64,000 nucleotides of DNA from Streptomonospora litoralis (GTDB lineage Bacteria > Actinomycetota > Actinomycetes > Streptosporangiales > Streptosporangiaceae). The notes beneath the pieces are model-generated. The model ran no database searches and had not been told where the DNA came from. It worked only from the letters and a program-made list of their open reading frames with translations. The position numbers and the translations under genes are program-made. Below are positions 1-64,000 of the stretch, in pieces. The first letter of the stretch is position 1, and each line of letters opens with the position of its first letter. Where the stretch lies: positions 491,101-555,100 of the forward strand of contig NZ_CP036455.1 of the NCBI RefSeq assembly GCF_004323735.1. Direction: 5' to 3'.

Positions 1-1268
1 CTCTCGGGGTCGGGCGCGCCTGGTACCGCGATGCGCTCCTCGACCACCTCCGGAGCCAGGGCGACGTGCGCCGACAGCAGTGCGGCGTCGGTGAGCCGGT
101 TGGCCGTCATGGCGCCGTCGACGACGTCGGGCAGGTAGCGCCCCACCGGCTGCTCGATCTCGTGGCGGAATTCCTCCAGCCGCACCGCGGCGTCCTGGGC
201 GACGTCGTTGCGCAGGCTGATCCAGCCGAATCCGATGCCCTGCACGGCCTCGCGCTCGAAGTAGTCCATCCAGGCGTCGTAGCGGCGGGTGTACTCCGGG
301 CTGCCCTCTTCGCAGGAGTCCCGCAGCCACAGTTCGACGTACTCGGCGGGGTCCTGCACGTCGCGCTGGACCACCCAGCCCGAGCATCCGGTGCCCGAGA
401 CCCATTCGCCGACGCGGTCTCGCCAGTCCTCTCCCTCCACGTGCAGCCAGTTGGCCAGAAGTTGGCACCAGCCGCCGTCGGTGAGGTACCGCGGCGCCGC
501 GCGCACCAGTTCCGCGCAGACGCCGTCGCCGCCCATGCCGGACTCGCGGTAGGTGTAGCGGGAGTCGGGGGTGATCACGAAGGGCGGGTTGCATGCGATC
601 AGGTCGAAGCGCTCGTCGGCGATCGGCTCGTACAGCGAACCCGACCGCGGACGCACATGCGGCACGTCCGACAGGGCCCAGGTGATCTGCGCCAGCCGCA
701 GTGCGCGCGCGTTCACGTCCGTGGCGACCACCTCGGCGGCGCGCGCGGCCAGGTGGAGCGACTGCACGCCGCAGCCGGTGCCGATGTCCAGAGCGCGCTC
801 GAACGGGCCGTCGACCAGCAGTTGGGAGAGGCTCGCCGAGGCGCCGCCCGCGCCGACGACGTGGTCGGGATGCGGTGTGCCGCGGCCGGGGCGCACGGTG
901 GGATCGGAGACGACGAAGCCGGGACGGCCCTCGTCCATCTCCCATGGAGCCAGGTGCACGAGCGCGCGGACGCCGTCCTGGCCGACGGAGACGAGTCCCG
1001 CGCCGACCAGCTCGTCGATCGGCAGCACGGCGCGCGCCGCGTCCTCGGCCACGGGTTCCTGCAGCCACCACAGGCGCAGCAGTATGCCCAGCCGCTCCTC
1101 GCCGCCGGTGGCGCGCCGGGCGGGGATGAGCTGCTCGCGGGCCAGCGCCCGCGAGGCCATGTCGCCGAGCCGGTCGCGCACGCCGGAGACGGTGTAGTCG
1201 GCGTCGATCAGGGTCTTGCGCAGCCGATCGGCGAGTGCGTGCGGAATCGGGCGAAACGAATCAGACAC
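1..1268 (-). CDS. Class I SAM-dependent methyltransferase (partial, 3' end outside window)
   Basis: The reading frame starts at a GTG at 1268 and runs off the left edge, so only the first ~420 residues are visible. The N-terminal ~140 residues look like the helical/wHTH-like region that precedes the catalytic domain in actinobacterial methyltransferases of this type. The Rossmann core follows, with a glycine-rich SAM motif (DIGTGCGVQSLHLA) and the NPPF catalytic motif (CNPPFVITPDSRYTY) typical of N5-glutamine and small-molecule/RNA methyltransferases (MTS domain). A longer ATG at 1276 is out of frame. The GTG lies 6 nt after a GATAAT box, which suggests a leaderless transcript. The substrate cannot be read from the sequence. 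Confidence 0.85.
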   Translation of the reverse strand, partial: MSDSFRPIPHALADRLRKTLIDADYTVSGVRDRLGDMASRALAREQLIPARRATGGEERLGILLRLWWLQEPVAEDAARAVLPIDELVGAGLVSVGQDGVRALVHLAPWEMDEGRPGFVVSDPTVRPGRGTPHPDHVVGAGGASASLSQLLVDGPFERALDIGTGCGVQSLHLAARAAEVVATDVNARALRLAQITWALSDVPHVRPRSGSLYEPIADERFDLIACNPPFVITPDSRYTYRESGMGGDGVCAELVRAAPRYLTDGGWCQLLANWLHVEGEDWRDRVGEWVSGTGCSGWVVQRDVQDPAEYVELWLRDSCEEGSPEYTRRYDAWMDYFEREAVQGIGFGWISLRNDVAQDAAVRLEEFRHEIEQPVGRYLPDVVDGAMTANRLTDAALLSAHVALAPEVVEERIAVPGAPDPE

Positions 1269-1274
1269 GCGCCC

Positions 1275-1280
1275 ATTATC
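1275..1280 (-). promoter_or_regulatory. -10 box of a leaderless promoter (methyltransferase)
   Basis: GATAAT on the minus strand ends exactly 6 nt before the GTG start at 1268 and there is no Shine-Dalgarno sequence. This spacing is the usual arrangement of leaderless actinobacterial transcripts. The assignment is inferred from spacing only. Confidence 0.55.
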
Positions 1281-1404
1281 GGGGAGTGCCGCCCGTGAAG
1301 TGTGCGTCCCGCGGGCTCCGGGATCGTTGAGGGGTTGTCGCAGCAGATGCATGCGACGGAGGTGGCCGACTCTGCCCGGAGGCACCCTCCGGAACCAAGC
1401 GCGA

Positions 1405-2045
1405 GGGTGGTGGTGGGCTGGGCCTGCGGTGACCGGGTCGGGTGTTCGGCGGTTGGGCGTGCGGCGGGGCGGCTCGGGTCCGCTGTGCGGCCTTGTCAGT
1501 CTGCCGGGTGGCGGGTGGACTCGACTGAAATGCGGCGGCGAGGCCGGCGGATGGCTGGGCCTGCGCCCACCGGGTCGGGTGCTCGCCGGTGGCGGCGGCC
1601 GACGGGGGCAGCGACAGCAGCGGGGCCGGGCTCGCGGACGTCGGTTCGGGTGCTCGCCGGTGGCCCACTCGACGAGGCGGCGACGACGCCGGCGGGGCCG
1701 GACCTGCGGTGGTCGGGGCGGAGGTCACCGCCCCTGCCCGCGGATGGTCGAGCCCGGGGGCCGCCGCCCGGTTGTCGGCGCGGGGCAGTCGGCGGCCGTC
1801 ATGGCCGGACCGGGGCCACGAGATGCACGTACGTGCGGTGGTATCCGCTTCGGCACCGCCCTGAGGCGCCACTCTCGCACTGTCATAGCCACCAAAAGCC
1901 CACCCCGCCGGGCGGTGGAGCCCCCGGCGGCCGCGCCCGGGCGCAACGAGCGACGTGTCGCCGCCCCCACCCTGCCGGTTCATCCGGCGATGATCGTGAA
2001 CTTATGGCCGCGGAATACGCTTTCCGGCGACCATAAGTTCACGAT
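1405..2045 (+). repeat. Mosaic intergenic repeat, copy A
   Basis: This is non-coding DNA between the methyltransferase and DUF2530 genes. It is colinear with copy C read on its minus strand (46612 down to about 45770) and shares blocks with copy B. It holds the ~140-bp module with its core 'ctgtgcggccttgt..gtctgccggg' at about 1483-1509, then 'gggtgctcgccggtggc' at about 1576-1592. A central block follows (about 1690-1875), then the block 'caaaagcccaccccgccggg..gcgcaacgagcgacgtgtcg' (about 1893-1963). It ends in the hairpin at 1993-2045. Compared with copies B and C it lacks the ~160-bp segment containing 'aacttttcgtgc', and the junction falls near 1888. Long open frames across it are GC-driven and differ between copies. 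Outer limits are approximate. Confidence 0.8.
1993..2045. repeat. Long hairpin at end of repeat copy A
   Basis: The arm ATCGTGAACTTATGG (1993-2007) pairs perfectly with CCATAAGTTCACGAT (2031-2045). An inner CGGAA (2011-2015) pairs with TTCCG (2022-2026). The same hairpin, with the same flanking 'ccggttcatccggcgatg', ends repeat copy C. It could act as a terminator or as a structural end of the repeat. Confidence 0.85.
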
Positions 2046-2073
2046 AGACGGGGCCGGCGTTCTTGGAAACGGT

Positions 2074-2487
2074 TTAGGAGGATTCCGTCCCGCGGGAACG
2101 CCTCTGGGCGGGTTCCGGGGGATCGGCGTCGCCCTCGTCCACCGCGCGGGCCGGGGCGGTGTCGGCGGCGCGGGCGGCTTCCCCGCCCGGCGCGTCCGCC
2201 TCGGGGCGGGCGTCGGCCGGCGGCACGACGCCGGCGGCCTCGGCGGCGCGCGGTCGACCCCTTTCGGCGCGGTTGCGCAGATGGCGGGGGATGTAGACGA
2301 ACGCGAAGACGCCGAAGGCGATTCCGGTCAGGCACACCCAGCGCCACCACCGGTCCTCTTCAGGCAGGCGCTCGCCCATCGCGAGGAGCGCGACCAGCGC
2401 GACCGTCCAGGCCGCAGTGCCCAGGGCCGTGGGGAGGCGGTAGTCGCTCTCCATGACCTCGGGATCGGGTTTGCGGGGCCGGCGCAC
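2074..2487 (-). CDS. DUF2530-family small membrane protein
   Basis: This is a 137-aa protein with two predicted membrane segments (about residues 20-37 and 50-67), followed by a Pro/Ala/Arg-rich hydrophilic tail. The first half matches the actinobacterial DUF2530 pattern (ESDYRLP..GTAAWTVALVALL). As I recall, this family is found beside an NCS2 permease in Streptomyces, as it is here, where it is divergent from the permease at 2721. A GTG start is chosen because TAGCCT lies 6 nt upstream with no Shine-Dalgarno. The tail (residues ~75-137) is low-complexity and longer than in most members. The function of the family is unknown. Confidence 0.75.
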   Translation of the reverse strand: MRRPRKPDPEVMESDYRLPTALGTAAWTVALVALLAMGERLPEEDRWWRWVCLTGIAFGVFAFVYIPRHLRNRAERGRPRAAEAAGVVPPADARPEADAPGGEAARAADTAPARAVDEGDADPPEPAQRRSRGTESS

Positions 2488-2493
2488 GCCTTC

Positions 2494-2499
2494 AGGCTA
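2494..2499 (-). promoter_or_regulatory. -10 box of a leaderless promoter (DUF2530 gene)
   Basis: TAGCCT on the minus strand is followed by 6 nt and then the GTG at 2487, with no ribosome binding site. Inferred from spacing. Confidence 0.5.
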
Positions 2500-2720
2500 G
2501 TCGAAGACCGCCCGGATGCCCGATGCGGCACCCGGCTGGGCTCCGGACGGCGGCCGTTCGCGCCGTCGAGGACACCCGGGTATCACCGCGGCCGTTGCCT
2601 CGCAGAGGTCGGCGTTCGTATGATCCACCCAACACCGGGCGCGCGGCAGAGCGCATTTCTGTGCATACCTGCAACTAGTCTGACCTCGTCCCTTTATCCG
2701 CTTATGCCAAGGTCGAGCGA

Positions 2721-4229
2721 GTGAATTCAACGCCACAGCCCGATGAGGAGCAGTCCGGGGAGCCCTCCTCCGCGCGAGCAGGCGGCATCGTCGGCCGGCT
2801 CGACCGCTACTTCCACGTCCGCGAACGCGGATCCACATTCCCCCGCGAGATCCGCGGCGGTCTGGCGACCTTCTTCGCCATGGCCTACATCATCGTCCTC
2901 AACCCGCTGATCATCGGCACGGCCGAGGACATGAACGGCGACACCCTCGGCATCGCCCGCGTCGCGGCCACCACGGCGCTGGTCGGCGGCGTGATCTCGA
3001 TCCTGATGGGGGCGGTCAGCCGCTACCCGTTCGCGATCGCGGCGGGCATGGGCCTCAACGTGATCGTGGCGTATTCGCTCGCACCGCAGATGACCTGGGC
3101 CGACGCCATGGGACTGATCATCCTCGAAGGCGTCGTGCTGCTGCTGCTGGTGCTGACCGGGTTCCGCACCGCGGTGTTCCGCGCGATCCCGCCGGAGCTG
3201 AAGAGCGCGATCGCGGTGGGTGTGGGCATGTTCCTCACGCTCGTGGGCTTCGTCAACGCCGGATTCATCCGCCGGGTGCCCGATGCGGCCGACAGTACGG
3301 TTCCGGTCCAACTGGGCAGCGGATCGCTGTCGGGTTGGCCCATCCTGGTGTTCGTCCTCGGTCTGATCCTGACCATCGCGCTGATCGTGAACCGGGTGCG
3401 CGGCGCCATGCTGATCGGGATCGCCGTGGCCACCGTCGTGGCGATCGTGATCGAGTCGATCGCCCGGATCGGCCCCATGGACGACGGCCAGGGCGAGGTC
3501 AATCCCGAGGGCTGGTCGCTGACCGTGCCGTCGCTGCCCACCTCGCTCGGCGACGTGGTTTCGCTGCCCGACTTCAGCCTGATCGGGCAGTTCAGCCTGT
3601 TCGGCAGCTTCGCCAACGCGGGGACGATCGCGGTCATCCTGCTGCTCTTCACCCTGCTGCTGGCCGACTTCTTCGACACGATGGGCACCATGGTGGGCGT
3701 GGCCGGGCAGGCGGGCTTGCTGGACGAGAAGGGCAACGTCCCGCGTGCCCGCGAGGTCCTCATCGTGGACTCGCTGGGCACCATCGCCGGCGGTGCCGCG
3801 CTGGCTTCGGTCAACACGGTCTTCGCGGAGTCCGCGGCCGGTGTCGGCGAGGGGGCGCGAACCGGGATCGCGCCCATCGTCACCGGCGCGCTGTTCCTGG
3901 TCGCCACCCTGTTCTCGCCGCTGGTCGAGCTGGTGCCGTTCGAGGCCGCAACACCGGTGCTGATCATCGTCGGCTTCATGATGGTGACCCAGATCACCCG
4001 GATCCCCTTCAGTGACTACGCGATCGGCATCCCGGCGTTCCTCACCATCGTGATGATGCCGTTCAGCTACTCGATCGCCAACGGGATCGGCGTCGGTTTC
4101 ATCAGCTACGCGGTGATCAAGGTCGCGCAGGGCCGCGTCCGCGAGATCCACCCCCTGCTGTGGATCGTGGCCGCGGCCTTCGCCGTGCACTTCGCGCTCG
4201 GGCCGATCGAGCAGCTGCTGGGTCTGTGA
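2721..4229 (+). CDS. NCS2-family purine/nucleobase permease (AzgA/PbuG type)
   Basis: This 502-aa integral membrane protein has about 12-14 hydrophobic segments. The N-terminal signature FPREIRGGLATFFAMAYIIVLNP (residues ~39-61) and the downstream GMGLNVIVAY, DFFDTMGTMVGVA and SVNTVFAESAAGVGEGARTG motifs are characteristic of the hypoxanthine/guanine/adenine permease branch of NCS2 transporters. It should import purine bases by proton symport; the exact base is not readable. The GTG start has AAGG about 10 nt upstream. A strong hairpin follows the gene at 4265-4311. Its neighbours DUF2530 (divergent) and the MarR/MFS pair (downstream) match an arrangement I recall from Streptomyces. Confidence 0.93.
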   Translation: MNSTPQPDEEQSGEPSSARAGGIVGRLDRYFHVRERGSTFPREIRGGLATFFAMAYIIVLNPLIIGTAEDMNGDTLGIARVAATTALVGGVISILMGAVSRYPFAIAAGMGLNVIVAYSLAPQMTWADAMGLIILEGVVLLLLVLTGFRTAVFRAIPPELKSAIAVGVGMFLTLVGFVNAGFIRRVPDAADSTVPVQLGSGSLSGWPILVFVLGLILTIALIVNRVRGAMLIGIAVATVVAIVIESIARIGPMDDGQGEVNPEGWSLTVPSLPTSLGDVVSLPDFSLIGQFSLFGSFANAGTIAVILLLFTLLLADFFDTMGTMVGVAGQAGLLDEKGNVPRAREVLIVDSLGTIAGGAALASVNTVFAESAAGVGEGARTGIAPIVTGALFLVATLFSPLVELVPFEAATPVLIIVGFMMVTQITRIPFSDYAIGIPAFLTIVMMPFSYSIANGIGVGFISYAVIKVAQGRVREIHPLLWIVAAAFAVHFALGPIEQLLGL

Positions 4230-4264
4230 CGCTCCGCGGCCGGGCTAGGCTGCGGACACCGGCG

Positions 4265-4311
4265 CCCTTTGCGTGCGCGTGCCGATCACGCTGCGCACGC
4301 GCATGCAAGGG
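4265..4311 (+). terminator. Terminator hairpin after the NCS2 permease
   Basis: CCCTTTGCGTGCGCGTG (4265-4281) pairs with CACGCGCATGCAAGGG (4296-4311) with one bulge and one non-Watson-Crick position. There is no U-tract, as is common in actinomycetes. A separate 8-bp inverted repeat, ACTGTCGC/GCGACAGT (4320-4327 and 4369-4376), lies just beyond. Confidence 0.65.
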
Positions 4312-4387
4312 CACGCCTGACTGTCGCCGCGGATAGGTCGCTGTGGCTTCCGGGTAAGCCCGGGAATCGCGACAGTGCGCGGTATTG

Positions 4388-4413
4388 TTAGCAAAAGTAA
4401 TGAGTTCTGCTAA
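4388..4413. promoter_or_regulatory. Candidate MarR operator overlapping the marR start
   Basis: TTAGCA (4388-4393) and TGCTAA (4408-4413) form an inverted repeat over an AT-rich spacer. It follows a TATTGT -10-like box (4383-4388) and touches the ATG at 4413. MarR proteins commonly bind such inverted repeats over their own promoters, so autoregulation is inferred. Confidence 0.5.
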
Positions 4414-4862
4414 TGAAGAAGTCTCCGCTGTCCCATCAGACCAGGACCGACGCCGGGCTGGCGGCGGTCCTGCGCGTGACTGTGGGCAGACTGGCGAGGA
4501 GGCTGCGAGCGCAGAGACTCGACGCGTCCCTGTCGCTGGGGCAGGGCGCGGCACTGTTCACCCTCGCCCGGCACGGGGAGATGACACCGGGCGAGCTGGC
4601 CGACCACGAGAAGGTGCAGCCGCCCTCGATGACGCGCATCGTGGCGGCTCTGGAGGAGCGGGGGCTGGTGCGGCGCACCAAGCACCCCGAGGACCAGCGC
4701 AGGCAGCTGGTGGACCTGACCGACGAGGGCCGCGATCTCGTGCGGGCCGACCAGCGGCGGCGCGAGGCCTGGCTGGCCCAGCGCCTCAAGGAGCTGAGCC
4801 CCGAGGAGAAGGACACGCTGCGCCGAGCGGCGGAGATCCTGGACCGGCTGACCCAGTCCTGA
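4413..4862 (+). CDS. MarR-family transcriptional regulator
   Basis: This 149-aa protein has the full MarR winged-helix layout. N-terminal dimer helices are followed by the helix-turn-helix (TPGELADHEKVQPPSMTRIVAALEERGLV, ~55-85), then the wing with the conserved DQRRQLVDLTDEGRDLV stretch (~89-105) and a C-terminal dimer helix. The MFS exporter gene begins 87 nt after its stop on the same strand, so the protein probably controls that exporter. An inverted repeat overlaps its start codon. No strong Shine-Dalgarno is visible before the ATG, and an ATG at 4400 is in another frame. The ligand is unknown. Confidence 0.92.
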   Translation: MKKSPLSHQTRTDAGLAAVLRVTVGRLARRLRAQRLDASLSLGQGAALFTLARHGEMTPGELADHEKVQPPSMTRIVAALEERGLVRRTKHPEDQRRQLVDLTDEGRDLVRADQRRREAWLAQRLKELSPEEKDTLRRAAEILDRLTQS

Positions 4863-4948
4863 CGGCGCCGGATCGCCGGCCGCCGAGCCGCACCGACGAC
4901 CAGGGGGGAGCGGGCGCGGCCGGCACCCCGTCCGCGCTTGACGAGGCC

Positions 4949-6457
4949 ATGCGCGAGCCCGAGGCAGACACCGAGACCCGCCCGAGGCAGGGGCCTTCCG
5001 CGGCGCGGGACACCGCGGCCGCCCCGGTGGGGGGTGATCCACCCGCGAGCGAAGCCGCGCCGGATTCCCAGCCCGGTCCCGGCAGCGAACCGTACCCGCA
5101 GGCGGACTCCCGCCCGGCCTCCGAGCCCCCGGAGCGGGACGCACCGCGCCGCGGGGCCGAGCCGCGCACCGCCATGTTCCGCTCGCTGGCCATCCGCAAC
5201 TACCGGCTCTTCGCCGCCGGCCAGGTGGTCTCCAACACCGGCACGTGGATGCAGCGCGTCGCCCAGGACTGGCTGGTCCTGCAGCTCAGCGGCGGCAGCG
5301 GAATCGCCCTCGGGCTCGCCACTGCGCTGCAGTTCCTGCCCATGCTGCTGTTCGGCCTGTGGGGCGGCACGCTCGTCGACCGGGTGGCCAAGCGGCGGCT
5401 GCTGATCGCCACCCAGGCGGCCATGGGCCTCCTCGCCGCCGGGTTGGGCGCCCTGGCCACCGCCGGGGCCGCCGAGGTCTGGCACGTCTACCTGTTCGCG
5501 TTCGCCCTGGGCCTGGTAACCGTTGTCGACAACCCGGCCCGGCAGACCTTCGTCGTGGAGATGGTCGGCGACCGCGACCTGCCCAACGCCGTCGCGCTGA
5601 ACAGCGCCAGCTTCCAGTTCGGGCGCGTCGGCGGACCCGCTGTCGCCGGTCTGCTGATCTCGGTGATCGGCAGCGGCCCCGTCTTCCTGATCAACGCCGC
5701 CTCCTTCCTCGCCGTGCTGGGCGGGCTGTGGCTCATGCGGCCCAAGGAGCTGCAGGTCACCGAACCCGCTCCGCGCACCAAGGGCCAGACCATGGAAGGC
5801 GTGCGCTATGTCCTGGGCCGCCCGGATCTGACTTTGCTGCTGGTCATGACGATCTTCGTGCAGATGTTCGGCGCGAACGTGCAGAACCAGATCGCGCTGA
5901 TGGCCAACAACGTCTTCGAGACCGGCGCCGCCGCGTTCGGTACGGCCGCCGCGGCGCTGGCGGCCGGCGCGCTGGCGGGAGCGCTGGTGGCCGCCCGCAG
6001 AGAGCGGCCCCGGCTGCGCATCGTGCTGAGCGGCGCACTGGCGTTCGGCGTGCTGCAGGGAGTGTCGGCGCTCGCTCCGGGATATGGGGCCTTCGTGTCC
6101 GTCCTGGTGCTGATGGGGGTGGCGTTCATGACGTTCACCACCTCGCTGAACGCCACGTTCCAGCTCAGCGTGGACCCGCAGATGCGCGGACGGGTGATGA
6201 GCATCTACATGCTGGTCTTCCTCGGCGTCGCCCCGATCGGTGCGCCGATCGTCGGATTCCTCGCCGACGCGTTCGGTCCGCGTGCCAGTCTGGGAGTGGG
6301 CGGAGCCGTCAGCGTGGTCGTCGTGCTCGCGATCGCCGTACTGCTGGCGCGCAGCCTGCGGGTGCGGGTGCGCTTCTCACCGCTGCGGCGCCCGTTCGTG
6401 CGCGTCTCGGCGCCGACCGACCGCCCGATCGGCGGCGCGTCGCCGGGCGCGGACTGA
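4949..6457 (+). CDS. MFS exporter (EntS/DHA3-type)
   Basis: This is a 502-aa protein. After a Pro/Ala/Glu-rich cytoplasmic N-terminus of about 75 residues, the conserved MFS core begins at residue 76 (MFRSLAIRNYRLFAAGQVVSNTGTWMQRVAQDWLV), with about 12 membrane segments. The N-terminal motif with paired asparagines and tryptophan is typical of the DHA3 branch (EntS, macrolide and siderophore exporters). The ATG at 4949 is chosen because relatives I recall carry a similar disordered N-terminal extension; 5174 is the alternative start, and neither has a convincing Shine-Dalgarno. It lies downstream of the MarR gene, so a regulated drug or metabolite efflux role is likely. The substrate is not inferable. 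Confidence 0.87.
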   Translation: MREPEADTETRPRQGPSAARDTAAAPVGGDPPASEAAPDSQPGPGSEPYPQADSRPASEPPERDAPRRGAEPRTAMFRSLAIRNYRLFAAGQVVSNTGTWMQRVAQDWLVLQLSGGSGIALGLATALQFLPMLLFGLWGGTLVDRVAKRRLLIATQAAMGLLAAGLGALATAGAAEVWHVYLFAFALGLVTVVDNPARQTFVVEMVGDRDLPNAVALNSASFQFGRVGGPAVAGLLISVIGSGPVFLINAASFLAVLGGLWLMRPKELQVTEPAPRTKGQTMEGVRYVLGRPDLTLLLVMTIFVQMFGANVQNQIALMANNVFETGAAAFGTAAAALAAGALAGALVAARRERPRLRIVLSGALAFGVLQGVSALAPGYGAFVSVLVLMGVAFMTFTTSLNATFQLSVDPQMRGRVMSIYMLVFLGVAPIGAPIVGFLADAFGPRASLGVGGAVSVVVVLAIAVLLARSLRVRVRFSPLRRPFVRVSAPTDRPIGGASPGAD

Positions 6458-6577
6458 AACGGCGGCATCACCGGGTAGCGCATCGGCGGGCGGTGGCCTC
6501 TACCGCCCGACCGCGGGGGATGGCATGCTTCAGCACGCAGGATCGACTGGAGAGCACACGACGGTACGGGGTGGTGA

Positions 6578-7201
6578 ATGAGGCTGTTCGTCGCGGTCTA
6601 CCCGCCGGAGGAGGTACTGGACGAGGTCGCGCGCACCGCGGACGCGCTCGGCGCCGCCGACCGGCTCGGCGTGGCCGGCGGGGTCCTCGACACCGGCGGC
6701 GGCGCCGCGGAGCCGCGGCGGCAGGTGCGGCTGGGACGCGGGCTGCGCTGGAGCGAACCGGGGGAGTGGCACCTCACGCTGGTTTTCCTCGGCGATGTGC
6801 CCGACGATACGCTGCCGCGGCTGCGCCGGCGGATGTCCGCCGAGGCGGCCCGGCACGAGCGGCCCGCGATCGCGTTCCGCGGTGGCGGCACCTTCCCGGG
6901 CGACACCGCTCAGGCGGGTGTGCTGTGGGCCGGAATCGAGGGCGACATCGACACCGTGACCGGTCTGGCGGCTGGTCTGCGCAAGGCGGCGCGCAAGTCC
7001 GGCGTGCGCCTTCAGCGGCGTGCGTTCGTGCCGCACCTCACGCTGGCGCGCAGCAGGCCGCCCACCGACATGACGGCGCTGCGCTACGGCCTGGGCACAC
7101 TGGCCACACCGTTCTGGACCGTGGGCGAGATACATCTGGTGCACAGCGAGCCCGGCGAGCAGCCCCGGTACCGGACCCTGGAGACCTGGCCGCTAGGCTG
7201 A
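6578..7201 (+). CDS. thpR: RNA 2',3'-cyclic phosphodiesterase (ThpR/LigT family)
   Basis: This 207-aa protein carries the two 2H-phosphoesterase signatures that define the family: HLTLVFLG (~65-72) and HLTLARSR (~153-160). It starts with the typical MRLFVAVYPP. These enzymes open 2',3'-cyclic phosphates to 2'-phosphates on RNA ends. About 30 residues between the first strand and the first HxT motif (GAADRLGVAGGVLDTGGGAAEP) are longer than in compact family members. The ATG at 6578 has GGGGTGG immediately upstream. Confidence 0.9.
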   Translation: MRLFVAVYPPEEVLDEVARTADALGAADRLGVAGGVLDTGGGAAEPRRQVRLGRGLRWSEPGEWHLTLVFLGDVPDDTLPRLRRRMSAEAARHERPAIAFRGGGTFPGDTAQAGVLWAGIEGDIDTVTGLAAGLRKAARKSGVRLQRRAFVPHLTLARSRPPTDMTALRYGLGTLATPFWTVGEIHLVHSEPGEQPRYRTLETWPLG

Positions 7202-7341
7202 GAACGCCCGACACCGACCGGCCCGGCGCCGCGCGCCCGATTGGGCGGCCGCGGTGGGCATCCGAGACGACCCGCCTCGGCGGACGGGTCCTCGACCGCG
7301 GCGACCCCGCGGCGGTAGAACGCGAGTAAGGCCGCACGACC

Positions 7342-7440
7342 ATGAGCATGCTCACCAACAATCGCAAGCAACGCTGGTTGCTGCCCGCGGTCCTCGCGGC
7401 GATCATGCTGCTCGTGGTCCTCGGGGCGCTGGTGAACTGA
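7342..7440 (+). CDS. 32-aa single-pass membrane peptide (hypothetical)
   Basis: ATG at 7342 to TGA at 7440 encodes 32 residues. A basic, polar head (MSMLTNNRKQRW) is followed by one strongly hydrophobic stretch (LLPAVLAAIMLLVVLGALV). GTAAGG lies about 10 nt upstream as a possible ribosome binding site. The positive-inside head and clean membrane segment look like a real small membrane protein, not a chance frame. It sits between thpR and the convergent BKACE gene. I do not recognise a family. Confidence 0.5.
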   Translation: MSMLTNNRKQRWLLPAVLAAIMLLVVLGALVN

Positions 7441-7515
7441 GCCGCCGGCGGTGGGCCGTCGACCGGTTCCCAGACACGCCCTCCGACCGGAGCACCGCCC
7501 CGGCCCGACCGGGAC

Positions 7516-8241
7516 TCAGGCGGCCGCCGACATGCGGGCCGTGGCGAGCGCCACCAGGGCCGCGTTGCTGTCGGCCTCGGCACCCCCCGGATCGCGTAGC
7601 GTGTCCTCCAGCCCGATGCGCACGTCGCGGCCCGCGGCCACCGCTGTGTCGAGGACGGGCCAGGCGGTGCCGTCGCGGCCGTGCAGCAGGCGCGGCAGCT
7701 CCAGTTGCCCGCGGTCGAGGACCCCGTCGATCGTCGAGGCGTTGGACAGGGCCTCCTCGGCGGTGGCCTGCATCGGCTCCACCAGCACCCGGGCGAACTC
7801 GCCGGCGAGACCGCAGGCGACGAGGATGCGGGCGGCGTCGGCCGTCCACACACCGGCCTCCACGCCCACCCGCCGGTCGATCAGCAGCCGGGCGACCTCC
7901 ACCGACCCCGGCTCGTGCAGGTTCACCGACGCGGAGTCGGGCAGAGCGCTCCACCGCTGCACCAGGTCGTACCTGCGGACGGGGTCGGGCTCGGCGGAGA
8001 GGGCGGTGGTGACGCTTATGTGCACATCGCGGACGTCGGCGCGCAGCCGCTCCAGCAGCGGGGTGACGACCTGCGGCTCCAGCGACTCCGCGCCTCTGCG
8101 GTCGCGCGGGTGTACGTGCACCTCGTCGGCTCCGGCGTCGACCGCCGCGCGCGCGTCGCGGACGATCTGCTCGGGCGACACGGGCAGCGCCGGATGCGCC
8201 CCGGGCCGGCGGTCCCCGTTGAGGCAGGCGACGATCCGCAT
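7516..8241 (-). CDS. BKACE-family beta-keto acid cleavage enzyme (DUF849)
   Basis: This 241-aa TIM-barrel protein begins MRIVACLNGDRRPGAHPALPVSPEQI and contains AGADEVHVHPRDRRGAESLEPQ. That layout matches the 3-keto-5-aminohexanoate cleavage (BKACE) family, which uses a metal and acetyl-CoA to split beta-keto acids. The conserved HxH (HVHP, ~43-46) and Glu (LEPMQ, ~150) are visible, as is the late GLEDTLRDPGG loop. It is shorter than the usual 270-310 residues, like other short actinobacterial members. AAGGAT precedes the ATG at 8241. It is divergent from the gene at 8341. The substrate is unknown. Confidence 0.8.
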   Translation of the reverse strand: MRIVACLNGDRRPGAHPALPVSPEQIVRDARAAVDAGADEVHVHPRDRRGAESLEPQVVTPLLERLRADVRDVHISVTTALSAEPDPVRRYDLVQRWSALPDSASVNLHEPGSVEVARLLIDRRVGVEAGVWTADAARILVACGLAGEFARVLVEPMQATAEEALSNASTIDGVLDRGQLELPRLLHGRDGTAWPVLDTAVAAGRDVRIGLEDTLRDPGGAEADSNAALVALATARMSAAA

Positions 8242-8340
8242 CTGGGTATCCTTCCGCTCAAGCGCGTGTGTAAGCGGAGCATGCCCACAAGGCGCGGGTC
8301 GCAAGCCACGCCGCGCGCCGACGATGGCAGGATTGCGGGC

Positions 8341-9420
8341 ATGAGGAAAGGCGCCGTGGTCGCGGCTTCGCTCGCGCTCGCGGTGCTGCCCGCCCCGCCG
8401 GCGGCTGCTGCGCCCGGTGCCGCGGCACCGGGCAGCCCACCGGACGACAGCGGTACTCCCGCGGCGGCGCAGCCGCAGTTCCGGATCACCGACGAGCGGA
8501 TCCAGGAGTCCAGCGGCCTGACCGCCTCGCGCCGCCACGACGGCGTGTACTGGACGCACAACGACAGCGGCGCCTACGGGCCCGAGATCTACGCGGTCGA
8601 CGGGCAGGGCCGGACCGTGGCCACCGTCACACTCACCGGCGAAGGGGTGGAGGCGCGCGACTGGGAGGCCATCGCGGTCGGTGCCGGTCCGGACGGCGAA
8701 CCGGCGGTCTACGTCGGCGACATCGGCGACAACTTCCAGGGCGGCTGGCCCAGTATCCGTGTCTACCGGCTGCCCGAGCCGCGGCGTCTGACCGACCAGG
8801 CGGTGCGGGCCACCTCGTTCACCCTGGTCTACGAGGACGGCGGCCGCGACGCCGAGGCGATGATGGTCGACCCCCGGGACAACCGCCTCTACGTGCTGAG
8901 CAAGGAGATCGCGGGCGGCGTCTACGCGGCACCCGAGCGGCTCGACCCCGACGGCCGCAACACCCTCGAACGGGTCGACTCCGCCCCGCTGTACGCCACC
9001 GACGCCGCGTTCTCGCCCGACGGCGCGTACTACGCTGTGCGCACCTACTGGGCGGCCACGGTCTACGACGCCTCCGAAGGCGTACGCGGCCGCACCGTCG
9101 AGCGCGTGCCGCTGCCCGAGTCCGACCAGGGGGAGTCCCTGGCCTTCTCCCACGACGGGCGCTCACTGCTCGCGGGGACGGAGGGGCCGGGCAGCCCGGT
9201 CTGGAGCATGCCGCTGGAGCGGGCCGCGGATGCCGACGGCGGCGCCGACCCGTCCGCGGACGCGAGCGGTCGAGGCGGTGGCTCCGCCGGAGGAGGCCAA
9301 GGGGCCTCGGGTGCCGCTGACGCCGACGCGGGCACGGGCGCCGCGGCTCTGATCTGGACCGGCGTGGGACTGGCCGCCGTGGTGATCGCCGGCATTGCCG
9401 TGCTGGCCCGCCGCAGCTGA
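8341..9420 (+). CDS. Secreted, C-terminally anchored propeller-like protein
   Basis: This is a 359-aa protein. It has a signal peptide (~1-25, ending in AAAAPG), a beta-rich middle (~45-285) and a Gly/Ser/Asp-rich linker (~290-330). It ends in one membrane segment (LIWTGVGLAAVVIAGIAVLA) and a short basic tail. The middle resembles YVTN/SdiA-regulated or esterase-like beta-propellers: repeats such as SSGLTASRRHDGVYWTHNDS, DWEAIAVG and DNRLYVLSKE suggest blades. It is therefore likely displayed on the outer face of the membrane. No catalytic residues are recognised, and binding or sensing is a guess. Confidence 0.75.
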   Translation: MRKGAVVAASLALAVLPAPPAAAAPGAAAPGSPPDDSGTPAAAQPQFRITDERIQESSGLTASRRHDGVYWTHNDSGAYGPEIYAVDGQGRTVATVTLTGEGVEARDWEAIAVGAGPDGEPAVYVGDIGDNFQGGWPSIRVYRLPEPRRLTDQAVRATSFTLVYEDGGRDAEAMMVDPRDNRLYVLSKEIAGGVYAAPERLDPDGRNTLERVDSAPLYATDAAFSPDGAYYAVRTYWAATVYDASEGVRGRTVERVPLPESDQGESLAFSHDGRSLLAGTEGPGSPVWSMPLERAADADGGADPSADASGRGGGSAGGGQGASGAADADAGTGAAALIWTGVGLAAVVIAGIAVLARRS

Positions 9421-9430
9421 GCGGCGATGG

Positions 9431-9485
9431 TTCTCCACAACCTCTGTGCCCGTTGTCCACAAGGATTCGCCGATCCTGTGGATAA
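9431..9485. promoter_or_regulatory. Cluster of three DnaA-box sequences
   Basis: Within 55 bp there is TTCTCCACA (9431-9439), TTGTCCACA (9453-9461) and TGTGGATAA (9477-9485, which is TTATCCACA on the other strand). The second and third match actinobacterial DnaA-box consensus exactly or nearly so; the first differs at one position. They lie between two convergent genes and no dnaA or dnaN is nearby, so this is not an obvious oriC. Confidence 0.6.
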
Positions 9486-9624
9486 CTTCCTGTCAGTGCG
9501 TATTTGTGCAGGTCGAGGAGTATGTCCGAGGTGTGCAGTTCGAGCGCGAAACCCCTCTGCGCCGCCACCGCGCGGCCCTGCGCCCACAAGCGCGGTCACC
9601 GGGCCGAGCCGGGCTGTGCGGGAA

Positions 9625-10587
9625 CTACAAACCGGCCACGTCGGCGAGCACGGCTGCCTGCTCGAGTTCGGCGTCGCCCGCCGGATAGTCGCCGACGTTG
9701 AAGCGGTCGAAGGCCGACTCCACGGCGCGGGCCACCGACCACGCCGCCAGCCGCTCGGCGGGCTCGCCGAGCATCTCGGCGGCCAGGCCGAACCGGCGGC
9801 GCAGCGTCGGCCGCGGGTCGATCAGCCGCAGCGGCGGGTCGAGCTGCATGATCAGCGGCCAGAGGTCGTAGCCGGGGTCGCCCAGCATCGGCTTGGGGTC
9901 GATGGCCAACCACGGGTCGCGCCGGGCGGCGAGGATGTTGCCGGGGTTGAAGTCGCCGTGCAGCACCACCGTCCGCTCGGCCGTGCGCGGCAGCGACTCC
10001 AGCAGGTCCGCCGCGGTGTCCACCAGGTGGGGGTCGGCGTCCGGGCGCAGCCGCGGCCGGCGCTCCCTGACCAGTCGGGCCCAGTCGGCCGTGACCGCAC
10101 CCAGGCGCTCCAACCGCAGGTCCGCCTCGGGCTCTTCGCCCCACAGCCGGGCGAGGACCTCCAGCCCGGCGGTCAGCAGGTCCTCGGGCTCGCCGGCGGC
10201 GTCGCGCAGCTTGTCGCCCGGCTCGCACGCCTCAAGCAGCAGCCCGAACCCGTCTTCCGTGGCGCGCAGCAGCCGCACCGCGCCCGCGCCGTCCCAGAAG
10301 CGCAGCGCCTCCGCCTCGCCCTCGGCCTCGCGGTGCGGGAACGAGACCTTGAGGACGGCGTGCTCGTGCGCTGCGGTGCGCACCGGCCCCGCCCACGAGC
10401 AGCTGCCTCCTGCGAACGGCTCGTCCAGATCCAGCTCCCACCGGTCCCGGAGCTCGCTCAGCGTCCGCGGCAGCCCTTCCAGCCACGCCGATCCGCCGTC
10501 GATGGCCTGCACGTTGCGGGCGACGCCTTTCGGCAGCGGCGGCGGGGCCGCCTCGGCGCCGGTGTCCGCGCCGGATATCGGGCTCAA
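9625..10587 (-). CDS. APH(6)/hydroxyurea-kinase-type phosphotransferase
   Basis: This 320-aa kinase-fold protein has the signature VVLHGDFNPGNILAARRDPWLAIDPKPMLGDPGYDLWPL. The catalytic loop is HGDFNPGN and the metal-binding Asp is in AIDPK. This is the pattern of the streptomycin 6-phosphotransferase/hydroxyurea phosphotransferase family (PF04655). The start is a TTG at 10587: GGAGG lies 5 nt upstream and its last bases overlap the stop of the preceding gene (TTGA), implying translational coupling. Such chromosomal homologues are widespread, so a resistance role is not certain. Confidence 0.85.
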   Translation of the reverse strand: MSPISGADTGAEAAPPPLPKGVARNVQAIDGGSAWLEGLPRTLSELRDRWELDLDEPFAGGSCSWAGPVRTAAHEHAVLKVSFPHREAEGEAEALRFWDGAGAVRLLRATEDGFGLLLEACEPGDKLRDAAGEPEDLLTAGLEVLARLWGEEPEADLRLERLGAVTADWARLVRERRPRLRPDADPHLVDTAADLLESLPRTAERTVVLHGDFNPGNILAARRDPWLAIDPKPMLGDPGYDLWPLIMQLDPPLRLIDPRPTLRRRFGLAAEMLGEPAERLAAWSVARAVESAFDRFNVGDYPAGDAELEQAAVLADVAGL

Positions 10588-11579
10588 ATGTCCTCCAGAT
10601 GGATCTCCCGCGCCAGGAAGGCGTGCCGCGAGTGGTCGGTGAACACTCCGTCCACGCCGGCGGCGAAGAAGGCGTCGTATTCGGCCGCGAATCCGCCGAA
10701 GTCGCCGGGCCCGCCCCGGCTGCGCAGGTCGGTGGGCAGGAAGCGGTTCTCGCTGCGGAAAGTCCAAGGGTGCACGAGCAGCCCCGCCTCGTGGGCGTCT
10801 CCGACCAGCGAAGTGGGCTCGCCGAGGTCGCCCTGCTCGTCGCGGGGGATGACCAGGTCCTTGGCCGGGCCGACCGCTTCGGCGAAGGCCGCCACCCCGG
10901 CCAGACCCTCGGGCGTCAGGTAGGGCCGCCAGTGCTCCTCGGTGCCCATCAGGAACACCCGGGGCAGCCCGGCGTCGGCGAGTTTGCGCAGGCTCTCGCT
11001 CTCGAACGACTGCAGGAACACCGGCAGCTCGGGCTCGGCACCGGTGAGCCCGTTGTCCAGCAGCGCGGCCAGCAGCGGCGGCTCCAGGTCCAGCCCCAGC
11101 TCGGAGTGGTAGGCGGGGTGCTTGGTCTCGGGGTAGACGCCGATGCGCCTGCCCAGCTCGTCGGTCATCCGCCTGGCGAGGTCGACGATCTCCTGGAACG
11201 TCGGGATCTCGTAGACGCCGTCGTGGGCGGTGTTGTCCGGGCGGACTTCGGGGATCCGCTCGGTGGCGCGCAGCGTCTTCAGCTCGTCCAGCGTGAAGTC
11301 CTGGGTGAACCAGCCGGTGTACTCGCGTCCGTCGATGGTCCGGGTGGTGCGGCGGTCGGCGAACTCGGGGCGGTCGGAGACGTCGGTGGTCTGCCCGATC
11401 TCGGGCTCGTGGCGAGCCACCAGCGCGCCGTCCGCCGTGGCGACGAGGTCGATCTCCATGAAGTCGCCGCCGACGCGGGCGCCCAGTTCGTAGGAGCCGA
11501 GCGTGTGCTCGGGGCGATGACCGGACGCGCCCCGGTGCGAGATGATCTTGAGCTGGGGCTCCTGCTTGTTTCTGCGCAC
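10584..11579 (-). CDS. glpQ: Glycerophosphodiester phosphodiesterase (GlpQ type)
   Basis: From the GTG at 11579 this is a 331-aa protein. It shows the GDPD catalytic signatures: ISHRGASGHRPEHTLGSY near the N-terminus, EIDLVATADGALVARHEPEI with the second His, and VYPETKHP. The inserted segment EYTGWFTQDFTLDELKTLRA is typical of the longer GlpQ branch, which hydrolyses glycerophosphodiesters to glycerol-3-phosphate. No signal peptide is seen. The frame stays open to 11690, but those extra residues coincide with the 17-bp terminator hairpin of serC, so the inner GTG is preferred. It overlaps the APH-type gene by 4 nt, forming a two-gene operon. Confidence 0.88.
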   Translation of the reverse strand: MRRNKQEPQLKIISHRGASGHRPEHTLGSYELGARVGGDFMEIDLVATADGALVARHEPEIGQTTDVSDRPEFADRRTTRTIDGREYTGWFTQDFTLDELKTLRATERIPEVRPDNTAHDGVYEIPTFQEIVDLARRMTDELGRRIGVYPETKHPAYHSELGLDLEPPLLAALLDNGLTGAEPELPVFLQSFESESLRKLADAGLPRVFLMGTEEHWRPYLTPEGLAGVAAFAEAVGPAKDLVIPRDEQGDLGEPTSLVGDAHEAGLLVHPWTFRSENRFLPTDLRSRGGPGDFGGFAAEYDAFFAAGVDGVFTDHSRHAFLAREIHLEDI

Positions 11580-11629
11580 TGCCGCATCCGTCCTCGGCGC
11601 CCGCGCGGCCGCGGGCGCCCGCTCGCAAG

Positions 11630-11668
11630 TGATGGCCTGCGCGGACGGGAAGTCCGCGCAGGCCATCA
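11630..11668 (-). terminator. Perfect 17-bp terminator hairpin downstream of serC
   Basis: TGATGGCCTGCGCGGAC (11630-11646) pairs perfectly with GTCCGCGCAGGCCATCA (11652-11668) around a 5-nt loop. It lies 89 nt past the serC stop and before the GDPD start. It has no U-tract. Confidence 0.75.
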
Positions 11669-11756
11669 GGTGTATCGTCTCGCGCCCCATCGGGCGAATC
11701 GGTCCGCTAGGGCGGCCCGCGGCCCACGGCGCCGGGACCGGCCGCGCCGGGCGGAG

Positions 11757-12929
<1,173 letters not shown>

Positions 12930-12992
12930 TTAGCGGCGTTTGCGCAGCGAGGGCGGCGGATGGCGGCCTCAGGATGCGCGGTCGCGGCGGGA

Positions 12993-13847
12993 TCAGTACA
13001 TGAAGATGTCGCGGGCGGTGGTCGCCTTGAGTGCGCGGTCGAACCAGCTGTCGAGTTGGCCGATGTCGGTGCAGGCGAGGATGGTGTCGCGCTGGTCGTC
13101 GGTGAGGTCGACGCCGTTGGCGTCGAGGATTCGCAGGACGTCCTCGGCCCGCCCTTTCGCGCAACCTTCTTCGATGAAGGGGCGCGCGATCTCGCTCTGC
13201 CACCCGTACTGCTCTGTCTGCATCTGTTCCCTCCAGTGCTGTGCCGCGGCCTGATTAAGGTGCGCCTCGATGAGTTTATGGTAGATCCTCATGCGTTCTG
13301 GTGGAACAGCATCCAGAGCCGCCTGTGTAGCATCCAGAACGTCGTGGTTTTCGCTGTGCATGACAGTGGACAACACGGACAACTCGGGCATTTGCCGAGC
13401 CTGTTCAATGTCGACGACGACGGGGGCGTTGTCCGGACCGAGTACGGATACGTTCAGCCGCAGACTGTCGTAAACGCATCCGATCGGTGTGCCTGCCCAC
13501 TTGGCGATCTTGCGGTCACTGCTGATGACCAGCAGGTGTACCGGACACTTCAGCCGCTCGCGGATCGCGGCTACGTAGAGCGGCCAGGTGTAGGGCTTCT
13601 CATCGTCTTTTCCCTGTTGAACCTCGGTGATGATAGCCATCACCTTGGTGTCGCCCTCGCCGTAGAGGACGCTGACCTGGTCCGCCTGGGCGGGCTTGAT
13701 CGCGAATACGGAAGAGTCGCCACAGCCGATGTGAGCTTGTTTGAAGTCGGGCAGGTCCATGCCGAAGGTGTCGCGCAGGAGAAGAGCGGGCATTTCCGGG
13801 CGATCTTGAAAGAGGAGGACTTGAGCCTCGTGGTTGTGTCCGGGCAT
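12993..13847 (-). CDS. Rpn/PD-(D/E)XK-type putative nuclease, copy 1
   Basis: This 284-aa protein belongs to an actinobacterial family of unknown function that I recognise by layout. An N-terminal HNHEAQVLLFQDRPEMPALLLRDTFGMDLP block is followed by a nuclease-like core: a beta strand with ITEVQ (~80), then YTWPLYVAAIRERLKCPVHLLVIS. After VLGPDNAPVVVD the C-terminus ends TDIGQLDSWFDRAL. The E-x-Q between strands resembles the active site of the Rpn/YhgA-like PD-(D/E)XK superfamily; catalysis is inferred only. The ATG at 13847 is chosen because the paralogue at 47280-48154 starts at the same alignment position. The frame stays open to 13949. GC content is lower than its neighbours. An IS lies 195 bp upstream. 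Confidence 0.7.
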   Translation of the reverse strand: MPGHNHEAQVLLFQDRPEMPALLLRDTFGMDLPDFKQAHIGCGDSSVFAIKPAQADQVSVLYGEGDTKVMAIITEVQQGKDDEKPYTWPLYVAAIRERLKCPVHLLVISSDRKIAKWAGTPIGCVYDSLRLNVSVLGPDNAPVVVDIEQARQMPELSVLSTVMHSENHDVLDATQAALDAVPPERMRIYHKLIEAHLNQAAAQHWREQMQTEQYGWQSEIARPFIEEGCAKGRAEDVLRILDANGVDLTDDQRDTILACTDIGQLDSWFDRALKATTARDIFMY

Positions 13848-14020
13848 GGCGTGGACATTAACCGATATCGGGTCAGGAGGTGGAACGGCGTGTACGTTCG
13901 GTGGGTCCCATTTTCGAGTTCCGGGCGGCTTCAACGAAGTGTTCGTCAAGGTCTCGCTGGACTCTCGGATGTTTGTCCCGATTTGGAAATCTCCGATTTC
14001 GGTAAAACGAACAAAAAGAA

Positions 14021-14030
14021 ACCCCGCGAC
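14021..14030 (-). terminator. Distal half of a terminator stem split by the insertion sequence
   Basis: ACCCCGCGAC here is the exact complement of GTCGCGGGGT at 15341-15350, on the other side of the IS. Removing the IS and one target duplication restores a 10-bp stem with a 6-nt loop (CGCATC). On the minus strand the restored stem is followed by TTTCTTTTTG, a classic intrinsic terminator for the citrate synthase transcript. Confidence 0.85.
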
Positions 14031-14032
14031 CG

Positions 14033-14041
14033 CATCGTCGC
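14033..14041. repeat. Target-site duplication, left
   Basis: CATCGTCGC (9 bp) borders the left inverted repeat and is repeated at 15337-15345 outside the right inverted repeat. This is in the usual 8-10 bp range for ISAs1-type elements. Confidence 0.85.
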
Positions 14042-15336
14042 CAGGGGTGATTCAAAGTCGTTGATCGTCTCAGTTCTCGCTGGTCAGGCGATCCCGATGA
14101 GATCGAGCGGGCGGGTGAAGCACGCGTAGGAGACCCACCGGATCGCATCGGGGATGGTCGGACGCCCCAGCGCGGAGAGCAGCAGCGCGGCCAGGCTGCG
14201 CAATGCGGCGAGGTTGGCCGGCCCGTGGCCGCTGCGGACCTTGCAGGAGTCCTCGGCGAAGGTGGTATCGCGGACATGGTGCAGCGCCTCGATCGCCCAG
14301 TGGCCGCGCACCAGAGCGCCCAGCCGGGCGGCCCCGGCCCGCTCGGCCCCGAGGCTGGTGACCGCATAAGCGCAGGTCCATGACACCTTTCCGGTGCGCA
14401 GGTCGGTGACGTGGCGGCGGATGCGCACCGCTTGAGCCGCGTAGGGGAATCCGAGGCCCTCGATGCTCAGCGCTTTGACGGTGCGGGTCTCGGCCCGGCC
14501 GTGGCCCCGGTGGCGGTCGGTGTCGCCTGTGGGGGCCTGTGCCCACGGCAACCTTCTGACCTTGTCAAACAGCGTGGGCTGGTTGCGCTTGATCGTGAGG
14601 ATGTAGTCGGCTCCGCGCTGCTCGGTGAGATAGCGGGCGGTGGCCCTCTGGGTGTGCAGCGCGTCGGCGGTGACCACGGCCCCGCCGATGTCGAGCGGTC
14701 CCAGCAGGTCCTGTACGGCGGCGATCTCGCTGGTCTTGTCGGCCACGGGGACCTGGGCGGCGATGCGGCCGCCGGCATCCAGGGCCGCCAGGACGTGGGC
14801 GGCAGCCTGATCGGCGGTGGCCGAGCCGCGCAGGGTCTTGCCGTCGATGGCCAGGGTGTCGGCCACCTCGGGGCGGGCCAGGGCGGCCACGCTCGCGGGT
14901 GCTACGGCCAGAAGGACCCGGCGGATGGTGGAGGTGCTGGGCGCGGTGCGCACGCCCAGTTCCGGGTCGGTGATGCGGCAGCCCAGGCGGGTGCGGGTTT
15001 GGTGCGGCGTGTTGGCGGCCCACTGGCCGATCGCGCGCAGAGAGCGGGATCCGCACAGCAGTGCGCACAGGGCGACGGCCAGAACGGTGCCGATTTCGTG
15101 GCGGATACCGCGTTCGTTGCGCGGGTCGTCCACGGCGGTGAGGCTTTGGGCGAAGTCGCCGATGGCGGGCTGGGGCGTGGCAGACTGGTGGGGCAACGGA
15201 GTTCCTGTGGAGCCGGAGAGTGATGTCCCCGCGCTTCTACAGGAGCTCCGTTGTTGTATGTCGGCCGATCGCCGCGATCGTCATGATGCCGTGACCTGGA
15301 TCATCGCTCCCACCAGATGACTTTGAATCAGCCCTG
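14042..15336 (-). mobile_element. Complete ISAs1-family insertion sequence (1295 bp)
   Basis: The ends are CAGGGGTGATTCAAAGTC (14042-14059) and, reversed, CAGGGCTGATTCAAAGTC (15319-15336). They match at 17 of 18 positions. A 9-bp CATCGTCGC duplication flanks both ends, and a full transposase fills the element. Intact ends, intact duplication and intact gene indicate a recent insertion that may still be active. The element sits in the loop of a terminator hairpin. Confidence 0.93.
14084..15196 (-). CDS. ISAs1-family DDE transposase
   Basis: This 370-aa transposase has the ISAs1/H-repeat layout: N-terminal DDE-associated domain (DFAQSLTAVDDPRNERGIRHEIGTVLA), first Asp in LAIDGKTLRGS (~118), second in VVTADALHTQ (~177), and the catalytic Glu in GHWAIEALHHVRDTTFAED (~307). 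No stops or frameshifts are visible. It is transcribed in the same direction as citrate synthase upstream, whose terminator the element has broken, so read-through transcription into the transposase is possible. Confidence 0.95.
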   Translation of the reverse strand: MPHQSATPQPAIGDFAQSLTAVDDPRNERGIRHEIGTVLAVALCALLCGSRSLRAIGQWAANTPHQTRTRLGCRITDPELGVRTAPSTSTIRRVLLAVAPASVAALARPEVADTLAIDGKTLRGSATADQAAAHVLAALDAGGRIAAQVPVADKTSEIAAVQDLLGPLDIGGAVVTADALHTQRATARYLTEQRGADYILTIKRNQPTLFDKVRRLPWAQAPTGDTDRHRGHGRAETRTVKALSIEGLGFPYAAQAVRIRRHVTDLRTGKVSWTCAYAVTSLGAERAGAARLGALVRGHWAIEALHHVRDTTFAEDSCKVRSGHGPANLAALRSLAALLLSALGRPTIPDAIRWVSYACFTRPLDLIGIA

Positions 15337-15345
15337 CATCGTCGC
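15337..15345. repeat. Target-site duplication, right
   Basis: CATCGTCGC directly follows the right terminal inverted repeat and matches 14033-14041. Confidence 0.85.
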
Positions 15346-15350
15346 GGGGT
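15341..15350 (-). terminator. Proximal half of the split terminator stem
   Basis: GTCGCGGGGT, followed on the plus strand by CTTTT, is the partner arm of 14021-14030. It lies 46 nt beyond the stop of the citrate synthase gene. Confidence 0.8.
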
Positions 15351-15395
15351 CTTTTCGGATGTGTGTTCGGGTATCGGTATGCGTCCGGTGCCCCC

Positions 15396-16502
15396 TCACA
15401 CCCCCCGCGCCAACGCCTCCTCGGCCCCCGGGACGTCGTGGATGTCGCGGGCTGCGGGGCCGATGTAGTTCGCGCTGGGGCGGACCAGGCGGCCGGTGCG
15501 CTTCTGCTCCAGGATGTGGGCCGACCAGCCGGCGGTGCGGGCGCAGGTGAACATCGCGGTGAACATCTCGGTCGGGATCTCGGCGAAGTCCAGCACCACC
15601 GCGGCCCAGTACTCGACGTTGGTGGCCAGCACGCGGTCGGGCTTGCGAGCGTGCAGTTCCTCCAGTGCGGCGTTCTCCAGGGCCTCGGCGACCTCGAAGC
15701 GCGGCGCGTCGAGCTCCTTGGCGGTGCGCCGCAGGACGCGGGCGCGCGGGTCCTCGGCGCGGTAGACGCGGTGGCCGAAGCCCATCAGGCGCTCGCCCTG
15801 GTCCAGGGCGCGGCTGACGTAGGTGCGCGCGTCGCCGATGCGCTCGGTCTCGTCGAGCATGTGCAGCACGCGCGCCGGGGCGCCGCCGTGCAGCGGGCCC
15901 GACATGGCGCCCACGGCGCCCGACAGTGCGGCGGCGACGTCGGCCCCGGTGGAGGCGATCACCCGGGCGGTGAAGGTCGAGGCGTTCATGCCGTGCTCGG
16001 CGGCGGAGGTCCAGTAGGCGTCGACGGCCTTGATGTGGCGCGGGTCGGGCTCGCCGCGCAGCTGGATCATGAACCGCTCGACGACCGAGGTGCCCTCCTC
16101 GATGCGGGCGCGCGGCACCTCGGGCAGGTCCCCGCGGGCCGACTGGGCCGTCACGGACAGCGCCGCCGAGGCTGCGCGGGCGACGTCGTCGCGCGCCACC
16201 TGGTCGTCGATGTCCAGCAGCGGCCGGAAACCCCACAGCGGCGCCAGCGAGGCGAGCACGCTCTGCACGTCGACGCGGATATCGCCGCTGCGCACCGCCT
16301 GGGCGACCGGTTCGGCGAAAGGAAGCCCGGGAAAGAAGCCGTCGTCGACCAGCAGGCCCCAGACGCGCCCGAAAGCCGTCTTACCCACGAGGTTCTCGAT
16401 GTCGACGCCGCGGTACCGGAGGGCGCCGCCCTCCTTGTCCGGTTCGGCGATCTCCGTCTCGAACGCCACGACTCCTTCGAGCCCCGGTTTGAAGTCCGAC
16501 AT
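15396..16502 (-). CDS. Citrate synthase (type II, short actinobacterial paralogue)
   Basis: This 368-aa protein condenses acetyl-CoA with oxaloacetate to give citrate. Visible signatures are the N-terminal LRYRGVDIENLV, the substrate-binding AEHGMNASTFTARVIAST (His ~186), GAMSGPLHGGAPARVL with the second catalytic His, and GFGHRVYRAEDPRA with the third; TEMFTAMFTCARTAGWSAH closes the site. It is shorter at the N-terminus than the main TCA enzyme and corresponds to the citrate-synthase-like paralogue that I recall beside pdxH in Streptomyces. It is divergent from pdxH. Its original downstream terminator is split by the IS at 14042-15336. Confidence 0.92.
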   Translation of the reverse strand: MSDFKPGLEGVVAFETEIAEPDKEGGALRYRGVDIENLVGKTAFGRVWGLLVDDGFFPGLPFAEPVAQAVRSGDIRVDVQSVLASLAPLWGFRPLLDIDDQVARDDVARAASAALSVTAQSARGDLPEVPRARIEEGTSVVERFMIQLRGEPDPRHIKAVDAYWTSAAEHGMNASTFTARVIASTGADVAAALSGAVGAMSGPLHGGAPARVLHMLDETERIGDARTYVSRALDQGERLMGFGHRVYRAEDPRARVLRRTAKELDAPRFEVAEALENAALEELHARKPDRVLATNVEYWAAVVLDFAEIPTEMFTAMFTCARTAGWSAHILEQKRTGRLVRPSANYIGPAARDIHDVPGAEEALARGV

Positions 16503-16657
16503 ACCGGCTTCCTCCGTGTTGTCGCGGTCCCTGGGAACCGGGTGGGTCCGCGGAACCGTTCGGTCTGGTCTCGGGTGGCACGCGAGGTGTCACCGGTCGG
16601 GCCGTCGTGCGTCTCCATCTGGCGCCTACCCCACAGGTCGTGTGAGGATGCTCCACT

Positions 16658-17323
16658 GTGAACCAGAGCGACCCGGCGGAGCTGCGGCAGCCCTACGAGG
16701 GCCCACCGCTGCGGAGGTCCGACCTGGCGCCGCACCCCATGGAGCAGTTTCACACGTGGTTCACACAGGCGCACACGGCGGGGCTCGCCGAACCCAACGC
16801 CATGGTGGTCTGCACCGTGGAGCCGAGCGGCGCACCTCGGGCGCGAACCGTCCTACTCAAAGGGTACGATCGCTCTGGCCTGCGATTCTTCACCAACTAC
16901 GGCTCGCGCAAGGGGCGCGCGCTGGCCGAGGAGCCGCGGGTGTCGGCGGTCTTCCCGTGGCACGCGATGCGGCGGCAAGTGCTGGTTTCGGGCCGTGCCG
17001 AACCTCTCAGCGACGCCGAAAACGACGCCTACTTCCGCTCCCGTCCCAGAGGTTCACAGATCGGCGCATGGGCCAGCGAGCGCCAGTCGAGCCGCGTCGC
17101 CGACCGCGCCGAGCTGGACGCGCTCTACGCCGAGTTCGCCGGGTTGTGGAGCGAGGACGAGGAGGTGCCCCGCCCCCGTTACTGGGGCGGGTACCGGATA
17201 CTCGTCAGCGAGGTCGAGTTCTGGCAGGGCCGCGCCGACCGGATGCATGACCGCTTCGGCTACACCCTCGCCGCCGGCGAGCCCGCCGAGGGCGACTGGG
17301 ATCTGGTTCGCCTGGCCCCCTAG
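16658..17323 (+). CDS. pdxH: Pyridoxamine 5'-phosphate oxidase
   Basis: This 221-aa FMN enzyme oxidises pyridoxamine or pyridoxine 5'-phosphate to pyridoxal phosphate. It shows the PdxH signatures: EPNAMVVCTVEPSGAPRARTVLLKGYDRSGLRFFTNYGSRKG (FMN/phosphate binding), YFRSRPRGSQIGAWASERQS, and the C-terminal dimer region VEFWQGRADRMHDR ending in LAP. It starts at a GTG at 16658. It is divergent from the citrate synthase gene across ~155 bp. Length and end are normal. Confidence 0.95.
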   Translation: MNQSDPAELRQPYEGPPLRRSDLAPHPMEQFHTWFTQAHTAGLAEPNAMVVCTVEPSGAPRARTVLLKGYDRSGLRFFTNYGSRKGRALAEEPRVSAVFPWHAMRRQVLVSGRAEPLSDAENDAYFRSRPRGSQIGAWASERQSSRVADRAELDALYAEFAGLWSEDEEVPRPRYWGGYRILVSEVEFWQGRADRMHDRFGYTLAAGEPAEGDWDLVRLAP

Positions 17324-17438
17324 GCTGGCGCGATGATGGCGAACGAGGCGAGGCGGGCCGCGCCGCGCGCCGTCCGGGAACACCGCGGCCGGGCGCGAAG
17401 CCCGTCGAGTGCGGCGTTCCGGTCCGCTCGGCGGGTGT

Positions 17439-17478
17439 GGCAACGGACACATTGCGGCGCAGTGGGTTGTCCGTTGCC
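17439..17478. promoter_or_regulatory. Inverted repeat upstream of the DtxR-type gene
   Basis: GGCAACGGACA (17439-17449) and TGTCCGTTGCC (17468-17478) are a perfect 11-bp inverted repeat separated by 18 bp. They end 4 bp before a TATGAT box (17483-17488). The placement over a probable promoter ~160 bp upstream of the start at 17644 suggests an operator or leader hairpin. The rest of the 320-bp gap (17324-17643) shows no gene I can support. Confidence 0.45.
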
Positions 17479-17643
17479 GGGGTATGATGAAGGAAATCGG
17501 TGGCCGCTCCCGCGGCCAGGGCGCAGCGGTCGTGTCTCCCTGCGGGCAGGGCTCCGTGAGGGCGACCGGAATCCCGTGCGGCCGGTCTGTGTTGAGAGTC
17601 TGCCGTCGTCGACTCTCGACGGCCCATGAGGGGAGGGGGAGCC

Positions 17644-18354
17644 TTGACCGCACACGGGCTTATCGACACCACGGAGATGTACCTCCGGACGATATTCGAG
17701 CTGGAGGAAGAAGGCATCGTGCCCCTGCGGGCGCGTATCGCCGAGCGTCTGGCGCAGAGCGGGCCCACGGTGAGCCAGACCGTCGCCCGCATGGAGCGCG
17801 ACGGCCTGCTGCACGTCGAGAACGACCGCCACCTCGTCATGACCGACGAAGGCCGGCGGCTGGCCACACACGTCATGCGCAAGCACCGCCTGGCCGAGCG
17901 CCTTCTGGTCGACGTCATCGGGCTGCCCTGGGAGGACGTCCACGTCGAGGCGTGCCGCTGGGAACACGTCATCTCCGAGGCCGTCGAGGAGCGCCTGGTC
18001 CGCCTGCTGAACGCGCCGTCGGTCTGCCCCCACGGCAACCCCATCCCCGGTCTGGAGGAGCTGGGTCTGGCCGACTACGCCCCCGAGCCGTTCTCCGGCG
18101 AATCCATCGTGCCGATGCTCGACATCGCCGACGGTACGCAGATCCGGGTGAAGGTGCGGCGCATCAGCGAACAGCTGCAGAGCGATCCCGACGTGATGCT
18201 CGATCTCAAGCGGGCCGGGGTACAACCCGAGCAGGAAGTGACGCTCGCCGCGAGCGACAAAGGCGTACAGGTGATTGGTGGTACCGACAAGGATGGCGAG
18301 CCCAGCGAACTGTCCCGGCAGATCGCCAGCCACATTTTCGTCACCAAGCCCTGA
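17644..18354 (+). CDS. dtxR: DtxR/IdeR-family iron-dependent repressor
   Basis: This 236-aa protein has the three DtxR domains. The winged helix is at ~1-72 (LIDTTEMYLRTIFELEEEGI, SGPTVSQTVARMERDGLL). The dimerisation/metal domain is at ~73-140 and carries the canonical ligands: MRKHRLAERLLVD, WEHVISEAVEERL, CPHGNPIPG. The C-terminal SH3-like domain is at ~150-236. With Fe(II) bound, such proteins repress siderophore and iron-uptake genes. TTG at 17644 is preferred over the upstream ATG at 17626 because GGAGGGGGAG sits directly before it and the family normally starts just ahead of the DTTEMYL motif. The position near pdxH resembles dmdR1 of Streptomyces. Confidence 0.92.
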   Translation: MTAHGLIDTTEMYLRTIFELEEEGIVPLRARIAERLAQSGPTVSQTVARMERDGLLHVENDRHLVMTDEGRRLATHVMRKHRLAERLLVDVIGLPWEDVHVEACRWEHVISEAVEERLVRLLNAPSVCPHGNPIPGLEELGLADYAPEPFSGESIVPMLDIADGTQIRVKVRRISEQLQSDPDVMLDLKRAGVQPEQEVTLAASDKGVQVIGGTDKDGEPSELSRQIASHIFVTKP

Positions 18355-18551
18355 GCGACCCCCGCATCCCCTCCGCGTCCGGGGGTACCGGGGCCGAAAT
18401 GTCACGTTGCTCTGCAGATACCTGCGCAGTAGGGCTATGCTCTGCCCATGGCGCGCGGTTCCCGGCGTGATCGGAGGAACTGCGCGAGGGCAGTGCGGAC
18501 CGTGCGGCTCGGCGACATGACCGCGGCCGGTGAGGTCAAGGTGGCGGCTGA

Positions 18552-20804
18552 ATGAACCGACGGGGGGAAGCCTTCTACGACGACGACGCCCGCACCGGGG
18601 ACGCGGTCTTCGAACAGGCGCAGATCGCCGTCCTGGTGGCCGACCGCGCCAGTCGTCTGCGCTACATCAACCCCTACGCCCGCGAACTCTTCGGTCTCCC
18701 CGAAGGCGGCGACCCGCGCGGCGTCACGCTGGTCGACCTGGGGATCCAGGAGACCGACCTCGAACGCGCCAACCAGCTTGCCCGGCGCGCGCTGCGGGGT
18801 GAGACCTGGGACGGCACCTTCGCCATCCTGCGCACCGACTCCTCCTGGCTGCACGTGCGCGTCAACGCGGTGCCGATGAAGGACTCCGCGGGCGCTGTCG
18901 ACGGCTTCGTGGTCTTCGCCGGGGAGGCGCTGCGCAGCGGACGAGTCGAAGACCTCTACGGGCTGCTGGACCGCGTCGGCAGTCGGCTGGCGGGTTCGCT
19001 GGAGTTCGACTCCACCGTCAAGTCCGTCGCCGAGATCCTGGTGCCGCAGTTCGCCGACCACTGCTTCATCGACCTCTTCGACCACGACCGCCTCATCCGG
19101 CGCATCTCCGTGCACGCCGAGGGCTGGACCCCGCCCGCGGGCACCTGGTTCGACGTCGGTGAGGAGGTCCGCTACCCCGACCGCCACTTCGTCTACACCG
19201 CGATGCGCCGCATGGAGACCGTGCTCGTCGGCGACTACTCCTATGTCGGCGAGACCGACGACAGGCACTCGGCCCGCGTAGCCGAGCAGGTAGGGGTGAC
19301 ATCGGCGATCGCGGCGCCCCTGCGCGCCCGCGGTGAACTCCTCGGCGTGCTCACGCTCGCCCTGTCCGGACTGTCCTCGCGCCAGAAGACCCGCTACGGC
19401 GGCTTCGACCGCGACCTCGTCGGCGCGCTGGCCTCGCGCGTGGCCCTGGCGATCGACAACGCCCGCCTGTTCGAAGAGGAGCGCAGCACCGCGCTGGCCT
19501 TCCAGCACAGTCTGCTGCCCCGGTCGTTCCCCGACTTCGACGGCTTGTCGATCGCGGACCGCTACGTCCCGGCCAAACCGCTGGAGGCCCACGGCCACGG
19601 CGTCCAGACGCAGGTCGGCGGCGACTTCTACGACGTCATCCCGCTCTCGGCCGGGCGCGTGGGCATCGTCATCGGCGACGTCGAGGGCCGCGGCCCCCAC
19701 GCGGCGGCGGTCATGGGCCAACTGCGCGCCGCCCTGCGGGCCTTCGCCCAAGCCGACCGCGAACCCGCCGACATCCTGCGCGAGCTCGACGAATGGGTGC
19801 GCCGGCTCGGCCGCCCCGACGGCTCCGGGGGCACCTGGGTGCCCAGTGTGAGCTGCCTGTACATGGTCTACGACGCCTGGTCGCGCCGACTGTCCTACGC
19901 CAACGCGGGACACCAGGCGCCGCTGCTCATCTGCGAAGGCACCGTCGAGGAGCTGGCGCTGGAGGTCTCCGACACCCTGCTCGGGGTGAAACTGCGCGGC
20001 GCCCCCTACGACGACGCCGTCTACCACCAGGCCGACCTCGAACTCCCCGCGGGTGCCACGCTGCTGCTCTACACCGACGGGCTGGTCGACCGGCGCCCCA
20101 TCGGGGGGACCGTCGACGTCCGGCGCTCGCTGGAGCACCTGCACCGGGGCGTGCGGGAGGTCGCCGACGCCGACGTCGAACAGATCGCGCACACCGCCGT
20201 GAACGCCGTCCCGGGCGAGATCGACGACGACACCGCGCTGCTGGTGGTGCGCACGCACTCCGGCGAGCTCGCCATGGAGGAGGGCTGGTTCATCGCCGAA
20301 GCCCCCACCGTCGGCGATGCCCGGCACCTGGCCTCCAGTACATTCAAGAACTGGGGCATGGACCGCGACCAGGCCGAGCTGGCCTGCCTGCTCGTCTCGG
20401 AGATCGTCACCAACGTCGTCATACACGCCACTCCCCACCCCGTCCGCCGCGAGTTCACCACCGGCGGCGTCCGCGACTCCGGCGCGGCACTCGACCCCGA
20501 CGCCCTGGACGACGAAAGCGACGACTTCGACGAGGACTGGTCGGATCTGCTGGAGGAGGTCTCCGAGGAGCCCGAAGCTCCGCAGACCAGCGAGTTCCTG
20601 CTGCGGCTGCGCCGGGGCGCCGCCTCGGTGTGGGTCGAGGTCTTCGATCGCGACCTGCGGCTGCCGCGGATCCGCAGCGCCGGCGCCGACGACGAGGGCG
20701 GCCGCGGGCTCTACCTGGTGGACCAGCTCGCCTCGCGCTGGGGGTCGCGCCCGACCCCCGATGGCAAGGCCGTCTGGTTCGAGGTCCCGCTGAAGTCGGA
20801 TTGA
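18552..20804 (+). CDS. PAS-GAF-PP2C-ATPase stress switch protein (RsbU/RsbW fusion)
   Basis: This 750-aa soluble protein has four domains in order. A PAS domain (~15-125) is followed by a GAF domain (~140-315) and an RsbU/SpoIIE-type PP2C phosphatase (~320-565, with GGDFYDVIPL, GDVEGRGPHAAAVM and DDDTALLVV). Last comes an RsbW-like GHKL ATPase (~570-750) with N-box ELACLLVSEIVTNVVIHA and G-box DDEGGRGLYLVDQLASRWG. Such proteins both dephosphorylate anti-anti-sigma factors and phosphorylate or bind partners. The ATPase domain is interrupted after the N-box by a ~55-residue, very acidic insert (DDESDDFDEDWSDLLEEVSEE). AAGGTGG precedes the ATG. It is probably transcribed alone. Confidence 0.9.
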   Translation: MNRRGEAFYDDDARTGDAVFEQAQIAVLVADRASRLRYINPYARELFGLPEGGDPRGVTLVDLGIQETDLERANQLARRALRGETWDGTFAILRTDSSWLHVRVNAVPMKDSAGAVDGFVVFAGEALRSGRVEDLYGLLDRVGSRLAGSLEFDSTVKSVAEILVPQFADHCFIDLFDHDRLIRRISVHAEGWTPPAGTWFDVGEEVRYPDRHFVYTAMRRMETVLVGDYSYVGETDDRHSARVAEQVGVTSAIAAPLRARGELLGVLTLALSGLSSRQKTRYGGFDRDLVGALASRVALAIDNARLFEEERSTALAFQHSLLPRSFPDFDGLSIADRYVPAKPLEAHGHGVQTQVGGDFYDVIPLSAGRVGIVIGDVEGRGPHAAAVMGQLRAALRAFAQADREPADILRELDEWVRRLGRPDGSGGTWVPSVSCLYMVYDAWSRRLSYANAGHQAPLLICEGTVEELALEVSDTLLGVKLRGAPYDDAVYHQADLELPAGATLLLYTDGLVDRRPIGGTVDVRRSLEHLHRGVREVADADVEQIAHTAVNAVPGEIDDDTALLVVRTHSGELAMEEGWFIAEAPTVGDARHLASSTFKNWGMDRDQAELACLLVSEIVTNVVIHATPHPVRREFTTGGVRDSGAALDPDALDDESDDFDEDWSDLLEEVSEEPEAPQTSEFLLRLRRGAASVWVEVFDRDLRLPRIRSAGADDEGGRGLYLVDQLASRWGSRPTPDGKAVWFEVPLKSD

Positions 20805-20829
20805 CGTCCGCTTTCCGGCCGGGCGGGGC

Positions 20830-21000
20830 TCAGCGGTTGGACCACGCCCACAGCAGCAGCACCACGAAGATGAAGCAGACCACGATGCCGCCGGTGGTCC
20901 ACGGGATGTGCATGCGCGGCCGGAGCTTGCGGACGCCCAGCACCAGCAGGATGATCAGGAGTCCGAGGACGATCAGCCCGTCCCACGCGCCGCTTGCCAT
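20830..21000 (-). CDS. 56-aa two-segment membrane protein (hypothetical)
   Basis: ATG at 21000 to TGA at 20830 encodes 56 residues with two hydrophobic segments: DGLIVLGLLIILLVLGV (~7-23) and TGGIVVCFIFVVLLLWAW (~36-53). They are joined by a basic loop (RKLRPRMHIP). This hairpin topology with a positive loop is convincing for a small membrane protein. AAAGGG lies ~13 nt upstream. It is convergent with the switch protein before it and lies 3' of nothing else on its strand. No family is recognised. Confidence 0.6.
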   Translation of the reverse strand: MASGAWDGLIVLGLLIILLVLGVRKLRPRMHIPWTTGGIVVCFIFVVLLLWAWSNR

Positions 21001-21039
21001 TGGCTCGTGACCCTTTCGCCGTGACCCGTCAGGGGGTGG

Positions 21040-22182
21040 CTACAAGCCCAGCGAGCGCCCCACGATCTCCTTCATGATCTCCGTCGTGCCACCGAAGATC
21101 GACTGGATCCTGGCGTCCTGCCATGCCTTCGCCACGGGGTATTCCATCATGTATCCATACCCCCCGTGGAGCTGCAGGCAACGGTCGATGAGCCGGTTCG
21201 CCAGTTCGGTGGTCCACCATTTGGCCTTGGCGGCGTCCTCCACGGTCAGTTCACCGCGGTTGAGCAGGGTGATCGCCCGGTCGACATAGGTGCGGGCGAG
21301 GTCGACCTCGGTGGCCAGTTCGGCCAAGACGAAACGGGTGTTCTGAAACTTGCCGATCGGGCGTCCGAAAGCCGTCCGGTTCTTGCAGTATTCCACGGTC
21401 TCGGCGAGGACCGTCTCGGCACCGGCGGTGGCCGAGACAGCGATGGAGAGCCGCTCCTGGGGCAGGTTCTCCATCAGGTGCACGAACCCCTGGTTCTCCT
21501 GCCCGATCAGGTTGGCGGCGGGTACGCGCACGTCGGTGAACGACAGTTCGGCGGTGTCCTGGGCCTTCAGCCCGATCTTGTCCAGGTTGCGGCCGCGCTC
21601 GAAGCCGTCTGCGCCGCGCTCGACGGCCAGCAGCGAAAGCCCGTGCGCCCCGGCGTCGTGATCGGTGCGCGCCACCACGATCACCAGGTCGGCGTTGATC
21701 CCGTTGGTGATGAAGGTCTTCTGCCCGTTCAGGACGTAGTCGTCGCCGTCGCGCACCGCCGCGGTGGAGATGCCTTGCAGATCGCTGCCCGCCCCCGGCT
21801 CCGTCATGGCGATGGCGGTGATCAGGTCCCCGGAGGAGAACCCCGGCAGCCACCGCCGCCGCTGCTCCTCGGACGTCAGCCGCACCAGGTACGGCGCGAT
21901 GACGTCGTTCTGCAGACCGAAGCCCAGTCCGCTCGCGCCGACGCGGCAGATCTCCTCGGAGACGACCGCGTTGAATCGGAAGTCCTCGACACCCGACCCG
22001 CCGTATGCCTCGGGCACGCCCAGGCCGAGCAGGCCTATCTCGCCGGCCTTGGTCCACACTTCGCGCGGGACGATGCCCTCCTTCTCCCACCGGTCGTGGA
22101 AGGGCACCACCTCGCGCTTGAGGAACTCGGCAACCGACTCGCGGAAGAGGTCGTGCTCGGTGTCGAAGAGTTCCCTGTGCAT
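21040..22182 (-). CDS. Acyl-CoA dehydrogenase
   Basis: This 380-aa FAD enzyme oxidises acyl-CoA to trans-2-enoyl-CoA in beta-oxidation. It shows AIAMTEPGAGSDLQG and the FITNGINADLVIVVARTD region (FAD/substrate domain), FGRPIGKFQNTRFVLAE, and the C-terminal LHGGYGYMMEYPVAKAWQDARIQSIFGGTTEIMKEIVGR with the catalytic glutamate region. The ATG at 22182 has AAAGGAG upstream; the frame extends 55 codons further but without family similarity. It is divergent from the thiolase at 23373, with repeat copy B between. It looks like a medium/long-chain-type enzyme; chain length is not inferable. Confidence 0.93.
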   Translation of the reverse strand: MHRELFDTEHDLFRESVAEFLKREVVPFHDRWEKEGIVPREVWTKAGEIGLLGLGVPEAYGGSGVEDFRFNAVVSEEICRVGASGLGFGLQNDVIAPYLVRLTSEEQRRRWLPGFSSGDLITAIAMTEPGAGSDLQGISTAAVRDGDDYVLNGQKTFITNGINADLVIVVARTDHDAGAHGLSLLAVERGADGFERGRNLDKIGLKAQDTAELSFTDVRVPAANLIGQENQGFVHLMENLPQERLSIAVSATAGAETVLAETVEYCKNRTAFGRPIGKFQNTRFVLAELATEVDLARTYVDRAITLLNRGELTVEDAAKAKWWTTELANRLIDRCLQLHGGYGYMMEYPVAKAWQDARIQSIFGGTTEIMKEIVGRSLGL

Positions 22183-22363
22183 GGCCGACACTCCTTTGTC
22201 TCGTCGCAGGCGCCGCCGTGCCGCCGTCCGCGCGGAGCCCGCGCCGCCGCGCGCACCCCCACCGTAACCGAATGCCATTCGGTCTGCACGGATGAAAGTT
22301 CCGCAAAGTCGTGCCAACCCCGGTACGGCAGCAGCGCCGCAGGGCACGGTGCCTTCTAGGCAT

Positions 22364-23290
22364 TGTTCAAGAACGCCGGTCTGCTGTGCGGCCTTTGCTG
22401 TGGCCTTGTTGGTCTGCCGGGTGGATTAATGCCCGAGTTTCCGGTGGGTCTGCCCCCGCGCTGCGGCGGCGGTGGCCCACGAAGTGCCCCGAATGGCGCG
22501 AAAACAGCCCCGGAGTCAACTTTTCGTGCATCTCGTGGCCGCGGCGCCCGCCGAGGCCGCCCGCAAAACGGGCATAGACCCCCAAAAGCCCACCCCATCG
22601 GGCGGTAAAGCTCCCGCAGGCGACGCCCGGGCGCAACGAGCGACGTGTCGTCGCCCCCGGTCCCGATCCGGCGCACCCCCGGGAGCGTGCGAGCGCCCGC
22701 GACCGCGCCACACTCCCGCGGCCCCCTGCCTGCGCAGGCTCCGGTCGGAACACGGCGGCGCCGCCTACCGACCCCGCGCCCGCTATGCCCGACAGCCGGA
22801 GTCGCCCGCGACCGCGGCGATCATGGTCAAAATCCCAGAAAGCGCCGCTGGATTTCGTCATACGGGCACGATCATCGCGCCGCCCTGCGCCATCACGGAC
22901 ACGCAACCCCCTTCCCGGCACCCGCACCGCCCCTCGTCGGGCTCGTCGGGCGGACCACCGACGAGCACCCGAACCGGCGACCGCAGGCCCTGCCATCCAC
23001 CGACCTCGCCGCCGCTTCCCCGCAAGACCATCCGCGAGCCGGCAGACCAACAAGGCCGCACAGCAGACCCGAGCCGCCGATCCGTCCGGCACCGCCACCG
23101 ACGAGCACCCGAACCGTTGGACGCGGGCCCCGCCCGTCGCCGTCCTCGGCGCCGCTTTTCCATACGACCACCCGCATCCCGGCAGACCAGCAAAGCCGCA
23201 CAGCAGGCCGGGGCCGCCGATCCGCCGCACGCCGGTACGTCTGAACCGTGGACGCGGTACCGCCCGCGGGCGCCGGGCGCTTGCCGGTGA
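22364..23290. repeat. Mosaic intergenic repeat, copy B
   Basis: Non-coding. The left part (22364 to ~22720, plus orientation) begins TGTTCAAGAACGCCGG like the end of copy C. It carries a truncated ~140-bp module, then the blocks containing 'ccggtgggtctg', 'aacttttcgtgc' (~22521), 'caaaacgggcatag' and 'gcgcaacgagcgacgtgtcg'. The right part (~22950-23220, minus orientation) holds two tandem 140-bp modules: 'ggcagacca(a/g)ca' recurs at 23041 and 23181. Between them lies an imperfect hairpin (~22817-22882) that shares 'GCGATGATCGTG' and 'GCGCTTTC' with the hairpins of copies A and C. The 1.19-kb gap between the acyl-CoA dehydrogenase and thiolase genes is mostly this repeat. Confidence 0.8.
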
Positions 23291-23372
23291 GCCGAAACCG
23301 AATATGGTTCGGGTAAGGATCGAAGCGTCGGATCGAAGTGTTGCGGACACCAGGCTCCCCCAGGAGGACACC

Positions 23373-24515
23373 GTGGCTGAGGCATACATCGTCGGGGCCG
23401 TCCGGACCCCCGTAGGCACCAAGAAGGGCGCCCTTGCCGGCGTGCACCCCGCCGACCTGGGCGCGCACGTCCTCACCGAACTGATGGGCCGTACCGGGGT
23501 GGACCCGGCGGCGGTCGAGGACGTCGTCATGGGCTGTGTGAGCCAGGTCGGCCCCCAGGCTCTCGACATCGCGCGCACCGCCTGGCTGTCGGCCGGGCTG
23601 CCCGAGACGACCGCGGGCGTCACCGTCGACCGCCAGTGCGGCTCCTCGCAACAGGCCGTGCATTTCGCCGCTCAGGGCGTCATGTCGGGTACGCAGGAGT
23701 TGGTCGTGGCCTCCGGCGTGGAGAACATGGGCATGGTGCCGATGGGGGCCAACGCCAAGTACGCGATCGACGCCGGCCTGTCCCTGTTCGGCGAGGGCTG
23801 GGACCGCCGCTACGGCGACCAGGAGATCTCCCAGTTCCGCGGCGCGCAGCTGATGGCCGAGAAGTGGGGCCACACCCGCGAGGACCTGGAGCGCTACTCC
23901 CTGGAGAGCCACCGCCGCGCGGCCGCCGCGCGCGAGGCCGGCTACTTCGAGAAGCAGATCGCCCCGCTGGCCGGGGTGACCCAGGACGAGGGCGTGCGCC
24001 CCGACACCACCCTGGAGAAGATGGCCGGGCTCGACCCGCTGCGCGAGGGCTGGGCGCTGACAGCCGCGGTGGCCAGCCAGGTCTCCGTCGGCGCGGGCGC
24101 GCTGCTGATCGCCTCGGAGCACGCCGTCGAGCGGCACGGGCTCACCCCGATGGCGCGGATCGTTCAGCTGTCGCTGGTGGGCGACGACCCCGTCTACATG
24201 CTCACGGCGCCGATCCCGGCTACCCGCAAGGCCCTGGAGAAGGCCGGGCTGGGCATCGGCGACATCGACGTCACCGAGATCAACGAGGCGTTCGCGCCGG
24301 TCCCGCTGGCCTGGATGCACGAACTCGGCGCCGACCCCGCCAAGACCAACCCCAACGGCGGCGCCATCGCCCTGGGCCATCCGCTGGGAGCCACCGGGGC
24401 GGTGCTGATGACCAAGCTGGTCCACGAACTGGAGCGCACGCACGGCCGCTACGGGCTGCAGACCATGTGCGAGGGCGGCGGCCAGGCCAACGTCACCATC
24501 GTCGAGCGGGTCTGA
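23373..24515 (+). CDS. Thiolase (acetyl-CoA C-acyltransferase)
   Basis: This 380-aa protein catalyses thiolytic cleavage or Claisen condensation of acyl-CoAs. The nucleophilic Cys is at position 89 ([13 protein letters not shown]). The [15 protein letters not shown] motif carries the active-site His, and [15 protein letters not shown] holds the second Cys. The GTG at 23373 is fixed by a perfect AGGAGG 5-10 nt upstream. The upstream frame stays open for ~590 nt through the repeat but is not coding. It resembles FadA-type degradative thiolases. A hairpin follows at 24554-24582. It pairs functionally with the divergent acyl-CoA dehydrogenase. Confidence 0.94.
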
Positions 24516-24553
24516 AGCCCGCCGGCCGCGCACTTCCGCCCCGACCGCGGGAA

Positions 24554-24582
24554 CGGCCCCGGGCCGGTGGCGTCCGGGGCCG
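24554..24582 (+). terminator. Terminator hairpin after the thiolase
   Basis: CGGCCCCGG (24554-24562) pairs perfectly with CCGGGGCCG (24574-24582) around an 11-nt loop, 39 nt after the stop codon. Confidence 0.6.
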
Positions 24583-24796
24583 CATGCGCCCGCTGCGCGC
24601 TGCCGGGCGCGGAGCGGTCCGACTCGTCCGTCCGGCCCCGGCGAGCGGAGACGCGAAACGCAGCGCCCGCCCGACCCGGGGTGCCTGCGCGCCTCGCCGT
24701 GCGGTCGGCAGCGGCTCCAAGCGGCTCCCCGCCGCCGCGGCGACGGCCGCGCGGGGTTAGAGTGAGTCGCGTTTCCCCAGGTACAAGGAGTGCGGG

Positions 24797-25372
24797 ATGA
24801 CGGTCGACGGGCGGGCGCGTGCCGGTGTGCCGGGCGAGAGCGGCGGGACCGTGTTCCGCGACGCCGCGGAGTCCGACGTCGGGGCGCTGGTCGAGCTGGT
24901 GAACTCCGCCTACCGCGGCGATACCTCGCGCAAGGGCTGGACGACCGAGGCCGACCTGCTGGGCGGGCAGCGCATCGATGCCGGGCAGATCGCCGATCTG
25001 CTGGCCCGCCCCGGCACCCGCGTCGTGGTCGCCGAGCGGGACGGCCGCCTGGTGGCGTGCTGCGAACTCGCGGTCGGCGACGACGGCGCCGGCTACTTCG
25101 GCATGTTCTCGGTGCGGCCGGATGCACAGGGCGGCGGCCTCGGCGGGCGGCTGCTGGCCGAGGCGGAGCGCGCGGCGGCCGAGGAACTGGGCTGCGACAG
25201 CATGCGCATGACAGTGCTTCGCCAGCGCGCCGACCTCATCGCCTGGTACGAGCGCCGCGGCTACCGGCGCACGGGTGACACCGCCCCCTTCCCCTACGGC
25301 GACGAGCGTTTCGGCCTGCCCAAGCGCGACGATCTGGTGTTCGAGGAACTGGCCAAGACGATCGCGGTGTGA
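24797..25372 (+). CDS. GNAT-family N-acetyltransferase
   Basis: This 191-aa protein has the GNAT fold. The N-terminal strand and helix (FRDAAESDVGALVELVNSAYRG) are followed by the acetyl-CoA loop FSVRPDAQGGGLGGRLLAEAERAA (Q-x-x-G-x-G/A pattern, ~115-130) and the C-terminal RADLIAWYERRGYRRTGDTAPFPYG. AAGGAG precedes the ATG by a normal distance. It is a single-gene unit. Substrate unknown. Confidence 0.88.
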   Translation: MTVDGRARAGVPGESGGTVFRDAAESDVGALVELVNSAYRGDTSRKGWTTEADLLGGQRIDAGQIADLLARPGTRVVVAERDGRLVACCELAVGDDGAGYFGMFSVRPDAQGGGLGGRLLAEAERAAAEELGCDSMRMTVLRQRADLIAWYERRGYRRTGDTAPFPYGDERFGLPKRDDLVFEELAKTIAV

Positions 25373-25437
25373 GGCGGCGGCCTACGGCACCGATGCGCCG
25401 GCGCGGGTGCGCTCGGCCCGCGCCGCGCGGCGGTCGC

Positions 25438-26646
25438 TCAGCTTTCGTAGCGAACACCCTCGGCCAGCCCCAGCCACGCGGCCATACTCTCCAGCTGCCC
25501 GTGCAGTTCATCAGAGGTCTCCGGCGGTGCGGAGTCCTCCAGCGTGGTGCGCCGGACGAGCAGCAGGCCGGCCCGGCGGTCGGACTTCAGATCGACGCGG
25601 GCCACGAGGTTCTCGCCCAGCAGGAACGGCAGCACGTAGTAGCCGTGGACGCGCTTGGCCGCAGGGACGTAGATCTCCAACCGGTACCGGAACCCGAACA
25701 GGGACTCGGTGCGCGACCGCTCCCACACCAGCGAGTCGAACGGGCTCAGCAGCGCGCGGGCGTTCACCGAGCGCGGCACACGGGCGTCGCGGTGCAGGTA
25801 GGCGGGCCGCTGCCAGCCGGCGACGGCGACCGGAACCACCTCGCCGGACTCGACCAGCTCGGCCAGCGCGGTTCGTGCTTCGGCCGCGCCGAGGCGGAAG
25901 TAGTCGCGCAGGCACACCTCGCTGCCCACACCGTGGGCCCGCGCGGCGATCGCCATGAGCTCGCGCCGGGCGTCGGCGGGATCGGGGTCGGGGGCGCGGT
26001 GCACATCGGCCGGCAGCACGCGTTCGGTCAGGTCGTAGCGACGCTCGAACTGGGCGGTGCGGCCGTCGGTGGTGATCTCCCCCGACCAGAACAGGAACTC
26101 CAGTGCGCGCTTGACCGGTGACCAGTTCCAGCCCCAATGGTCCCGCGGGCGGGTGGAGTCGTGCTTGAGCGCGTCCTCGATCCCGCGGGTGGTGGCCGGT
26201 CCGGTGTGCTCGACCGCGGCGCGGACGTCGGCGACGAGATCGGGGTGGTCGGTGGCCGCACGCCGCACCGCGCCCCACGCTTCGTCGCGGGCGCGGTCCA
26301 TGCGCCAGCGCAGCAGCCGGTGTGTGGCGGGCGGGATGAGGCTGGCCTCGTGCGCCCAGTACTCCACCAGCCGGCCGCCGCGCCGCGTGGCCGCACGGTC
26401 CAGTTGCGCGGGGTCGTAGTGGCCCAGGCGCGCGAAGACCGGCAGGTACTGGCTCCGCGAGAGGACGTTGACGCTGTCGATCTGGATGGCGCCGACCCGG
26501 TCGATCACCCGCTGCAGATGGCGTGCGGTCGGTGCGGCCGACGGGCGGGGATCGGTGAATCCCTGGGCCGCGAGCGCGACCCGGCGGGCCTGGGACGCGG
26601 AGAGGGTGGCGTCCCGGCGCGGGTGCGGCGGCGCTGTCTCGTGCAT
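25438..26646 (-). CDS. AlkZ/YcaQ-like winged-helix DNA glycosylase-family protein
   Basis: This 402-aa protein belongs to the HTH_42 family (AlkZ, YcaQ, AlkX). It has tandem winged helices with the [24 protein letters not shown] motif, which carries the Q-x-D active-site element of the glycosylases (~45-65). It also has [10 protein letters not shown] and a C-terminal beta-rich part with [52 protein letters not shown]. These enzymes unhook interstrand crosslinks or excise bulky alkyl adducts. The ATG at 26646 is chosen: TAGCCT lies 8 nt upstream and there is no Shine-Dalgarno. The frame extends to 26703. Confidence 0.85.
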
Positions 26647-26784
26647 GGGTACCGAGGCTAACCGCGCCCTCGGACATTCCGGCACCTTCGCCCCGGACCG
26701 CACCGTGCGGCAGCGGAGAGGACGGCAGCCGGCGCCGGGGGTGCCGGGCCGAGCCGCCCGCGCCCCGGCGTCGAGTCGGGCGGG

Positions 26785-27399
26785 TCACCGGCTCAGCTGT
26801 TCCCACACCTCCAGTCCCCGGCGGATCTCCTCGTCGGTGAAACCGCCGGGCGGACGGGCGGGTGCGCCGACGGGCGGATCGGGGGCGGCGGGTGCTTCGG
26901 GGACCGGGGGCGGCGGCGCGGTCGGCGGCTGCGGAGCGGGCACCGGTGCGGGCCGCGGCGGGTACCCCGCGGGGGGAGCGTCCGGCGCAGCGGGCTCCGG
27001 GGGCGCAGGCGTGGCGGGCCGGGTGGGCGCGGTGACCGGCTCCGGCGCGGCCGTGATGCGGGCGGGACGGCCGACCTGGTCGCCCACCCGCTCGCCCGAG
27101 GGCCCGGGATCGCGGGCGAGCGCCGCCGGATCGGCGATGCCCGCTTCGGGTACGACCCGCACCGGTGCGACCGCTTCGGCCGCATAGGCCGCCGCGCTCA
27201 GCAGCGCTCCGAGGGCCAGAACCACGAGGCGGCGCCTGCGTCGCCGCGTCCGCACCGCCGCCGCGGGCGCCGTGGGAGTCGCGCGGGAGCGCGCGGAGGT
27301 CCCGGGCGTCCCGCGCGCCCGGGGCCGCAGAAAGACCGGTGGCGGGGGCAGCGGCACGCGCACACTCTCCTCGGGGCAGCCGGAGGGGCCGGGATGCAT
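26785..27399 (-). CDS. Proline-rich single-pass membrane protein (hypothetical)
   Basis: A 204-aa frame has a basic cytoplasmic head ending RTRRRRRR (~51-58). One membrane segment follows (LVVLALGALLSAAAYAAEAVA). The long external Pro/Ala-rich region has no predicted structure, and the C-terminal end (TDEEIRRGLEVWEQLSR) could form a helix. The membrane segment after an arginine cluster and the conserved-looking end support a real gene, but the low-complexity middle gives no family. It lies between the AlkZ-like and FadE10-like genes on the same strand. Confidence 0.5.
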   Translation of the reverse strand: MHPGPSGCPEESVRVPLPPPPVFLRPRARGTPGTSARSRATPTAPAAAVRTRRRRRRLVVLALGALLSAAAYAAEAVAPVRVVPEAGIADPAALARDPGPSGERVGDQVGRPARITAAPEPVTAPTRPATPAPPEPAAPDAPPAGYPPRPAPVPAPQPPTAPPPPVPEAPAAPDPPVGAPARPPGGFTDEEIRRGLEVWEQLSR

Positions 27400-27516
27400 G
27401 GCGCCGCCGGAACCGCATCGCCGGTGCCGACGGCGCCCATCCGATTGTTTCAGAGTGTGACGACGAATACGCCCGGAGTCGTGGACCGGGTGCCCCGCCG
27501 GGCTGAGCGGCCGTGC

Positions 27517-29454
27517 TCAGCCCATCTTGCGGTGGACGTCCTCCTTGGTCGAGGGACCGGGCTCGGCCTCACCGATGAGCGGACCCGGGGTGGAGGGGTC
27601 GACGACGCCCTCCTCCAGCCACGTGTAGTGGTCGTCGAGGACGCGCCGGCTCAGTTTGCCGTCGATGTCGTCGGTGTTGGTCCACAGGTCGGTGAACAGC
27701 GCGTCGGCGCGCAGGCGGGACTGGCGGCAGAAGGCGTCGGCCAGCTCGTAGGCGCCCTGGCCGCGCTCCGGATGGTCCTCGCGGTCGCGGTGGGCGCGCA
27801 CGACCACGGCGCTCATCGCGAACAGTTCGGCGCCGATGTCGACCACCCGGGCCAAGAACGCCTGCTTGGTCTCCATCCGGCCCTGCCAGCGCGACATCCC
27901 GTAGAAGGTGGAGCGCGCCAGCTTGCGCGCCGCGCGCTCGACATAGCGCAAGTGCGCGGCGAGCGGCCCGAACTCGCCGTAGGATCCGGGGCGCTGGCCT
28001 TCGCCGACGACCAGGGTGGGCAGCCAGGTGGCGTAGAACCCGCCGGCCTTGGCGAACGCGCGCGCCTTGGCGGCGGAATCGGCCTCGGGGTCGATGATGT
28101 CGCCGGCTACCGACAGGTGGGCGTCGACCGCCTCGCGGGCGATGAGCAGGTGCATGATCTCCGTGCTGCCTTCGAAGATCCGGTTGATGCGCAGGTCGCG
28201 CACGGCTTGCTCGGCGGGGATGCCGCGCTCGCCGCGCGCGGCCAGGGACTCGGCGGTCTCGTAGCCGCGGCCGCCGCGCAGCTGCACCAGTTCGTCGGCG
28301 ACCCGGGAGGCCATCTCCGAGCACCACAGCTTGGCGATCGCGGCCTCGATGCGGATGTCGTTGCGCTCGTCGTCGGCGAACTGGCTGGAGAGGTCCAGCA
28401 TGGCGGTCATGGCGTAGGTGGTGGCGGCGATGAAGGAGACCTTCTTGGCCACCTCTTCGTGCTTGCCGACCGGGCGCCCCCACTGGACGCGCTCCCGCGA
28501 CCACTCGCGGGCGATCTTCGTGCACCACTTGCCCGCCCCCACGCACATCGCGGGCAGCGACAGCCGCCCGGTGTTCAGCGTGGACAGCGCGATCTTGAGG
28601 CCCTTGCCCTCCTCGCCGATCCGGTTCTCCGCGGGTACGCGCACCCGGTGGAACCGGGTCACCCCGTTCTCCAGGCCGCGCAACCCCATGAACCTGTTGC
28701 GGTTCTCGACCGTGATGCCCTCGGAGTCGCCCTCGACGACGAACGCCGTGATGCCGCCGCGGTGCCCCTCGCTCTGCGGAACACGTGCCATGACCACCAG
28801 CAGGTCGCCCACGACGCCGTTGGTGGTCCACAGCTTCACGCCGTCGAGTAGGTAGGCCGAGCCGTCCTCGGTCGGGGTCGCGGTACTGCGCAGCCGCGCC
28901 GGGTCGCTGCCGACGTCGGGCTCGGTGAGCAGGAAGGCGCTGATGTCGGTGGTCGCGCAGCGCGGCAGGAAGGTGCGCTTCTGCTCCTCGGTGCCGAACA
29001 TCTTCAGCGGCTGGGGGACGCCGATGGACTGGTGCGCCGAGAGCAGCGCCCCGATGGCGGGGGAGACCGATCCCACGAGGGTCAGCGCCCGGTTGTAGTA
29101 CAGCTGGCTCAGCCCGAGCCCGCCGTATGTGCGGGGAATCTTCATACCGAGCGCGCCCAGCTCCTTGAGCCCGGCCATGACCTCGTCGGGAATGCGCTCC
29201 TCGCGCTCGATCCGCTGGGAGTCGATCGTCGTGCAGAAGTCGCGCAGCTTGGCGAGGAACTCCTCGCCCTCCTCGACGGTGTCGGGTGCGGGCCGCGGGT
29301 AGGGGTGGACCAGGTCCAGCCGCAGCCGGCCGAGATAGAGCTCCTTGCCGAAGCTGGGCTTTTGCCACTCGGTTTCGCGGGCGGCTTCGGCCACGGCTCG
29401 GGCCTGCCGCTCGTCGACGTGCTCAGGGGCGGTTTCGCGGTTCACCGCGGTCAT
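27517..29454 (-). CDS. Long acyl-CoA dehydrogenase (FadE10-like)
   Basis: This 645-aa enzyme is much longer than the usual ~380. It is an N-terminal extension with TEWQKPSFGKELYLGRLRLDLVHPYP, then the ACAD core (AFLLTEPDVGSDPARL, LWTTNGVVGDLLVVMARV, QWGRPVGKHEEVA, RGGRGYETAESLAARGERGIPAEQAVRDLRINRIFEGSTEIM). A ~190-residue helical C-terminal region follows, with SRWQGRMETKQAFLARVVDIGAELFA. This is the VLCAD/ACAD9-like layout of FadE10 homologues. GAGGTG lies ~12 nt before the chosen ATG at 29454; the frame reaches 29511. It probably acts on long-chain acyl-CoA in beta-oxidation. It is monocistronic. Confidence 0.92.
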   Translation of the reverse strand: MTAVNRETAPEHVDERQARAVAEAARETEWQKPSFGKELYLGRLRLDLVHPYPRPAPDTVEEGEEFLAKLRDFCTTIDSQRIEREERIPDEVMAGLKELGALGMKIPRTYGGLGLSQLYYNRALTLVGSVSPAIGALLSAHQSIGVPQPLKMFGTEEQKRTFLPRCATTDISAFLLTEPDVGSDPARLRSTATPTEDGSAYLLDGVKLWTTNGVVGDLLVVMARVPQSEGHRGGITAFVVEGDSEGITVENRNRFMGLRGLENGVTRFHRVRVPAENRIGEEGKGLKIALSTLNTGRLSLPAMCVGAGKWCTKIAREWSRERVQWGRPVGKHEEVAKKVSFIAATTYAMTAMLDLSSQFADDERNDIRIEAAIAKLWCSEMASRVADELVQLRGGRGYETAESLAARGERGIPAEQAVRDLRINRIFEGSTEIMHLLIAREAVDAHLSVAGDIIDPEADSAAKARAFAKAGGFYATWLPTLVVGEGQRPGSYGEFGPLAAHLRYVERAARKLARSTFYGMSRWQGRMETKQAFLARVVDIGAELFAMSAVVVRAHRDREDHPERGQGAYELADAFCRQSRLRADALFTDLWTNTDDIDGKLSRRVLDDHYTWLEEGVVDPSTPGPLIGEAEPGPSTKEDVHRKMG

Positions 29455-29616
29455 ATCCGTGATCACCTCGCCAGCACAACGTCGCGCCGGGGTCTGTATG
29501 GCCTGCTTCACACCCCTACCCGCGAGTAGGGGGAATGAAGCATGGCCGCCGGGGGTGCGGCGCTGCGCCGGAATCCGGAGCGCGCTCCCTCCGCGCCGGG
29601 CAGGCTCCGGCCGCGC

Positions 29617-31017
29617 TCACTCCTCCTGGTGCAGCGGAATCCGCACGGTCACCGTCGTACCCTCGCCCGGCGCCGAGTCCAGGTCCACGTCGCCGCTGTG
29701 GGCGTCGGCGATCGCGCGCACGATGGCCAGGCCCAGTCCGCTCCCGCTGCCCGGCGTGCGGTTGCTGCGGTAGAAGCGGTCGAACGCCCGGTTCAGGTCC
29801 TCCGGCGCCATGCCCGGCCCCCGGTCGGCGACCTCCAGCACGGCGCGATCATCCTGACTGCGCAGCCGCACGGCGACCGGCGTGTTCGCGGGGGTGTGTT
29901 CGCGCACGTTGGCCAGCAGATTAGCCAGGATCTGGCGCAGTCTGGCCTCGTCGGAGTCGCACCACAGCTCGTCCGGCGCCTCCAGGGATATCTCGCGCTG
30001 GGGCTCCAGGGCCTGGGCGTCCCCCACCACCTCCGCGGCGAGCACGGTGAGGTCGGTGCGCGAGCGCTGCAGCGAACCGGTGCGGTCCAGCCGCGCCAGC
30101 TCCAGCAGCTCGGCGACCAGCCGGCTCATCCGCTGCGACTCGTTCTCGATGCGCTCCATCGCCCCGCCCATCTCGGTGTCGGGGATGGCGCCCTGCCGGT
30201 ACAGCTCGGCATAGCCGCGGATGGTCGTCAGCGGGGTCCGCAGCTCGTGGGAGGCGTCGGCCGCGAACGCGCGCACCCGCTCCTCCGATGCGCGCTGGGC
30301 GGCGAAGGCGTCCTCGATGCGGCGCAGCATGGTGTTGATGGCCGTCGCCAGTCGCCCGACCTCGCTGTGCGACCCCGACCCCGGCATGCGCACCGACATG
30401 TCCGAGCCGACGCTGATCCGGTTGGCGGTCGTGGCCATCTCGTCCAGCGGCTCCAGGCCGCGCCCGATCAGCCAGCGGCCCGCCAGTGTCAGCCCGCCCA
30501 GCAGCAGTCCGGCGGTGACCAGCTGCGTCAGTACCAGCTGCCACGGGTACTGCTCGCGGTCGCTGGTGGGCACCCCCGCGACCATGATGGTCTCGGGCCG
30601 CAACCGCACGGTCGCGCGGTAGGGCGCGACAGCCGGGTCCACGCCGTCCAGCTCGAAGATCTCCCCGGTGGAGCCGTACTCGCGCCAGCGCTCCAACCCG
30701 ATGGTGCGGATGCGGTCCAGCACGACGTCTTCGCGGTAGCTGTCGCCGTAGACCTGGCTGATCTCGCCGGTGCGGCCGTCCAGCAGCACCACGAAGTAGG
30801 GCGAGGGGCTGGGCGCGTCCACGCCCGCCGGCGGGGTGTCGTTGTCCAGCCGCACCATCGCGCGTTCCGCGGTGAGCTGGAGCTGGGCGTCTATCCGCTC
30901 CGTGATGAAGCTGCGCAGGGTCAGGAATCCGACGACACAGGTCACCAGCAGGCCGGTACCGGTGACCGCGAGCAGACCGACGAGCAGCCGCCGCCGCAGC
31001 CCTCCGCGCTGGGTCAT
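29617..31017 (-). CDS. Sensor histidine kinase (EnvZ/CutS-type, membrane)
   Basis: This 466-aa kinase has a basic start and TM1 (~10-33), then an extracytoplasmic sensor of ~120 residues. TM2 (~160-183) is followed by a HAMP domain (~184-238) and a HisKA with His257 in FAADASHELRTPLTTI. The HATPase has N-box LANLLANVREHT, G1 ADRGPGM, F-box FDRFYRSN and G2 GSGLGLAIV. The gene begins immediately after the stop of the response regulator gene (0 nt between), so the two form an operon with co-translation likely. The family resembles actinobacterial TcrY/TrcS/CutS kinases; the stimulus is not known. Confidence 0.93.
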   Translation of the reverse strand: MTQRGGLRRRLLVGLLAVTGTGLLVTCVVGFLTLRSFITERIDAQLQLTAERAMVRLDNDTPPAGVDAPSPSPYFVVLLDGRTGEISQVYGDSYREDVVLDRIRTIGLERWREYGSTGEIFELDGVDPAVAPYRATVRLRPETIMVAGVPTSDREQYPWQLVLTQLVTAGLLLGGLTLAGRWLIGRGLEPLDEMATTANRISVGSDMSVRMPGSGSHSEVGRLATAINTMLRRIEDAFAAQRASEERVRAFAADASHELRTPLTTIRGYAELYRQGAIPDTEMGGAMERIENESQRMSRLVAELLELARLDRTGSLQRSRTDLTVLAAEVVGDAQALEPQREISLEAPDELWCDSDEARLRQILANLLANVREHTPANTPVAVRLRSQDDRAVLEVADRGPGMAPEDLNRAFDRFYRSNRTPGSGSGLGLAIVRAIADAHSGDVDLDSAPGEGTTVTVRIPLHQEE

Positions 31018-31743
31018 CTATGAGCTGTCCCGGTTGCGCAGCGCGTAGCCCACCCCGCGCTGGGTGTGGATGAGCGCGGGTCCGAGCGGGTCGAGCTTGC
31101 GGCGCAGGTAGCTGACATAGGTCTCCACGATCTGGGACTGCCCGGCGTAGTCCCAGCCCCACACGTTCTCCAGCAGCTGGGCCCGCGTCAGCACCTGACC
31201 GGCGTTGCTCATCAGATAGGCCAGCAGGCGGAACTCCGTCGGCGACAGCTCGATGGGCACGCCTGCGCGGCGCACCGTCCAGGTCCGCTCGTTGAGTTCG
31301 AGGTCGTCCACCCGCAGCATGCCCTGCTCGTTGCGGTCGGAGTCGGCACCGCCCTCGTCGCGCCGGGTGCGCCGCAGGAGCGCGTGCACGCGCGCGACGA
31401 GGGCCTCGACGGAGAAGGGCTTGGTGACGTAGTCGTCGCCGCCCAGAGACAGCCCGGTCACCGTGTCGGAAGGGGTGTCGCGCGCGGTGAGGTAGATGAC
31501 CGGGACCTCGTCGCCGGAGTCGCGCAGCTGCCGGCAGACCTCGAACCCGCTGACGTCGGGAAGCAGCACGTCGAGGACGATCAGGTCGGGGCGCTGCTCG
31601 CGCGCCATCGCCAGACCCGCCTCGCCGGTCTCCGCGGTGTCCACGCTGAACCCGTGGAAGCGCAGTGCCGCCTGCACCAGGTCGCGGATGTTCGGCTCGT
31701 CGTCGATCACCAGTACGTGCGAGCGTGTCGCGGTCTCGCGCAT
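31018..31743 (-). CDS. OmpR/PhoB-family response regulator
   Basis: This is a 241-aa protein with a receiver domain (phospho-acceptor Asp58 in LIVLDVLLPD; acidic pair IDDE; Lys in DYVTKPF) and a C-terminal winged helix (ELSPTEFRLLAYLMSNAGQVLTRAQLLENVWGWDY..YVSYLRRKLD). It is the first gene of the pair with the kinase. The ATG at 31743 is preferred to the GTG at 31752 because GAGGTGG lies 5 nt before it and would overlap the GTG. Resembles TcrX/TrcR-type regulators; target genes unknown. Confidence 0.94.
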   Translation of the reverse strand: MRETATRSHVLVIDDEPNIRDLVQAALRFHGFSVDTAETGEAGLAMAREQRPDLIVLDVLLPDVSGFEVCRQLRDSGDEVPVIYLTARDTPSDTVTGLSLGGDDYVTKPFSVEALVARVHALLRRTRRDEGGADSDRNEQGMLRVDDLELNERTWTVRRAGVPIELSPTEFRLLAYLMSNAGQVLTRAQLLENVWGWDYAGQSQIVETYVSYLRRKLDPLGPALIHTQRGVGYALRNRDSS

Positions 31744-32302
31744 GCATTCCACCTCTGAGCGGTTCCGGAGCGGCCTCCGGCCTGGCCTCCCATCATGCCG
31801 CAGGCCCGGAACGAGGGTGACACGCCGCGCGCTCCGGCGTTCGCCGGCAGGCGGGGCGGAAAGGCACCGAAAAGGGCGCCGATGCGCGGCGGGGACGCCG
31901 GGGCGCGCCGACCCGGCGTCCCCGCCGTCGTCTCGCGTCCGCGCGTCAGGCTCGCGCGGGCGTGAAACGACGGGCCGCAGCCTGCGGCCGTACCGCCCCG
32001 TGCAGACCGAAGCCGTGGACAGGGTGCGGCTCGCGGTCGTGCCGGGCCGGCAACCGCCTGCGGCCCGGCAACAGGATGCCGCAACGGGCTGTGATGCGGC
32101 AGAGCGCAGGCTGGGAAAACGCTGATAGCCGCGGCCCCGGGGGCGAAAAGGACGGCGCGCACGCGCCGTGTCCCGCCGGTGTCGGGTGATCCTTTACCGA
32201 AGGGAGGCGAACCCCGCGGGCGGCTCGGCCGTCCTACCCCGTGGCAGTACCGCGCGCCGCGCAGCAGATGCGGCGGCGTTCCGCGCGGCGAGGCGCGGAG
32301 AG

Positions 32303-32337
32303 GGGGCTCGGTGCGGAGGACGGCCGCACCGAGCCCC
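32303..32337 (+). terminator. Perfect 14-bp hairpin, orphan terminator
   Basis: GGGGCTCGGTGCGG (32303-32316) pairs with CCGCACCGAGCCCC (32324-32337) around a 7-nt loop, followed by TTCC. No annotated gene ends just before it on either strand: the two nearest genes diverge from this gap. Confidence 0.55.
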
Positions 32338-32595
32338 TTCCGTCCGCTTGTCCTACCCGCCAGGGCCCCGGACTCACTTCGCCGCCGCACAAGGCGGACG
32401 GCGGGTCGTAGCGGCGACGGCGGCGGGCGCCCGCGCGTCCGTACATGGCGCGGGGCGATCGCCGCGGCGGATACCGGCACATCGGATCTACCGGGCCGGC
32501 GGTTCCCCGACTCCGGAAGCCGTGGCGGCGGACTCGCCGTCGTCGGTCCCCTCGTCCGCCGCGCCGAAGGGCGGCGCACCGTCGTATCCCCGCGC

Positions 32596-32601
32596 TAGCC
32601 T
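32596..32601 (+). promoter_or_regulatory. -10 box of a leaderless promoter (xthA)
   Basis: TAGCCT is followed by 6 nt and then the GTG of xthA, with no Shine-Dalgarno. Inferred from spacing. Confidence 0.55.
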
Positions 32602-32607
32602 GGCGGT

Positions 32608-33450
32608 GTGCGAATCGCGACGTGGAATGTGAACAGTGTCCGGGCGCGCGGCGAGCGGATCGCGGCGTGGTTGCAGCGCAGCGACGTCGACGTCGCCGCT
32701 GTCCAGGAGACCAAGTGCCGCGACGACCAGTTCCCCACCGAGCTCTTCACCGACCTCGGCTACGAGGTCGCCCACCACGGGCTCTCGCAGTGGAACGGCG
32801 TCGCGGTCCTCTCCCGTGTGGGGCTGACCGACGTGCAGTTCGGCTTCCCCGGCCAGCCCGGATGGGGTGAACCCGAGGCTCCCGAGGCCCGCGCCCTGGG
32901 CGCCACCTGCGGCGGTGTGCGGGTGTGGAGCCTGTACGTGCCCAACGGCCGCGAAATCGACGACCCGCACTACTCCTACAAGCTGCGCTGGCTGGAGGCG
33001 CTGCGCGCCTACGGCGCCGAGTGCCTGGACGAGGACCCGCGCGCGCAGATGGCGCTGTGCGGCGACTTCAACGTCGCTCCCCAGGACGACGACGTGTGGG
33101 ACATGGCCGAGTTCGAAGGCAAGACGCACGTGACCAAGCCCGAGCGCGACGCGTTCACCAGCGTCGTCGACGCCGGGTTCGCCGAGGTGGTGCGCCCCTT
33201 CGCGCCCGGCCCCGGCGTCTACACCTACTGGGACTACAAGCAGCTGTCCTTCCCCAAGCGCAAGGGCATGCGGATCGACTTCGTACTGGCCTCGCCCGCG
33301 CTGGCGTCGCGGGTCTCCGGCGCGATGGTCGACCGCGAGGAGCGCAAGGGCAAGGGGGCCTCCGACCACGCGCCGGTGATGGTGGACCTCGACGGCGGCG
33401 CCGATCAGGAGTCGGCGGCGGCCGACGCGGCGGGTCTCGGCGGAGCCTGA
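32608..33450 (+). CDS. xthA: Exodeoxyribonuclease III (AP endonuclease)
   Basis: This 280-aa member of the exonuclease III/EEP family cuts DNA 5' of abasic sites and removes 3' blocks in base excision repair. All signature motifs are present: ATWNVNS (N-terminus), VQETKC (catalytic Glu), YVPNGRE, CGDFNVAPQDDDVWD, the substrate-binding TYWDYKQLSFPKRKGMRIDFVLASP, and SDHAPVMVDL with the terminal catalytic Asp-His. The C-terminal ~20 residues are a low-complexity tail. It starts at a GTG 6 nt after TAGCCT (leaderless). Confidence 0.95.
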   Translation: MRIATWNVNSVRARGERIAAWLQRSDVDVAAVQETKCRDDQFPTELFTDLGYEVAHHGLSQWNGVAVLSRVGLTDVQFGFPGQPGWGEPEAPEARALGATCGGVRVWSLYVPNGREIDDPHYSYKLRWLEALRAYGAECLDEDPRAQMALCGDFNVAPQDDDVWDMAEFEGKTHVTKPERDAFTSVVDAGFAEVVRPFAPGPGVYTYWDYKQLSFPKRKGMRIDFVLASPALASRVSGAMVDREERKGKGASDHAPVMVDLDGGADQESAAADAAGLGGA

Positions 33451-33579
33451 GATCGGTGGCGGGACCGTCGGAGCACCTGCGGGAGTGACGAAGGTGTCGG
33501 TTCCGCCCGCGAGGCTCCGAGGTGGCCTGCGCAGCCCGCAGCGGCGGGTCGGGCCCTCGGCGTCGGCGCGGCGCCCCGG

Positions 33580-33585
33580 TAGGGT
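33580..33585 (+). promoter_or_regulatory. -10 box of a leaderless promoter (ribokinase)
   Basis: TAGGGT ends 6 nt before the GTG at 33592 and no Shine-Dalgarno is present. Confidence 0.55.
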
Positions 33586-33591
33586 CGCCGT

Positions 33592-34515
33592 GTGAGTTCG
33601 TCTGGCACCTTCGCGGCACCGCCGCGCATCGCGGTCTTCGGCAGCGTCAACATGGACCTCGTCGCCTACGTCGGTTCCGCACCGGGGAGCGGTGAGACGG
33701 TGACCGGGACGCGGTTCGCCCAGGTCCCCGGAGGCAAGGGCGCCAACCAGGCAGTGGCGGCCGCCCGCGCCGGTGCCGACGTCGCGTTCCTCGGCGCGGT
33801 GGGCGACGACGCGTTCGGCAACCAACTGCGCAGCAACCTCGTGGAGTGCGGCATCGAGGTGTCGGGGCTGCGTACCGTCGCGGGCACCTCCGGCGTGGCC
33901 CATATCGTCGTTGAGGACGACGGAGCCAACTCCATCATCGTGATTCCCGGCGCCAACGGCCGCGTCACCGGTCTGCGCGCGGGCGACGAAGCGCTGGTAG
34001 AAGGCAGCGCGGCGCTGCTGCTGCAGCTGGAGCTGCCCATGGAGGCCGTCGTCGCCGCAGCGCGCGCCGGCCGCGCCGCGGGCGTGCCGACGGTGCTGAC
34101 CCCGGCGCCCGCCCGCGAACTGCCCACCGAACTGCTGGAACAGGTCGACCTGCTCGTGCCCAACCAGCACGAGGCGGCGGCGATCACCGGGGAGGCCGAG
34201 CCGCACAGCGCCCTGGCCGCCCTGCTGCGCATCGTGCCCGAGGCGATCATCACCCTGGGCGAGGGCGGCGCACTGTACGGCGCCCGCGGCGCCGAGCCCG
34301 TCCGCGTGGCGGCGCGCCGGGTAACGCCGGTCGATACCACCGCAGCCGGAGACACCTTCTGCGGCGCCTTCGCGGTCGCCCGGGCCCGGGGCGCTGCGCC
34401 CGAGGAGTGCCTGCGGTTCGCCCAGGCCGCCGCTGCGCTTTCGGTGCAGCGCCACGGTGCGGCGCCGTCCATGCCCGAGCGGTCCGAGATCGAGGACTTC
34501 CTCGCGCGCGGCTGA
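33592..34515 (+). CDS. rbsK: PfkB-family sugar kinase, ribokinase type
   Basis: This 307-aa kinase phosphorylates ribose (or a related sugar) at O5. It shows the ribokinase signatures VFGSVNMDLVAYV, the first PfkB motif (GGKGANQAVAAARAGADVAFLGAVGDDAFG), the ADP-binding VITLGEGGALY-like strand and the second PfkB motif (VTPVDTTAAGDTFCGAFAVA) with the catalytic Asp. No ribose transporter or lacI gene is adjacent, so exact substrate is inferred from overall similarity only. It has its own leaderless-type promoter 6 nt upstream of the GTG. Confidence 0.88.
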   Translation: MSSSGTFAAPPRIAVFGSVNMDLVAYVGSAPGSGETVTGTRFAQVPGGKGANQAVAAARAGADVAFLGAVGDDAFGNQLRSNLVECGIEVSGLRTVAGTSGVAHIVVEDDGANSIIVIPGANGRVTGLRAGDEALVEGSAALLLQLELPMEAVVAAARAGRAAGVPTVLTPAPARELPTELLEQVDLLVPNQHEAAAITGEAEPHSALAALLRIVPEAIITLGEGGALYGARGAEPVRVAARRVTPVDTTAAGDTFCGAFAVARARGAAPEECLRFAQAAAALSVQRHGAAPSMPERSEIEDFLARG

Positions 34516-34746
34516 GCGGGCAGCCGGGCGGACGTGGTGAGACCGGGCGCCGCGGGCACGCGGCGGACGGGGGCGCCGGAGTGAAGCAGCGGACCTCTGT
34601 ACGCGATGCGGGGCCGGGAACGGCGGGGGAGCCGGAACGGTGTCAGCCGAAGGCCGCCGGCGAGGCGTCGAGCCGGCGCGAAACGGTCGCCGCCGGTTCG
34701 AGGGTTCCGGCGCGAGAGGGGAATCCGTTCGGCCCCCGGTGCGGCG

Positions 34747-35364
34747 TCAGGAGACGTGGCCGATCTGGCGGAGGAAGTGGATCGGGTCGGTGTCCTGGAC
34801 CCGCAACTCCAAGACGATGTCGATGACGTCGCCGACCAGGCGATCACCCCAGGGCACGGGTCCGCCGTCGCCGACACCGAAGTCGGAGAGCCTGATCTGG
34901 GTGTTGCCGGCGAAGAAGTGCCCGTAGGTCCCGTCGGGGTCGGCGTAGTCGGGAGCCTCCCCGGCCCACTCGCACTCCAGCGCGATCGGGCGCGTGGTGC
35001 CGTGGATGGTCAGGTCGCCGTGCAGGTAGAAGGTGCGCTTGTGGACCGAGCGCTCCTCGATGCGGGTGCTGGTGAAGCGGATTTCCGGGTGGTTCTCCAC
35101 ATCCAGGAAGTCGGCCGAGCGCAGGTGGTCGTCGCGCGCCTGCACGCCCGTGTTGACCGAGGCCGCGCGGACGCTCACGTCGACCTTGGACGCCGCGGGG
35201 TCGTCGGCCACCATCACGGCCCCCCTGGCGTCGCCGAACGTGCCCTGGACGCGGCCGAAGCGCAGGTAGCGGGCGACGAAGATGATGCAGGAGTGGATGG
35301 GGTCGATGTGCCAGTGGCCCGGTGCGGGACCGAAGTCATAGCCCTCTGGCGGGAGTGGGTTCAT
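34747..35364 (-). CDS. YceI-family lipid-binding protein
   Basis: This 205-aa lipocalin-like protein of the YceI family binds isoprenoid-type lipids in its barrel. Visible features are GHWHIDPIHSCIIFVARYL near the start, the core strands (VNTGVQARDDHLRSADFLDVENHPEIRFTSTRI) and DLTIHGTTRPIALECEW. No signal peptide is seen, as in most actinobacterial members, so it is cytoplasmic. The segment VPWGDRLVGDVIDIVLELRV closes the barrel. AGAGGGGAAAG lies before the ATG. On the same strand, TTAGCCT ~30 nt upstream is a likely promoter element. Confidence 0.88.
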   Translation of the reverse strand: MNPLPPEGYDFGPAPGHWHIDPIHSCIIFVARYLRFGRVQGTFGDARGAVMVADDPAASKVDVSVRAASVNTGVQARDDHLRSADFLDVENHPEIRFTSTRIEERSVHKRTFYLHGDLTIHGTTRPIALECEWAGEAPDYADPDGTYGHFFAGNTQIRLSDFGVGDGGPVPWGDRLVGDVIDIVLELRVQDTDPIHFLRQIGHVS

Positions 35365-35780
35365 GTGTACTTTCCCCTCTTTTCGATCTACCTCAGGCTA
35401 ATATCCCGTTTCGATGTTGTTTGGTGCCGTTGACCGTGGTGTACCTCGCGGGGTAGTCACAGCTCCGGCGGCGTGCGGGCGGTTCCGCGTCGCAGTTCGG
35501 GTCGGTCAAGGGGTATCGGGGCCTGGTGAAAGTCCACTTTCGGTCGGCTTTCACACCCGCCGCTGTAGTACACCTCACACGCTCGCCGCGCGCTCGGCGG
35601 CCGTGTCCGGTCGGGTCGACCGGTGCGGCACCGCGGGCGCGGCCGATCGCGGCTGCACCATTCGAGATCGGGGGGAACCGCCCGCGATGTACGCTCTTGG
35701 GGAGCCTGTGCGCCGCGGACACCTGCTCCGCGCGGTAGCGGCGTCGGCGCACTCGTCCCCCGAGAAGTCAGCGATCCGCA
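35365..35780. other. 416-bp intergenic region
   Basis: Divergent spacer between the YceI gene and the gene at 35781. It holds the probable YceI promoter and an inverted repeat (35526-35554); no gene is supported in the remainder. Confidence 0.6.
35526..35554. promoter_or_regulatory. Inverted repeat, possible operator
   Basis: GTGAAAG (35526-35532) and CTTTCAC (35548-35554) are inverted over a 15-bp spacer that itself starts TCCACTTTC. A regulatory role is a guess based on position in the divergent spacer. Confidence 0.3.
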
Positions 35781-36455
35781 TTGAGCAGCGATACGCACAG
35801 TACCGAGCCCGTGTTCACCCGGACCGCTCGGCGCAGGCGGGAGCGGTTGCGCAGGCGCCGCCTGATGACGGCCGGTGCCGCGGCCGCCTGCCTCGTCTGC
35901 GGCGGTGCGGTCGCCGCGGTCGTGGCCCTGAGCCGGGGAGGCACCGAGGTGGGCGTGGACGACCCGCCTCCCCCGCCGGGTGCGGTGAGCGTGAGCCCGT
36001 CGGCCGCTCCGGCGGGCGACGGCGGCGGGGCTCCGCCTGCCCAGCCCGCCGGGGAGGCGACGATCGCCGTGCCCGATGACGGCGCCCCTTCCCAAGGGGA
36101 TTCCGGGGCGGGCGAAGGCCCTCCCGCGAGCGGCGGCTCGGGCGGTTCCGCGGATGCCGGCGGTGATTCGGGCGGCGGCTCCGGCTCGGGCGGCGCCCAG
36201 AGCGGGCAGCAGGAGGGGACCGGCGGCGGCGCCCAGAGCGGGTCGGAGGACTCCGGAGCCGATGGCGGGCAGGCCGTCCCCGACGTGCCGCCGTGGCTCG
36301 ACGGTGAGAACGGCGACCGGGACTCGGACGAGGACGGCTGGGACCGGCAGGACTGGGGTCAGGACGACTGGGACCAGGACGACTGGCAGGACTGGGACTC
36401 GTCCGAGGGAGACGGGCGCCCCCGAGACGGTGAGGGCCCCGGCGGACGCGGCTGA
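35781..36455 (+). CDS. Single-pass membrane protein with Gly/Asp/Trp-rich exterior (hypothetical)
   Basis: This 224-aa protein has an Arg-rich cytoplasmic head (RTARRRRERLRRRRL), one membrane segment (TAGAAAACLVCGGAVAAVVAL, ~29-49) and a disordered exterior rich in Gly, Ser, Pro and Ala. Near the C-terminus there is an acidic D-W repeat (DGWDRQDWGQDDWDQDDWQDWD, about 170-205 region). The TTG start at 35781 has only a weak GAGAAG upstream, so the exact start is uncertain. Possibly a wall-associated or surface protein; no family recognised. It is convergent with argS. Confidence 0.5.
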   Translation: MSSDTHSTEPVFTRTARRRRERLRRRRLMTAGAAAACLVCGGAVAAVVALSRGGTEVGVDDPPPPPGAVSVSPSAAPAGDGGGAPPAQPAGEATIAVPDDGAPSQGDSGAGEGPPASGGSGGSADAGGDSGGGSGSGGAQSGQQEGTGGGAQSGSEDSGADGGQAVPDVPPWLDGENGDRDSDEDGWDRQDWGQDDWDQDDWQDWDSSEGDGRPRDGEGPGGRG

Positions 36456-36536
36456 CGTAGGCGGCCGACGGGCGGTCGTCCGGCGGAGGCGGCAGCGGCG
36501 TCCGCCGAGCCGCATCCGCCGGTGCGCTCCGGCTCG

Positions 36537-38270
36537 CTACATCTGCTCGGGCGCGCGCACCCCGAGCAGCCCCAGACCCGTGACGAGGGTCTGCAGCGTG
36601 GCCGCGATCAGCGCGAAGCGGGACTCGCGCACCGCCGGATCGTCGGCCTGCAGCACCGGGCAGTGCTCGAAGAACGCGGTGAACGCCTGGGCGAGGTCGA
36701 AGAGGTAGCCGCACAGCCGGTGCGGCTCCAGCGTGGCGCCCACGGTGGCCACCGCGGGGCCGAAGCCCAGCAGCGCCAGCGCGAGGTCGCGCTCCGCCGG
36801 CTCTGTGATGGCCACCGGGCCCGTTGCGTCTTCGGGGGCGATGCCGCCCTTGCGGAAGATGGAGCGGATCCGCGCGGCAGCGTACTGCAGGTAGGGGCCG
36901 GTATTGCCGTTCAGCGCCAGCATCCGGTCGAAGTCGAAGACGTACTCGGTGTCGTGGGAGACTGAGAGGTCGGCGTACTTCACCGCGCCGATTCCGACCT
37001 CGCGGGCGATGGCGGCCCGGGTGGAGTCGTCGAGATCGGGGCGGTTGTCGCCGACGACCTTGGCCGCGCGCTCGACGGCCTCGTCCAGCAGCTCCATCAG
37101 CCGGATGGACCGGCCGCTGCGGGTGCGCAGGATCTTGCCGTCGGTGCCCAGCACGTTGCCGATCTGCACGTGGACGGTCTCGACGTCGTCGGGCAGCCAT
37201 CCGGCCTTGCGCGCGGTCTCCCAGACCATCTTGAAGTGCAGGGCCTGCGGTGCGCCCACGACGTAGACGATGCGGTCGGCCGCCAGCTGCTCGACCCGGT
37301 AGCGCACCGTGGCGAGGTCGGTGGTGGCGTAGCCGTAGCCGCCGTCGCTCTTGCGGACGATCAGCGGGATCGGTTTGTCCTCGCGGCCGGTGAACCCGTC
37401 GAGGAACACGCACAGCGCACCCTCGCTGATCTCGGCGATGCCCTTGCGCTCCAGCTCCTCGCACACCGCGGGCAGCATGGGGTTGTAGGTGCTCTCGCCG
37501 GCGAGGTCGGAGTCGGTGAGTGTGACGTCCAGCCGACCGTAGACCTTGTTGAAGTAGACCGTGGAGAAGTCGACCAGCTCGCGCCACAGCCGCAGCGTCT
37601 CGGCGTCGCCCGCCTGGAGTTCGACGACCCGCTTGCGCGCCCGCGCCGCGAACTCCGCGGAGTCGTCGAACTTGGTGCGCGCCGCCTGGTAGAAGGCGTT
37701 GGGATCGGTCTGCAGCAACCCCGCCTCGGCGGAGTCCTCGCCGGCCTCCAGCAGATGCTCGATGAGCATGCCGAAGGGGGTGCCCCAGTCGCCGATGTGG
37801 TTCTGCCGGACGACGTCGTGCCCCAGCGCCTCCAGGGTCCGGGCCAGGGCGTCGCCGACGACCGTGGTGCGCAGGTGGCCGACGTGCATCTCCTTGGCGA
37901 CGTTCGGCGCGGAATAGTCCAGCGGGATGGTCTGCGGATGCTGCCGGGGCACACCCGCCCGCGGGTCGCCCAGCAGGTCCTGGGTCCGGGCGGCGATCCA
38001 GTCGTCGCGCAGGGTCAGGTTGATGAAGCCGGGGCCGCTGATCTCGACCTCGCGGCACAGGTCGTCGACGTCCAGCTGCGCGACGACGTCGGCGGCGACG
38101 TCGCGCGGGGCTCGGCCGAGGCGCTTGGCCAGCGCCAGGGCGGCGTTGGCCTGGTAGTCGGCGAACTGCGACGGACGGATGACGGGGTCGGTGTCGGCGA
38201 ACTCGGCGCCGAGCGCGGCGCCGAGTGCTGACTGGACCCGTGCTGCGAGGGTTTCCTGCGGGTCGGCCAT
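36537..38270 (-). CDS. argS: Arginyl-tRNA synthetase
   Basis: This 577-aa class I aminoacyl-tRNA synthetase charges tRNA-Arg. It has an N-terminal Add1 domain (~1-110) and a catalytic Rossmann domain with DYSAPNVAKEMHVGHLRTT, where HVGH replaces HIGH as is normal for ArgS. The tRNA recognition helices (GDWGTPFGMLIEHL) and a C-terminal DALR anticodon-binding domain (TEPAERDLALALLGFGPAVATVG..EHCPVLQADDPAVRESRFALIAATLQTLVTGLGLLGVRAPEQM) follow. The canonical C-terminal 'Met' end is intact. TAGGCT lies 6 nt before the ATG, suggesting a leaderless transcript. Confidence 0.96.
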   Translation of the reverse strand: MADPQETLAARVQSALGAALGAEFADTDPVIRPSQFADYQANAALALAKRLGRAPRDVAADVVAQLDVDDLCREVEISGPGFINLTLRDDWIAARTQDLLGDPRAGVPRQHPQTIPLDYSAPNVAKEMHVGHLRTTVVGDALARTLEALGHDVVRQNHIGDWGTPFGMLIEHLLEAGEDSAEAGLLQTDPNAFYQAARTKFDDSAEFAARARKRVVELQAGDAETLRLWRELVDFSTVYFNKVYGRLDVTLTDSDLAGESTYNPMLPAVCEELERKGIAEISEGALCVFLDGFTGREDKPIPLIVRKSDGGYGYATTDLATVRYRVEQLAADRIVYVVGAPQALHFKMVWETARKAGWLPDDVETVHVQIGNVLGTDGKILRTRSGRSIRLMELLDEAVERAAKVVGDNRPDLDDSTRAAIAREVGIGAVKYADLSVSHDTEYVFDFDRMLALNGNTGPYLQYAAARIRSIFRKGGIAPEDATGPVAITEPAERDLALALLGFGPAVATVGATLEPHRLCGYLFDLAQAFTAFFEHCPVLQADDPAVRESRFALIAATLQTLVTGLGLLGVRAPEQM

Positions 38271-38276
38271 GCTGCA

Positions 38277-38282
38277 AGCCTA
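38277..38282 (-). promoter_or_regulatory. -10 box of a leaderless promoter (argS)
   Basis: TAGGCT on the minus strand, then 6 nt, then the ATG of argS. No Shine-Dalgarno is present. Confidence 0.55.
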
Positions 38283-38408
38283 CCGACCGGCCTCCCCTCG
38301 CGAGTCCCGTTCTCCACAGCCCCACGGCACCGCGGGGCCCCGCCGACCCGCCGTATCCACCCTGGGCACGCGTCCCCGCGTCGCCCGGCCTCCGCCGCCG
38401 GCCCGGTG

Positions 38409-39521
38409 CTACGGGCGCGCCTGCTGCTCCTCGCCCTGGCCCAGCCGCTGGCGCCACGGCGTGGAGCGCGCGGTGGCCTGCACGCGGCTGCGCACCTCCT
38501 CGCCGATCCCCCCCGAGGTCAGGTCGTGGGCCAGTTGGCACGCGCGCTCGATGGCGGGTGCGCGGCTGGAGCCGTGGGCGATCACCACACTTCCGTTGAG
38601 CCCCAGCAGCACCGCTCCGCCGTAGGTGTCGCTGTCCAGTCGGTTGCGCAGCTCCCGCAGCGATCTGCGCTGCAGCAGCGCCCCGGCCTTGGCCAGCGTG
38701 CCGGCGGTCATGGCTTCGGTGACGGCGTCCATGGTGAAGCGCACCGCCCCCTCGACGGTCTTCAGCGCCACGTTCCCGGTGAAGCCGTCGGTGACCACGA
38801 CATCCACCTCGCCCGCGAGCAGGTCGTGGCCCTCCACATTGCCGCGGAAGTCCAGCCGGCCCGCCTGCGTCGGCGCCTGCGCCGCGGTGGCCGCGAGCAG
38901 TTCGGCGGTCTTGCGGGCCAGCCGGTTGCCCTTGCCCGGTTCCGAGCCGATGGTGAGCATCCCCACCCGGGGGTTCTCCACACCGAAGGCGCTGCGGGCG
39001 TAGGCGGCGCCCAAGTGGGCGAACTGCACCAGCATCTCGGGCTTGGCGTCGGCGTTGGCGCCGGCGTCGAGCAGAACCGTGGGGCGCGGGCGGGTGGGCA
39101 GCGCCACGGCCAGCGCCGGCCGCAGCACCCCGGGCTGGGTGCGCATCCGCACCGTCGAGGTGGCGACCACGCCGCCGGTGGAGCCGGCCGACACCAGCGC
39201 GCTCGCTTCACCCTGGCGGATCAGCTTGCAGGCCACCGCGACGCTGGAACGGGGACGGCGCCAGCTCGCCAGCGCGCCTTCGTGCATCGCCAGGGCGTCC
39301 TCGGCGTGCAGGACCGGCATGGCCCCCACCGCGTCCTCCTCGGCGAGCAGCCGGGCGACCTCGGTGCGCCTGCCCACCAGTACTACGCGCAGCCCGCGGT
39401 CGCGGACGGCGCGGACGGCGCCCCGTACGGCCTCCTGCGGGCCGTGATCGCCGCCCATGGCGTCCAGTGCGATGATCGGCCCGCTGGGACCCCGACGCGC
39501 GCCCGCTTGGGGTGTGCTCAC
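38409..39521 (-). CDS. plsX: Phosphate acyltransferase PlsX
   Basis: This 370-aa enzyme converts acyl-ACP to acyl-phosphate for phospholipid synthesis. Family signatures are IIALDAMGGDHGPQEAVRGA at the N-terminus, LVSAGSTGGVVATSTVRMR, VLLDAGANADAKPEMLVQFAHLGAAYA, NIG-like LTIGSEPGKGNRLARKTAELL and VVTDGFTGNVALKTVEGA. In many actinobacteria plsX sits with rpmF, but here it is next to argS. Its C-terminal end (TPWRQRLGQGEEQQARP) is slightly longer than usual. Divergent from the KamA-like gene across a ~410-bp spacer. Confidence 0.93.
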   Translation of the reverse strand: MSTPQAGARRGPSGPIIALDAMGGDHGPQEAVRGAVRAVRDRGLRVVLVGRRTEVARLLAEEDAVGAMPVLHAEDALAMHEGALASWRRPRSSVAVACKLIRQGEASALVSAGSTGGVVATSTVRMRTQPGVLRPALAVALPTRPRPTVLLDAGANADAKPEMLVQFAHLGAAYARSAFGVENPRVGMLTIGSEPGKGNRLARKTAELLAATAAQAPTQAGRLDFRGNVEGHDLLAGEVDVVVTDGFTGNVALKTVEGAVRFTMDAVTEAMTAGTLAKAGALLQRRSLRELRNRLDSDTYGGAVLLGLNGSVVIAHGSSRAPAIERACQLAHDLTSGGIGEEVRSRVQATARSTPWRQRLGQGEEQQARP

Positions 39522-39842
39522 CCGCCCCCCTCATTGCTCGCCGGAAACCCGGGCCGGATGCGCCCGTGGCCGCCGCCGTCGGCGGAAGGCGCCGCGTTCG
39601 GCGGCGACGCGCCTGCCCACGGGCACCTTCGACCGTATGCGCACAGGCTATGCAAAGCCGCACGGCGTCCGCGCAGAGGGGGCGCCGGGGCCGGTACCGG
39701 GGGGCGTGCGTGTAAAGAGCCGCAGCTCAGCGGTTGGCGACCGGAAAGTGGGTACGAACACCAGTGGTCCGGGTATGCCTGACCCTTGGCCGGTTCGGGC
39801 GAATCGTCCGGCCGGTCGCACAACCGTTCTGTTCATGCTGCG

Positions 39843-39868
39843 GGAAGCCCGCCCAGCGCGGGCTTTCC
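39843..39868 (+). promoter_or_regulatory. Hairpin in the leader of the KamA-like gene
   Basis: GGAAGCCCGC (39843-39852) pairs with GCGGGCTTTCC (39858-39868), with one bulged T, ~63 nt before the GTG start. It could be an attenuator-type leader hairpin. The rest of the 410-bp spacer shows no gene and no riboswitch I recognise. Confidence 0.35.
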
Positions 39869-39930
39869 GGGTACCGCCTGCCCTGCTTCCCCCGCACGGG
39901 CGGGCCATGGCCCTGAAGGAAAGGAGACAC

Positions 39931-41304
39931 GTGAGCTTGACGCACGACGCGGCACCGTCCCCGCCCCAGTCAACCGGGCGTCGGTTTCGTGCCTACACGA
40001 CGAAACACCTGGACGAGCTCACGGCCCGCGCCGGGCTGGACGCGGCCGAACGCCTCGCCGTCCGCGCGGTCGCCACGGTGCTGCCGTTCCGGGTCAACAG
40101 CTACGTCGTCGACGAGCTGATCGACTGGGACGCCGCGCCGGACGATCCGATCTACCGCCTCGTATTCCCGCAGGCGGACATGCTCCCCTCCACCGACGTC
40201 GCGCGGATCGCCGACCTGCTGCGCCGCGAGGCGCCGCGCAAGGACCTCAACCAGGCGGCCAACGAGGTCCGCGCGAAGCTGAACCCGCACCCGGCCGGGC
40301 AGATGGAGCTCAACGTCCCCTCCTCCGAGGAGGAGGACCCGCTGGAGGGCATGCAGCACAAGTACCACGAGACGGTGCTGTTCTTCCCCAAGCAGGGCCA
40401 GACCTGCCACGCCTACTGCACCTACTGCTTCCGCTGGGCGCAGTTCGTGGGCGAGCCGGACTTGAAGTTCGCGTCCGGTGAGATCGACCACCTGGTCGCC
40501 TACCTGCACCGCCACCCCGAGGTCACCAGCGTGCTGTTCACCGGCGGCGACCCGATGATCATGGGCGAGGGCGTGCTGTCGCGCTACATCGAGCCGCTGC
40601 TGCAGGTGGAGACACTGGAGTCCATCCGCATCGGCACCAAGTCGCTGGCGTATTGGCCGCAGCGCTTCACCACCGACCCGGACGCCGACGAAACGCTGCG
40701 GCTGTTCGAACGGGTCGCCGAGGCCGGGAAGAACCTGGCCTTCATGGCGCATTTCTCCCATCCCAACGAGATGCTGCCCGACCTGGTCCAGCAGGCGGTC
40801 TCGCGCATCCGCGCCACCGGGTCGGTCATCCGCACCCAGGCGCCGCTGATCCGCACGATCAACGACGACCCCGCCACCTGGGAGAGCATGTGGCGCACCC
40901 ACGTCCGCCACGGCATGGTGCCCTACTACATGTTCGTCGAGCGCGACACCGGACCGCAGGACTACTTCGCCGTGCCGCTCGCCCAGGCCTACGAGATCTT
41001 CCGCGAGGCCTACGCCGGCGTCTCCGGACTGGCGCGCACGGTGCGCGGCCCCTCCATGTCGGCCACCCCCGGCAAGGTGTGCATCGACGGCGTCGCCGAG
41101 GTCGCCGGCGAGAAGGTGTTCGTGTGCCACTTCATCCAAGCACGCGACCCCGAACTGGTGGGCAAGCCGTTCTTCGCGCGCTACGACGAGAAGGCGGCCT
41201 GGCTGACCGACCTCGAACCGGCACTCGGCGCCACTCGCTTCCCCCATGAGCAGGGCCGTCCCGAGAACACGCACGCCGATCTCGTCGGCGCCGCCCACCC
41301 CTGA
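39931..41304 (+). CDS. KamA-family radical SAM enzyme (lysine 2,3-aminomutase-like)
   Basis: This 457-aa PLP/radical-SAM protein has the CxxxCxxC cluster motif CHAYCTYC at Cys159, Cys163 and Cys166, followed by FRW. The barrel contains SVLFTGGDPMIMGEGVLSRYIEPLL (GGEP-like SAM motif) and SIRIGTKSLAYWPQRFT, and the C-terminal part IDGVAEVAGEKVFVCHFIQARDPELVGKPFFARYDEKAAWL. AAGGAG precedes the GTG at 39931, which decides the start against an in-frame ATG at 39907. The product would be a beta-amino acid such as beta-lysine (osmolyte or modification precursor), but neither EpmA nor a beta-lysine acetyltransferase is adjacent, so the substrate is open. Confidence 0.87.
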   Translation: MSLTHDAAPSPPQSTGRRFRAYTTKHLDELTARAGLDAAERLAVRAVATVLPFRVNSYVVDELIDWDAAPDDPIYRLVFPQADMLPSTDVARIADLLRREAPRKDLNQAANEVRAKLNPHPAGQMELNVPSSEEEDPLEGMQHKYHETVLFFPKQGQTCHAYCTYCFRWAQFVGEPDLKFASGEIDHLVAYLHRHPEVTSVLFTGGDPMIMGEGVLSRYIEPLLQVETLESIRIGTKSLAYWPQRFTTDPDADETLRLFERVAEAGKNLAFMAHFSHPNEMLPDLVQQAVSRIRATGSVIRTQAPLIRTINDDPATWESMWRTHVRHGMVPYYMFVERDTGPQDYFAVPLAQAYEIFREAYAGVSGLARTVRGPSMSATPGKVCIDGVAEVAGEKVFVCHFIQARDPELVGKPFFARYDEKAAWLTDLEPALGATRFPHEQGRPENTHADLVGAAHP

Positions 41305-41357
41305 GCCGATCACTCCAACCGATGCCGGCGCGGGCACGGCCGCCCGCGTCGTTCGGA

Positions 41358-41385
41358 CGCGGCCGAGCGCACGGGCTCGGCCGCG
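41358..41385 (+). terminator. Terminator hairpin after the KamA-like gene
   Basis: CGCGGCCGAGC (41358-41368) pairs perfectly with GCTCGGCCGCG (41375-41385) around a 6-nt loop, followed by GCGTTT. It lies 54 nt after the stop codon. Confidence 0.7.
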
Positions 41386-41583
41386 GCGTTTCGGCCGGCC
41401 GCGAACGCCGTGCACCCGGCCGAGGGCATCCGCGCAGACGCTTCGCATTCTTTGGCCGCCTCGTCCAGCGGCCGTGGCCCGGTGTACACGGTTTCGATCC
41501 GTCACCCGCCTAGCCTTGAAACGTACTGTTAGGGGTGGCCCGCCCCCCGACCCCGCGGGCCGGTATCGCACCCTAGGAGTCCG

Positions 41584-42420
41584 ATGGTCGAGTGGTTCGG
41601 CAGCACCGTCGTGGCGACGGGCCGGCTGCCGCTATTCTGCTTCTTCGTCGCGTTCGTCGCCGGCTTCCTACTGATCCGCATGAGCGTGCGGATGATCCGC
41701 GCGGGTGTCACGTGGTGGCCGGGCAACCTGCGCCCCGGCGGGCTGCACATCCACCACGTCGTGTTCGGGGTCGGGCTGATGATGGTCGGCGGCGTCGCCG
41801 CGCTGCTGATCACCGACCGCCAGGGCGCGCCCATCGCCGTGGCCGCGGGGCTGTTCGGATTGGGCGCCGCGCTGGTGCTGGACGAGTTCGCGCTGATCCT
41901 GCACCTGCGCGACGTCTACTGGACGGAGCAGGGCCGGGCCTCGGTCGACGCGGTCTTCGTGGCCGTCGCGCTGACCGGTCTGCTGCTGACCGGGTTCCGG
42001 CCCTTCGGCTGGGACTGGTTCCACGGCGCCGGGCCGGGCGGGGCGTGGCAGACCGCCGCCCAGGCGGGGCTGATGGTGCTGGCGCTGGTCAACCTCGCCG
42101 GCTCGGTCGTCAGCCTGCTCAAGGGCAAGATCTGGACCGGGCTCACCGGGGTCTTCCTGCCCGCCATCTCGGTGGTGGCGGCCATCCGCCTCGCGGTTCC
42201 CGGCTCCCCGTGGGCCCGCTGGCGCTATCCCGCGGGATCGGCCAAGCTCGACCAGGCCGTCCGGCGGGACCGGCGTATCCGCCGCCCCCTGATCAAGGTC
42301 AAAATCCGCGTCCAGGAGCTCATCGCGGGCCGCCACGACCTGGAGCCGGCCGTCGAGACGGGCCAGGGCGAGGCGCCGGGGACAGCGGATTCCCCGGCCG
42401 TGCTGTCGCGCGCGGTCTGA
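41584..42420 (+). CDS. Conserved integral membrane protein with HIHH motif
   Basis: This 278-aa protein has six hydrophobic segments in the first ~205 residues and a basic cytoplasmic C-terminal region (~205-278). Striking features lie near the first two loops: GGLHIHHVVFGVGLMMVGGVAALL (~53-76), LDEFALILHLRDVYWTEQGRASVDAVFVA (~100-128) and GWDWFHGAG. The His-His pair with the following acidic DEF..H and D-x-Y-W positions could form a metal site inside the membrane. I recognise the layout as a recurrent actinobacterial membrane protein but know no function. Monocistronic with a hairpin upstream. Confidence 0.78.
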   Translation: MVEWFGSTVVATGRLPLFCFFVAFVAGFLLIRMSVRMIRAGVTWWPGNLRPGGLHIHHVVFGVGLMMVGGVAALLITDRQGAPIAVAAGLFGLGAALVLDEFALILHLRDVYWTEQGRASVDAVFVAVALTGLLLTGFRPFGWDWFHGAGPGGAWQTAAQAGLMVLALVNLAGSVVSLLKGKIWTGLTGVFLPAISVVAAIRLAVPGSPWARWRYPAGSAKLDQAVRRDRRIRRPLIKVKIRVQELIAGRHDLEPAVETGQGEAPGTADSPAVLSRAV

Positions 42421-42486
42421 GCGCGGCGGCGCGGAGCAGGCGAAAGGCGCGCGTGCGCGGGCGCGGGCGCGCTGGCCGCGTTCGTC

Positions 42487-42492
42487 TAGAGT
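42487..42492 (+). promoter_or_regulatory. -10 box upstream of the ROK kinase
   Basis: TAGAGT ends 9 nt before the ATG at 42502, with no clear Shine-Dalgarno. Near-leaderless spacing. Confidence 0.4.
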
Positions 42493-42501
42493 TGCCCGAC
42501 G

Positions 42502-43560
42502 ATGGCTACTTCGCGCGAAGGCGACCGCTTCCACTACCGCGGCCTGGTGATCGGCGTCGACATCGGCGGCAGCAAGGTCGCCGCGGGAGTGGTCACTCCC
42601 GGCGGCCGCATCCTGGCGCGCACCCGTGCCGAAACCCCCCATCGCAGCAAAAGCCCGAAGACGGTCGAGGACACCATCGCCGCCGTGGTGGCCGAACTGC
42701 GGCGCTCCTACCCGGTGCGTGCCGTGGGCGTGGGCGCGGCCGGCTTCGTCGACGACCAGCGGGCCACCGTGTTGTTCGCGCCCCACCTGTCCTGGCGTGC
42801 GGAGCCGCTGCGCGAGGCATTGCGCAGCAGGCTGCAGCTGCCGATCGTGGTCGAGAACGACGCCAACGCCGCCGCGTGGGCCGAGGTCCGCGTCGGAGCG
42901 GGGAGAGGGGCCGCGGACTCGGTCGTGGTCAACCTGGGCACCGGCATCGGGGGTGCCGTGGTCATCGGAGGCGAGCTGTACCGCGGCCGCCACGGCATTG
43001 CCGGCGAGTTCGGGCACATGACGGTGGTGCCCGGGGGTCTGCGGTGCGAATGCGGCAACCGCGGTTGCTGGGAGCAGTACGCCAGCGGCAACGCGGTCAC
43101 CCGGGAGGCGCGCGAGCTGGCCGCGGCCGACTCGCCGGTCGCGCGGGGTCTGCTCAACGCGGTGGCCGGGAACCCGTCGCTGATCACCGGTGGGCTGGTG
43201 AGCGAGCTGGCGCGGGAGGGCGACTTGGCCTGCGTCGAACTGCTGGAGGAGGCGGGGGACTGGCTCGGCCTGGGCCTGGCCAACCTCGCAGCGGCCTTCG
43301 ACCCCGAGCTGTTCGTGATCGGCGGGGGCGTCTCGGAGAGCGGCGAGCTGCTGCTGGAGCCGGCGCGCCGCGCCTTCCGGCGCACGCTGACCGGCCGCGG
43401 ATACCGCCCGGAGCCCGGCGTCGTCGCGGCCGAGCTGGGCAACGAGGCCGGGCTGATCGGTGCCGCCGACCTCGCCCGTGACGCGCTGCCGCGCTGGCGC
43501 CAGGGCCGCCGCCAGCGCCGCATCGGCACCCCGCCGCGGCGCCGCGGGCGTCTGCGGTAG
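42502..43560 (+). CDS. glk: ROK-family glucokinase
   Basis: This 352-aa protein has the ATP-binding GVDIGGSKVAAGVV (~18-31), ENDANAAAWAEVRVGAGRG with the catalytic Asp, NLGTGIGGAVVIGGELYRG, the ROK zinc motif CECGNRGCWEQYASG (Cys-x-Cys-x4-Cys) and the EFGHM motif. These fit glucose kinases of the ROK family, which in Streptomyces also serve carbon catabolite repression. An N-terminal DNA-binding domain is absent, so it is the kinase and not a repressor. The C-terminal ~30 residues (RQRRIGTPPRRRGRLR) are basic and unusual for the family. Confidence 0.88.
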   Translation: MATSREGDRFHYRGLVIGVDIGGSKVAAGVVTPGGRILARTRAETPHRSKSPKTVEDTIAAVVAELRRSYPVRAVGVGAAGFVDDQRATVLFAPHLSWRAEPLREALRSRLQLPIVVENDANAAAWAEVRVGAGRGAADSVVVNLGTGIGGAVVIGGELYRGRHGIAGEFGHMTVVPGGLRCECGNRGCWEQYASGNAVTREARELAAADSPVARGLLNAVAGNPSLITGGLVSELAREGDLACVELLEEAGDWLGLGLANLAAAFDPELFVIGGGVSESGELLLEPARRAFRRTLTGRGYRPEPGVVAAELGNEAGLIGAADLARDALPRWRQGRRQRRIGTPPRRRGRLR

Positions 43561-43675
43561 CGGAGCGTCCGCTGTCGCGCCGCGCCGGGCCCGCCGGTAT
43601 GCCGCGGTGACCGGCGCCGAAACCGCCGTTCCCCAACAACCGAACCTCGTTCTAGTCTGCGGCGCCCGGGGTCTG

Positions 43676-43681
43676 TAGAGT
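43676..43681 (+). promoter_or_regulatory. -10 box of a leaderless promoter (SDR)
   Basis: TAGAGT ends 7 nt before the ATG at 43689. Inferred from spacing. Confidence 0.55.
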
Positions 43682-43688
43682 GCCGCCC

Positions 43689-44462
43689 ATGGAGCTGAAT
43701 GGAGTTGCCGCCCTCGTTTCCGGCGGCGCAAGCGGGCTGGGTGAAGCCACCGTCAAGGACCTCGCCGCCGCGGGGGCGAGCGTCGTCATCGCCGACCTGA
43801 ACGCCGAGCGCGGCGAGGCGCTGGCCAAGGAGGTCGGCGGCACCTTCGTCGCCACCGACGTCTCCGACGAGGACCAGGTGCAGGCGGCCGTGCAGGCAGC
43901 TGTGGACACCGGCCGACCGCTGCGCGCGGCGGTCTCGTGCGCGGGTATCGGCTGGGCCACGCGCACGGTCAACAAGGAAGGCGTGCCCCACGATCTCGCG
44001 AGCTACAAGAAGGTCGTCGAGGTCAACCTCATCGGCACGTTCAACGTGGTGCGGCTGTCCGCGGCGGCGATGTCGTCCACCGAGCCCGCCAACGAGGACG
44101 GCGAGCGCGGCGCCATCGTCAACACCGCCTCCGTCGCCGGGCTGGAGGGCCAGATCGGGCAGATCGCCTACTCCTCCTCCAAGGGCGGCATCATCGGCAT
44201 GACCGTTCCGGCTGCGCGCGACCTGGCCGCGGCCGGTATCCGGGTGAACACCATCGCGCCGGGCATTCTGGACACCCCGATCTACGGCCAGGGCCCCGAG
44301 TCCGAGGAGTTCAAGCAGCGCCTCGCCGCACCCGTGCCGTTCCCCAAGCGTCTGGGCACCGGAGCCGAATTCGCCAAGCTGGTGCGCTCGCTGGTGGAGA
44401 ACACTTACATCAACGCCGAGGTCGTCCGGCTCGACGGCGGCCTGCGCATGCCCCCCAAGTAG
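43689..44462 (+). CDS. SDR dehydrogenase, 3-hydroxyacyl-CoA dehydrogenase type
   Basis: This 257-aa short-chain dehydrogenase has the NAD motif [10 protein letters not shown] (TGxxxGxG type), the conserved Asp (IADLNAERG; prefers NAD), NTASVAG with the catalytic Ser, and YSSSK with the catalytic Tyr and Lys. The overall layout ([77 protein letters not shown]) matches the HSD17B10 / 3-hydroxy-2-methylbutyryl-CoA dehydrogenase group. A crotonase gene follows 60 nt later on the same strand, consistent with acyl-CoA breakdown. Leaderless-type start. Confidence 0.9.
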
Positions 44463-44522
44463 TACCGGCCGGGCGCGCAGACCGAGCCGGGCCGAGCAAC
44501 CGGACCGAGCACAAGGAGAGCG

Positions 44523-45287
44523 ATGAGCGACGAGGTGAGCTACACCGCCCAGGACGGCGTCGCCGTTATCACGATCGACCGCCCGCAGGCCAAGAACGCC
44601 GTCAACGCCGCCGTGGCCCAGGGTGTCGCCGAGGCGCTGGACGACCTGGACTCCCGCAACGACCTGGTCGTGGGCATCCTCACCGGCGCCGGGGAGACGT
44701 TCTGCTCGGGCATGGACCTCAAGGCGTTCATGCAGGGCGAGGTCCCCACGGTGGAAGGCCGCGGATTCGCCGGATTCGCCCAGCGCCCCCCGCGAAAGCC
44801 GCTGATCGCGGCCGTGGAGGGCTATGCGCTGGCGGGCGGCTTCGAGGCGGTACTGGCCTGCGACCTGGTGGTGGCCGCCGAGGACGCCAAGTTCGGGATC
44901 CCCGAGGTGAAGCGCGGGTTGGTGGCCGGCGGTGGCGGACTGCTGCGCCTGCAGCATCGCATTCCGCGCAACATCGCCATGGAGTTCGCGCTCACCGGCG
45001 ACTTCGTCGAAGCGCCGCGCATGGCCGAGCTGGGGTTGGTGAACAGTGTCACGGCCTCGGGCGGCGCGCTGGAGGGCGCCCGTGCGCTCGCGGCGCGCAT
45101 CGCGGCCAACGCGCCGCTGGCCGTGTCGGTCTCCAAGCAGGTGATCACCGAGTCCGAGGACTGGACGAGCGACGAGATGTGGCAGCGCCAGGACCCCATC
45201 ACGGGGCCGGTGTTCGTCAGCCATGACGCGATGGAGGGCGCCGCGGCCTTCGCCGAGAAGCGTCCACCGCAGTGGAAAGGCGAGTAG
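44523..45287 (+). CDS. Enoyl-CoA hydratase/isomerase (crotonase family)
   Basis: This 254-aa crotonase has IDRPQAKNAVN at the N-terminus, FCSGMDLKAF (oxyanion hole), VEGYALAGGFEAVLACDLVVAAEDAKFGIPEV and MEFALTGDFVEAPRMAELGLVN. The two catalytic glutamates of the hydratase type appear to be present (Glu in GIPEV and in NIAMEFAL). AAGGAGAG precedes the ATG. It follows the SDR in the same direction, likely one unit for hydration and oxidation steps. Hydratase activity is therefore plausible, but crotonases vary widely. Confidence 0.9.
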   Translation: MSDEVSYTAQDGVAVITIDRPQAKNAVNAAVAQGVAEALDDLDSRNDLVVGILTGAGETFCSGMDLKAFMQGEVPTVEGRGFAGFAQRPPRKPLIAAVEGYALAGGFEAVLACDLVVAAEDAKFGIPEVKRGLVAGGGGLLRLQHRIPRNIAMEFALTGDFVEAPRMAELGLVNSVTASGGALEGARALAARIAANAPLAVSVSKQVITESEDWTSDEMWQRQDPITGPVFVSHDAMEGAAAFAEKRPPQWKGE

Positions 45288-45419
45288 GACTCCCGGCGGC
45301 GGGCGGTCGACGCGCCGTCCGCCGTACCGATCATTCGAATCCGACCGGCGGCGCCGGAAGGGTGGCGGGGATGACGACCGGGCGGTTCCTCCGGGAGGGG
45401 GCGCCCGGCTAAGCCGTGC

Positions 45420-46612
45420 TTAAGAAGTGCTGCATCGGTCCGGCTCCCATGCGCGGCCGGGCCGTACGGCTCGGATCCGTTACGCGGACTTGCCCTGGCC
45501 TTGTCCCCGGCCGGGCGGCGGGCTGATTGACGGGGAGCAGCGGGCACCGGGGACGGTGGCGGGCTGGGCCCGCGGTCGAGGGAGCGGGGACCGCGCCCAA
45601 CGGGTCGGGTGCTGCCGGTGGCGCGCCTGACGGATCGGCGGCTCGGCTCTGCTGTGCGGCCTTGTTGGTCTGCCGGGATGCGGGTGGTCTTACAGAAAAG
45701 CGGCGCCGAGGTCGGCGGGGGACTGGGCCTGCGGTCGTTGGGCGGCACCGGTCCCGCCGAGTCTGTCTATCGTGAACTTATGGCCACCGGAAAGCGCATT
45801 CCGCGGCCATAAGTTCACGATCATCGCCGGATGAACCGGTATACCGGACATACCGGCACCGGTTCGCCGGCTGGGTGTCGCCGTGGTCCGACCCGGCCCG
45901 AACCGGCAGGGGCCGCACGGCGGGGCGCGGTTGCGGGTGCTCGCGCGGCCCGGGGGTGCGCCGGATCGGGGGTCGGGGGCGACGACACGTCGCTCGTGGC
46001 GCCCGGGCGCGGCCGCGGGGAGTCGCACCCCCCGATGGGGTGGGCTTTTGGGGGCCTATGCCCGTTTTGCGGGCGGCCTCGGCGGGCGCGGCGGCCACGA
46101 GACGCACGAAAAGTTGACGCCGGAGGCGCTATCGCGCCATTGGGTGCGCCTCGTGCGCCGTCGCCGCCGCGGCGCGGGCACGGACCCACCGGGAACTCGG
46201 GCGCTGGCGGACAAAACACCCCGTGTTGTTTCGTATCGCGGAATGACAGCGCGGGGGTGGCGCCTCGGGGCGGCACCGAGGCGGGTGCCGCCGCACCTAC
46301 GTGCGTCTCGTGACCCCGGTCCGGCCCCATGGCGGCCGCCGATCGCCTCGCATCAGGCCCGCGCCGGCAACCGGGCGGCGCCGCCGGGCTCGACCACCCG
46401 GGCCGGGGCCGCTCACCGCCGCCCCGACCACCCCAGGCCCGGCCCCGACCGGCGTCCTCGCCGCCCTTCGCCGCGACCGCCACCGGCGGGCACCCGGCCC
46501 GTTGGGCGCGGGCCCGGCCCCCGCCGCCCTCGGCGCCGCTTTTCCCTAAGACCACCTATCCACCCGGCAGACCAACAAGGCCGCCACAGCAGACCGGCGT
46601 TTTTGAACACGG
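45420..46612. repeat. Mosaic intergenic repeat, copy C (most complete)
   Basis: Non-coding. The right part (46612 down to ~45830, minus orientation) begins GTTCAAAAACGCCGG and carries one ~140-bp module, a central ~180-bp block, the 'aacttttcgtgc' block (~46105-46120) and 'gcgccacgagcgacgtgtcg'. It ends in the hairpin. It contains every block found in copy A plus the segment that copy A lacks. The left part (~45540-45760, plus orientation) adds about 1.5 modules pointing toward the same hairpin. So modules face a central hairpin from both sides. The outer right end abuts the stop codon of the CMD gene (46614). Confidence 0.8.
45769..45821. repeat. Perfect 17-bp hairpin of repeat copy C
   Basis: ATCGTGAACTTATGGCC (45769-45785) pairs perfectly with GGCCATAAGTTCACGAT (45805-45821). 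The loop contains CGGAA and TTCCG, which can pair again. Sequence and flanks match 1993-2045 almost exactly in the opposite orientation. Confidence 0.9.
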
Positions 46613-46613
46613 C

Positions 46614-47183
46614 CTAATCCTCCGGCAGTGGCACGCGCAGGGCGCGCAACAGGGTGGCCAGCAAGTCGTAGTAGCCCACCAGCGTGACGAGTTCGACCAC
46701 ACCGGCCTCGCCGAAATGCTCCTCGGCGGCGGTGTGGCAGGCGGCGGACGTGTCGCGGTCGCGCAGCAGCGCGCGGGTGAAGTCGAGCGCGGCCCGGTCG
46801 GCGGGGCCGAAGGACTCAGGGGTGGCGTGGCCGCCCAGCGCCGCGATCTCGCTCTCCGCCAGCCCCGCCTCGGCGGCCAGTCCCCGGTGCGCCGACCATT
46901 CGAAGGCGCTCGCCCGGGCGGTGGCGACGGTCAGGATCGCGATCTCCCGGATGCGCGCCGACAGCGAGGTCCGCGCCCCCACGGCCGCGCTCAGGTGCTG
47001 CAAAGCTGCGCCGACGCCCGGCGCGGCCAGCATCGCGTTGAACGGGCCGTGCAGCCGGCCGTCCGCGTCGACCAGCTCGAAGGGCGGTTCGCTGCCGTAC
47101 TTGGCCAGCACACCGTCGTAGATCGCCCGCTGCTCGGCGGACAGCTCGTCGGGGGAGTACCAGTGGATCCGTCCGTGGCGCAT
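46614..47183 (-). CDS. Carboxymuconolactone decarboxylase-family protein
   Basis: This 189-aa AhpD-like protein has the helical CMD domain: TSLSARIREIAILTVATARASAFEWSAHRGLAAEAGLAESEIAALGG. It ends with ARDRDTSAACHTAAEEHFGEAGVVELVTLVGYYDLLATLL. The E-W-x-x-H arrangement (EWSAHRG) replaces the peroxidase CxxC, so it is not an AhpD-type peroxidase; Glu and His are as in the decarboxylase-like members. The ATG at 47183 fits the family start (RIHWYSPDELSAEQRAIYDGV). Its stop codon lies 2 nt from the end of repeat C. Function unknown. Confidence 0.85.
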   Translation of the reverse strand: MRHGRIHWYSPDELSAEQRAIYDGVLAKYGSEPPFELVDADGRLHGPFNAMLAAPGVGAALQHLSAAVGARTSLSARIREIAILTVATARASAFEWSAHRGLAAEAGLAESEIAALGGHATPESFGPADRAALDFTRALLRDRDTSAACHTAAEEHFGEAGVVELVTLVGYYDLLATLLRALRVPLPED

Positions 47184-47279
47184 CCGGCGATTATGCCGTG
47201 CCTGCACCGACCGCCACCGGCTCGGCGGCCCTCGCACGCCGCGATGGATGCCCGGCGGAGCCGGGACACGCCTGGGGTG

Positions 47280-48154
47280 TCAGTGGAAGATCTCCTCGGC
47301 GGTGTCGACGCTGAAGGCGCGGTCGAACCAGGTGTCGAGCTGGTCGAGGTCGGTGCAGGCGGTGACGCGTTTCTTGACATTGTCGGAGACGGTGAGGCCG
47401 CGGTGGGTGAGTACCGAGAGGAGCGCCTCGGCCTTCCCCTCGGCCTTCCCCTCAGCCTTGCCCTCGGCCTTGCCCGTGTCGATGAACCTGCGGGCGAATT
47501 CGGACCGGTAGGTGAAAGTCGGATTGGCCATCAGCGCATCCCAGTTCTCTAGTGCCGATTGCTTGAGAGCGGAGTCCAAGTACCCATAGTAGACGCGGAA
47601 GTCGTGATCGCTGAGGGTGTTCATCCCCGCAGCGCACGCGTTCATGCTCTTCTGCTCCTCGCCGCGGTGGGCGAGGACGGAGAGCACGGCCAGTTCGGGG
47701 AGTTCCACCGCTTCCTCTTCCGAGACGACCACCGGGATCTCGTCGGGGCCGACGACGAAGGGAACCAGCCGCATGCCCGGGTGGCCGAGTCGATGGGTTC
47801 GCGCGCCCACGCCGCGGTCGCCTCATCGAGGCAGAAGACGACCAGCATCACCGGGCACTCCAGGTTCCGGCGCACCGTGGTGAGGTAGACCGGCCAGGAG
47901 TAGGACTTATCATCGTCCCTCCGGCGCTGGACCTCGGCGATCACCGCCATCTGCGCCTGCGAGCCCTTCTTCAAGGCCACGACGCGATCACAGTAGAAGT
48001 TCCTGGTCTCGAACTGCGCGCAGTTCTCCGACGCCATGTCGGCGCTGTCGTATCCGGGGAGGTCGACGCCGAACACGTCCTCCAATAGGCGTGTGACCAA
48101 CTGAGGACGGTTCTTTACGAGCTCGATCGGCATCTCGTGGTCGTTCGAGGGCAT
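47280..48154 (-). pseudogene. Rpn/PD-(D/E)XK-type putative nuclease, copy 2, frameshifted
   Basis: The first part (48154 to ~47790) starts PSNDHEMPIELVKNRPQLVTRLLEDVFGVDLP and contains AVIAEVQRRRDDDKSYSWPVYLTTVRRNLECPVMLVVF. The remainder lies in another frame and continues LGHPGMRLVPFVVGPDEIPVVVS to the end, TDLDQLDTWFDRAF. Family members read PIDLGHPG here; the minus strand has GAC TC where GAC CTC is expected, so one C is missing near 47788. Restoring it gives one continuous protein of ~291 aa. It could be a true pseudogene or a sequencing error. A 12-bp tandem repeat encodes GKAEGKAEGKAEGKAE (~47430-47475). Paralogue of 12993-13847. Confidence 0.82.
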
Positions 48155-48376
48155 AGCGCGAAGCTAGCGAGACGCCGGGGGCCGCCGCGGGAGAACTCCG
48201 AGAAAACACCGGGTCATCGCCTTATCGGACCTCATTAGTGTCGTGCCGAATACCGCGGGTTCCGACCGGCATGCGGCACATGACACCTGTCATGCGTCCC
48301 CTGGGGCGGTACTCACGGGCAACCGGTGACATCAGGGCCTGGGGCTTCCGGCGGGGCCGGCGGAAGAATCGGGGAT

Positions 48377-49372
48377 ATGAGCACAGCAGATGTTGCCCCG
48401 GCCGACGACGGCGGCGGCGAGAACGCGATCAGTGTCCGCGAACTGCGGCAGGGCTACGGCGACTTCGAGGCCGTCCGGGGGATCTCCCTGGAGGTCGGGC
48501 GGGGGGAGCTGTTCGCGCTGCTGGGCACCAACGGCGCGGGCAAGACCACCACGATCGAGACCCTCGAAGGCTTCCGTCGGCCCGCCTCGGGCTCGGTGCG
48601 CGTCTTCGGCGTCGATCCCTACGGACGGCCGCCCGAACTGCGCGAGCGTGTCGACGCCGTGCTCCAGCACAGCGGCCTGTTCCCGGAGCTGACCGTGGCC
48701 GAGACGATCGACCTCTCCCGGGACCTCGCCGCCGATCCGATGGAGCGCGGCGAGGTGCTGGAGCTGACCGGCCTCGCCGACAAGGCCAAGGTCCCGGTCA
48801 GCCGGCTCTCCGGCGGGCAGAAGCGCCGACTCGACCTTGGGTTGGCGGTGCTCTCCCGGCCCGAGGTGCTCTTCCTGGACGAGCCGACCACGGGGATGGA
48901 CCCCGAGGCGCGCCGGAACACCTGGGGCACCGTCTCCGAACTGGTGCGCGATGGGATGGCAATCCTGCTCACCACGCACTACCTGGAGGAGGCCGAGCAC
49001 CTCGCCGACCGGTTGGCGATCATGCACCGCGGCGAGATCCGGGTCGAGGGCACGCTGCGCGACGTCGTCGTCGAGTGGGGCGACCGCATCGCCTTCCGCC
49101 TGCCCGCCGACGTGCGTTCGGCGGACCTGCCCGAGCTGCCCGGCGCGAGCGCCGAGGTGGAGATGCGCGGCAGCGAGCCCTGGGTGGGTTACACCGTGCG
49201 CGGCGACGACGCCGACGGCCGCGCCCACCGGGCGATGGGGCCGCTGCTGGAGTGGTCCCGGCAGCACGGGATCACCTTGGAGCGGCTGGAGCTGCGCGGC
49301 GCCTCGCTGGAGGACGTCTTCCTCGGCGTCGCCGAGGGTGCCGCCGACGTCGTATCCGGCCGTTCGGACTGA
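48377..49372 (+). CDS. ABC exporter, ATP-binding subunit
   Basis: This 331-aa protein has the ABC ATPase domain in the first ~240 residues: Walker A GTNGAGKTT (~50-60), signature LSGGQKRRLDL, Walker B VLFLDEP and the H-loop TTHYLEEAEHLADR. A ~95-residue C-terminal DrrA-like domain follows (SLEDVFLGVAEG). It is of the DrrA/CcmA type that pairs with ABC-2 permeases for drug, lipid or antibiotic export. The ATG at 48377 is chosen; the frame opens 17 codons earlier. It lies 85 nt before the permease gene. The substrate is unknown. Confidence 0.92.
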   Translation: MSTADVAPADDGGGENAISVRELRQGYGDFEAVRGISLEVGRGELFALLGTNGAGKTTTIETLEGFRRPASGSVRVFGVDPYGRPPELRERVDAVLQHSGLFPELTVAETIDLSRDLAADPMERGEVLELTGLADKAKVPVSRLSGGQKRRLDLGLAVLSRPEVLFLDEPTTGMDPEARRNTWGTVSELVRDGMAILLTTHYLEEAEHLADRLAIMHRGEIRVEGTLRDVVVEWGDRIAFRLPADVRSADLPELPGASAEVEMRGSEPWVGYTVRGDDADGRAHRAMGPLLEWSRQHGITLERLELRGASLEDVFLGVAEGAADVVSGRSD

Positions 49373-49457
49373 CCGCAGCCCCGCCCCCGCGGCCGGGCGG
49401 CCCGCTCGCCCGCGTTTCCCATCCCGCGCACCGCGCACCACAGCGGAGGACACCACC

Positions 49458-50321
49458 ATGACCGCCACCACCGAAGCCGCCGGCCCGGTCGCCGCCACCC
49501 GGACGGCCGCGCAGCGCCGCCCCGTCAGCCCGATGCGGCAGGCCCTGCGGCTGACCCGCACCGAGTTCACCCTGATGTACCGATACCGCACGGCGCTTTT
49601 CTTCGTGCTCTTCCCGCTCGTCTTCGTCGGCCTGAGCATGGTCGCGCGCGGCGACTCGCCCATCCCGGGCGTCGACGCCGCCGCGCTGAACGCCGCCGGC
49701 ACACCGGCGATCATCGCGATGATGATCGGGATCATGCACGTCTCCAACATCTACTCGGCCCGCCGGGAGCAGCTGATCCTCAAGCGTTTCCGCGCCAGCG
49801 GAGTGCCGCCCACAGCGCTGTTCGGCGCGACGACGCTGTCCGTTCTGGCGGTAGTCGTGCTACTGAGCGCCGTGGTCGTGGCGGGGCTGGGTATCGGGTT
49901 CGGCGTGGTTCCGGCCGACCCGGTGCTGGTGGTGCTGTCCGTGCTGGTGACGACGGTGACCATGGCACTGCTCGGCGCCGCCTTGACCCGCTTCGCGCGC
50001 AACGCCGAGAGCGCGCAGATGATTAGCATGGTCCCGTTTCTGCTGCTCTACGCCTCAAGCGGGTTGATGATCCCGCTGGAGATCTTCCCCGACCAGGTCG
50101 CGACGGCGGCGCAGCTGCTGCCGACCGCGCCGGCGGTCGACCTGATCCGCTCCGGTTACCTCGGCTACGACCTCTTCGGCGGCGTGGCCCAAGCGCAGTC
50201 GGCCACCGGGGCCGAGCTGTGGATCGCCGCACTGCCCTCGCTCGCGGTACTGCTGGCCTGGCTCGCGATCGCCGTGCTCGCCGTGCGCTTCTTCCGCTGG
50301 GACCCCCGCCAACCCAAGTAA
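49458..50321 (+). CDS. ABC-2 type permease
   Basis: This 287-aa membrane protein has six hydrophobic segments and the ABC-2 pattern: MRQALRLTRTEFTLMYRYRTALFFVLFPLVFVGL near the N-terminus, SARREQLILKRFRASGVPPTALFGATTLSV (coupling region) and SSGLMIPLEIFPDQVATAAQLLPTAPAVDLIRSGYLG at the C-terminal half. GGAGGACACC precedes the ATG. It forms the membrane channel for the ATPase encoded before it. Two strong hairpins follow, so the operon ends here and the kinase gene has its own promoter. Confidence 0.92.
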   Translation: MTATTEAAGPVAATRTAAQRRPVSPMRQALRLTRTEFTLMYRYRTALFFVLFPLVFVGLSMVARGDSPIPGVDAAALNAAGTPAIIAMMIGIMHVSNIYSARREQLILKRFRASGVPPTALFGATTLSVLAVVVLLSAVVVAGLGIGFGVVPADPVLVVLSVLVTTVTMALLGAALTRFARNAESAQMISMVPFLLLYASSGLMIPLEIFPDQVATAAQLLPTAPAVDLIRSGYLGYDLFGGVAQAQSATGAELWIAALPSLAVLLAWLAIAVLAVRFFRWDPRQPK

Positions 50322-50332
50322 GCGCCACAGCC

Positions 50333-50411
50333 CCACCGGAGGGACGAACGGGCGCGCTCCCTCCGGTGGTTCGGGCGCGGCGGCCGGCCGGACGGTCCGG
50401 CCGCCGCGCCC
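50333..50411 (+). terminator. Tandem terminator hairpins after the ABC exporter
   Basis: First hairpin: CCACCGGAGGGA (50333-50344) with TCCCTCCGGTGG (50358-50369), 12 bp perfect. Second: GGGCGCGGCGGCCGG (50373-50387) with CCGGCCGCCGCGCCC (50397-50411), 15 bp perfect. They separate the exporter from the two-component operon. Confidence 0.75.
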
Positions 50412-50474
50412 GTGTGCGCGCCCGGTGCGTCGTCGGCCACTCGGCGCCGCCGTCGCCGCCCGGCGGCGAACATC

Positions 50475-50480
50475 TAGGGT
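50475..50480 (+). promoter_or_regulatory. -10 box of the NarL-type two-component operon
   Basis: TAGGGT lies ~52 nt before the GTG of the kinase gene, downstream of the tandem hairpins. It would give a short leader containing the GAGGAGG Shine-Dalgarno. Confidence 0.45.
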
Positions 50481-50532
50481 GGTCGGCACGGATATCCGCA
50501 GGGCACGCGCAGCACGCAGAGGAGGTGCGCAG

Positions 50533-51834
50533 GTGGCCGCGAACGACATCCCCGTCCAGGCCCCCGCCGACCGGATGGGGTACAGGCTGAACCGGGCCCG
50601 CCGCATCGTGCTGCTGCTGTCGCTGAGCACGCCGGTGTTCTGCGTGCTGACCGCGCTGGTCGCCGTCGCCGAATCGGCATCGCGGCCGGAGCGAATGGCC
50701 GCCTACGCCGGCCGCGTGCCCGGGGCCCTGGGCGACGGATTGACCGTGGCCGGCGTGCTCTGCTCGGTCGTCCTCGCCTACTTCTCGATGCGGGTGATCC
50801 GCACCCGCATCGACCGCCCGTCGACCACCCTGCGCCGGGACGTCACGCTGTCCGCCCTGGCGCTGCTGGCTACGACCGGTCTGCTCGGCCCCAACCCGTT
50901 CGCGCTCAGCGCGGCCCAGTTCTGGGGCGCGAGCGTGGCGATCACCGGCCGGTTCCGCAGCAAGGCCGCCTACGTCGTGCTGATGCTCGTGGCGGGAGTC
51001 GCGCCGGTGGTCGTGGAACTCTGGAACGGTCCGCTGCAGGCCATGGTGCTGGTCGTGATCATCCTGGCGGGCATTCAGCTCGTCGTCTGGCTGGTCATGG
51101 TGGGCAGCAACGCCGCATTCGTTCTGCTCTGGGACGTCGTGACCGAGGCCTACGCCGCCCGCGACGCCCAGACGCGGTTGGCCGTCTCCGAAGAGCGGCT
51201 GCGCTTCTCCCGCGACATGCACGACCTGCTCGGGCACAGCCTCTCGGCGCTCGCGGTCAAGAGCGAACTCTCCGCGCGCCTGGCCGGGATCGACCCGCAG
51301 GGAGCGGCGCGCGAGATGACAGCCGTGCAGCATCTGGCCCGCGACGCGCTGCGCGAGGTGCGCTCGGCCGTGTCCGGCTACCGCGACGTGGACCTGGTCG
51401 CCGAGACCGCCAGCGTCCAGGCGGTCCTCACGGCCGCGGGCGTGCGCTGCACCGTCACCGGCGCCGACGCCGATCTGCCCGTCGAGCAGCGGGCCATCGC
51501 CTCGTGGGTGGTGCGCGAGGGAACCACCAACGTGTTGCGGCACAGCACCGCAAAGCACTGCGCGGTCACGCTGCGCCGCGACGCGGGCACCCTGGTCATC
51601 GAGATCTTCAACGACGGTGTGCACGGGCAGAGCGGCGGCTCCGTCCCGTTCGGCAACGGGTTGTCGGGCCTGGCCGAACGCGTCGCCGCCGCGGGCGGGG
51701 CCCTCACCACTGGTCTCGTCTCCGGCGGTGAGGGATTCCTGCTGCGTGCGGTCCTCCCGCTGCCCGCGCAGCCGTCCGCCCCCGAACTCCAACAGCCCGC
51801 TGCCGACCCCGGCCGAGAGGACGTGACCGCGTGA
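50533..51834 (+). CDS. Sensor histidine kinase, DesK/NarX-type (HisKA_3)
   Basis: This is a 433-aa protein with 5-6 membrane segments in the first ~200 residues and almost no extracellular loop. The HisKA_3 motif follows (FSRDMHDLLGHSLSALAVKSELS, His230), then an ATPase with N-box IASWVVREGTTNVLRHS and G-boxes NDGVHGQ and GNGLSGLAERVAAAGG. Such kinases sense membrane or envelope conditions. The GTG at 50533 has GGAGG 7 nt upstream. The stop overlaps the regulator start (GTGA), so the two genes are coupled. The preceding ABC exporter is a likely target, as in BceRS/DesKR-like systems. Confidence 0.93.
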   Translation: MAANDIPVQAPADRMGYRLNRARRIVLLLSLSTPVFCVLTALVAVAESASRPERMAAYAGRVPGALGDGLTVAGVLCSVVLAYFSMRVIRTRIDRPSTTLRRDVTLSALALLATTGLLGPNPFALSAAQFWGASVAITGRFRSKAAYVVLMLVAGVAPVVVELWNGPLQAMVLVVIILAGIQLVVWLVMVGSNAAFVLLWDVVTEAYAARDAQTRLAVSEERLRFSRDMHDLLGHSLSALAVKSELSARLAGIDPQGAAREMTAVQHLARDALREVRSAVSGYRDVDLVAETASVQAVLTAAGVRCTVTGADADLPVEQRAIASWVVREGTTNVLRHSTAKHCAVTLRRDAGTLVIEIFNDGVHGQSGGSVPFGNGLSGLAERVAAAGGALTTGLVSGGEGFLLRAVLPLPAQPSAPELQQPAADPGREDVTA

Positions 51835-52436
51835 TCCGAGTCGTACTCGCCGACGACGAGCACCTGGTGCGGGGCGCCATCTCGGCGTTGCTGGGACTGG
51901 AGGCCGACTTGGAGGTGGTCGCCCAGGTCGGGCGGGGCGACGAGGTCGCCGCAGCCGTCGCGGCGAACGAAGCCGACATCGCGGTGCTGGACATCGAGAT
52001 GCCCGGCCGCAGCGGGCTGGACGTCTCCGAGGAGCTGCACACCGCCGCGCCGGAGTGCGGTGTGCTCATCCTGACCAGCTTCGGCCGCCCCGGCTACCTG
52101 CGCCGCGCGCTGGCCGCGGGCGCGCGCGGGTTCCTGGCCAAAGACGCCCCCGTCGACCAGCTCGCCGGTGCGATCCGCAAGGTGCACGAGGGCGGCCGCT
52201 ACATCGACACCGAGCTGGCCGCGGCGGCGATGGCGTCGGGCGCGAACCCGCTGACGGCCCGCGAGGCCGAGGTTCTGAAAGCGGCATCCGAGGGCAGTTC
52301 GGTCGGCGCCATCGCCGCGGCGCTGCACCTGAGCGAGGGCACGGTGCGCAACTACCTCTCCAGCGCCATCACAAAGACCGGAGCCGACAACCGCATGTCG
52401 GCCATCCGCACCGCGGAGGAGATGGGCTGGTTGTAG
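51831..52436 (+). CDS. NarL/LuxR-family response regulator
   Basis: This 201-aa protein has a receiver domain (acidic pair ADDE; Asp54 in VLDIEMPG; Lys in FLAKDAP) and a LuxR-type helix-turn-helix (NPLTAREAEVLKAASEGSSVGAIAAALHLSEGTVRNYLSSAITKTGADNR). It overlaps the kinase gene by 4 nt. It probably activates the neighbouring ABC exporter genes. The end of the gene is convergent with the OsaC-like gene. Confidence 0.94.
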   Translation: MIRVVLADDEHLVRGAISALLGLEADLEVVAQVGRGDEVAAAVAANEADIAVLDIEMPGRSGLDVSEELHTAAPECGVLILTSFGRPGYLRRALAAGARGFLAKDAPVDQLAGAIRKVHEGGRYIDTELAAAAMASGANPLTAREAEVLKAASEGSSVGAIAAALHLSEGTVRNYLSSAITKTGADNRMSAIRTAEEMGWL

Positions 52437-52455
52437 TAGGGGGCTCGCCGGGCCG

Positions 52456-54690
52456 CTAAAGGAACCGCAGCACCAGCATCGCCGTGTCGTCGGTATGGCC
52501 GCCCGGGGCGAAGTCCTCCAGGTCGCGGTCGATTCGGACGATGACCGCCTGGGCCGTCAGACCGGAGCAGTTGGCGAAGATGCGCATCAGCCCCTCGTCG
52601 CCGAGCATCTCGGTGCCGTTCCGGCGCTCGGTGACGCCGTCGGTGACGGCCAGCAGCACGTCGCCGGAGCCGACCTCCATGGTCTCGGTGTAGAAGTCGA
52701 CGTCCTCGAAAGCGCCCAGTAGCGGCTGCGAGGCGCCGATGGAGTCGACCTCGCCCTTCTGGTTCAACCGCAGCGGCAGCGGGTGGCCCGCCGAGACCAG
52801 CCGCAGCCGCATACCCTCGCCGGGGCCGCCCAGCGGCGTCATCTCCCCGTAGAGCATGGTGAGGAACCGGGTGCTGGTGTTCTCGTCCAGGATCGCCTTG
52901 TTCAGCCGGTCCATGATGTGGGCGGGCGAGAACCCCTCTCGGGCCAGGGCCCGCAGGGTGTGCCGTGCCAGGCCGGTGACCGCCGCGGCCGCCGGGCCGG
53001 TGCCGCACACGTCACCGATGGCGAAGCACCATCGCCCGTCGGTGGCGAACACGTCGTAGAAGTCGCCACCGACCACCGTGCGCTCGTCGGCCGAGCGGTA
53101 GAAGACCGCATGATCGACCCCGGGGATGCTCGGCTCCTTCTCCTTGGCCGGCAGCAGGCTGCGCTGCAGCGCCTCGCTCATCGAGGTCTGGCCGGCGTAC
53201 AGCCGGGCGTTCTCCATCGCCGAGGAAACCCGGCGGGCGAGATCGTCGACGACGTCGACGTCGTCGCGGGTGAAGTCGGCGCCGGCGTCCTTGCCCAGGG
53301 TCATGCGGCCCAGCGTCTGTCCGTGGGCCATCAGCGGCACGCTGATCGCCGGACCCTCGGCCAACTCCAGCAGCAGTTCGTCGGCGAGTCCGGCCGCCGA
53401 CAGCATCTCGCGGCTCCACAGCGGGCGCGGCTCGCGCTGCACCGGCGGCGGAAGCTCGGTCAGCAGCGTGCGCAGCACGTCGTTGTAGTTCTCGTTGCGG
53501 TGGATGGTGTGCAGCAGCCGCACCGAGCCGAGATCGCTGAGCGTGCTCACAGCGCACCAGCTGCCCAGGCGCGAGGCCACCAGCTGGGCGGCCAGCGCCG
53601 CGGTCATCTGCTCGTTGAGCGTGCCGGTGAGCAGGTCGCTGGCCTCGGCCAGAAAGCTCAGGCTCGCGCGCCGCGCCAGCTCGACCTCGGCCAGCCGGGC
53701 CCGCTCGATGGGCAGCGCGATGCGGTCGGCGCCGTCCTGCAGCCGCTTGGCCGCGGTGTCGCCGAAGTGCCGGATGCGCCGCGACGCCACGCCGATCAGC
53801 CCGGTGATGCGCCCGTCCACGATCAGCGGTGCGGTGACCAGGGAGCGCATGCCCGCCTGGGCCAGCTTGCCGCGGTGGGCCCGCGCGATCATCAGGTCGT
53901 CGTTGATGATCGCCCCGGGCGCCGGAGCCACCGAGGGGAAGGTCTCTTCGGTGCGGCTGCGGAAGGGCCGCCAGGTGTCGTCGGTCAGCCCCGTGGCCGC
54001 GCGCAGGTCCCACTCGGTCTCGTCGGTGGTGGCCAGCGCGATGTAGGCGGCGTCGCCGCCCAGCGCCGAGCGGGCGTACTCCACCGTGCGGTCCAGCAGT
54101 TCGGGCATGGGCAACCGGGCCGACAGGGCGGCGTCCAGCGCGGCCCAGGGGTTGGGCCGGGCGGGGCGCCGGCGGGTCGGGCGCACCGGAGCGGGCGGGG
54201 AGAGCGCGGTGGTGGAGCCGTCCGCGACGGCGGGCTCCGCGTCGTCGTCGCCGCCGTCCTCGCCGGGCTCGGCGCGCTCGTCCTGGATGCGGAACCAGAC
54301 CGCCTTGTCGTCTTTGCTGTAGCTCACGCCCCAACTGGTGGCGATGGCCGCCGCCAGGGCCAGGCCCAGGCCGCCGCTGCGTCCGGGGTCGGCCGCGGGG
54401 GAGGTGTCCACCGACAGCGGTCCGGCCTGGGGGACGGCGCGCTCGGGCACCCGGTCGGCCACGACCACCTCGACCGCATCGGGCAGGCGGCGCACGACCA
54501 GTTCCAGGACGCTCTCGGCGTGCACGACCGCGTTGGTCACGAGTTCACTGACGAGCAGGACGATGTCGTCCACCGCGTGGTCTGCGCCCCACTCGGTGAG
54601 GGTGTCGCGCACGAATTCGCGCGCGTCGCCGGCGGTTCCGGGTGTGGGCGAGAACTCGCGCCGGGCGGCCTTCATCGTGTCATGTGGCAT
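52456..54690 (-). CDS. osaC: OsaC-like RsbW-GAF-PP2C regulator
   Basis: This 744-aa protein has, in order, an RsbW-like ATPase (~10-135; ELVTNAVVHAES, GGLGLALAAAIATSWG), a linker, GAF-type sensor domains (~175-330 and ~340-500) and a C-terminal RsbU/PP2C phosphatase (~510-744; VVGGDFYDVFA, IGDVCGTGPAAAAVTGLARHTLRALAREG, HTDDTAMLVLRFL). This order, together with the divergent HAMP-repeat kinase and receiver genes, matches the S. coelicolor osaC-osaA-osaB locus, where OsaC tunes the sigma-B osmotic stress response. The symbol rests on that layout; whether it acts on sigma-B here is inference. ATG at 54690 or 54675. Confidence 0.82.
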   Translation of the reverse strand: MPHDTMKAARREFSPTPGTAGDAREFVRDTLTEWGADHAVDDIVLLVSELVTNAVVHAESVLELVVRRLPDAVEVVVADRVPERAVPQAGPLSVDTSPAADPGRSGGLGLALAAAIATSWGVSYSKDDKAVWFRIQDERAEPGEDGGDDDAEPAVADGSTTALSPPAPVRPTRRRPARPNPWAALDAALSARLPMPELLDRTVEYARSALGGDAAYIALATTDETEWDLRAATGLTDDTWRPFRSRTEETFPSVAPAPGAIINDDLMIARAHRGKLAQAGMRSLVTAPLIVDGRITGLIGVASRRIRHFGDTAAKRLQDGADRIALPIERARLAEVELARRASLSFLAEASDLLTGTLNEQMTAALAAQLVASRLGSWCAVSTLSDLGSVRLLHTIHRNENYNDVLRTLLTELPPPVQREPRPLWSREMLSAAGLADELLLELAEGPAISVPLMAHGQTLGRMTLGKDAGADFTRDDVDVVDDLARRVSSAMENARLYAGQTSMSEALQRSLLPAKEKEPSIPGVDHAVFYRSADERTVVGGDFYDVFATDGRWCFAIGDVCGTGPAAAAVTGLARHTLRALAREGFSPAHIMDRLNKAILDENTSTRFLTMLYGEMTPLGGPGEGMRLRLVSAGHPLPLRLNQKGEVDSIGASQPLLGAFEDVDFYTETMEVGSGDVLLAVTDGVTERRNGTEMLGDEGLMRIFANCSGLTAQAVIVRIDRDLEDFAPGGHTDDTAMLVLRFL

Positions 54691-54945
54691 CGTGGAGCCG
54701 TACGGTTTCGGTGTTGCGGGAGGCGGGAGAGTCCGGCGGAAGCGCTGCCACAGCGGCCCCGACCTCCAATCCCTTCGACGTGCGAGGGCCCGCGGTGTCC
54801 GCAGGGGGCTGCGGAAGCGGGCACAGTGGGAACAGCAACGCAGTCATGATGTCAGAACGTTCGTCTAGTGAGCAGCCCGGCCGCATAACCTGGATCATCG
54901 CGGTCCATCTCGGCTGACGTCTGGTATGGCCATCGCCCATCACGG

Positions 54946-54951
54946 TACGGT
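54946..54951 (+). promoter_or_regulatory. -10 box upstream of osaA
   Basis: TACGGT lies ~117 nt upstream of the osaA ATG, in the 377-bp spacer shared with osaC. A GTG 6 nt after it is out of frame with osaA. Confidence 0.4.
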
Positions 54952-55067
54952 GCGTCGGTGACCACGGGCGACGCCCCCGCCTGGTGGGATCACCGCCCGG
55001 ACCAGGCGGCCCCCCGGTCCCCCCACCGGCCCGAGATGCCCGCAGTGAGCAGTAGAGGAGGGGATCC

Positions 55068-59378
<4,311 letters not shown>

Positions 59379-59380
59379 TC

Positions 59381-60019
59381 GTGCCGCAGAAGGCCAACAT
59401 TCTCCTCGTGGACGACCGCGACGAGAACCTCACGGCCCTGGAGGCCATCCTCACCTCCCTGGACCAGAACCTGGTGCGCGCCAACTCGGGCGAGGCGGCC
59501 TTGAAGGCACTCCTCGAAGACGAGTTCGCCGTGATCCTGCTCGACGTCGTGATGCCCGGCATGGACGGCTTCGAGACCGCGTCCCACATCAAGCAGCGGG
59601 AGAAGACCAAGGACGTCCCGATCATCTTCCTCACCGGTGCCGGCATCGACCGGCACCGGGTCTTCCGCGGGTACGCCTCGCGCGCCATCGACTACCTGAC
59701 CAAGCCTTTCGACCCGTGGGTGCTGCGGTCGAAGGTCGAGGTGTTCGTGGAGCTGCACCAGATGAAGCAGCGGTTGCGGTCGCAGTCGCAGGTGCTGCAG
59801 CGCGATCTCGCGGCCCAGACCGGTGAGTCGGCCGCCCCGGTCTCGGAGCAGCTGTCGCGCCGGGTCGCCGACATCAACACCAACCTGGAGTCGTTGCGCG
59901 AGCGCATCGTGACCGAGGAGCGCGACTCCGACCCGCAGACGGTCGAGGCGGTGCGCGACCTCGACCGCGCGGTCGCCCAGCTCACGACGCTGGTCGACGC
60001 CATTCGGGGTCCGCAGTAG
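59381..60019 (+). CDS. osaB: OsaB-like response regulator with coiled-coil output
   Basis: This 212-aa protein is a receiver domain (ILLVDDRDENL; Asp55 in VILLDVVMPGMDG; Lys in YLTKPFDPWVL) followed by ~85 residues of predicted coiled coil (QMKQRLRSQSQVLQRDL..NTNLESLRERI) and no DNA-binding domain. This matches OsaB, the partner of OsaA. The GTG at 59381 begins 2 nt after the osaA stop, so the pair is one operon with coupled translation. Output is likely through protein-protein contact. Confidence 0.85.
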   Translation: MPQKANILLVDDRDENLTALEAILTSLDQNLVRANSGEAALKALLEDEFAVILLDVVMPGMDGFETASHIKQREKTKDVPIIFLTGAGIDRHRVFRGYASRAIDYLTKPFDPWVLRSKVEVFVELHQMKQRLRSQSQVLQRDLAAQTGESAAPVSEQLSRRVADINTNLESLRERIVTEERDSDPQTVEAVRDLDRAVAQLTTLVDAIRGPQ

Positions 60020-60430
60020 AGAGCCGGATCCGGCCGGTGCGGCGGGGCCGGATGCGGCCGCGCCGCGCTGCGGGGATACCGGGCGAGGCGGGAACCGATG
60101 CCGTGCGGGCGGCGTCTGAGTCAGCGAAGACCGGCGCCGCCGGCGGTTGCCGAAGGACGCCGGGCCACCCGCGGTCCCGTGCGCTTGACGAACGGCGACT
60201 CGTCCGATTTCCGGGACGAACGGTGCGCTCGGCACCGCCCCTTCGAATACCGCGACGGGACGCAGGTCGGGCCCGCGCGACCCGTGGTAGCTTGACCCGG
60301 TCTTTCTGCACGTAATCCCTATTTCGCCGCCGCAGAGAGCACTGCCCGGTCCCCCCGCTTTGCCTGGGTCGCCATATGCAGCGCGGCGCGAGCAGCTGCC
60401 CCTTTCCTCGGACCCATTGGAGCGACAACC
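60020..60430. other. 411-bp intergenic region
   Basis: Leader and promoter region of the gene at 60431. TAGCTT (~60290) is a possible -10 box. No gene, hairpin of note or repeat is supported. Confidence 0.5.
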
Positions 60431-61183
60431 GTGTCCCGTACGATGTCCCGCTCGGCCCTCGGCCTCGCCGCCGTCTCCCTGGGGCTGGGATGCACACTGG
60501 CCGGCGCACCGGCGGCATGGGCGGACAGCCTCGAAGGCTCCTCAGCCACCTACAGATTCACCTGCGCCGACCAGGACGCCCCCGCGACCAACTCGCAGGC
60601 GATGGACATCGAGGTCTACGTCGCCGCCCCCGCCGAGGCCGAGGTCGGCCAGGAGATCGAGTTCCAGGTCGAGCCGAACGACTACAACTACTACTCCTAC
60701 ATCGACGGCGGCGAGATCACGTCGGGAACCCTCTCGGCCGACGTGGCCCTGTCCGGTGCGGCGGCGCCGGCCTCCACCGCCACCGCCTCCACCCAGGCGC
60801 AGGGATCGTTCGGCTCGAACAACGAGGAGACCTTCGACGAGTCGGCGCTGCGCGGCACGTTCACGCCGACCGCCCCCGGCGACGTGACGCTGGCCGCCGG
60901 CGACATCACCATCGACGTCCAGCAGAGCGAGGGCCCGTCGACGACCGTGTGCTCGCCGGAGGGCGGCACCGAGACGCTGGCGACCGTCTCGGTCACCGGA
61001 GAACCCATGCCCGACCAGGGCGGTTCGCCCGGCCCGTCCGAATCCGACCAGGCCGCCCCCGGAGCCCAGAGCGACGCCCCGCCGGAGGCGCTCCTCGTGT
61101 TCGGCGCCGTGGTCGGCGGTCTGCTGGTGATCGCCGGCATCGTGATGCTCGGCCTGATGTTCTTCTTCCTGCGCCGCTCGTAG
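60431..61183 (+). CDS. Secreted, C-terminally membrane-anchored protein (hypothetical)
   Basis: This 250-aa protein has a signal peptide (~1-31, cleavage near AAWA-DS), a beta-rich domain of ~150 residues, a Pro/Gly/Ser-rich linker and a membrane segment (LLVFGAVVGGLLVIAGIVMLGLMFFFL) with a short basic tail. The two Cys (FTCADQ and TTVCSPEGG) could form one disulfide. GGAG lies 8 nt before the GTG. An inner ATG at 60443 would also keep a signal peptide. The layout resembles surface-displayed proteins of actinomycetes. No family is recognised. Confidence 0.72.
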   Translation: MSRTMSRSALGLAAVSLGLGCTLAGAPAAWADSLEGSSATYRFTCADQDAPATNSQAMDIEVYVAAPAEAEVGQEIEFQVEPNDYNYYSYIDGGEITSGTLSADVALSGAAAPASTATASTQAQGSFGSNNEETFDESALRGTFTPTAPGDVTLAAGDITIDVQQSEGPSTTVCSPEGGTETLATVSVTGEPMPDQGGSPGPSESDQAAPGAQSDAPPEALLVFGAVVGGLLVIAGIVMLGLMFFFLRRS

Positions 61184-61243
61184 GCCCCTCGCAGGCTCTG
61201 TCGGACCGCACCGGGGGAACAGACCGAAGCCGGCTCGCGCGCG

Positions 61244-61274
61244 TGCGGGCGGGACCGCAGCGGTCCCGCCCGCA
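61244..61274. terminator. Bidirectional terminator hairpin
   Basis: TGCGGGCGGGACCG (61244-61257) pairs perfectly with CGGTCCCGCCCGCA (61261-61274) around CAG. It lies between two convergent genes (60431-61183 and 61289-62905). Confidence 0.75.
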
Positions 61275-61288
61275 AGGCGCCGTGCGGG

Positions 61289-62905
61289 TCAGGCGGTGGG
61301 CACGATCAGCCGCGACGGGTCGGATTCGGGCGAGCCGAAGCTCACGCGCTCGCCCAGGTCGGACTCGTCGGTATAGCGGGCGTCGCGGGTGTCGACGACC
61401 AGCGCGAGCCGGTGCCCGTCCGGGACGTCCCACACGACCGGCTCCAACTCCACGTCCACGCTCGTCGGCTGCCCGGGTTCGGCGTCGCGCAGCGTGTAGG
61501 GCTTGTGGGTGACCAGCGACCCGGTGCCGTGTTTGTTCACCGCGTAGAGGTAGACGTAGAGGGACTGCTCGGCGTCGGTGGGGGTCACGGTGAGGTGGGC
61601 GCGCGGCGATCCGCTGATCCGCACGCCGCCGGTGTAGGGCTCGCCCGTCCACACACCCGCGCGGCGCCGGTCCACCAGCGGCAGTGCCACACCCGTGGGG
61701 ATGTCGGCGAACTGCTGCAGCGCGCCCCGCAGCAGCAGGGTGCCGCTCTCGGCCGTGGTGCCGATGCCGCTGCGTACCCGGTAGTCCCACCCCGTGCTCG
61801 GTTCGGCCTCCAGCCCGCCGGTATAGCGCCAGTCGCTCCAGGAGCGCTCGGGTTCGCCCAGGTGCAGAGTCGTCTCGGCCGCGCTCACCGCATCCCAGTC
61901 CGGGTAGGACGTCCATCCGTCGCCGTTGTTGGGTTCGACCCGCACCGGGTCCTCGGCGGCGATGCCGTTGTCGATGCCGCGCAGGTGGTGGTTGAACCAG
62001 CGGGTAAGCGACTCCCAGGTTTCGTTGGGCAGGCCGAACGCGCCGAACGCCTCGCGGGTGGCGTGGTCGCCCGCGGAGAGCATGAGCCGCTTGGGGCCGC
62101 TGTAGGCCGAGTAGAAGTCGGTGAGGTGGCCCGGCGGGAAGATCCCGTCGTTCCAGGCGTGGCCGATCATGATGGCCGGACCGCTGGCGTTGAGGGCGTC
62201 CAGCTTGGTGGCGACCGAGCGTTCCGGCGAGAGTTCCAGCGCGGGCTGGACGTTGCCCTTGCGGTACTCCTCCTCCATCTCCTGCAGGGCGTCGCCGGGG
62301 CGGCCGGTGATTTTCGCGGAGGTGAGCAGCAGTTCCACGGCCTGGTAGCTGATGGTCCCGTTGGCGTAGATGGACTCGGCAAGGTCGGCCCAGCCGCTCA
62401 TGGCCCCGACGGCGCGGACGCGGTCGTCGGCGGCGGCGGTCAGCAGGCTGATCCCGGCTCCGTAGGAGATGCCGGCCATGCCCACGCGCTCGGGGTCGGC
62501 GTCGGTCTCGCGCAGCGCCCAGTCGATGACCGCGCGGGCGTCGGCGACGTCCTCGGGGCCGGCCACCTCCACCTCGCCGCCGGAGTCCCAGAATCCGCGG
62601 GAGGTGTAGCTGATGACCTGGTAGCCGGACTCGTAGGCCAGGCGGTGCGCGGCGCCGACGTAGAGGAGATTGCTGGTGGACCAGGCGGCGGGCATCACCA
62701 GCAGCGGACGGGGGCCGTCGTAGCCGGTGGGGGTGATGACCATGGCCGCCAGGTCCGCGCCGCCGTGGCCGGGAATGGTGCGGTAGGCGATTTCGGCGCC
62801 GGTCCCGGTGTCGTCGCCGGGCGCGGCGGATGCGGGAAGTGGTGCGCAGAATACGAGGAGTATCGAGGCGAGGGCGGTCGCCGCGAGGGTGCGGGGTGTG
62901 TTCAT
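61289..62905 (-). CDS. Secreted CocE/NonD-family alpha/beta hydrolase
   Basis: This 538-aa protein has a signal peptide (~1-28) and an alpha/beta-hydrolase fold of the X-Pro dipeptidyl-peptidase/cocaine esterase type. The nucleophile is Ser147 in GISYG; Asp is in the WNDG region (IGHAWNDGIFPPG) and His in AGDHATREAFG. A C-terminal jelly-roll domain (~340-538) has LYVYLYAVNKHGTGSLVTHKPYTLRDA and ends DPSRLIVPTA. It is exported and likely hydrolyses esters or peptides outside the cell. It is divergent from a TetR regulator, with a palindrome between them. Confidence 0.9.
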   Translation of the reverse strand: MNTPRTLAATALASILLVFCAPLPASAAPGDDTGTGAEIAYRTIPGHGGADLAAMVITPTGYDGPRPLLVMPAAWSTSNLLYVGAAHRLAYESGYQVISYTSRGFWDSGGEVEVAGPEDVADARAVIDWALRETDADPERVGMAGISYGAGISLLTAAADDRVRAVGAMSGWADLAESIYANGTISYQAVELLLTSAKITGRPGDALQEMEEEYRKGNVQPALELSPERSVATKLDALNASGPAIMIGHAWNDGIFPPGHLTDFYSAYSGPKRLMLSAGDHATREAFGAFGLPNETWESLTRWFNHHLRGIDNGIAAEDPVRVEPNNGDGWTSYPDWDAVSAAETTLHLGEPERSWSDWRYTGGLEAEPSTGWDYRVRSGIGTTAESGTLLLRGALQQFADIPTGVALPLVDRRRAGVWTGEPYTGGVRISGSPRAHLTVTPTDAEQSLYVYLYAVNKHGTGSLVTHKPYTLRDAEPGQPTSVDVELEPVVWDVPDGHRLALVVDTRDARYTDESDLGERVSFGSPESDPSRLIVPTA

Positions 62906-63032
62906 GCTGACCTCGGACGCGACGTCCGGCCGCGGGGCCGGAGAGGGCGGGGGATCGAAGGGGGGAGGGAGTCGGGGCTCGTGCAGCGCGGCGGCGGCGC
63001 GCCTCCGCTCGGCCGCGCGTCTTTACTCGGCG

Positions 63033-63043
63033 GTAAGTTACCT
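63033..63043. promoter_or_regulatory. Palindrome, candidate TetR operator
   Basis: GGTAAGTTACC is a palindrome (5-bp arms GGTAA/TTACC around one base) in the divergent spacer between the secreted hydrolase and the TetR gene. TetR repressors commonly bind such palindromes in divergent promoters. Confidence 0.5.
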
Positions 63044-63172
63044 CGGGGTTAAATTAGACCGTGCGGTGTGCCGTGTAAAGGGGAGTAGCGCAATCCACCG
63101 GAGCACCGCGCGTCCGCTCGCCGTCAGCGCGCGAGGCCGGTGCCGACCTCGGCTCGGCAGGCGGACCGTGCC

Positions 63173-63178
63173 TAGCAT
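63173..63178 (+). promoter_or_regulatory. -10 box of a leaderless promoter (TetR gene)
   Basis: TAGCAT ends 6 nt before the ATG at 63185, with no Shine-Dalgarno. Confidence 0.5.
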
Positions 63179-63184
63179 TGGGCC

Positions 63185-63766
63185 ATGCCTCCAGACTCAG
63201 ACGCCAGCAAGGCCCGCATCCTGCGGGCGGCGGCGGCCGAGTTCGCCGAGCACGGCATCTCCGGAGCCCGCGTCAACCGGATCGCGCAGCGGGCGAATGC
63301 GAACAAGCAGCTCATCTACGCCTACTTCGGCGACAAGGAGACGCTGTTCGACATCGTGCTGCGGGACCGGCTCGCCGCCCTCGCCGAAGATGTCCCGCTC
63401 GATCCCGCGGACCTGCCCGGCTATGCCGGGGAGGTCTTCGACTACATCCTCGAACACCCCGAGCTGGCACGGCTGTCGGGGTGGGAGCTGCTGGAGCGCG
63501 ACGGGGCGTGCGACACCGGCGACCGCCGCGCGGCCTCCTATCGCGCCAAGGTCGCGGCGGTGGCCGAGGCGCAGCGCCGGGGCCTGGCGGACCCGCACAC
63601 CGATCCGGTGCACCTGCTCGCCCTACTGCTGGCGCTGGCGGCGACGTGGCTGCACTCCCCCTACGCGGTGCGCGCCCTGGACGAGGACGGCGCCGAGGCC
63701 ACCCGCCGGCGCCGGCGCGAAGTCGTCGTCGAGGCGGCCCGGCGGGTGGTCGCCCCGCCCGCGTAG
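63185..63766 (+). CDS. TetR-family transcriptional regulator
   Basis: This 193-aa protein has an N-terminal helix-turn-helix (SKARILRAAAAEFAEHGISGARVNRIAQRANANKQLIYAYFGDKETLFDIVLRDRL). The ligand/dimer domain is helical, with an AcrR-type C-terminus. It is divergent from the CocE/NonD hydrolase gene, so it probably represses that gene and itself. The ligand is unknown. Confidence 0.93.
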   Translation: MPPDSDASKARILRAAAAEFAEHGISGARVNRIAQRANANKQLIYAYFGDKETLFDIVLRDRLAALAEDVPLDPADLPGYAGEVFDYILEHPELARLSGWELLERDGACDTGDRRAASYRAKVAAVAEAQRRGLADPHTDPVHLLALLLALAATWLHSPYAVRALDEDGAEATRRRRREVVVEAARRVVAPPA

Positions 63767-63816
63767 CCCGGCCTGAAGGCGCCGGCGACGCGGATCGGGG
63801 CGGTGGCGAAAGGGGG

Positions 63817-64000
63817 TCAGCGGCGCCGCGCGGCCGCCTGCAGAGCCGGCGGGGTCCAGCCGGCGTCGGCGGGGTTGAGGTTGGAGCCGGGCGGGACGAT
63901 CTCGTCGATCCGGTCCAGGACCTCGGTGGAGAGCCGGATGTCGGCGGCGCTGAGCTGCGACTCCAGCTGTTCCATCGTCCGCGGTCCGATGATCGCCGAG
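63817..64000 (-). CDS. Aldo/keto reductase (C-terminal part; 5' end outside window)
   Basis: Only the last ~61 codons are visible, reading SAIIGPRTMEQLESQLSAADIRLSTEVLDRIDEIVPPG and ending TPPALQAAARRR. The IIGPRTMEQLE segment is the conserved NADPH-binding end of the aldo/keto reductase family. The protein is convergent with the TetR gene. Substrate not readable. Confidence 0.88.
   Translation of the reverse strand, partial: SAIIGPRTMEQLESQLSAADIRLSTEVLDRIDEIVPPGSNLNPADAGWTPPALQAAARRR

Follow-up and report, generated by a model that had tools for sequence, protein, structure and literature searches.

What are the long non-coding repeats that fill three gaps between genes in this part of the Streptomonospora litoralis chromosome? 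The window, a stretch of 64,000 nucleotides, covers positions 491,101-555,100 of the 5,724,192-bp chromosome, which is accompanied in the assembly by a second contig of 90 kb. A first-pass annotation, made from the letters alone, had proposed that the three gaps share long ordered blocks. Our alignments bear this out: the alignment of copies B and C covers 234 nt at 85% identity, and their modules align over two further stretches of 113 nt (86%) and 103 nt (85%); copies A and C match over 85 nt (92%) and 81 nt (86%). The core motif of the ~140-bp modules described there occurs six times in the window at up to three mismatches, against 0.01 expected. We read the repeats as probable copies of one large DNA transposon, non-autonomous, of the IS5 type and foldback in architecture, which was moved in trans and has by now mostly decayed.

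Copy C (45413-46613, plus strand; locus L073; letters checked) is an element of 1,201 bp with both ends and a CTAA flank on each side. The terminal inverted repeats (TIRs) of the element read CTAAGCCGTGTTTAAGAA...TTCTTAAACACGGCTTAG. The left flank CTAA and left TIR, a type-2 end, read CTAAGCCGTGCTTAAGAA from 45409 (45409-45426, plus strand), and the right TIR, a type-1 end, reads with its flank CTAA as TTTTTGAACACGGCCTAA from 46600 (46600-46617, minus strand). The right end abuts the stop codon of a minus-strand gene at 46614-47183. The left arm (45580-45733, minus strand) consists of inverted ~140-bp modules, both partial (45580-45623 and 45648-45733), and the right arm of one terminal module (46470-46612, plus strand). 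Between the arms lie the central palindrome P1 of 53 nt with a 17-bp outer stem (45769-45821, no strand assigned) and a central non-coding core (45900-46445, plus strand), divided where the query was cut into core1 (45900-46205) and core2 (46206-46445).

Piece mapping and the end search placed copy A at 1477-2077 on the minus strand, with left-arm modules at 1477-1595 and 1622-1664, core2 at 1695-1886, a partial core1 at 1884-1972 and P1 at 1993-2045. The right TIR of this copy (2060-2077) sits at the stop codon of gene 2074-2487; it is worn and weakly supported and falls below the threshold of the end search. Copy A had been described as colinear with copy C except for one missing segment; it is colinear, and of core1 it keeps only positions 71-161. 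By the same methods, copy B spans 22360-23211 on the minus strand. Its left type-1 end consists of CTAG (22356-22359) and the TIR (22360-22373), and it carries a terminal module (22364-22426), core1 (22431-22730) and two right-arm modules (22955-23069 and 23091-23211); piece mapping found no match to core2 or P1 in this copy. A hairpin had been assigned to each copy. This stands for copies A and C, where P1 folds with z of about -8, and fails for copy B, in which the one candidate stretch that we folded was no better than shuffles (76/200 as good). The statement that the repeats have no terminal inverted repeat was wrong for copy C, with both ends, and for copy B, with its left end at CTAG.

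The window holds other repeats besides. Six direct repeats of 276 nt lie at 55068-59378 within one ORF of 1,436 aa, which by eye resembles a hybrid sensor kinase in which HAMP-like units recur and a receiver lies at the C-terminus. Positions 13002-13077 and 47286-47361 are 79% alike over 76 nt (repeat family D7), probably in paralogous genes.

The repeats are not restricted to these three copies. A motif scan found the 23-nt core motif at 69 places in the chromosome, and the 20-nt arm/module motif occurs at 276 places at up to three mismatches, with none for the reversed control. The genome-wide search with copy C, suggested in the first-pass annotation as a check, gave 188 matches in the own genome; scoring covered 40 of 710 candidates, and each of the 40 matched at E below 1e-170. 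Exact P1 arms are present at 18 places. We examined 107 loci and mapped 97 of them with four pieces (P1, core1, core2 and module); the list is non-exhaustive, drawing on part of the module places and on the 40 scored candidates, and the sequences of L109 and L126 overlap but contain different copies. The element spans of the 97 loci sum to 99 kb, with a mean of 1.02 kb, or ~1.7% of the chromosome.

Across 200 sampled genomes of the family, and with up to two mismatches allowed, the module motif was counted 235 times in the own genome; the other genomes had 0-4 each, and the five sister species none. The full core had no match in the 59 relatives searched, with eight candidates scored per genome. 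A core scan of a named genome collection, which may omit the own record, returned one Microbacterium locus, which we take to be a chance match. A plasmid or phage element was rejected because copy C had no match in the plasmid and phage collections. The available portions of the open-licence literature yielded no description of these repeats. The proposal of a large non-autonomous, lineage-specific repeat holds, with about a hundred sites, no conserved ORF and a core unmatched in 59 relatives.

The loci follow one plan, in which outward-facing tandem modules of ~140 bp flank a centre that is non-coding and contains two palindromes at most. The order is broken in none of the 97 mapped loci, the left modules all pointing in one direction and the right modules in the opposite one. 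Module matches per arm range from 0 to 6, partial ones included, and 68 of the 194 arms have a single match. The consensus of 247 modules, ~140 bp long, contains the boxes ...CACCGGCGAGCACCCGACCCG... and ...CCCGGCAGACCAACAAGGCCGCCCAGCAGACC.... P1, core1 and core2 together make up the centre in 49 loci, and core1 and core2 without P1 do so in 22; 10 loci have only P1 there, 11 have other mixes and 5 lack all three pieces. Foldback transposons have inverted arms of tandem sub-repeats around a middle domain. Both arms were found in 83 of the 97 loci, one in 11 and none in 3, and by these inverted tandem arms the element is built like a foldback transposon.

The 39 near-full cores share a mean identity of 83% (range 76-99.8%). 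No frame is open across the copies, and 116 of the 128 gaps in these cores are not multiples of three, on which grounds a conserved protein was rejected; the first-pass annotation was thus right that no frame is conserved and that the repeat contains no transposase. An ORF-like C-terminus seen by eye in the type-2 end (KAKGKSA and a stop) was dropped, since indels interrupt it in several copies. That the core is transcribed as a structured non-coding RNA family is highly improbable. The two strands of the centre of copy C, P1 included, do give better folds than their shuffles (20 shuffles, z -3.7 and -4.9), but this is what inverted DNA repeats are expected to do. Moreover, core1, core2 or both are missing in 26 of 97 loci, and the consensus fold of the core (30 of 39 cores, alignment A4) has a covariation term of only -0.4 kcal/mol with double changes in 6 of 117 pairs, so that RNA structure in the core was rejected. 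A known RNA family was rejected as well, since the window has no Rfam match.

The reading as an IS5-type transposon draws on the ends. The outermost modules finish in a common signature, ...CAGCAGACCGGCGTTCTTAAACACGGCTTAG for type-1 ends and ...GGAGCCGGACCGATCCAGCACTTCTTAAACACGGCTTAG for type-2 ends. The end search recognised 64 ends in 43 of 107 loci, both ends in 21 loci and none in 64. Among the two-ended loci, 19 of 21 combine one type-1 with one type-2 end and two have type-1 twice. The two-ended L091 and L211 span only 216 and 279 bp; hence, either the ends suffice or the interiors were deleted later. At 49 of the 64 ends, TA stands exactly at bases 2-3 beyond ...ACGGC, TA making up 0.98% of dinucleotides in the window. 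Identical flanking 4-mers occur in 2 of 21 two-ended copies (copy C, CTAA/CTAA; L150, CTGA/CTGA), the usual flank pattern, CTAA...TTAG, being inverted. A 2-bp TA target duplication fits the flanks weakly. Stop codons are frequent neighbours by the gene calls, which here and below come from a codon-usage script: for 21 of 64 ends, a gene that reads toward the element has its stop codon no more than 6 nt away. Of the 18 CTAG sites in the window, 1 has a called stop within 4 nt, so CTAG targeting alone fails to explain the placing at stop codons, and this slightly lowers the support for the transposon reading. Together with the 4-bp duplication in only 2 of 21 copies, it leaves neither a target duplication nor a simple CTAG rule established.

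The same termini bound intact IS5-family insertion sequences (IS) in the sister species G005 and in G023, a member of another genus. A common terminus, GCC(C/G)TGTTTAAGAA, is shared by the IS of G005, the IS of G023 and the S. litoralis elements, in the 43 of 107 loci that retain an end. The judgement that the repeat is not an IS was therefore correct as to the transposase, which it does not contain, and incomplete as to the ends, which are IS5-type inverted repeats shared with intact IS in a sister species. G005, of the same genus, has four two-ended IS copies, GCCCTGTTTAAGAA...TTCTTAAACAGGGC with CTAG on either side, plus two one-ended matches; each of the three copies read is 1,032 bp long. 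The ORF of 302 aa, taken from a single copy, scored 250 bits against the IS5 model NF033580 (cut-off 110) and matches DUF4096 plus DDE domains. G023 has five copies of a ~1-kb IS with the ends GCCGTGTTTAAGAAG and CTTCTTAAACAGGAC; CTAG stands on either side of four of them, and the fifth has CTAG/CTAA. The transposases of G023 and G005, one read per genome, are 82% identical and match IS5-family or DUF4096/DDE models. The S. litoralis element L208 carries the terminal 14 nt of the G005 IS at both ends.

The terminus is rare: among 296 genomes from the class, CTAGGCCGTGTTTAAGAA at up to one mismatch turned up in four (the own genome, G005, G058 and G401), and no second end was found in G058 and G401. 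In searches confined to this one IS5 subgroup, the own genome gave no hit to DUF4096, with a control set positive in 5 of 14 genomes, and none to the G023 transposase, in a search run without a positive control. With no match to this type of transposase in the own genome, a present-day helper there is without support. Inward of the TIR, the ends of the element and of the IS have no significant similarity (at best, 221 of 2,000 shuffles were as good). In the sister species G004, the loci L223 and L224 carry this end too, as the 17-nt terminus TTCTTAAACACGGCTTA, with an interior that is quite different; several element families may thus use one helper.

Sites without the element were found in the sister species. 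The flanks of copy C are present in G004 (89% and 82% identity, 110 bp apart) and in G001 (87% and 81%, 165 bp apart), compared with about 1.32 kb between them here; copy C is thus absent at the corresponding place in these two of the five sister genomes. Only the left flank was found in G002 and G003, and in G005 the left flank is followed by 134 bp and then by a farther part of the right flank, the neighbouring gene being absent; since the right-hand neighbour gene was not found beside the left flank, these three genomes are undecisive. The element of L099 is likewise absent from G004 at the corresponding stop codon. IS5-type ends, junction letters, empty sites and the lack of coding sequence together make a non-autonomous IS5-type transposon the best reading.

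Passive repeats, arising by gene conversion and tandem amplification alone and never by transposition, are by comparison quite improbable. The variable number of module matches per arm and the patchy similarity between some copies would suit such an origin. The near-identity of some copies over about 1 kb (L113/L114, 98.6% over 1,126 bp; L075/L076, 97.3% over 1,018 bp) counts toward mobility, although it could stem from gene conversion. Arguing against a passive origin are the defined ends that recur on an intact IS, the preference for certain junction letters, and the corresponding sites in sister genomes that lack the element. L113 (4.760 Mb) and L114 (4.782 Mb) are in opposite orientation ~21 kb apart and form a possible substrate for inversion.

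The position of the elements among genes raises another possibility, a functional repeat of the BIME kind, kept and spread for its action at gene 3' ends as terminator, mRNA stabiliser or DNA-topology site, with mobility secondary or long past. In raw counts, given without a genome-wide background, the 97 loci comprise 33 convergent, 49 tandem, 13 divergent and 2 undetermined contexts, and the excess of convergent over divergent pairs favours this explanation. So does the closeness to the 3' end of the upstream gene, with its stop codon, in 37 of the 49 tandem pairs (p 0.0005 against one half). However, TA-containing targets combined with selection against insertion into genes also explain the placing at stop codons. 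The related idea that the modules are 3'-UTRs following a stop codon was rejected because the arms remain inverted in tandem and divergent gene pairs as well.

The palindromes bear on the same explanation. P2 (62 nt) varies between copies yet keeps its pairing via compensatory changes. Among its 27 copies, 19 of them distinct (alignment A1 with 24 of 27, A2 with all 27), double changes affect 8 of 26 pairs, a number reached by 2 of 500 shuffles, and the double-change cells number 34 against 12.7 +- 3.0 in shuffles (0 of 500 as high), slid partners keeping 0-1; in "further pair types" P2 does not exceed its shuffles, 469 of 500 reaching the same level. The signal is weaker in P1, with double changes in 4 of 20 pairs (reached by 9 of 500 shuffles) and 11 cells against 4.5 (0 of 500), in a hand-picked alignment (A3, 45 of 72 copies) whose slid versions retain up to 3 pairs and 4 cells. 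All these covariation tests are inflated by the relatedness of the copies. The covariance check proposed for aligned copies thus came out in favour of P2, less strongly of P1 and not of the core, and the conjecture of a structural repeat applies to the palindromes only.

Such compensatory pairing, and the long palindromes beside related modules in four other genomes, would be expected of a BIME-like repeat. On the other hand, arm-to-arm correction can mimic selection by producing the same compensatory pattern, P2 is present in just 27 of 107 loci and P1 in 72, and P1 stands without arms in L142-L144. Weighing both sides, we regard a BIME-like function as the main reason for these repeats as doubtful. 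Least certain is what the hairpins do, as bidirectional terminators or as a substrate of transposition; a transposition hairpin and a mobile bidirectional terminator are our two leading guesses for the roles of P1, P2 and the core.

Weak module matches were found in G004 of the same genus and in G026, G028 and G012. G004 has tandem inverted arms, G026 and G028 have a single inverted module pair at one locus each, and the locus examined in G012 has no inverted pair. Among the four, IS5-type ends were shown for G004, in two other loci with a different interior. A scan of 27 loci from these four relatives revealed long palindromes whose sequence changes from one genome to the next but is repeated inside a genome, with two kinds in G026, one kind in two loci of G012 and one kind in three loci of G004; in G028, six of eight loci have none and the remaining two differ. 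When two copies from G026 and two from G012 were compared, in strings trimmed by hand, 4 double compensatory changes separated the members of each pair, and 2 further base pairs had changed in another way. Lineage-private palindromes beside related modules suggest that the lineages have the plan in common more than the letters. Judging from module similarity, the elements may be homologous as wholes across genera. In the own chromosome at ~926.6-927.3 kb (L248:5560-6270), we noticed by eye what looks like an old, diverged relative of the element, with the palindrome GGCGAAAATCCCA...TGGGATTATCGCC; G004 carries its own module array in that interval.

Compared with usual MITEs, which are several times shorter, the S. 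litoralis element has tandem-module arms and a palindromic centre. Like bacterial MITEs (PMC2229807) and TIMEs (PMC4133298), it contains no transposase, has TIRs of a known IS or transposon family and is intergenic; its TIRs match IS5, and two of its sites are empty in relatives. Target letters resemble those of the IS5 family, in which ISMysh01 of mycobacteria has CTAG repeats (PMC9241763) and the IS427 group in Paracoccus mostly 2-bp repeats (PMC3281130); the equality of the 14-nt terminus refers to the G005 and G023 elements, not to these published ones. In contrast to IS5-family IS, the S. litoralis elements have neither a transposase nor an IS-like interior. Like REP/BIME repeats (PMC2817692), they place palindromes within mosaic repeats between genes, at roughly a hundred or more sites. 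REPs, however, measure 20-40 bp (PMC3733652); no such short palindrome is the repeating unit here, where the module has ~140 bp, the palindromes have 53 and 62 nt, and the unit has module arms and IS5-type ends.

Foldback transposons with tandemly repeated arms have been described from eukaryotes, namely Tetris (PMC4079207), Galileo (PMC3573991) and Drosophila FB. The S. litoralis element resembles them in being non-autonomous, in its inverted arms of tandem repeats around a non-coding middle of variable size, and in that the autonomous partner is often missing. It differs from Tetris, which makes 8-10 bp duplications (PMC4079207), in being bacterial and in its short IS5-type TIRs and TA-containing junctions, and from eukaryotic foldbacks generally in the one or two self-complementary palindromes in its middle. 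Eukaryotic foldbacks are mostly of the Mutator type (PMC4079207); the IS5-type ends make common descent with them unlikely. The tandem arms of Galileo are reported to contain extra transposase-binding sites (PMC4079207).

We return to the non-autonomous IS5-type transposon and suggest how it may have spread. An IS5-family DDE transposase like that of G005 would act in trans on the ends, inserting the element at TA-containing sites, often stop codons. Unequal recombination may alter the number of modules, and inverted duplication or arm-to-arm correction may renew the palindromes. The source enzyme would afterwards have been lost from the S. litoralis genome.

More tentatively still, these elements might represent an undescribed superfamily of bacterial foldbacks within one actinobacterial family, with mirror-image module arms around one or two long palindromes. 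The self-complementarity of these lineage-private palindromes would be actively maintained, and selection would act on the hairpin itself, whether it is a substrate of transposition or a bidirectional terminator that moves. The co-varying, lineage-specific palindromes pose the question of whether self-complementarity is kept by selection or by arm-to-arm correction. About 100 kb of one chromosome receives an explanation, and with a complete candidate helper in a sister species, the origin of foldbacks by loss of the transposase and lengthening of the arms becomes testable in a simple host.
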